In this document: positions 1 through 23,215 of the stretch, piece after piece | Numbering within the stretch: position 1 is the first letter of the stretch | How the letters are laid out: each line of letters starts with the position of its first letter | Source of the DNA: a virus | IMG/VR virus record: IMGVR_UViG_3300018405_000062 | Location: 1 to 23,215 of that record | Strand: one strand, 5' to 3' | DNA: 23,215 bases | Translations under genes and position numbers: made by a program | Notes under the pieces: model-generated | Told to the model about the DNA's origin: nothing | Seen by the model: only the letters and a program-made list of their open reading frames with translations | Databases searched by the model: none

Positions 1-96
1 CGAAGCTGCACTCGAAGTGTATAGCTATCGATTTCCTTCTGACAGAGTAATTACAGCGGTTGCCCATCCGTTAGTTGCGTTTTTGGCTCCTATTTA
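1..96. other. Left edge, AT-rich, no gene supported
   Basis: This stretch lies downstream of the tail protein stop (a TAA TAA double stop on the minus strand). A minus-strand ATG at 67..65 opens a frame that runs off the window edge. The only Shine-Dalgarno-like GGAG is about 20 nt away from it, so I do not call a gene. The composition is AT-rich, like the 3' part of the neighbouring tail gene. Confidence 0.3.
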
Positions 97-1839
97 TTAT
101 TTGCCTATCGCAATCCAATTTAAAGATCCTGTAGTAACTGCACTTGTAGCAGTAACTTCCCAATCAAGAGAATTCCAAGTAATTTGGACAGTATCATCTC
201 CAAGTTTATACATCTTGATAGTGCAATTATGGGTCTGTGCTGGAAGATTAGAAAAGGTTGCAGTCTTATGAGCGGTTTCAATATGATCTAAACTCCCATT
301 CCAATATAGTGTGTCTCGACCTTTTTCTACGCCATCCACAAAATACCTTGCCTGAACACCAATGCTACCCGAGTAGGAATTTCTTATCTCTAAAACACAA
401 TCAAAAGTTACAGACGTAACTGCTGTAGGAGTTGTTTCCGTCGGGAATGTATAAACAAAATAGTAATTGTCGTCATCGAAGTTCTGGCTACTCTCCGTAT
501 AGGCAATGTCAACATTGATAGTACCTATTGAAGCCTCAGTCAAAAGACGCGCAATAGCATCGAATTCCCACTGCATTGACGTGTATTCGGTTATATCAGC
601 CGCTTGAACCTGCATAGCTTGTTTTTTATCGGGATAAGTTGGATCATAAACAGCCAGGTTTTTAGGTGTTACTATTATTTGCGGTTGTTCTTTCCAATAA
701 CCGGGTATTTGTATAGTATCCCCGCTATTTGCAGATCCAACTTCAATCCGCCGCAAACTTTTATACAGCACATGAGAGGTTCCTGTGTAATAAAGAAAGT
801 CAATATCTCCACTATCGATCAGGCAATAATCGCTTACCCCGTCCAAGTTGCCGATCTGGATTTGCGATCCGGCATAAATCTGCCCACCGTCGATCTTGGT
901 TACATCTCCTGCCGCCTGCCACGCCGCATCATTGGTCGCACCCGCTTCAGCCGGACCGTTTAGCAGGTTTATGGCATTAATATCAGTGACTACCAGCTTG
1001 TTTGCCGCCACTGTGCCACCTACCAAAGACCGGCCATAAATGGTTTCCTCCACCACCAGCCTACCGTTAATGCCAACCGTGTTCACTCCGTCAACCAGGC
1101 CCTGTTCCAGGATCCCGGTCATGCGCCAGTAATCCGGACCAGCAGGGTCATCCGGAGCCACGCCCGTGACCGGACCGTTATAACACTGATACAAAGAAGA
1201 CCCGTACTCCATTATCTGACCGGAGGTGTATTCGGCCGTGTTGTCATATATCGGCGCATTCGGAGCACGCAGCGCATCAAGCACCTGGTCAATGGTTTGG
1301 CCCACCGTATCATTGCCCGGGGCCAACTCCCCTCCGGTCTCACTGCCCGGAGAAATTGCAGACGCATTTCCCGAATAATCCACCGAGCGCACCCAGTAAT
1401 AATGATCGGCCAGTATCCCGTCGGGCAGATGCACCCATTGTGATGGCCCGCCGCGCGCAGAGGGCGCTATTGTCACCGTGGCCACCACTGAGGCAGCCGT
1501 CCAGTCATTGACCGTGGCACAAAAGACCTCCACGGCCCACAAGTCCGGGTCTTTGGTGTTGGTCCAGGAAATGCGGTTGCCCCAGGCAGAAGCCACCACC
1601 ACGACATTTGCTGGCGGATCCGGGGCCTCGGAATTTGTGGGAAAAGCGGAATGTGCGCTGACCCCTGTACGCACGTAGGCATCGATCTCGCCGACCTTGA
1701 CAAAACGGTCCGTGTACGGGTTGCCCCGCCGGCCCTCGTGAATTTCCAGGAGCTGCTTGATCGGATCCACAACCGTGCGCACCTCGGGCGGCAGTTGGCC
1801 CAGGCCGGGAATATTGGGACGGGTGCAGTAGTCAACCAT
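97..1839 (-). CDS. Modular phage tail tip/fibre protein (receptor-binding candidate)
   Basis: This 580-aa protein is probably the distal tail tip or fibre that contacts the host. Residues about 71-158 look like a fibronectin-III-type beta domain (PPANVVV...ISWTN... ending YYWVRSVDYSGNAS). About 184-229 is an aromatic YDN-x-YTSGQ-type module. About 261-333 holds the VEETIYGRSLVGGTVAANKL and DGGQIYAG segments typical of phage tail-tip/central-fibre proteins. About 377-580 is a beta-rich C-terminal domain ending LNWIAIGK, an ending common in phage fibres. The ATG at 1839 is chosen over upstream in-frame ATGs because it overlaps the preceding stop (ATGGTTGA) and has GGAG about 11 nt upstream; the longer frame reads through the neighbouring gene. 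DNA encoding residues after about 335 is much more AT-rich than the rest, suggesting a swapped host-range module. Family placement is by motif style only. Confidence 0.68.
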   Translation of the reverse strand: MVDYCTRPNIPGLGQLPPEVRTVVDPIKQLLEIHEGRRGNPYTDRFVKVGEIDAYVRTGVSAHSAFPTNSEAPDPPANVVVVASAWGNRISWTNTKDPDLWAVEVFCATVNDWTAASVVATVTIAPSARGGPSQWVHLPDGILADHYYWVRSVDYSGNASAISPGSETGGELAPGNDTVGQTIDQVLDALRAPNAPIYDNTAEYTSGQIMEYGSSLYQCYNGPVTGVAPDDPAGPDYWRMTGILEQGLVDGVNTVGINGRLVVEETIYGRSLVGGTVAANKLVVTDINAINLLNGPAEAGATNDAAWQAAGDVTKIDGGQIYAGSQIQIGNLDGVSDYCLIDSGDIDFLYYTGTSHVLYKSLRRIEVGSANSGDTIQIPGYWKEQPQIIVTPKNLAVYDPTYPDKKQAMQVQAADITEYTSMQWEFDAIARLLTEASIGTINVDIAYTESSQNFDDDNYYFVYTFPTETTPTAVTSVTFDCVLEIRNSYSGSIGVQARYFVDGVEKGRDTLYWNGSLDHIETAHKTATFSNLPAQTHNCTIKMYKLGDDTVQITWNSLDWEVTATSAVTTGSLNWIAIGK

Positions 1840-3559
1840 TTCGCCGCAGCTCCTCCATGTTGCGCGCCAGTAAAAGCGCGTAAATCTCGGCGCTTCCAGC
1901 CAAATCCACATCCATGTACCACTCGCGCGCCCGGTGCAAGCCGCGCAGCCGGAAGGCCTCCGCAGATGCCAGAGCGGTCTGCTCGTATGCCTTTTTGCCG
2001 TCGCCCCAGACGCATAAATCCACAACAATCCGGTTGTCGCGTAGCACTTGGAATAGATTTCCCGAGAGCACAGTCAGGGTTGTGTGATCAAACTCCAGGT
2101 CGTTTTCGATTTTGGCAACTTCGAATATTTCATGCTGGGGGAAATTCCCGCTGACACGGCCGGCCGAATAGGTCGCCGGCGGCCCCTGCACAATGGCGGT
2201 CTGGTACGTGGCCGAAAGCGTGCCTGTGCCGGCATCCCAGCAAAACCAACCATTGGCCGAATTCAAATAGAGCTGGTCATTGATCGGATCCACAAACACG
2301 TCAGTGACAGCCTGGCCGATATCGGAAAACCTGATCACGTAAGACAAGTCCAGGTCCAGCACAAACCCGTAGGTCTGACCCGAAAAAAACACGAAAATCT
2401 TGCCGCGCCAGTATCCGCAGATGGCATCTGACAAAGGGTACGCTTGCCACTGGGTCCGGGTGAACAGGTGCCCGGTTACGAGCCTGGCCGAGCTGCCGTC
2501 AACAATCACCCCGCCGTCGCCGGAGAAATAAAACACCCCGTAAGGCAAAGACAAAATGGATTTTTTGGCCAGGCACGGAAAATGATAATTCAAAGACGAC
2601 CGGGAGGCAGAAGCCGGGTCAATGCCGGAGATCACATCCGGAAACGCTTCGGTGCAGACGATGAGCTGGTGGTTATACGTGCCCAGACCGACAATGGCGT
2701 ACTGGGTCTCAAACGTGTAATCCAGGACGCCCGAGGCCGGGAAGGCATAGTAGTATCCGCCAACGCTCAGATACACGGTCTTGTTCTTAAACAGGGCATA
2801 AACCCCGTTGGTGTATTCCACTCCGCCAGCGGCGCCGTCGGGCGGCGGGTCCCATCCGGCAGTAATGGCAACATCGCTCAGGTTGGAATTCAAGGCATCC
2901 TGGGCGCTGTTTACGTCATATAGCTGGGTGGAGATCCCGGTGATATCATTTGTACTCACATCATAGGCAGACGCGCCGTCAACCGCCGTACGCATCGGAA
3001 CCCACTGATACGCCGTGGATCCGGTCTCAGTGGAAGCCAACCGGTAAACCCGGATATAAACAATTTCGTTTCCCGAATCCACGAGCGTGGGGACGGAAAA
3101 GTTAGACAGTGCGATATGCTCGCCTTCCCGGACATCCACCGGCATGGTCGCATCCGACAACGCGGATTCCTCGCCCCAGGCTGTGACAAAACTGTAGCGA
3201 TACGACGGGCTATCCACCACCCCGGCCCCGGCCGCGGGCGTGCCCGCCACGGACACCGCGGGGATCGTGGCCGGCGCAACCACCCCCCAGCGCCGTGTCG
3301 TGATGCCCTGCCGGGCTTCCGGGTATCCGGTAAGGCCCGAGACGAGCAACCGGTTTACCCCGGAAATATTGGCCGGCACCACGTCAACACCGGCCTCATT
3401 CACAAACATCCAGGCCGCCGGGTCCTGGTCCAGGAGATCGGAAAGCGGCCGGATCGTGCCCTTGTCCAGATCAACATTGACCGCGGATCTGGCATAGTTG
3501 GCCGGCAGCAATCGAACGTCGCGTGCCGGGACCTCGCCCTTGAAATCATTGATCCGCAT
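1832..3559 (-). CDS. Beta-propeller-like tail nozzle/stabilisation protein
   Basis: This 575-aa protein follows two adaptor-like genes, the position where podovirus genomes encode the tail tube/nozzle (T7 gp12 or P22 gp10 type). The N-terminus (MRINDFKGEVPARDVRLLP, then NYARSAVNVDLDKGTIRPL) matches the pattern of such proteins, in which an early 'A-x-N-x-D-L-x-x-G-x-L-x-P' stretch precedes a beta-propeller. The rest is rich in short beta repeats with aromatic and Gly turns (for example GVFYFSGDGGVIVDG, LYLNSANGWFCWDAGTGTL) and has no membrane segment. Start: ATG 3559 has AGGAG with a 10-nt spacing, whereas the in-frame ATG 13 codons upstream overlaps the previous gene's end. The 3' end overlaps the next gene by 8 bp, implying translational coupling. 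The nozzle role is inferred from order and fold style; a generic virion protein is the alternative. Confidence 0.62.
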   Translation of the reverse strand: MRINDFKGEVPARDVRLLPANYARSAVNVDLDKGTIRPLSDLLDQDPAAWMFVNEAGVDVVPANISGVNRLLVSGLTGYPEARQGITTRRWGVVAPATIPAVSVAGTPAAGAGVVDSPSYRYSFVTAWGEESALSDATMPVDVREGEHIALSNFSVPTLVDSGNEIVYIRVYRLASTETGSTAYQWVPMRTAVDGASAYDVSTNDITGISTQLYDVNSAQDALNSNLSDVAITAGWDPPPDGAAGGVEYTNGVYALFKNKTVYLSVGGYYYAFPASGVLDYTFETQYAIVGLGTYNHQLIVCTEAFPDVISGIDPASASRSSLNYHFPCLAKKSILSLPYGVFYFSGDGGVIVDGSSARLVTGHLFTRTQWQAYPLSDAICGYWRGKIFVFFSGQTYGFVLDLDLSYVIRFSDIGQAVTDVFVDPINDQLYLNSANGWFCWDAGTGTLSATYQTAIVQGPPATYSAGRVSGNFPQHEIFEVAKIENDLEFDHTTLTVLSGNLFQVLRDNRIVVDLCVWGDGKKAYEQTALASAEAFRLRGLHRAREWYMDVDLAGSAEIYALLLARNMEELRRNG

Positions 3560-3566
3560 AATCGGC

Positions 3567-4241
3567 TTACTCCTGGGACTGGCCCGCAGGAATGGCATTT
3601 AACCGGTAAATCATCTCTGCCAGATCCATGCGCCCCAGCTCCTGGTAAAATGCAATCAGCTCCATCCGGGCCCGTTCTGCGCCCGGGGCGTAATCGGCAT
3701 CCTTGGCCAGGCACCGGTGCGCGATATAAAGCACGGCCGCATTGACATATTCGTCTGTCAGGGGAAAATTACCCGTGGTAACGTCAGTGACCGCATCGGG
3801 CAGCAGGGAATAAATAATGCGCACCTGGCCAGTACCGTCAGACGGCGGAAAGCACATCCAGTGCCTGGGCGCGGACGGATTGTAGATCCAGTGCTCGATT
3901 TCCGCGGCTGCGGCGGCAGCGGGCCAGCCCGGATACGAGGTGTCCAGCATGGCCTTTTCGATCAGGGAAATCGCCCGGCCCGGGGTGGCCCCTCCGGCGC
4001 CCATATTGCACGGCACGTCAATAACAGCAAGCGCGCCTGCAGGCGCCTGCTGCAACGCGCCAGCGGCCAGCGCATGTGCGATCACCGTGTAATTGGCATC
4101 CGGCTTAGTCAGGATAATGGCGCGCACCGCGTCATTAACCCAGTGCACGAACTCGTTGTTTTCCCACCGGTAATTGTCCGCGTCCCGGTCTGAGAGTTGA
4201 TACCGCACCCGATCCACAAGATTGACCAGGGTCGTTGTCAT
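3567..4241 (-). CDS. Head-to-tail adaptor protein (DUF6682-like)
   Basis: This 224-aa protein starts LVNLVDRVRYQLSDRDADNY, then RWENNEFVHWVNDAVRAIIL. That is the helical signature of small phage adaptor proteins placed between portal and tail tube (DUF6682/T7 gp11-like). The middle (residues about 60-165) includes GRAISLIEKAMLDTSYPGWP and HWMCFPPSDGTGQVRIIYSLLP, typical beta-strand pieces of this family. The C-terminus is again helical (ERARMELIAFYQELGRMDLAE). The start is secure: AGGAGG lies 8 nt before ATG 4241. It sits 15 bp after the previous adaptor-like gene and 7 bp before the nozzle start, so the three form a tail-connector cluster. The family name comes from recognition of the N-terminal pattern, not from a search. 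Confidence 0.74.
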   Translation of the reverse strand: MTTTLVNLVDRVRYQLSDRDADNYRWENNEFVHWVNDAVRAIILTKPDANYTVIAHALAAGALQQAPAGALAVIDVPCNMGAGGATPGRAISLIEKAMLDTSYPGWPAAAAAAEIEHWIYNPSAPRHWMCFPPSDGTGQVRIIYSLLPDAVTDVTTGNFPLTDEYVNAAVLYIAHRCLAKDADYAPGAERARMELIAFYQELGRMDLAEMIYRLNAIPAGQSQE

Positions 4242-4256
4242 GCCGCCGTCCTCCTG

Positions 4257-4940
4257 TTACCGGTATGCCGTGCGACGGCGCTCGTTAATCGCCCGCACCG
4301 CGTGCATGGCCCGCTCGGCTTTTGCCTCGGTGATCCAGTATTGAAACTTTTTCATAAAAAACCCGGCCTGCTCCGGATCAGACCAGGCCTTACCCGGCTG
4401 GGTCTTCAGTCGCTGGAGCGCGCCTGCGGCAATGCCCTCGCCGTAAATGTCATAGGCATGATCCGGGAACAGATCAGAATTTATGGACGGCAAAAGGATC
4501 AACTCCAGGTCCAGTGCCACAGTGCCCGCATCCGCGCTCAACGCGGGATAAATCCGCAGCCGGCGCTTGGTGGCCATTAAATAGCCGGTGGGCTCGGAAT
4601 TCGTGGTGTGACTGCGCCACTTGGGACTATCGTGATCCAGTTTTACCCGGTGATGCTTGTGCAGCCGGTTGCCGCCGCCGGCAATCCAGGCATCGTCCAC
4701 GTCCAGTACGGACACGTTGTCTTCCAGGACGCTGATACCGTTGACATCCGCTTCTGCCGTAACCGCATCAAAGGAAAGCGCAGATGGGATATACTCGCGC
4801 CAACCGCGGGTTTTTCTGAAAAACTCCATGGCCGCCCCGCGAATGGCACGCTTTTTTAAAATATCCGGCGCGCCCGGGCAGTCCGCATGAAGCAGCTCGA
4901 CAAAGGCGTCAATGCTGGTGGTCAAATCCTCAAAGGCCAT
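4257..4940 (-). CDS. Tail adaptor-like virion protein
   Basis: This 227-aa protein begins FEDLTTSIDAFVELLHADCP, then GAPDILKKRAIRGAAMEFFR. The pattern (an acidic pre-helix, a 'P-G-x-P' turn, then a helix with A-x-x-E-F) recurs in phage connector/adaptor proteins encoded just before the tail nozzle. The middle is beta-rich (residues about 55-150) and the C-terminal third is helical with many Arg/Lys (WITEAKAERAMHAVRAINERR). ATG 4940 has AAGG at a 7-nt spacing. It is similar in size and position to the following 224-aa adaptor, so the virion may use two stacked adaptors or the pair may be an old duplication. No sequence identity between them is obvious by eye. Exact role unproven. Confidence 0.62.
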   Translation of the reverse strand: MAFEDLTTSIDAFVELLHADCPGAPDILKKRAIRGAAMEFFRKTRGWREYIPSALSFDAVTAEADVNGISVLEDNVSVLDVDDAWIAGGGNRLHKHHRVKLDHDSPKWRSHTTNSEPTGYLMATKRRLRIYPALSADAGTVALDLELILLPSINSDLFPDHAYDIYGEGIAAGALQRLKTQPGKAWSDPEQAGFFMKKFQYWITEAKAERAMHAVRAINERRRTAYR

Positions 4941-4949
4941 GATAAAACC

Positions 4950-5225
4950 TTATGCGGTTTTCTGGCTTTCGTTAATGGCATCGTCCAGGGAAACCACCTG
5001 ATCTTCCGTGGACACGGATACCGAGTCCGGGGTGACCTCAAAGTCCACACCGTTTTCAAAGCTCCAGTCGGAAAACGAGCGCACCTTTCCCTTGATCGTC
5101 AAGGTTACGTCCTTGCCCGGGCCGATCTCGGAAAACCCCTCAATCACCTTGTCTTTATTCGGCAGATACACCCGTACGTTTGCCGGGCGTTGTTCTTCGT
5201 CCGGCGTAGCACTCACAACAGCCAT
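4950..5225 (-). CDS. Small unknown late protein, 91 aa
   Basis: I do not recognise a family. The 91-aa product is acidic and beta-rich (VRVYLPNKDKVIEGFSEIG, then VTLTIKGKVRSFS), with a short disordered acidic tail. There is no signal peptide, membrane segment or metal motif. ATG 5225 has AGGAGGG about 5 nt upstream, a strong site that overlaps the last codons of the 45-aa zinc-ribbon gene. It lies 9 bp before the first adaptor-like gene, so it is expected to be expressed with the virion genes. It could be a minor capsid or tail component. Confidence 0.6.
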   Translation of the reverse strand: MAVVSATPDEEQRPANVRVYLPNKDKVIEGFSEIGPGKDVTLTIKGKVRSFSDWSFENGVDFEVTPDSVSVSTEDQVVSLDDAINESQKTA

Positions 5226-5227
5226 TT

Positions 5228-5365
5228 TTATCCCTCCTGCTTTACCGCAGAATCAGTCAGGCGCGCCCCGCAGTGTGGGCACCGATGGGGTTCTTCCCAC
5301 ATCTGGTCATCCTCCACGTACTGCACCCCGCACCGGGGGCATCGCCAGACATCTCCATACGCCAT
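5228..5365 (-). CDS. 45-aa zinc-ribbon protein
   Basis: This short gene fills what would otherwise be a gap between the 179-aa and 91-aa genes. The 45-aa product has two CxxC knuckles, CPRCG (Cys9/Cys12) and CPHCG (Cys29/Cys32), spaced 16 residues apart, the classic layout of a rubredoxin-like or zinc-ribbon fold. ATG 5365 has AGGTG 9 nt upstream, and the TAA stop lies 2 nt before the next ATG. The tight packing and intact metal ligands argue for a real gene. Function is unknown; it could bind zinc as a structural knob, a DNA/RNA contact or an assembly factor. Confidence 0.72.
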   Translation of the reverse strand: MAYGDVWRCPRCGVQYVEDDQMWEEPHRCPHCGARLTDSAVKQEG

Positions 5366-5370
5366 TTGGA

Positions 5371-5910
5371 CTACACCTGATCCAGAGACAGGTTGCCGGC
5401 GGCCTCTGCCGCAGACACCTGCACCATTTCATACTCATAGCCGCTCAGGGTAATACTCTCGGCCTGCCCCCACCAGTCCGGCCGGGAGGAAAATTTGTCC
5501 ATCCAGGCAAACGGCTCAGACCATTCATCCTTTTTGCGAGGCCCGGCCTTTTTGGGGCGACACCGGTACATGGCCTGGTCACGCTGGGTCATGTCAATAC
5601 CGGTCATGCTGGCCTGAAAATCGGCCGCACGGGCCCGGTCGGCCGCTTCTTTTTCCGAATAAAACCGCTTGGAAATCTCGGATCCGGCAATGTCCCACCA
5701 GTTGCGGGCCATTTCCCGCTGGATCGAGTCCCCGATAATATCCAATTCCGCCTTGGCCCGCACCGGGGTGCCGTCTTTATACCCGTACACCCCGTTGGTA
5801 TGTAGATATATCTGCTTGCCAGAGGCATCCTGCCAGGAGCGAAGCACCTTTACGCCCACCGTTTTTTCCTGGCCGGAAGAATCCCGTTTTTTTAATCGAA
5901 GTACCTGCAT
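5371..5910 (-). CDS. Unknown late-operon protein, 179 aa
   Basis: I do not recognise this 179-aa protein. It starts MQVLRLKKRDSSGQ, has a basic N-terminus, a beta-rich first third and an Arg/Ala-rich helix near residues 85-105. The second half has several Trp residues (DEWSEPFAWMDKF, RPDWWGQ). No membrane segment or catalytic motif stands out. The chosen start, ATG 5910, has GAGGG at a 9-nt spacing. An in-frame ATG three codons upstream touches the Shine-Dalgarno directly and is unlikely. It lies between a probable virion protein and the zinc ribbon, downstream of a small GC-rich hairpin, so expression with the late genes is likely. Confidence 0.6.
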   Translation of the reverse strand: MQVLRLKKRDSSGQEKTVGVKVLRSWQDASGKQIYLHTNGVYGYKDGTPVRAKAELDIIGDSIQREMARNWWDIAGSEISKRFYSEKEAADRARAADFQASMTGIDMTQRDQAMYRCRPKKAGPRKKDEWSEPFAWMDKFSSRPDWWGQAESITLSGYEYEMVQVSAAEAAGNLSLDQV

Positions 5911-5946
5911 AAAAATCATCCCTCTCGTGTTAATAGTTTAAATCAC

Positions 5947-5968
5947 GCCCGGACGAAAAACGCCGGGC
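5947..5968 (-). other. Intergenic hairpin after the 260-aa virion gene
   Basis: GCCCGG (5947-5952) and CCGGGC (5963-5968) pair around a 10-nt AT-rich loop and include the last base of the upstream stop codon. No U-run follows in the leftward direction, so a processing or stabilising hairpin is as likely as a terminator. Confidence 0.4.
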
Positions 5969-6750
5969 TACTCCCCGATTACAATCGCCGGCAACGTTAC
6001 GGCAGCCGGCGTGCTGCCATCTGCAATCTCGGCGAGTTCGCCGGCGGCATAAGCCGAAAGGCTCAAATCCACATTCGCGGCGCCGGCAAAGGTGGCCTCC
6101 AGACGGTCATCTGCGCCGTCGTCATAATTGAGCGCAACGCCGTTGGCGCTTGCCGATCCGTCGTGATTGACCTTGACCGCATATCCGGGCGTTGTGGTCG
6201 GCACGAATGCGGCGACCCCGGTAATGGTGTTATTCACCAGAAGCTGGGCGCCGGCGGCTCCGTCCTCGTCAAAAAAGACCTGCAGCCCGCCCGATGCAGA
6301 GGCGTCATGCTTGATCACCACCTTGTGGGCCCCGAGTGTCAGCACCTTGTCCGCGGCGGCCGTGGCCATATTGGAACACAGGTACGGCACCCCGGCGGCT
6401 GTGTATTTCAGATAAACGGGGTTGCCGCCGGGAGTTGCCGCGTGTGTCACCGTAACTACGTCCCCGGTATCGGCCCGCTCGGCTGCGGCCAGGATCTTGA
6501 TTTTGTGGTTGGCCGGATCGTACTTATACAAATACCCGTTTGCATGCGGCTGCTGGATCAGCAGGCGCTGTATTGCTTTTTTCAGCCCGAAGTGACCGAT
6601 GGCGGGCAACGGCACACCGCCGGTCGCATACTCCAGGGCGCCGTTGCCAAACGAGATATCCGGCAACGACAGGGTTTTTCTACCATGCGCGATGTGCCGG
6701 TCCGGGCCGGGCAGGGAAATACTTACATCGCTTGTGCTAAAATATGCCAT
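5968..6750 (-). CDS. Probable virion structural protein, 260 aa (decoration or minor head protein)
   Basis: This 260-aa protein is rich in Ala, Gly, Val and Thr with many predicted beta strands. Segments such as GYLYKYDPANHKIKI, DVVTVTHAATPGGNPVYLKY and VNHDGSASANGVALNYDDGA look like the small all-beta proteins encoded just downstream of N4-gp56-type capsid genes. ATG 6750 has AAAGGAG at an 8-nt spacing. The in-frame ATG 11 codons upstream lies inside the intergenic hairpin region and is unlikely. It is two genes after the major capsid protein and could be a head decoration, head fibre or completion protein. Assignment rests on composition and position only. Confidence 0.58.
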   Translation of the reverse strand: MAYFSTSDVSISLPGPDRHIAHGRKTLSLPDISFGNGALEYATGGVPLPAIGHFGLKKAIQRLLIQQPHANGYLYKYDPANHKIKILAAAERADTGDVVTVTHAATPGGNPVYLKYTAAGVPYLCSNMATAAADKVLTLGAHKVVIKHDASASGGLQVFFDEDGAAGAQLLVNNTITGVAAFVPTTTPGYAVKVNHDGSASANGVALNYDDGADDRLEATFAGAANVDLSLSAYAAGELAEIADGSTPAAVTLPAIVIGE

Positions 6751-6771
6751 GGGTCTGACTCCTTTGGTTGA

Positions 6772-6796
6772 CCGGCCGGGCAAAAAGCCCGGCCGG
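6772..6796 (-). other. Perfect 10-bp intergenic hairpin
   Basis: CCGGCCGGGC (6772-6781) and GCCCGGCCGG (6787-6796) pair perfectly around a five-base loop (TTTTT on the transcribed strand). It sits between the 155-aa and 260-aa genes and just before a strong ribosome site. It has no trailing U-run, so I read it as an mRNA stability/processing hairpin or a weak attenuator rather than a full terminator. Confidence 0.6.
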
Positions 6797-6801
6797 CGGC
6801 G

Positions 6802-7269
6802 TTAAGCGGATTCCACCATGCTCGACAGGTTGCCCGGTTCTTCGGGAACGGGCCGCACGAGCAGAAACGGCCGCACGTGGCCGGCTGCACCTGCACCGTC
6901 GGCCCGCTGGGTCATCTCAAAAACGACCTCCTCGCCCGGCTCCAGGGTGACCCTATCAGGCGGCCGCGTATACATCACCTTGCCCGCGGCAGTGGTGCCC
7001 AGGGTCAGCGTGCCCACATCCCCGTCTCCGCGGCCGGTATCGCTGCCGGCGGTGGGGCGCTTATCAAACTTGAAAATCGGCGTGCTCGTGGCCCCGGCAC
7101 AAGCCTCGGTGACAACCGCGCCCGCGCGCAGCACCTCGACTTTCTGCAGGCCGGGATTAAACACGACAAAGTCCGCAACCACCTGGTCACAGTCCACGCC
7201 GAGCGCTTCGGTATCCGGCCCGTCGTCGAGATACAGCGCATCCAGTTGAATATCATAATAGGAAAGCAT
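6802..7269 (-). CDS. Small virion-associated protein, 155 aa
   Basis: This 155-aa protein directly follows the major capsid gene. It begins MLSYYDIQLDALYLDDGPDT and is mostly beta-strand with a Gly/Asp-rich middle (AGSDTGRGDGDVGTLTLG), ending with an acidic tail. The beta-rich, cysteine-poor composition and its position suggest a head decoration or stabilising protein, although no family is recognised with certainty. ATG 7269 has GGAGG at a 9-nt spacing. A strong hairpin lies just after its stop codon. Confidence 0.58.
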   Translation of the reverse strand: MLSYYDIQLDALYLDDGPDTEALGVDCDQVVADFVVFNPGLQKVEVLRAGAVVTEACAGATSTPIFKFDKRPTAGSDTGRGDGDVGTLTLGTTAAGKVMYTRPPDRVTLEPGEEVVFEMTQRADGAGAAGHVRPFLLVRPVPEEPGNLSSMVESA

Positions 7270-7336
7270 ATTCTCAAACCTCCATCTGCTTGAAGCAAGG
7301 GGTTTGGCCCGATATCCGCGCCGCGCCCCTTACCGG

Positions 7337-8290
7337 TTAATTGCTGCCCACGAATACAACCCGGGATTCCCGGTCGTTGGCCGTATCCCAGTAAATGGCA
7401 AACTTGATAATGCCGTACCAGGAAACCGCCTTGATCCGGCCGAAATCCCCCTGGAAATTCGGGTCCGCCCGCAGTTCCGGGGTGTGTGCTTCCACCCGGG
7501 CCACGGCCTGATCGCCGAACACCACGCCCTCGCCGAGCACCGAGCCGGAGCCCACCGAGTTGGACAGTGCGTTTTCATTGGTGCACTCCACAGAGCGGAT
7601 GCCCTCCACCCGACCGATTTCCGAGTAGTAAATCACCTCGCCCTTGCGCAGGTATTTCCACCAATCCTCCAGGGCGCCGTCGTCCTTAAGACCGCGCAGG
7701 GCCTTGGTGGTGAAAATCCCCACGTAATCCCGACCGTTAAACGGCGGCACGTGCAGATCGTTTGCCATGTAATCGCGGATTACACCCATGTGGGCCTTGG
7801 TCAGGTTATAAAGGGCGCTGGTGGAAAAAGCCCCGTCCGTGTCCACGGTGCCACCGGTCAAACTGGTGGGCGTGAAAAGCACCTTGGCTTCCTTGAAAGC
7901 CGCGGCCGCGCCGTTGTCCATGCAGGCCTCCATCTGCTCGCGCAGTTGAGCCTGGGCGCCGTCCTTGGGGTTGAGCACGGAAAGTTCTTTCATGAGGTTG
8001 GAATACTGCACGCCCCGGCCCCATTCCTGCACCGTGATCTGCCGGGTTCCCATTTCCAGCTTGTCAATGGGGATCCGGTTGTCCTCGGTCAAAACCGGGG
8101 TGGACGGCACATCCAGCGGCTTCCAATAGGGCAGGGTCACGGACTCGCCCTGTTGTTTTCCGAATCCGTCCACCTTCTTGGTGAAGGGAACGAACACGAA
8201 ATTAAGCGCCGCGTGCCGCATAATCCCGACAGACAGTTTGTGATTCTTGTAAACACCGTCGGACGCATCAAAAGTCCATGTCGTCGTCAT
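7337..8290 (-). CDS. Major capsid protein, N4-gp56 family
   Basis: This 317-aa protein has the pattern of the N4-gp56 family of HK97-fold capsid proteins. Seen in order are an N-terminal ANLNFVFVPFTKK-like stretch (here AALNFVFVPFTKK), a KQQGESVTLPYWKPL segment typical of the E-loop region, the VQEWGRGVQYSNLMKEL helix, the NDLHVPPFNGRDYVGIFTTK segment, and a C-terminal VFGDQAVARVEAHTPELRA followed by FGRIKAVSWYGIIKFAIY. The length is normal for the family. It forms the icosahedral shell. ATG 8290 has AAGGAG at a 10-nt spacing. It lies 27 bp after the scaffold gene, the usual order for assembly. The family call is from recognised motifs. Confidence 0.9.
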   Translation of the reverse strand: MTTTWTFDASDGVYKNHKLSVGIMRHAALNFVFVPFTKKVDGFGKQQGESVTLPYWKPLDVPSTPVLTEDNRIPIDKLEMGTRQITVQEWGRGVQYSNLMKELSVLNPKDGAQAQLREQMEACMDNGAAAAFKEAKVLFTPTSLTGGTVDTDGAFSTSALYNLTKAHMGVIRDYMANDLHVPPFNGRDYVGIFTTKALRGLKDDGALEDWWKYLRKGEVIYYSEIGRVEGIRSVECTNENALSNSVGSGSVLGEGVVFGDQAVARVEAHTPELRADPNFQGDFGRIKAVSWYGIIKFAIYWDTANDRESRVVFVGSN

Positions 8291-8317
8291 TTTACCTTAT
8301 CTCCTTTTGGTCTGGCG

Positions 8318-9496
8318 TCAGAGAACCCGGCTTTGCACCGCGTTCTCGACGATATCTCCGAATGAGTGTTCCTGTGACGACGGTTGATCGTCTGATCCGC
8401 CACCCGCGCCAGGCCCTCCACGGTCCATAGGTTGACCTGCGTCCTGGAGAAGCTCGCGCTGCTTGCGCGCATAAAACTGGCGCGTCATGTCAATAGCATG
8501 ATCAATCTGCTGCTCCATGCTCAGCGGGTTGCCGTTTTCGTCCTGGTACGGCGCCTGGCTGCAATACCCCAGAAAGGCCGGATCGCTCCGGTCAAACCCC
8601 GGCGATTTCTCCTTGATACGGGCGTCCATCGTTTGATAGACCTCGTTCATGTTGATCTCGGCCGTGGGCTCGCCCCCTTCGCCGCCTTCCTGGCCGGCCG
8701 GAGGCGAGCCGGATGGGGAGCTATCCGGCTCGCCCGTTTCACCGCCGGCCTGAGAGGGATCTTCCGACGGATTCGCCTGGCCGGCCGGAGCCTCCGGTGC
8801 GGCCTGGCCGCCCGGAGATTCCGGGTCGCCAACCCCGAGCGCCTGGGACGCAGACGGCGCGTCTGGCTCGCCTTCTGCGGCCGGCTCAAAATCCTCGATC
8901 GCCTGGTGGGTATCGGCCCAGATGCGGGCCACCCTGTTATGGTATTGCGGATCATCCGGATCCAGTTCATCAACCGCCTTGGTCGCTTCCTCGTACTTCT
9001 GACCCACGAATTCCCCGCGCTGCCGCTTGGCCTCGGCGGCCCGGGCCTGCTTATCCCGTTCCGCCTGCTGCGCGCGGATCTTCTCATTTTCCTCGCGCAG
9101 TTTCTTGGCTTCCTGCTCGGCGCGCGTAGTGCGACCCAGCAGGTGCGCATAGGATTTTTCGGCCTCCTCGTGGGTCTTGTGCCGAAATTGCACCCCGTCC
9201 GGTTTTGGCGTCGGCTGCGCGCCTGGTTCGGGCGCGCCTGGTTCGGCGTTGGGGTCGGCTGCTGGCGCCGCCGGTTTCGGAGATTCCGGGTGGCCGGTAG
9301 TCCCGGTGGGATCCGGGGCGGCCGGGGTCTCCTGGCTGCCCTGCGGCGTTGCAGAGTGGTCCGCATCGTCTGCCTCCGGGAAGAAATCCCCCCGGAAAAT
9401 CTCGAACTGATCGGTACCTTGCATAATATCCCGATCGCTTTGCGGGTCTGCTGGCGCCTGTGCCGCAGGCTGCCCTGAATTTTGTTTGTCTCCCAT
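8318..9496 (-). CDS. Capsid scaffolding protein
   Basis: This 392-aa, very hydrophilic protein is encoded immediately before the major capsid gene, the standard scaffold position. Residues about 45-100 and 205-290 are low-complexity (Pro, Gly, Ala, Glu, Ser). Residues about 101-160 form a highly charged coiled coil beginning VQFRHKTHEEAEKSYAHL, a pattern typical of phage scaffolds. The C-terminal part (about 290-345) has an amphipathic helix set that could bind capsid subunits. ATG 9496 has GAGGG 9 nt upstream; an in-frame ATG 21 codons earlier lies in the intergenic region. The GC-rich repetitive coding sequence creates long open frames on other strands that I regard as artefacts. The role is well supported by position and composition. 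Confidence 0.82.
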   Translation of the reverse strand: MGDKQNSGQPAAQAPADPQSDRDIMQGTDQFEIFRGDFFPEADDADHSATPQGSQETPAAPDPTGTTGHPESPKPAAPAADPNAEPGAPEPGAQPTPKPDGVQFRHKTHEEAEKSYAHLLGRTTRAEQEAKKLREENEKIRAQQAERDKQARAAEAKRQRGEFVGQKYEEATKAVDELDPDDPQYHNRVARIWADTHQAIEDFEPAAEGEPDAPSASQALGVGDPESPGGQAAPEAPAGQANPSEDPSQAGGETGEPDSSPSGSPPAGQEGGEGGEPTAEINMNEVYQTMDARIKEKSPGFDRSDPAFLGYCSQAPYQDENGNPLSMEQQIDHAIDMTRQFYARKQRELLQDAGQPMDRGGPGAGGGSDDQPSSQEHSFGDIVENAVQSRVL

Positions 9497-9562
9497 TTTC
9501 TTGTCCCTCTCTTTTTGCCCGGGGTGTTCCGGAAAAACCGGGCCCGGGGTTGATATCATGGA

Positions 9563-9889
9563 TTAAAGGGTTAAAACGCCGCGCTGAACTAATGTATTAA
9601 CCGCCCTTTTGGCAAGGTCTGTCTGGTCCTTGAGGCCCCGCAGGATTTTCACGTAAGCCATGGCCTCGGGATCCTCGTTTAAAACTTTATTGATCCGGCC
9701 CTCCAGCAGACCGCAGACCATGTCGCGCAACTGCTGTGCCGCATCCGAATCGGCCACCGTGGAAAACGCAGCCTGTTTTTCCAGGCGCTCGCGTTCCTTT
9801 TGGTTTAAATCGCGCTGCCGCTGTTCTTCGACATACGCGGCCGGCTGGCCGGATGCCGGATCTATGTCGGGTCCGTGAGATAACACCAT
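9563..9889 (-). CDS. Small unknown protein between portal and scaffold, 108 aa
   Basis: This 108-aa, mostly helical protein contains a charged segment (EEQRQRDLNQKERERLEKQA) and a C-terminal helical stretch ending RAVNTLVQRGVLTL. No motif is recognised. The ATG at 9889 directly follows the portal stop (TAAATG), with GGGAGG 7 nt upstream inside the portal gene, so translation is probably coupled. Its position fits a head assembly cofactor such as a portal-scaffold linker or a small internal head protein. Confidence 0.62.
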   Translation of the reverse strand: MVLSHGPDIDPASGQPAAYVEEQRQRDLNQKERERLEKQAAFSTVADSDAAQQLRDMVCGLLEGRINKVLNEDPEAMAYVKILRGLKDQTDLAKRAVNTLVQRGVLTL

Positions 9890-11704
9890 TTATTGGCCTC
9901 CCTGCCCCGTCGCGCCCGAGTCCGGGCCGACCGCCGGCGCCTTGGTGGGCATGCCCTGGGGTTGGCTTGTCGCCACGGCCTGGGCCTGCTTCGGATCGAT
10001 AAACAAATTTTCGTCTTTTAAATTCGCCCGGGTCTCAAAGGAACGCAGTGCGCTGCCTCGGTTGATAAACGGCGCCCAGGTGGGAGATTCGGCCATAGGG
10101 AAAACCACCGTGGTCAGATATCGCAAGGTGTCCTGTTCCTGGAGCAGCTCCTGGAGCCCGGAAATGGAAAAATTACCCCGCAGGCGCGGAATCTGCCCGG
10201 CGCTCCGAATCGCCTCGGCAATTTCCGGCTTATCCACCATGCCCGCCAGATCCTCTACCTGGGCAAAAGTCTCAAGCACGTCCACCACCGCGTCGATCAC
10301 GCTGATCGCCCCGCCCTCCACGTTCGTACCCATCAACCCGAACACACCCATGGCCTGGTCCAGGTTTTGGGCGCTTTCGCGTGCTGTTACCTCCTGGCGG
10401 TATCCGGGAAGCCCCTGGACCGCATCCGTGACAAAACTTCCACGCTGAAAGCTCTGATCGTGGAATTGCAGATTGGCCAGAATCGAGTTGGTTGCATCAT
10501 GACGATCCACCGTGCGCACCACCTGGTGGCCCGACATGGTATCCCGGGTCAGGTACTGCTTGCCCGGCCAGTCTTCGACATCCTCCGGATCGATCAGGGC
10601 GTGCACGTTGACTTCCGTGGGCGGGTTGACCATGTATTTAAGCCCGTCTTCGTGCAGGCACATCAGATTGCACATGGCCTCCCACAGCCGGATGTTTCCC
10701 TCCAGAAGCCCGCGGCCGCCGTAGGAAAGCACGTCAGGCAGGGCGAAAAACGAAATCCCGGGCCAGCGCAGCCGATTGTACGGCGCACGTTTTGGGGTTT
10801 GAATCAAGCGCCCGCCGGATACGGTCAGCCGGGCATTATCCAAAAGCACCTCGCCCGACGGGGAAAGCACCATCCCCCAGAATTCCGAAGTCAGGACCAT
10901 CTTGCGGAAACGGGATCGATTCCAGATCTGGTCTTTTCTCCGGGCAATAGCCTCCCGGGTCATAAACGGATCTTCCGGGTTCTCGCCGGAAACATTTTTC
11001 ACCCGGCCCACATCGTAATACTTGCCGGCCTGCTCGCCACGGCGCAGCACATGAAAGTCCAACCACTCCTGGTGAATCCAGTAAAGCCCGCCCTGGGGGT
11101 TTCGCGGCGGGGCGTCCGGATCCCGGTGAATCTTCCACGGCTCCACCAGGTCAAAAGTCAACCCGGTCCGGGAAGTGTATTTCGGGATGAGCTCCATGGA
11201 CTGGCCAGTGGCCAGGCACATCACCGTGGCGTCAATAAACCGGAGCACAAAATCGGCATGCCGTTTATCAAGCTGGCGGTTTAACACGCTGTTCCAGAAT
11301 TCTTCCGCGAGCTCGTCACTCTCGTTTTCAATGCTTAAAAAATCCGGGGAAAACGCTTTTTTCACCGCAGCCACCCCGTACATGACAGAGGCAAACGGCT
11401 TGGGAATGGTGACCCTGGATTGCCATTCCTCCTTAAACCGGTAAGACAGGGGCTCTTTTTCGTTAAAGGTGCGCCAGCAATCAGACTGCACCTCCCGGAT
11501 CTCCTTGTTCGCAGTAAAAGACGAATTCAGGCAGTCCTGCACGTAATCCACGAAATGCCGCTCTTGCTCCACGCTGTAAGCCGCGGCCGCCTCCTCGCGC
11601 TCGGCAAGCTCCTGGGGATCTGCCTGCTGCCGGCGCTCGATTTCCGCCTGGCGATCGAGCAGATCCTCAAACGCGGGATTGTATGGTCCGCTACCAACCG
11701 GCAT
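9890..11704 (-). CDS. Portal (head-tail connector) protein
   Basis: This 604-aa protein forms the dodecameric ring through which DNA is packaged. Its size, its place between terminase and scaffold/capsid genes, and its mixed helical pattern fit a portal. Recognisable pieces are EEWQSRVTIPKPFASVMYGV (residues about 85-105), LVEPWKIHRDPDAPPRNPQG, RWPGISFFALPDVLSYGGRG and a long helical stretch with QEVTARESAQNLDQAMGVFG, which resembles the stem/wing helices of podovirus-type portals. The N-terminal 45 residues are charged and helical. ATG 11704 has AAAGGG at a 6-nt spacing. The gene ends in a stop abutting the next ATG. Confidence comes from position and overall pattern. Confidence 0.87.
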   Translation of the reverse strand: MPVGSGPYNPAFEDLLDRQAEIERRQQADPQELAEREEAAAAYSVEQERHFVDYVQDCLNSSFTANKEIREVQSDCWRTFNEKEPLSYRFKEEWQSRVTIPKPFASVMYGVAAVKKAFSPDFLSIENESDELAEEFWNSVLNRQLDKRHADFVLRFIDATVMCLATGQSMELIPKYTSRTGLTFDLVEPWKIHRDPDAPPRNPQGGLYWIHQEWLDFHVLRRGEQAGKYYDVGRVKNVSGENPEDPFMTREAIARRKDQIWNRSRFRKMVLTSEFWGMVLSPSGEVLLDNARLTVSGGRLIQTPKRAPYNRLRWPGISFFALPDVLSYGGRGLLEGNIRLWEAMCNLMCLHEDGLKYMVNPPTEVNVHALIDPEDVEDWPGKQYLTRDTMSGHQVVRTVDRHDATNSILANLQFHDQSFQRGSFVTDAVQGLPGYRQEVTARESAQNLDQAMGVFGLMGTNVEGGAISVIDAVVDVLETFAQVEDLAGMVDKPEIAEAIRSAGQIPRLRGNFSISGLQELLQEQDTLRYLTTVVFPMAESPTWAPFINRGSALRSFETRANLKDENLFIDPKQAQAVATSQPQGMPTKAPAVGPDSGATGQGGQ

Positions 11705-11715
11705 AAAAAACCCTT

Positions 11716-12060
11716 TCAGCCTTTTTTCTGAGAATAAATCCGCGCATCCAACACCTTTAACTGCTCGGACAACTGGTGATTCAAGCTAGTAAAATGCCCC
11801 ACCGTGGCATCCAGCGAGCTTACCGATTCGCGCAGAGCCGACACCTGATCCCGGAACTGCTGGAAGTTTTCCTCGCCCTCAGCCAGGCGCTCTTGAGTAG
11901 CCTGCTGGCAAGCCACCTGTGTGGCTTCGACCCTGGCCACAACCTTACCCACCTCTTTAATATCGTCCTCATTGGAAGAAAGCCGCCTGGAAATCCGACG
12001 CAAAACCTCGCCGAATAAAGCCACGCCTAATGCAATCAACGCCCTGGCCCACAAGTCCAT
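11716..12060 (-). CDS. Small membrane-anchored coiled-coil protein (holin/spanin-like candidate)
   Basis: This 114-aa protein has one hydrophobic helix near the N-terminus (residues about 3-20, WARALIALGVALFGEVL) followed by positive residues. A long hydrophilic helix with heptad-like spacing then runs to the end (residues about 30-108). One membrane anchor with a coiled coil is a layout seen in inner-membrane spanins and in some holin-associated proteins, so a lysis role is possible. No endolysin is visible nearby to support it. The start ATG 12060 has a G-rich ribosome site (GGGGGG) 3 nt upstream, similar to the site of the SF2-like gene. It is 11 bp before the portal start. A virion or packaging accessory is the alternative. 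Confidence 0.5.
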   Translation of the reverse strand: MDLWARALIALGVALFGEVLRRISRRLSSNEDDIKEVGKVVARVEATQVACQQATQERLAEGEENFQQFRDQVSALRESVSSLDATVGHFTSLNHQLSEQLKVLDARIYSQKKG

Positions 12061-12081
12061 CTTCCCCCCGGGAATCTTGTA

Positions 12082-12333
12082 TTAAATATCGGCGCCTGGC
12101 GCGTTGGGAAAGATCCGGTCAAAATTTTTACGGTACTGGGGCGAAGTTTTGCCGTTTTTCCAATCCGAGGACCGGGAGGGGCAACCCGAATGACAGGCCG
12201 ACGGATCCGGCTCGCCGTTCCACCCATCTGGATGATGTGTCTCGGCGCCGCAATCCGTGCACTTGAAAATATGTGCATCTGTTTCATACGGCCCCCCTTT
12301 TCCCATTTCCCAAAACCTGTCATAAAAACCCAT
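12082..12333 (-). CDS. Small Cys/His phage protein, 83 aa
   Basis: This 83-aa protein carries CTDC (Cys25/Cys28), His33/His34 and CHSGC (Cys47-His48-Cys51), enough ligands for one zinc site. The core 'HPDGWNGEPDPSACHSGCP', followed by RSSDW and SPQYRKNFDRIF, is a pattern I associate with small conserved proteins near phage terminases. No function is known to me. Its ATG lies 6 bp after the terminase stop, with AGGGG spanning that gap, so it is coupled to the terminase. A nuclease accessory, or a packaging-related HNH-like remnant, can be imagined, but the His/Asn catalytic pattern is not complete. Confidence 0.66.
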   Translation of the reverse strand: MGFYDRFWEMGKGGPYETDAHIFKCTDCGAETHHPDGWNGEPDPSACHSGCPSRSSDWKNGKTSPQYRKNFDRIFPNAPGADI

Positions 12334-12339
12334 ATCCCC

Positions 12340-13794
12340 TCACAAATTTGCCGCGCGTTGCTGGCCCCGGCCAGAGGAGTAACTCATAGCCCTGGCCATG
12401 CGCGCGCGTTGAGACATTTTTTTCCGCCTATCCAACCCTTTGACGTTTTCATAGGGAAACAGCACCGCAAGCATATAAAGCAGTGCATCGCCAGGGTGGC
12501 TGAACTGGTTTTTCACCGGCATGGTGCCGATGACATTGCCGTTATTGTCCACCTTCCAATGCCACCCCCCGTTTAGCGCACGGTGCAGCACGTATGCGCT
12601 GCGTGATAATTCCACCAGCGGCAGGCCGTTTGTGGCGAGCTTGGAAAATGCGGTGACCGCCGGATTCACCCGGTTTTCCCATCGCGTCGGGCCGGGCTCA
12701 AACCGGGTATGCAGAAGATCCTCAATCACGCGGGCGGCGGATTGCAGCGTGGAGCTCTGATCCGGGGTGCGCGCGGACGGATCTCCGATATCGCGCCAAT
12801 CCTGGATCATGTCTTTATATTTAGGGCTTGCCAGAAGCGGCTTGACGTGCATCTCGATTAGCTCGCGCGGCCCGATATTGGTATCTGTGCACACGTCATG
12901 GATGATCAGGCGGCCCGGCGGGATGAGCTGGCCGATCACACAGGCCGGAGAATGATATGAGTCCCACCCGCGAATTCCCACCGCGCCCGGGATCACCGGC
13001 AGATCCTCGGTTTCCCGGAAATGTGTGGACGGCCGGTAGGTTTTGACCACGGGCACGCCTTGGCACACCGCTGCGGCCCGGCCTTCGACATACCTGGTAT
13101 ACTTTCCGGGATCGTTTTGAAACGCCGCAATATTGGCCGCCCTGGCTAGTTTGTTGAGCTTCTGGTTTTCCCCGCGCGGGATTTTAAACACCGAAAGATG
13201 AATTTCTGCCCCGGAATCCGGGTCTCGGGCCAGCACTCTGGGCCCGTGCGAGACTTCTTCTGTCCAGTGATCCTCATCCGCCGGATTCTGGGTGACCTGA
13301 ACGCGCAGAGTTGTGCCTGCCTGGCGCGCGGCCCGGGCAATCGACATATCAAACACCCCGCGCGGTAGCCCGGCATTGGCCTTTTCAATAATCGGGGCGG
13401 GTTCTTCCAACCAGATAATTGCATACTGCGGCCCCTGCAGCTTAGACATGGAGGCCGGATCGTCAATGCCGAATAAATCCATTTCCACCTTTGGCTGGGA
13501 ATGGATAACCATTTTCTTGTAATCGTCGTGAAATGTAACCAGGTTGCCCAGCATCTGCTTGATATCCGGGGCGGTGGAGATCTTGATGTTCTGGTGGGTG
13601 TCACGAATCAGCGCACCGCGGATATCCCTGCCGCATCGCTGGGCATGGGCAATCAGGCCGCCTACACCGGCATAAGTTTTTCCTTCGCCCATAGGCCCCA
13701 TAAGCATAACCACATGTGCCTCGGAAAAAACAAAATCCTCCTGGGTCGGGGAAAATTCAAAAACAAAATCATTATTCTGTATGGCCTGGCCCAT
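12340..13794 (-). CDS. terL: Terminase large subunit (ATPase-nuclease)
   Basis: This 484-aa protein is the DNA-packaging motor. The N-terminal ATPase shows Walker A GPMGEGKT (residues 33-40), Walker B IIWLEE (126-131) and the coupling motif TQNP (168-171). The C-terminal RNase H-like nuclease shows its acidic residues in GWDSY (Asp278), DIGDPSA (Asp338) and FSHPGDALLY (Asp436). All key residues are present, so it should be active. It acts with the small subunit encoded just upstream (stop and start abut, TAAATG) and the portal downstream. ATG 13794 has GGGAGG at an 8-nt spacing. The length is normal for the family. Confidence 0.95.
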   Translation of the reverse strand: MGQAIQNNDFVFEFSPTQEDFVFSEAHVVMLMGPMGEGKTYAGVGGLIAHAQRCGRDIRGALIRDTHQNIKISTAPDIKQMLGNLVTFHDDYKKMVIHSQPKVEMDLFGIDDPASMSKLQGPQYAIIWLEEPAPIIEKANAGLPRGVFDMSIARAARQAGTTLRVQVTQNPADEDHWTEEVSHGPRVLARDPDSGAEIHLSVFKIPRGENQKLNKLARAANIAAFQNDPGKYTRYVEGRAAAVCQGVPVVKTYRPSTHFRETEDLPVIPGAVGIRGWDSYHSPACVIGQLIPPGRLIIHDVCTDTNIGPRELIEMHVKPLLASPKYKDMIQDWRDIGDPSARTPDQSSTLQSAARVIEDLLHTRFEPGPTRWENRVNPAVTAFSKLATNGLPLVELSRSAYVLHRALNGGWHWKVDNNGNVIGTMPVKNQFSHPGDALLYMLAVLFPYENVKGLDRRKKMSQRARMARAMSYSSGRGQQRAANL

Positions 13795-14454
13795 TTACTC
13801 TTCCTCCCGAACCAGGCGCAGCCGGCGCTTTCCGTCAACCGGCGGCCTTTTGCCGGCATTGTCCGGATCATCTTCGCCCGCGGCCTGGCGGGTTAAAAAC
13901 ACGATCCGTCCCTTTTGATCGTCATCGAGTAGACCGGCCTTGGACAACTTGGTCTCAATGATTTTATGTGCCATCCGCATAGCAGCCAGGCGCTGTTCCT
14001 GCCGGCGATCGTCTTCCTGGATATAAAAACAGGTTTGTTTGATCATCCATCGGATCACCCCTCTTTGTTTTTCCGGGTCCGTGGCTTCATCCATTTGCTG
14101 CCGCCACTTGGGAAACTCCCCGGAGATCCGCTCGGCAGCCGCGGCCACTCGTTCGGTGTGACTGGCCCCGGCTTCTCTCGACCAACCCAGGACCATTTTT
14201 TCCATTTCTTCAAGCGCATCCAGGTCGTCTGGCACCACGCGGTTGACATGGTCCTGGATTTTATGAAATGCCTCATCCTGGGCCGCGCTCCGGATCCTTG
14301 CCATATACCGGCCCACAGTAGCCTCGGACAAATCCGCACCATAATCAGACTGCAGCCGCTCAGTCATCTCGGCCCTGGTGGTTATCCCTTCTGCCATGAG
14401 GCTCTGGACTGTATCGGAGAGTCCGAGTTGCTCGATTTTGCAGGTTTTCGGCAT
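13795..14454 (-). CDS. terS: Terminase small subunit-like DNA-binding protein
   Basis: This 219-aa protein sits directly before the large subunit. Residues about 5-55 form a helix-turn-helix (KIEQLGLSDTVQSLMAEGIT, then TRAEMTERL and LSEATVGRYMARI) resembling the DUF3486/Mu gp27-type small terminase N-terminus. The rest is helical and charged (residues about 75-180), fitting oligomerisation, and the last 35 residues are a basic tail. It would recognise the packaging site and stimulate the large subunit. ATG 14454 has AAAGGA at a 10-nt spacing; that site can be paired in a small hairpin (see 14465-14486). Confidence 0.8.
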   Translation of the reverse strand: MPKTCKIEQLGLSDTVQSLMAEGITTRAEMTERLQSDYGADLSEATVGRYMARIRSAAQDEAFHKIQDHVNRVVPDDLDALEEMEKMVLGWSREAGASHTERVAAAAERISGEFPKWRQQMDEATDPEKQRGVIRWMIKQTCFYIQEDDRRQEQRLAAMRMAHKIIETKLSKAGLLDDDQKGRIVFLTRQAAGEDDPDNAGKRPPVDGKRRLRLVREEE

Positions 14455-14464
14455 GTGACAAGAA

Positions 14465-14486
14465 TCCTTTGCGCTGGTCTAAAGGA
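14465..14486 (-). promoter_or_regulatory. Hairpin that could hide the terS ribosome site
   Basis: On the transcribed (minus) strand, TCCTTT pairs perfectly with AAAGGA across a 10-nt loop. AAAGGA is the Shine-Dalgarno of the terminase small subunit, so folding would occlude it. The stem is only 6 bp, so its strength is modest. Confidence 0.4.
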
Positions 14487-14530
14487 GGACACCGTGAATC
14501 ATTGCCACAACAATAACATGGGTTTTTGTT

Positions 14531-14564
14531 AAGGCCGGGCGCAGCCGTCTGTATTGGCGGCCTT
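14531..14564. terminator. Weak hairpin between SF2-like gene and terminase genes
   Basis: AAGGCCG (14531-14537) and CGGCCTT (14558-14564) pair with a 20-nt loop that can itself fold partly. Leftward there is no U-run. Rightward the stem is followed loosely by CTTTTT. It is a possible weak terminator or processing site separating the SF2-like gene from the packaging genes. Confidence 0.3.
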
Positions 14565-14606
14565 TGGCAAACTTTTTAATAAATGGGCAGAAAAATGCGG
14601 CGGATT

Positions 14607-16118
14607 TTACTTGACAGGCTCTGCGGGCACGACCCCGAGAGTTTTATAGGTGGATATTCGTTTGCGCAGCGAGGTTTTGAAAAACGGGTGGGCATCGCTG
14701 TATTCAAAAACCTGCCCCCCGGACTTGACATGGCGCACCAGGGTGGCGGCTGTGTCTTTATACTTAAACGGGGTTATCACAAAAACCGCATCCACCGGCG
14801 AAATTTCCAACGCGGCAGCAGTTTTTGTGGTGGTCATCAACACACAGATATCCCCGGATTCAAACCGGGCCTCGGCACGCTTTTTTGCCCCGTCCTTGGT
14901 GCGGCCGGTAACAATCTCGGCATCCCGGAACTGCTCGGAAAGATGCGCGGAAATATCGGTTAAATGCCGGGTCCGGACGGAAACCACCAGCACGCGGGTA
15001 GAGTTGGCCACCACAGACAAGACGTCCGCGGTAATCTGCTTGTTTCGCAGTTCGTCTTCACATAGCTGCTGCAGTAGGGAGTCATAATCCTCGCCGGAAT
15101 ACGCTGTTTCTGTGTGAAAAACCTGCAGTACCGGCGGAGTGTCATGGTTTTTTACCTCCGGGACCTGGTATCGGATCGGACCGCAAAAAAGCGCCATCAT
15201 TTGTGTTAACCCGTCTTCACGCTCAACCCGCTCGGCGAGGCCGGTGATATACCGGGTGGCCATGGCCCAGCAGATCTGGTAAAAAATCTTCACATTGGCC
15301 GTATCGCACCGGTCCACCACCAGGTGACCCACCTGTATATCGTCAAGGCATTTATACAAACTTCTATCAATACCCACCACGACAGCAGCCGCGGACTGCC
15401 GGTGCTGGTCGCCCACAAGGCCAACATCTTCCACATCAAGATCGGTGTATCGGAGTAGAGCGTCTCGCCATTGATACAACTGGTACTTGTGCTTGACCAC
15501 GATCAGGGTTTTTTCACCCCGGGCGGCAATCAGGGCGCAGGTGATTAAAAAACCGCTATCCCCCGTTGCCCCCAAAATATTATAGCGTTTTTTCCACAAA
15601 GCTCGAAAAGCCTCAGACACTACCGGTTCCATATCTTTCCCAAATAACACAACCCGCGACATCGGCACGGAAATGGTATGATCATCCAGGTAAACAGGGA
15701 TTTTTCGCGCCTGAAAAAAATCAATCAGCCACCGCAGCCCGGCACGTGGAAAACAGATCCGGTTTGCATCATCCACGTAATAAGCATACAGATATTTCTC
15801 CGGAGGCTGCAGGGAATGATACCGAAGCCCCCGGCGCCAGGCCGGGTTGATAAACGACGCGGCCCGGCGCAGATCCGCGGCCGCGGCTTCTGGTAAAACA
15901 TCCAGGGACACCCGGGCTGAGGCATCCACCCGGATCTCCACGGGGCCGACCCCGGAAACCGCGCCGGTATTATCAACCACAGAATCCGCTTTTCCCACAC
16001 CCCGCCGAGCATCCTGGCTTATTCCATGGTTCCCTGGGTCCCGCTCCCGCTCCCGCTTGACCGCAGGATCCGATCCGGGCCGGCCGTACTTGTTTAATAA
16101 CCGATCAACACCCATCAT
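14607..16118 (-). CDS. SF2 DEAD/DEAH helicase-like protein with eroded catalytic motifs
   Basis: This intact 503-aa frame keeps the skeleton of an XPB-like SF2 helicase of the kind found in phage and TOTE-type proteins. Residues 84-100 (RRAASFINPAWRRGLRY) match the usual pre-helicase region, 204-218 (TLIVVKHKYQLYQWR) match motif Ia, 302-319 (DGLTQMMALFCGPIRYQV) match the segment after motif III, and 474-494 match the C-terminal end (KRISTYKTLG). The catalytic positions are lost: motif I is GATGDSGF (183-190) instead of G-x-G-K-T; motif II is VDRCD (268-272) instead of DEC/AH; motif III is ITGLAER (291-297) instead of TATP; motif VI lacks its arginine pattern. Residues 1-60 are poorly ordered. 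It should not hydrolyse ATP and may be a structural or decoy protein. ATG 16118 follows GGGGGGAAAG; a second ATG is adjacent. Confidence 0.78.
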   Translation of the reverse strand: MMGVDRLLNKYGRPGSDPAVKRERERDPGNHGISQDARRGVGKADSVVDNTGAVSGVGPVEIRVDASARVSLDVLPEAAAADLRRAASFINPAWRRGLRYHSLQPPEKYLYAYYVDDANRICFPRAGLRWLIDFFQARKIPVYLDDHTISVPMSRVVLFGKDMEPVVSEAFRALWKKRYNILGATGDSGFLITCALIAARGEKTLIVVKHKYQLYQWRDALLRYTDLDVEDVGLVGDQHRQSAAAVVVGIDRSLYKCLDDIQVGHLVVDRCDTANVKIFYQICWAMATRYITGLAERVEREDGLTQMMALFCGPIRYQVPEVKNHDTPPVLQVFHTETAYSGEDYDSLLQQLCEDELRNKQITADVLSVVANSTRVLVVSVRTRHLTDISAHLSEQFRDAEIVTGRTKDGAKKRAEARFESGDICVLMTTTKTAAALEISPVDAVFVITPFKYKDTAATLVRHVKSGGQVFEYSDAHPFFKTSLRKRISTYKTLGVVPAEPVK

Positions 16119-16221
16119 CTTTCCCCCCGGGTTGGCGCGTGAACGTTTTTACCCTGTGTGCACACCAAAGTCACACCCGTGTCACGCGATAAATACTGAA
16201 AACAATTAAAAAAAATCCTAC

Positions 16222-16366
16222 TGTGAACGGTGTGAACGCTTTTTTTACAAAAACATAAAAAAATATTTTCCATTTTTTTAATCATCCAAATCAATTTGGC
16301 GATTTGCAGATTAAGAAATTTCAAATGCTAAAGGTCTTTTAAAAAAGCGTTCACACCGTTCACACC
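16222..16366. repeat. 24-bp perfect inverted repeat flanking AT-rich DNA
   Basis: The arm at 16222-16245 (two tandem 9-mers, TGTGAACGG and TGTGAACGC, then a T-run) is repeated in exact inverted form at 16343-16366. The 97-bp core between them is strongly AT-rich. The arms could form a cruciform or bind one protein symmetrically. Confidence 0.75.
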
Positions 16367-16368
16367 CT

Positions 16369-16411
16369 ATATATATATATATATAAATATAAAATATTAT
16401 TATATATAATA
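16369..16411. other. TA-rich tract, candidate DNA-unwinding element
   Basis: About 43 bp are composed almost only of A and T, starting with alternating TA dinucleotides, directly beside the inverted-repeat arm and before two more GTGAAC copies. This juxtaposition is typical of replication origins, but a curved regulatory region is also possible. Confidence 0.5.
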
Positions 16412-16623
16412 CTCTTTTTCCCTGTGAACACGCCCCGTGACACCCTGTGAACACCTTGGGGTGGGTGTTCACACCCCGCGGCCCCGTTTTAGATTATGCT
16501 GCACTTATCTGAACCTCCAAAAACACAGCAAGACCAATTAAACAAAAATCCCGATTTTCTTTAAAAATCCCATACACACCATTATATAAGGGGGGCGGGG
16601 CGCGATCCCCCGGTTTGCGATTT

Positions 16624-16662
16624 CGCCCGGTCCCGGGGTCCCCCTCCCCCCGGGACCGGGCG
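16624..16662 (-). terminator. Perfect 15-bp GC-rich hairpin after the recombinase
   Basis: Arms at 16624-16638 and 16648-16662 pair perfectly over 15 bp around a 9-nt pyrimidine/purine loop, starting 5 nt after the recombinase stop. There is no U-run, so it is not a canonical Rho-independent terminator. It would still block RNase or polymerase progress and may insulate the origin-like array from recombinase transcription. Confidence 0.55.
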
Positions 16663-16667
16663 CCAGT

Positions 16668-17351
16668 CTATTCCGCTCCGCGCTGGGCCAGCCAGTGTGA
16701 AAGATTCTGCACGCTCGTGCCGTACTTCTTTGCGACAAATGTTTTTGTGGACCCATTGGCCAGTAGTGCCTGGATCTCATCGACGTGTGCGTCCAGCTTA
16801 CTCTTACCCGGACCCGGCCGCCGGCCGAGCTTCACGCCGGCCGCGCGCTTGGCTGCCAGGGCTTCGCGCGTTCGCTCCGATATCAAGTCCCGCTCCACTT
16901 CTGCCATCATAGCCATGACCGTGGATATAATCTTGGATTGAATATTATCTGCCAGCTCCCAGCCGCCCTTAACCGCATAAATGCAGGCGCCGGCTGACTT
17001 GGCTGCCTGCAGGATTTCCAGTATCTCGATCATGGATCTGCCCAGCCGCGAAAGCTCCGGTACGATCAACCTATCACCGGCACCCAGGCCAGCGACCACG
17101 TCGCCGAGTTTTCGCTCGCGCCATGGCTTTTTCCCGGAGACTTTCTCCTCCACGAATTCCACACGGCCAAACCCCCGGTCTTGTGCAAATTGCAGCACGT
17201 CAGCCCTGAATTTGTATAGATCCTGGTCTGCCGTGGATACGCGGAGATATCCGATATTTCGGGCAGCGCGCACATTTTCAGCCGGTTGCCCGCTGCCGGC
17301 GTCCTGGTCCGCGTCGGCTGCCGAACCTGTTTTTTGCCCTGTTTTTTTCAT
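16668..17351 (-). CDS. Serine recombinase (small resolvase/invertase family)
   Basis: This 227-aa protein has a full catalytic domain. YLRVST (residues 35-40) carries the nucleophile Ser39 with Arg37, LSRLGRS (100-106) carries Arg102 and Arg105, and the E-helix region reads ERDLISERTREALAAKRAAG followed by LGRRPG. A short helix-turn-helix at about 203-225 (TKTFVAKKYGTSVQNLSHWL) binds DNA. The first 30 residues are a disordered Gly/Gln/Asp-rich extension. The size is that of Tn3-type resolvases or Hin/Gin-type invertases, not large serine integrases. It could resolve genome multimers or invert a segment; inverted crossover sites were not found in the window. ATG 17351 has GGGGAGG 4 nt upstream, and a good minus-strand promoter lies about 60 nt upstream of it. 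Confidence 0.94.
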   Translation of the reverse strand: MKKTGQKTGSAADADQDAGSGQPAENVRAARNIGYLRVSTADQDLYKFRADVLQFAQDRGFGRVEFVEEKVSGKKPWRERKLGDVVAGLGAGDRLIVPELSRLGRSMIEILEILQAAKSAGACIYAVKGGWELADNIQSKIISTVMAMMAEVERDLISERTREALAAKRAAGVKLGRRPGPGKSKLDAHVDEIQALLANGSTKTFVAKKYGTSVQNLSHWLAQRGAE

Positions 17352-17414
17352 GGCGCCTCCCCTTTTTAAATAGAATCAAAAGAAATTCTAAGAAATCCCC
17401 CTCAGATTGATTTA

Positions 17415-17444
17415 TTTTTACACTTTTCCGAAAATGAAAGTCAA
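17415..17444 (-). promoter_or_regulatory. Leftward sigma-70-like promoter for the recombinase
   Basis: On the minus strand, TTGACT (17444-17439) and TAAAAA (17420-17415) are separated by 18 bp. The recombinase ATG lies about 60 nt downstream. The -35 matches consensus at 5 of 6 positions. Confidence 0.5.
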
Positions 17445-17591
17445 GCCTTTTCTTTTTATTAATACATCAAACACAAACGATCATTTTCTACCGCTCATAT
17501 TTCAAATGAAAACCAGCCGGCTGAATTCTATTTCACCTATCGCCGGCCTGGAATATTTTGGGCCCGATTTGCATCAACCTCCACCACCCCG

Positions 17592-17622
17592 GCGGTTGCG
17601 CAGCAATCTTTCGCGCAACCGC
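17592..17622. promoter_or_regulatory. 10-bp inverted repeat, operator or hairpin
   Basis: GCGGTTGCGC (17592-17601) and GCGCAACCGC (17613-17622) are perfect inverted copies with an 11-bp spacer. It could be an operator for a dimeric regulator or a recombinase-binding site. Confidence 0.45.
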
Positions 17623-17661
17623 ACCGCGCGCGACTCGCGGCCGGGTGCAAATGCGCAGAAA

Positions 17662-17673
17662 ATTTGATCAAAT
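17662..17673. promoter_or_regulatory. 12-bp palindrome ATTTGATCAAAT
   Basis: This perfect palindrome lies 40 bp right of the 10-bp inverted repeat in the divergent region. It is a plausible operator half of the early control region; the protein that binds is unknown. Confidence 0.35.
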
Positions 17674-17888
17674 CGGCCGAAAATTGCGCGCAGCTCGCAC
17701 AATGATGTTCAGATAGCCTGCCTATTTGTTCTACCGGCGCATTTCCATGTCGCTTTCGTGCAAACCGTGCAAGCCAAACACCTCATTATTTTTTAAATGG
17801 ACGGGGATATTTGCTGCATGAAAAATAAAAAATTATTAACAAATTCAGGGTAAAGGGAGTTTTTATATTTTTTTTTGTTATTTTCCCC

Positions 17889-17917
17889 TTGACACCATGG
17901 CGCCATGGATTTATTTT
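17889..17917 (+). promoter_or_regulatory. Rightward early promoter
   Basis: A perfect TTGACA (-35, 17889-17894) and TATTTT (-10, 17912-17917, 4 of 6 matches) are separated by an ideal 17 bp. The first early gene starts 55 nt downstream. An AT-rich stretch upstream (17820-17885) could act as an UP element. Confidence 0.62.
17895..17908. promoter_or_regulatory. Operator candidate in the early promoter spacer
   Basis: CCATGGCGCCATGG is a perfect 14-bp palindrome lying wholly between -35 and -10. A dimeric repressor bound here would block RNA polymerase. Similar ACACCATG words recur at 17938-17948 and in the intergenic elements. Confidence 0.55.
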
Positions 17918-17971
17918 AGATCCAGAAGGACACCACGACACCATGACACTAAAAATCTAAAGGAGGATATC

Positions 17972-18226
17972 ATGAACATTTACCAACAAGCACTCATGGC
18001 ACAAAACGCATGCAACGGCGGCGGAATTATTAACAGCCTGCCGGCTATCGTGGAGGAGATTCGGGCGGAAGCCATTGCCGCAAAGGGAGACTGGAGCATA
18101 AGCGACATCAACGAGCACCCCGTGATCCAGCTCATAGCAGACAAACTCGTGGACCTTGCCGGCGTGCGAAGTATGGAAGCATACAGCCAAGCTTATGACA
18201 TTTGCGCAGCTCGCGCAGGCGCATGA
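17972..18226 (+). CDS. First early protein, 84 aa, unknown
   Basis: This 84-aa helical protein begins MNIYQQALMAQNACNGGGII and contains a second half with HPVIQLIADKLVDLAGV and MEAYSQAYDICAARAGA. The N-Y-x-x-A-x-x-x-Q-x-A-C-N pattern and the 'H-P-x-x-x-x-x-A-D-K-L' segment resemble a small family I have seen in phage and integrative-element early regions; its function is not known to me. ATG 17972 has AAAGGAGG 5 nt upstream. Longer in-frame starts lie within the promoter spacer and are rejected. It is the promoter-proximal gene of the early operon. Its TGA stop begins the first copy of the repeated intergenic element. Confidence 0.72.
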   Translation: MNIYQQALMAQNACNGGGIINSLPAIVEEIRAEAIAAKGDWSISDINEHPVIQLIADKLVDLAGVRSMEAYSQAYDICAARAGA

Positions 18227-18280
18227 TGCAATGCCAGGGCCCGGCGCCGGAGGAACCGGGCCCGCTCATGGCACTATGAC
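18224..18280 (+). repeat. Structured intergenic element, copy A
   Basis: The element starts with the upstream stop in TGATGCAATGCCA. Outer stem: TGCCA (18232-18236) with TGGCA (18269-18273). Inner stem: GGGCCCGG (18237-18244) with CCGGGCCC (18256-18263). The 11-nt loop contains GGAGGA, and a 5-nt bulge (GCTCA) lies on the 3' side. It is one of four copies. Confidence 0.8.
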
Positions 18281-18306
18281 CTGCAACTATAACCGAGGAG
18301 GGCACC

Positions 18307-18480
18307 ATGAACCCTATGACAGAACACGTAAAGAAAAACATAGCAAAGAGGCTCGAGAGAAAACTTAAAAAATTCGGAAAAGAAAATCCTACAAAAACAC
18401 CGTATTGGATGGCGCAGAGGGGAGTAGAAATTTTGATTAAAGGCGGTTATGTAAATAACAGAAATATTTACAGTTATTAA
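18307..18480 (+). CDS. 57-aa basic protein, unknown
   Basis: This 57-aa, Lys/Arg-rich protein begins MNPMTEHVKKNIAKRLERKL, continues through KKFGKENPTKTPYWMAQRG and ends NNRNIYSY. The basic amphipathic first half could bind nucleic acid or act as a small modulator, but no family is recognised. ATG 18307 has GAGGAGGG 4 nt upstream. The region is noticeably more AT-rich than its neighbours, a possible sign of separate origin. It follows copy A of the repeat by 26 nt and has no repeat after it. Confidence 0.62.
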   Translation: MNPMTEHVKKNIAKRLERKLKKFGKENPTKTPYWMAQRGVEILIKGGYVNNRNIYSY

Positions 18481-18517
18481 TAGAGGCAATATTCGAGAAA
18501 AATAGAAGGAGAACGCT

Positions 18518-18733
18518 ATGAGAATCGTATACCTACCGGCCATTGAAAAAAGAGTTTCACTTAAGTCCTATATTGCCGGCATTAAAAAAGCCAAAGCAAA
18601 CCCGGAAGCGACTTTCCCGCATGGCTTAACCTGCTGGTGGAGCTGCACTGGCGAAGAGATCATGGGCCAGTTTATGCGAGGGCTGCACGATAGAATCAAT
18701 CAAGCAATCCCATACGTGCAGCGGGGATCCTGA
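18518..18733 (+). CDS. Conserved-looking 71-aa early protein
   Basis: This 71-aa protein begins MRIVYLPAIEKRVSLKSYIA, then has IKKAKANPEATFPHGLTCWW and a C-terminal EEIMGQFMRGLHDRINQAI. The order 'Y-hydrophobic-P...KANP...GLT-x-WW...G-x-E-I-x-x-Q-F-x-x-G-x-x-D-R-I-N' is one I associate with a small phage protein family of unknown function. ATG 18518 has AAGGAG 7 nt upstream. The TGA stop is the first base triplet of copy B. The role may lie in early takeover, but nothing in the sequence shows it. Confidence 0.74.
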   Translation: MRIVYLPAIEKRVSLKSYIAGIKKAKANPEATFPHGLTCWWSCTGEEIMGQFMRGLHDRINQAIPYVQRGS

Positions 18734-18790
18734 TGCAATGCCAGGGCGTCTGGAGGAGGCAGGCGCCCGCGCATGGCACCACGAACCCCC
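18731..18790 (+). repeat. Structured intergenic element, copy B
   Basis: It starts at the upstream TGA. Outer stem: TGCCA (18739-18743) with TGGCA (18774-18778). Inner stem: GGGCGTCTG (18744-18752) with CAGGCGCCC (18760-18768), a different sequence from the other copies but again fully paired (one G-U). Loop GAGGAGG. Confidence 0.8.
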
Positions 18791-18815
18791 AACACCAAGA
18801 GAAAGGAGAAGGTCC

Positions 18816-19385
18816 ATGAGTTATGAAATCGTAAAGGGAATCAAAATTGACGAGGCCGCCGGCAAGGTTTTTATTAAGGCTTCATCCAACAATGTCATCC
18901 CGAAGCATTTTGACTGGTGGGAAGCCCCGGTAATTTCTGAAATCTTGCACCAAAAAGGCAAGGAGGAAGTGGAGAAAGTTATCCTGCTGGAATACTGGGA
19001 GGGCAACCTGCAAGGCGGTGATAACCTTTATGACAAAACAGTGCGGTACTACAAGCACAGACTCCCGTATAAATGGAACAATACCGGGAAAGCCGAGGAA
19101 AGAGGAAAAACAAATCGTTTCGGGTACTTGATCGAGTTCACCACGGAAGAAGTCAAGGAAGGTTTATACCAAAAATATCTTGCTTACAAACAGCGTGATA
19201 TGTCTGCACGTTTCTGTATCAGCTGGAAGGATATGTATATCCGGAAAAGGGCAGGTAGGCACCTTTATTTAGCGTGGGACCAAAAAAGCGCCAAACACTT
19301 CAATAGCTACGAAGACGCCTTTGTTTATGCCTTAAATTTTACCCAGAACCCAGAAGAACTCATAGAAAGAGTTATTAATTCATGA
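18816..19385 (+). CDS. Unknown early protein, 189 aa
   Basis: This 189-aa protein begins MSYEIVKGIKIDEAAGKVFI and contains a WW pair (FDWWEAPVISEIL), an EYWEGNLQGGDN stretch, a basic LPYKWNNTGKAEERGKTNRF segment and a helical C-terminus. It has a mixed alpha/beta pattern with many aromatic residues. I do not recognise the family and see no catalytic motif or membrane segment. ATG 18816 has AAAGGAGAAGG upstream; the longer in-frame start at 18738 would place the repeat element inside the protein and is rejected. The TGA stop opens copy C. Confidence 0.68.
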   Translation: MSYEIVKGIKIDEAAGKVFIKASSNNVIPKHFDWWEAPVISEILHQKGKEEVEKVILLEYWEGNLQGGDNLYDKTVRYYKHRLPYKWNNTGKAEERGKTNRFGYLIEFTTEEVKEGLYQKYLAYKQRDMSARFCISWKDMYIRKRAGRHLYLAWDQKSAKHFNSYEDAFVYALNFTQNPEELIERVINS

Positions 19386-19442
19386 TGCAATGCCAGGGCC
19401 CGGCTTGGAGGAACCGGGCCCGCGCATGGCACCATGACACCA
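19383..19442 (+). repeat. Structured intergenic element, copy C
   Basis: TGA of the upstream gene opens the element. Outer stem: TGCCA (19391-19395) with TGGCA (19427-19431). Inner stem: GGGCCCGG (19396-19403) with CCGGGCCC (19414-19421). The 10-nt loop has GGAGGA, and a GCGCA bulge (19422-19426) follows. The 3' tail ATGACACC is shared with copy D. Confidence 0.82.
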
Positions 19443-19465
19443 CAAACCAAAGAAAGGAGGGCCCC

Positions 19466-19735
19466 ATGGGTTGGAAAATCACAAAAGACCATATCAACCG
19501 GAAATGCGGAGAGAAAACCATGGAGGGAAAAGGATACGGAACTATCAAGGACAGGCCCACCGTGCCCTTTCGCCTGCACGATGATGACGGCGAGCTTTGT
19601 TTCGAGGGCATCATTGCAACGGACTGGCTGGAAGGCTTTGCGGATTACGCCTTTGCGCCTCTTGACTGGGCACAATCGGACTACGGCTGCACGGAAATGA
19701 AATACAAGCAAAACGGAAAATGGGAAACATTGTAA
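19466..19735 (+). CDS. Conserved-looking 89-aa early protein
   Basis: This 89-aa protein begins MGWKITKDHI and contains the core VPFRLHDDDGELCFEG followed by FAPLDWAQSDYGCTEMKY, ending NGKWETL. The 'F-R-L-x-D-D-D-G-E-L' and 'Y-G-C-T-E' pattern is familiar from small phage and integrative-element proteins of unknown function. It looks like a compact beta-sheet protein. ATG 19466 has AAAGGAGGG at a 4-nt spacing. An upstream in-frame ATG at 19382 would translate copy C and is unlikely. It is followed by a 9-bp perfect hairpin. Confidence 0.75.
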   Translation: MGWKITKDHINRKCGEKTMEGKGYGTIKDRPTVPFRLHDDDGELCFEGIIATDWLEGFADYAFAPLDWAQSDYGCTEMKYKQNGKWETL

Positions 19736-19740
19736 AAGTA

Positions 19741-19764
19741 GGCGCCGGGAAAGGGCCCGGCGCC
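19741..19764 (+). other. Perfect 9-bp intergenic hairpin (type II)
   Basis: GGCGCCGGG (19741-19749) and CCCGGCGCC (19756-19764) pair around the loop AAAGGG, just after the previous stop. No U-run follows, so it looks like a stability/processing hairpin like the one at 21587. Confidence 0.65.
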
Positions 19765-19793
19765 CATGAACCCCAAACAAAGGAGACACCACC

Positions 19794-20132
19794 ATGAGCA
19801 TGGCACCGGAAGAACTTAAACTTTTTTGGTTTAGCGATGAAATCGTCCGCCTGGTGAACGAGCGTGACGAAATGACCACTTCTGACATGCAGGGCATAGC
19901 CGGCGCCCTGGCGAGAAAGATCTACCAGGCAGGCAAAGAGGCCGGCCAGGTGACCGGACTGGAAATGGAGACTGACCCGCCCGAAGTTTACCCGGAAGAT
20001 GCAGATGAATGTACGAGCCCACACGGGCACGAATTTGTCTGCACTGGCACCGCATACGGCGGAGACGACGAGCGCTATATGGGCGAGGGGCGGTCTTACT
20101 GTATGCACTGCGGCGCCGACGGCGACGCTTAA
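19794..20132 (+). CDS. 112-aa protein with C-terminal Cys/His metal site
   Basis: This 112-aa protein has a helical N-terminal half (residues 1-55) and an acidic linker. Its C-terminal Cys/His module has Cys73, His77, His79, Cys83, Cys103 and Cys106 (the last two in YCMHCGADGDA). The tail 'CTGTAYGGDD...GEGRSYC-x-x-CGADGDA' is a recurring ending in small phage proteins and probably binds zinc. Function unknown. ATG 19794 has GGAG at an 8-nt spacing in the leader AAAGGAGACACCAC, which recurs before the next gene. A second ATG two codons in is possible. Confidence 0.74.
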   Translation: MSMAPEELKLFWFSDEIVRLVNERDEMTTSDMQGIAGALARKIYQAGKEAGQVTGLEMETDPPEVYPEDADECTSPHGHEFVCTGTAYGGDDERYMGEGRSYCMHCGADGDA

Positions 20133-20158
20133 AATCCCAAAGCGAAAGGAGACACCAC

Positions 20159-20458
20159 ATGACAGGAGCAAAAGCAACAACCCTTAATTGGAACACAACA
20201 GGGGAAGAATCCAGAAATATTCTGGCAATCGCCAGCCGGGCGGCGGCAAACAAACCAGAGCTCGACGAGCTGGAAGTGGCCATGGACATCACGGCCGTGC
20301 ACCTTAATGATCCGGCCGTGAATATCGACCTGGACCGCCTGCTTAACTTCGACAAATTTAACTTTATGCACGACATTCTGGGCATTAACCGGCATATCGA
20401 CCGGCAAAGCGGCCAGCTTTCAAATTGTTTCCTACCCAGATGCGCCCGGGGGAATTAG
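20159..20458 (+). CDS. Unknown early protein, 99 aa
   Basis: This 99-aa acidic helical protein contains LEVAMDITAVHLNDPAVNID and then LLNFDKFNFMHDILGINRHI, ending QSGQLSNCFLPRCARGN. The 'F-x-H-D-x-x-G-I-x-R-H-x-D-R-x-x-G-x-L' pattern resembles a small phage family of unknown function. ATG 20159 has AAAGGAG in the leader AAAGGAGACACCAC. The gene ends in three consecutive in-frame stops (TAG TAA TAG); the third aligns with the stop that opens the other repeat copies. The start in another ORF at 20009 overlaps the previous gene and is rejected. Confidence 0.72.
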   Translation: MTGAKATTLNWNTTGEESRNILAIASRAAANKPELDELEVAMDITAVHLNDPAVNIDLDRLLNFDKFNFMHDILGINRHIDRQSGQLSNCFLPRCARGN

Positions 20459-20461
20459 TAA

Positions 20462-20521
20462 TAGTGCAATGCCAGGGCCTGGCGCCGGAGGAACCAGGCC
20501 CGCGCATGGCACCATGACACC
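20462..20521 (+). repeat. Structured intergenic element, copy D
   Basis: It opens with TAG instead of TGA. Outer stem: TGCCA (20470-20474) with TGGCA (20507-20511). Inner stem: GGGCCTGG (20475-20482) with CCAGGCCC (20494-20501), a compensatory C-G to T-A change relative to copies A and C. Loop with GGAGGA; GCGCA bulge kept. Confidence 0.82.
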
Positions 20522-20544
20522 CAAAATCAAAGGAGGGAAGCCCT

Positions 20545-20874
20545 ATGGAGAAAAATGAAGAAATCAGAATTTTAAGAGAGACCGTCAATAAACTGGGGCG
20601 CAACAGTTATACCGGAGACTGGCTTGCGGGCCTCATCCCGGAGATTGAAGGCCTGATGCGGGCGGATATTTGCCCGACGATTACCATTAACGAAGCCAAA
20701 CAGCAGGCAGCCGCTATTATCGACGAAGCACGCGGGAAAGCTGCCGATATTGAAGCAAAAGCAAAGATCGAGGCGGATACCATCATTAAAGGCGCTGAGC
20801 AAAAACGCGACAGGATTTTCACCCAAGTCTGGGACAGCCTTAAAGTCGCAGAAAAAGAACTTTCTACCATGTAA
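20545..20874 (+). CDS. Coiled-coil early protein, 109 aa
   Basis: This 109-aa protein starts MEKNEEIRILRETVNKLGRN, followed by SYTGDWLAGLIPEIEGLMRA. From about residue 50 it is one long charged helix (NEAKQQAAAIIDEARGKAAD, then IEAKAKIEADTIIKGAEQKR), probably a coiled coil. The N-terminal 'N-S-Y-T-G-D-W-L' segment is familiar from small early phage proteins, but no function is known to me. ATG 20545 has AAAGGAGGG at a 7-nt spacing. It follows copy D by 23 nt and precedes the next gene by 9 nt. Confidence 0.72.
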   Translation: MEKNEEIRILRETVNKLGRNSYTGDWLAGLIPEIEGLMRADICPTITINEAKQQAAAIIDEARGKAADIEAKAKIEADTIIKGAEQKRDRIFTQVWDSLKVAEKELSTM

Positions 20875-20883
20875 GAGGCGGCC

Positions 20884-21189
20884 ATGGCATATCACGACGG
20901 AAAAAAGAAACTGGAAATCACTCCGATGACAGTGGGATATTTGGTGGAGTTAAACGACCCTGGTGGTCTCACTTATCTGACCACATACCCCATAGACCGC
21001 ATGGGTTGGAAGCTCACCTTTGACGGGGATTTAATTCACGCCCACATTGCAGATGGCTCATACTACGAAAGGAGGGAGGTATACCAAAAAATCAAGAATG
21101 ACAACTATTACAAGCACACCCGGATATATTATTACCAGGGGCGCTTGTATACCTGCATTAAATCCGAACTTATCGGCCCGGGCCGATAA
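20884..21189 (+). CDS. Unknown early protein, 101 aa
   Basis: This 101-aa protein is beta-rich and unusually Tyr-rich (GSYYERREVYQKIKNDNYYK, then RIYYYQGRLYTC). No motif or family is recognised. ATG 20884 has AGAGG at a 5-nt spacing and lies only 9 nt after the previous stop, with no intergenic repeat, so the two genes are probably translated together. Confidence 0.66.
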   Translation: MAYHDGKKKLEITPMTVGYLVELNDPGGLTYLTTYPIDRMGWKLTFDGDLIHAHIADGSYYERREVYQKIKNDNYYKHTRIYYYQGRLYTCIKSELIGPGR

Positions 21190-21200
21190 AAGGAGGGACC

Positions 21201-21584
21201 ATGCAACAAGTAAAGGACAAACAGGCAGTAGAAGTAGAAAGCCTGGGCTATTTGAAAAACGCGGGCGTAAAGTATTCGTTTCTCTGCTTTGAAAGAGATC
21301 CGGACCTTGAAGCGATCCGGGTATACCATATACGCAACCCGGAAATGATCTTTGCCATCAGTTTTTGGTCCGGCGAAATGGTAGACGATGAAAATCTTAC
21401 CACTTTCGATGAAGAAATCCCGAGAATCCCCTGTCATTGCGTGGAATACTGGGATCAAACAAATCCTGACAACGACAAGGTCCTGCACAAATGCAAAACC
21501 ACATACGAAGCAGTCCAGGGCGCTGTCTACGAAGTGCTCATGCAGGATTTTAACACCACGGATTTTCGCGAGCCGCAATGGTAA
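21201..21584 (+). CDS. Unknown acidic early protein, 127 aa
   Basis: This 127-aa, acidic, alpha/beta protein contains VKYSFLCFERDPDLEAIRVY and NPEMIFAISFWSGEMVDDEN, then a CHCVEYW segment. No family is recognised. The acidity and small size recall phage DNA-mimic or inhibitor proteins, but this is only an impression. ATG 21201 has AAGGAGGG 3-4 nt upstream and lies 11 nt after the previous stop. A 12-bp perfect hairpin starts 2 nt after its own stop. Confidence 0.66.
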   Translation: MQQVKDKQAVEVESLGYLKNAGVKYSFLCFERDPDLEAIRVYHIRNPEMIFAISFWSGEMVDDENLTTFDEEIPRIPCHCVEYWDQTNPDNDKVLHKCKTTYEAVQGAVYEVLMQDFNTTDFREPQW

Positions 21585-21586
21585 AA

Positions 21587-21616
21587 CCCGGCGCCGGGAA
21601 AGAGCCCGGCGCCGGG
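21587..21616 (+). other. Perfect 12-bp intergenic hairpin (type II)
   Basis: CCCGGCGCCGGG (21587-21598) and the same palindromic word (21605-21616) pair around AAAGAG. It shares the GGCGCCGGGAAAG core with the hairpin at 19741 and has no U-run. Confidence 0.65.
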
Positions 21617-21672
21617 CACCCCCAAACTTTGAAGGAGACACCACGACCCCGAAACCAAAGGAGGAGGCATTT

Positions 21673-22854
21673 ATGAGTTTACGAACCCACACGTATCATG
21701 TCAACGGAAAAGAGATCAACATCAAGGCAAAAAAGGACGTGGCCAAAAAGATGATGCAACGGATAACCTCGCTTACAGACATCCGCCGGCACCGCCGGGA
21801 GCTGACCGGCATCAAGGGCGGCGACGCGGAGCGAAGCAGCACCTATTACATGCCTTTATCCCCACCAGGCACCCTGGCAGACGAGACCGGCTTTGAGCGC
21901 GAGCTTGCGCACTTTATGGCCAAAAACCTGCCGGACCCGATCACGGAGTCAGACTGGCCGGAAATCCAGGCCCGCATTGACGATATTTTCAACCGGCACG
22001 TGCCTGTGGACGACAAACGGCAGACCCCGGACCAGCAAAAAGAACAGGCCCGCCAGTCCAACGATGCCGCCACCCGCCGCAAGGCCGAGCGGGCAGAAAA
22101 GCAACGCAAATTCTTTGAACAGCAGCAGGGGGTAATCCAGCAGTATCCGCACCTGCAGCGGCACGACAGGTCAAAATCCGATTATGCCGTGGCCGCGACA
22201 AATATTCGCACCGAGCTCAAAAAGACCTGGCCGGGCCAGGAATTCTCCGTGCGCAGCAAGTCGTTTTCCATGGGCGATGCCATTGACATCCGCTGGACCG
22301 ACGGGCCCACCCGCGACCAGGTGGAAAAGCTCACCAATAAATACCAGCGAGGGCACTTTGACGGCATGCAGGATATGTACGTGGATGATTACTGGGATGT
22401 CTGGACCAACACGTTCGGCGGCAGCAAGTACGTAACCGCAGAGCGCAGCCTGTCTGCAGCCGCCATGAAACAGGCCGCAGCCGAGGCCGGCCGGCCCGAG
22501 GCCGTGGAGGAGGATGCAAACGGCGCCTATAGGCTGGCCACAGACCGGGAGACGGAAAAACAGATCCGCACCATTGCCGAGGAAAAATCTTATTATCAGA
22601 CACCAGAGCAGGCCTCCGAAGACAACAACGATCCCCAGGGCGAAGTCCAGGTCCTGGAAAACCCGGAGAAAAACGGTATTGAAATTTGGTTCTCAGAAAA
22701 GCCCAGCCCCGGGATCCGCGCTATCCTGAAAGCCAATGGTTTTCGCTTCCACCGGAAGCGGGCATTCTGGTACGCCAAGCAAAATACCAAGACCTGGGCG
22801 GTTGCAAAGGATATTGCAGATCGATATCAGGTTGAAATCCACAAGGCGGCGTGA
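21673..22854 (+). CDS. LPD29-domain polyvalent-type protein, 393 aa
   Basis: This 393-aa protein has a basic N-terminus (residues 1-50), a charged coiled-coil linker (about 114-150), then a segment at about 171-260 (AATNIRTELKKTWPGQEFSV, RSKSFSMGDAIDIRWTDGPT, and GHFDGMQDMY). That segment matches the LPD29 domain found in large polyvalent proteins of phages and conjugative elements. A C-terminal module at about 335-390 (GIEIWFSEKPSPGIRAILKA, then GFRFHRKRAFWYAK) is also frequent in such proteins. No enzyme motif is seen, so it may be an adaptor or counter-defence factor. ATG 21673 has AAAGGAGGAGG 5 nt upstream. The frame opens far upstream (21388) over another gene; that extension is rejected. 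Confidence 0.78.
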   Translation: MSLRTHTYHVNGKEINIKAKKDVAKKMMQRITSLTDIRRHRRELTGIKGGDAERSSTYYMPLSPPGTLADETGFERELAHFMAKNLPDPITESDWPEIQARIDDIFNRHVPVDDKRQTPDQQKEQARQSNDAATRRKAERAEKQRKFFEQQQGVIQQYPHLQRHDRSKSDYAVAATNIRTELKKTWPGQEFSVRSKSFSMGDAIDIRWTDGPTRDQVEKLTNKYQRGHFDGMQDMYVDDYWDVWTNTFGGSKYVTAERSLSAAAMKQAAAEAGRPEAVEEDANGAYRLATDRETEKQIRTIAEEKSYYQTPEQASEDNNDPQGEVQVLENPEKNGIEIWFSEKPSPGIRAILKANGFRFHRKRAFWYAKQNTKTWAVAKDIADRYQVEIHKAA

Positions 22855-22880
22855 CATTATAGCGCCATAACACCAACCGA

Positions 22881-22906
22881 CCCGGCCGGCACCAAAACCG
22901 GCCGGG
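22881..22906 (+). other. Perfect 9-bp intergenic hairpin
   Basis: CCCGGCCGG (22881-22889) and CCGGCCGGG (22898-22906) pair around an A-rich 8-nt loop between the LPD29 gene and the ribbon-helix-helix gene. It closely resembles the hairpin at 6772-6796 in the late block. Confidence 0.65.
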
Positions 22907-22929
22907 CCCTGCAAAAAGGAGCGTGCAGC

Positions 22930-23106
22930 GTGGCAGCAGACGAAGAAATCAAAAAACTCAGCATCCGTTATCCAGAGAATCTCTGGCGCCGGCTGAAAAT
23001 GCTCGAAATCGACGGGCATATTAGATCCATCAACAACTTGACGATTGCGGCCGTGGAAAAAGAGGTCCGGCGCATAGAGCGACAAAAAGAAAAAAAGGAG
23101 GAATAA
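22930..23106 (+). CDS. 58-aa ribbon-helix-helix protein (GTG start)
   Basis: This 58-aa protein has the layout of an Arc/MetJ-type DNA-binding dimer: a short beta strand KKLSIRYPE (residues about 8-16), helix LWRRLKMLEID (18-28), a turn, helix SINNLTIAAVEKEVRRIERQ (33-52) and a Lys/Glu tail. It starts with GTG at 22930, with AAAAGGAG 9 nt upstream, and its TAA abuts the next ATG. It is the best transcription-factor candidate in the window and could bind the palindromic operator in the early promoter. An accessory role for the neighbouring genes is the alternative. Confidence 0.72.
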   Translation: MAADEEIKKLSIRYPENLWRRLKMLEIDGHIRSINNLTIAAVEKEVRRIERQKEKKEE

Positions 23107-23215
23107 ATGAAAAGCGATTCAAGGTTGGAAGCAGAACGACAAGTAAGCGGACTGGCAGAGCAACACGCTCGCATGTTCGCAGCAGGGCGTGATATGTATT
23201 ACGCCCTGCTCCACC
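23107..23215 (+). CDS. Start of an early gene cut by the window edge
   Basis: ATG 23107 directly follows the previous TAA and has AAGGAGG 5 nt upstream. Thirty-six codons are visible (MKSDSRLEAERQVSGLAEQH, then ARMFAAGRDMYYALLH), helical and open to the edge. The family is not recognised from this fragment. Confidence 0.65.
   Translation, partial: MKSDSRLEAERQVSGLAEQHARMFAAGRDMYYALLH

Follow-up and report, generated by a model that had tools for sequence, protein, structure and literature searches.

In the early operon of this contig, which belongs to a podovirus-like bacterial virus, 4 of the 11 gene junctions carry a repeated element. In the following, the window denotes the whole 23,215 nt stretch of DNA that was analysed, and the four copies are called A to D. 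The conserved sequence TGCAATGCCAGGGC was found without mismatch at positions 18227, 18734, 19386 and 20465, in all four cases on the + strand. When up to 3 mismatches were allowed, the window held 13 matches compared to 4.4 expected, and none of 100 shuffles gave as many as 13. A covariance model built from copies A, C and D recovered copy B with an E-value of 6.6e-11. The four shared copies that had been proposed originally are real and beyond chance, and no additional copy was found elsewhere in the window. As had also been described, the copies open at the upstream stop: in A, B and C the stop codon of the upstream gene directly precedes the conserved sequence, and copy D is preceded by TAG TAA TAG, i.e. 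three in-frame stops. The positions of the individual features are summarized in Table 1.

Table 1. Features of the early operon at and around the repeated junction element.
Feature	Positions	Strand	Description
Putative early promoter (TTGACA-17-TATTTT) and first leader	17889..17971	+	ACACCATGACAC motifs, found again in cassette leaders; first leader at 17934-17967
Junction hairpin A	18215..18284 (core 18227-18274)	+	25 bp, takes in stop codon of gene 17972-18226
Leader of cassette A	18275..18306	+	32 nt, SD, ATG at 18307
Junction hairpin B	18721..18790 (core 18734-18779)	+	25 bp, inner stem unlike A yet fully paired
Leader of cassette B	18780..18815	+	36 nt, SD, ATG at 18816
Junction hairpin C	19380..19437 (core 19386-19432)	+	22 bp, UCAUG/CAUGA extension across stop codon
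Leader of cassette C	19433..19465	+	33 nt, SD, ATG at 19466; resembles first leader
Simple GC-rich junction hairpin	19741..19764	+	9 bp, loop AAAGGG, no U-tract
Junction hairpin D	20450..20522 (core 20465-20512)	+	24 bp, 3' of triple in-frame stop; one two-sided inner-stem change
Leader of cassette D	20513..20544	+	32 nt, SD, ATG at 20545; resembles first leader
Simple GC-rich junction hairpin	21587..21616	+	12 bp, loop AAAGAG, no U-tract
Simple GC-rich junction hairpin	22881..22906	+	9 bp, no U-tract

Within its sequence context each copy was predicted to form a hairpin of 22–25 bp that spans 58–73 nt. For B, C and D the preferred stem consists of UGC/GCA pairing, an A.G mismatch, AUGC/GCAU pairing, a 2x2 CA/GC internal loop and an inner stem of 8–9 bp, such that the predicted irregularities are 1x1 mismatches and a symmetric internal loop. 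The fold proposed originally, an outer TGCCA/TGGCA stem with a 5-nt bulge, had to be given up for these three copies, where it is 3.3 kcal/mol worse than the longer stem; in A both folds are tied. The upstream stop codon lies inside the hairpin in all four copies, with the hairpin starting 5–12 nt ahead of the stop codon's end and the outward pairing involving the final codons of the upstream gene. The outermost pairs are built from sequence that is not conserved among the copies. Compared to shuffled sequences this outer pairing was better in A (P = 0.015), B (P = 0.04) and C (P = 0.002) but not in D (P = 0.55), while the number of base pairs exceeded that of the shuffles in each copy (P between 0.005 and 0.035). 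The predicted GGAGGA loop is present in all four copies and remains invariant although the inner stems vary.

The variation of the inner stems keeps the pairing intact, as had been stated in the original prediction. Relative to A, the inner stem of D contains one two-sided change (C-G to U-A). In B there are three two-sided changes, an additional pair and one change on a single side (C-G to U-G). All inner stems are fully paired, i.e. the four two-sided changes are accompanied by no broken inner pair, where the four copies, all from one genome, are not independent and provide only two clearly independent stem sequences. If the 5' arm of B is combined with the 3' arm of another copy, only 5 of 8 pairs can form. 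An alignment-based count of pairs was left aside because B aligns poorly in the inner stem. Taken together, the two-sided changes, the intact inner pairs and the copy-specific outer pairing support that the RNA structure is under selection.

The similarity between the junctions continues beyond the hairpin. A leader of 32–36 nt between the conserved core and the next ATG is also common to the copies, and the leaders of C and D are 74–76% similar to the first leader of the operon. Since both hairpin and leader are shared, the whole junction from stop to start represents a duplicated cassette, which sits between unrelated small genes. The idea of a modular junction linker is thereby borne out. 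The suggested role in ribosome recruitment is not: the unpaired fraction predicted for the downstream ribosome binding site (RBS) is about equal with the element (0.46–0.70) and without it (0.44–0.65), the GGAGGA loop lies ~55–60 nt 5' of the downstream ATG, and each downstream gene has its own SD. Given the predicted accessibility, we also rejected sequestration of the RBS. Translation of the element as part of the downstream protein, which would have spoken against an RNA element, is not supported either: the downstream frame is closed in A and D, and in B and C it stays open but in registers that differ.

Some junctions of the early operon possess no hairpin at all, and three others carry simple GC-rich hairpins. 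These simpler hairpins (at 19741, 21587 and 22881), the outward extension through the stop codon and the shared 3' leader are observations that go beyond the original prediction. An Rfam scan of the window gave no match above the gathering score, and a tRNA scan of it was empty.

We also searched for the element in other genomes. In an exact-pattern scan of IMG/VR the sole other carrier found was a contig of 99.97% identity. The same type of scan of the GTDB species genomes yielded 59 single matches, none of which had the inner stem, compared to ~49 chance matches that we estimated from base counts. Thus, no homologue was found in the scans of IMG/VR, the GTDB species genomes and Rfam. A covariance model search, which had been suggested as a check, returned only weak matches among 389 genomes of a Desulfobacteria-type class; the 15 best of these were inspected and turned out to be unrelated GC-rich hairpins. 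Loci reached via the early proteins belonged either to the same near-identical contig or to distant DUF6874 phages without the element. In two relatives, L008 (terminase 77% identical, the closer one) and L012 (terminase 66% identical), a covariance model search did not detect the element. Both contain junction hairpins that are unrelated to it in sequence: L008 has hairpins of 31–41 bp just 3' of stop codons at late junctions, and L012 has simpler ones of 8–12 bp at early junctions with a GAGA loop. Of 17 junctions in BcepC6B and Y3, two phages used for comparison, 1 had a hairpin of at least 20 bp.

For comparison we folded eight T7 RNase III sites (R0.3, R0.5, R1, R1.1, R1.3, R4.7, R6.5 and R18.5) by the same method; the site positions fell inside the folded spans. 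The T7 sites formed hairpins of 17–25 bp with spans of 47–73 nt, and in R0.5, R1, R6.5 and R18.5 a stop codon was located within the hairpin. As for these sites, the element represents an irregular duplex near 20 bp (about two helical turns) with mismatches and an internal loop in the stem; it lies between genes, includes the upstream stop codon as several of the T7 sites do, lacks a U-tract and precedes the RBS of the next gene. Unlike the T7 sites, to which it has no sequence relation, it possesses a GC-rich inner stem and a conserved GGAGGA loop, its internal loop is symmetric (2x2) where several T7 sites have asymmetric loops, and its cleavage is presumed. In the same base-pair shuffle test the T7 sites were mostly not significant, so that this test does not identify such sites.

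Given the match in size, irregularity, stop-codon position and missing U-tract, we propose that the element is a duplicated junction cassette that may act as RNA processing or stability punctuation of a polycistronic early transcript, a reading to which we assign a probability of about 0.45. An irregular hairpin of 22–25 bp would form over the upstream stop codon, and the leader 3' of it, which contains the SD of the next gene, would stay open. The double-strand-specific RNase of the host (RNase III) would cut the hairpin, or the hairpin would block 3' exonucleases. Each upstream message would then carry a protective stem-loop at its 3' end and each downstream message would begin with a free leader, which would allow semi-independent expression and decay of the early genes, comparable to the T7 RNase III sites. 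Transcription as one operon, cleavage and stabilisation are what we infer here. Against cleavage speak the three other junctions, whose hairpins of 9–12 bp are not long enough to be efficient substrates of RNase III, as well as the conservation of the GGAGGA loop, which a pure cleavage model does not need.

CsrA/RsmA sites have AGGA within a hairpin loop as their core, and every copy of the element has a candidate A(N)GGA motif of this type in or next to its loop. The GGAGGA loop on its stem could be recognised by an RNA-binding protein of the phage or the host that co-regulates the four downstream genes, consistent with a loop that is invariant on varying stems. We nonetheless regard such an operator as unlikely: with four copies loop identity can reflect common descent, AGGA is absent from the loops of L012 and of the remaining hairpins at junctions of the operon (AAAGGG, AAAGAG, CACCAAAA), and neither an overlap of the hairpin with the downstream RBS nor an effect on its predicted access was found, as would be typical for CsrA/RsmA. 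A bolder version has only a small chance of being correct. Here, an early phage protein or a host RNA-binding protein would read the invariant loop, with the stem being free in sequence, throughout a phage-specific RNA regulon and jointly adjust the decay or the translation of several early genes, with upstream translation gating the hairpin via the stop codon in the stem. A hairpin at the stop codon, a core that ends 32–36 nt before the next ATG and an open RBS would also fit an insulator that prevents terminating ribosomes from continuing into the next RBS and holds this RBS free of structure, without any cleavage. This is quite unlikely, since the RBS is about equally open without the element and genes of the same operon manage without it.

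Other explanations place the function at the level of DNA or of transcription. The common stop-to-start junction of unrelated genes and the similarity of the C and D leaders to the first leader could indicate repeats that allow homologous recombination to shuffle small early genes, with the fold being secondary. Recombination favours identity, however, yet the stems diverged with their pairing kept; the outermost pairs are drawn from non-repeated sequence, and neither the pattern scans nor the early-protein loci revealed a related genome with exchanged genes, which makes this reading rather unlikely. A multi-copy palindromic repeat in a window that encodes a serine recombinase (16668-17351) brings to mind a REP-like mobile element or a recombinase site. 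Both are highly improbable: all copies lie on one strand exactly at stop codons, with none elsewhere in the window, IMG/VR or the searched genomes, and the recombinase is kept in the relatives L007, L008 and L012 (65–84%), of which L008 and L012 lack the element. A mobile element is thus not supported. The same very low probability applies to an intrinsic terminator, an attenuator or a cis-acting antiterminator, for which strong GC-rich hairpins within an early operon would speak. All copies lack a U-tract 3' of the stem, where GCGCAUGGCACC or a similar sequence is found, terminator prediction for the + strand made no call at the elements, and Rfam gave no match. An intrinsic terminator is not supported.

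The original prediction had drawn an analogy to the start-associated sequences (SAS) of some mycobacteriophages, which holds for position only. In cluster K mycobacteriophages, SAS forms a motif of 13 bp at the RBS. For the related ESAS, mRNA hairpins were rejected by the authors, who found that the changes in the repeats do not support RNA pairing (PMC3203893). As in SAS/ESAS, short repeats lie in the junctions of non-structural genes, with inverted repeats 5' of start codons (PMC3203893). Unlike SAS, the element is located at the stop codon with its core ending well before the start, and unlike ESAS its variation keeps the pairing (PMC3203893). We rejected membership of either group, as the element is no RBS motif and its variation does not go against pairing. 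Intergenic inverted repeats of cluster EG phages of Microbacterium and of cluster O mycobacteriophages resemble it in placing several dyads in the small-gene junctions of one phage; those repeats are 17–18 bp long with invariant arms in cluster O, whereas the stems described here vary with compensation and reach 22–25 bp. The REP/BIME hairpins of enterobacteria, some of which have a known stabilising role, are likewise found between genes of an operon. They occur, however, in many dispersed copies and both orientations, in contrast to four copies that are fixed at stop codons on one strand.

Repeated intergenic phage elements such as ESAS remain unexplained, and for ESAS RNA folding has been rejected. 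In contrast, the variation of the repeated junction element of this uncultured podovirus-like phage supports an RNA structure that covers the stop codon. Together with the sequence-unrelated junction hairpins of its relatives, the element suggests more than one origin of T7-style punctuation in phage messages.

The conserved 5' end of the junction element occurs exactly four times in the window (copies A to D, starting at 18227, 18734, 19386 and 20465), on the plus strand only. When up to 3 mismatches to the 14-mer were allowed, 13 matches were obtained compared to 4.4 expected, a number that none of 100 shuffles reached. When only A, C and D were used to build a covariance model, it recovered B at E = 6.6e-11. 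The four predicted copies are real. The sample comprises one virus species with four element copies. A second contig, L005 (IMGVR 3300018411), is 99.965% identical to the window across 11.6 kb, with four differences (17876, 22374, 22400, 22410) that all lie outside the elements; it is the same virus and provides no independent evidence for the element. Since the contig ends within the early operon, more copies may exist.

The inner stem of C equals that of A, while D differs from A by one two-sided change. In B, three positions have changed on both sides, together with a G-U-type change and an additional pair. All inner pairs stay intact across the copies, in agreement with the original prediction of stems that differ in sequence yet stay paired. 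This covariation is real but comprises few changes, involving two diverged stem sequences inside one genome. Template switching that alters a DNA palindrome in concert could mimic it.

While the inner stem stood as predicted, the proposed TGCCA/TGGCA outer stem with its 5-nt bulge did not in B, C and D. This fold provides -21.8 to -23.4 kcal/mol. An alternative consisting of UGC/GCA, an A.G mismatch, AUGC/GCAU, a 2x2 CA/GC loop and the inner stem reaches -25.1 to -26.7 kcal/mol for B, C and D; for A, in which a U disrupts one pair, it is level with the proposed fold at -23.3. Folded with their flanks, the hairpins extend outward by GCAGG/CCUGC and CAUG/UAUG in A, by GGGG/CCCC, UC/GA and UG/CA in B, by UCAUG/CAUGA in C and by GU/AC and AU/AU in D. 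In the predicted fold these outer pairs connect the upstream gene's final codons, including its stop, with the leader of the next gene. The outer pairing exceeded that of shuffles in A (P = 0.015), B (0.04) and C (0.002) and showed no excess in D (P = 0.55); upon swapping flanks between copies, the true pairing ranked 2 of 24. The full hairpin comprises 22-25 bp across 58-73 nt in all copies, a base pair count above shuffles (P 0.005-0.035). A triple in-frame stop, TAG TAA TAG (20456-20464), precedes D.

The repeat extends past the hairpin, as the 32-36 nt leaders are also alike; the C and D leaders show a 74-76% match across 34 nt to that of the first gene in the operon. The entire stop-to-start region of 80-86 nt behaves as a module, with hairpin and leader both repeated, which supports the suggested modular linker. 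Translation of the element into the downstream protein as a conserved peptide, the counter-case to the original prediction, was rejected: the downstream frame is closed in A and D and open in different registers in B and C. In contrast to the start-associated repeats (SAS/ESAS) of cluster K mycobacteriophages, the element sits at the stop codon and departures between its copies are in favour of pairing. The repeats known from clusters EG and O are short dyads.

The window is a virus record of IMG/VR, and its minus strand carries terminase, head-tail adaptor-like, internal virion, helicase and serine recombinase genes. The terminase is ~25% identical to podovirus terminases, e.g. that of BcepC6B, and up to 58% to prophage-like loci, which were present in 4 of the 389 genomes from the class that includes a Desulfobacterales MAG. 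These matches make a desulfobacterial relative a possible host, which is a lead only. On the plus strand, at least 12 small genes lie from 17972 onward, past a putative TTGACA-type promoter; nearly all lack known relatives, with three exceptions (see table). The element occupies 4 of 11 early-operon junctions, simpler GC-rich 9-12 bp hairpins occupy 3, and the rest have neither. TTGACACCATGACACC-like tandem motifs were seen in the early promoter region (17889-17955) as well as in those of the related contigs L012 (6070-5985, minus strand) and L008 (1932-1853, minus strand). They are common to three related phages and represent a possible operator for an early repressor.

Features of the window and of the related contig L008
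Feature	Contig	Position	Strand	Remark
DUF6874 gene	window	20159	+
PHROG of unknown function	window	19466	+
LPD29 gene	window	21673	+
Perfect 15-bp hairpin, loop GGAGGGGGA	window	16624-16662	-	directly past serine recombinase stop codon; without U-tract
Perfect 10-bp GC-rich hairpin, gene-strand loop UUUUU	window	6772-6796	-	late-gene junction
Palindrome TTATCGGCCCGGGCCGATAA	window	21170-21189		its final bases are the stop codon of gene 20884-21189
Late-junction heptad hairpins	L008	12829-12932, 13431-13510, 13999-14125, 15504-15584

Junctions of relatives were surveyed using rough gene calls. L012 (terminase identity 66%) carries three copies of CAGGGCCCGG-GAGA-CCGGGCCC on the early-gene strand, two or three of which lie at gene junctions, depending on the gene calls. 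Junction hairpins are absent from the short early operon of L008 (77%). Its late genes have 31-41 bp hairpins of inverted heptads (GTGAGTN / NACTCAC) starting 1-6 nt past stop codons, of which just two remain under a stricter hairpin definition. Such late-junction hairpins of 31-41 bp were also seen in L014; L008 and L014 are the closest relatives. Contigs L015-L020 have other heptads (AATAACT and TTATTGG, in L019 additionally ATCCAGN), and L032 and L033, of another relative, contain dispersed arrays of the heptad GCGGAAN in many places, e.g. 15801-16545. Our impression from these few genomes is that the hairpins share their position and differ in sequence, which fits the structure at the junction being what matters.

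Concerning function, the predicted openness of the downstream ribosome binding site is the same whether the element is present or not, which disfavours both the originally suggested ribosome recruitment and a sequestration switch. It was predicted to be only slightly lower with the 5' arm covered by a terminating ribosome. Neither a U-tract nor a plus-strand terminator call was found at the elements. As a yardstick, the same folding code was applied to T7: its RNase III sites form 17-25 bp across 47-73 nt. The stop codon lies inside the hairpin at R0.5, R1, R6.5 and R18.5. These sites and the element are alike in base pairs, span and stop codon placement. In BcepC6B and Y3, only 1 of 17 junctions had a hairpin reaching 20 bp. 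In T7, five sites of the early transcript undergo cutting (PMC4858673). The likeness is one of anatomy; the element probably functions in the manner of a T7 RNase III site, and we do not claim that it is one.
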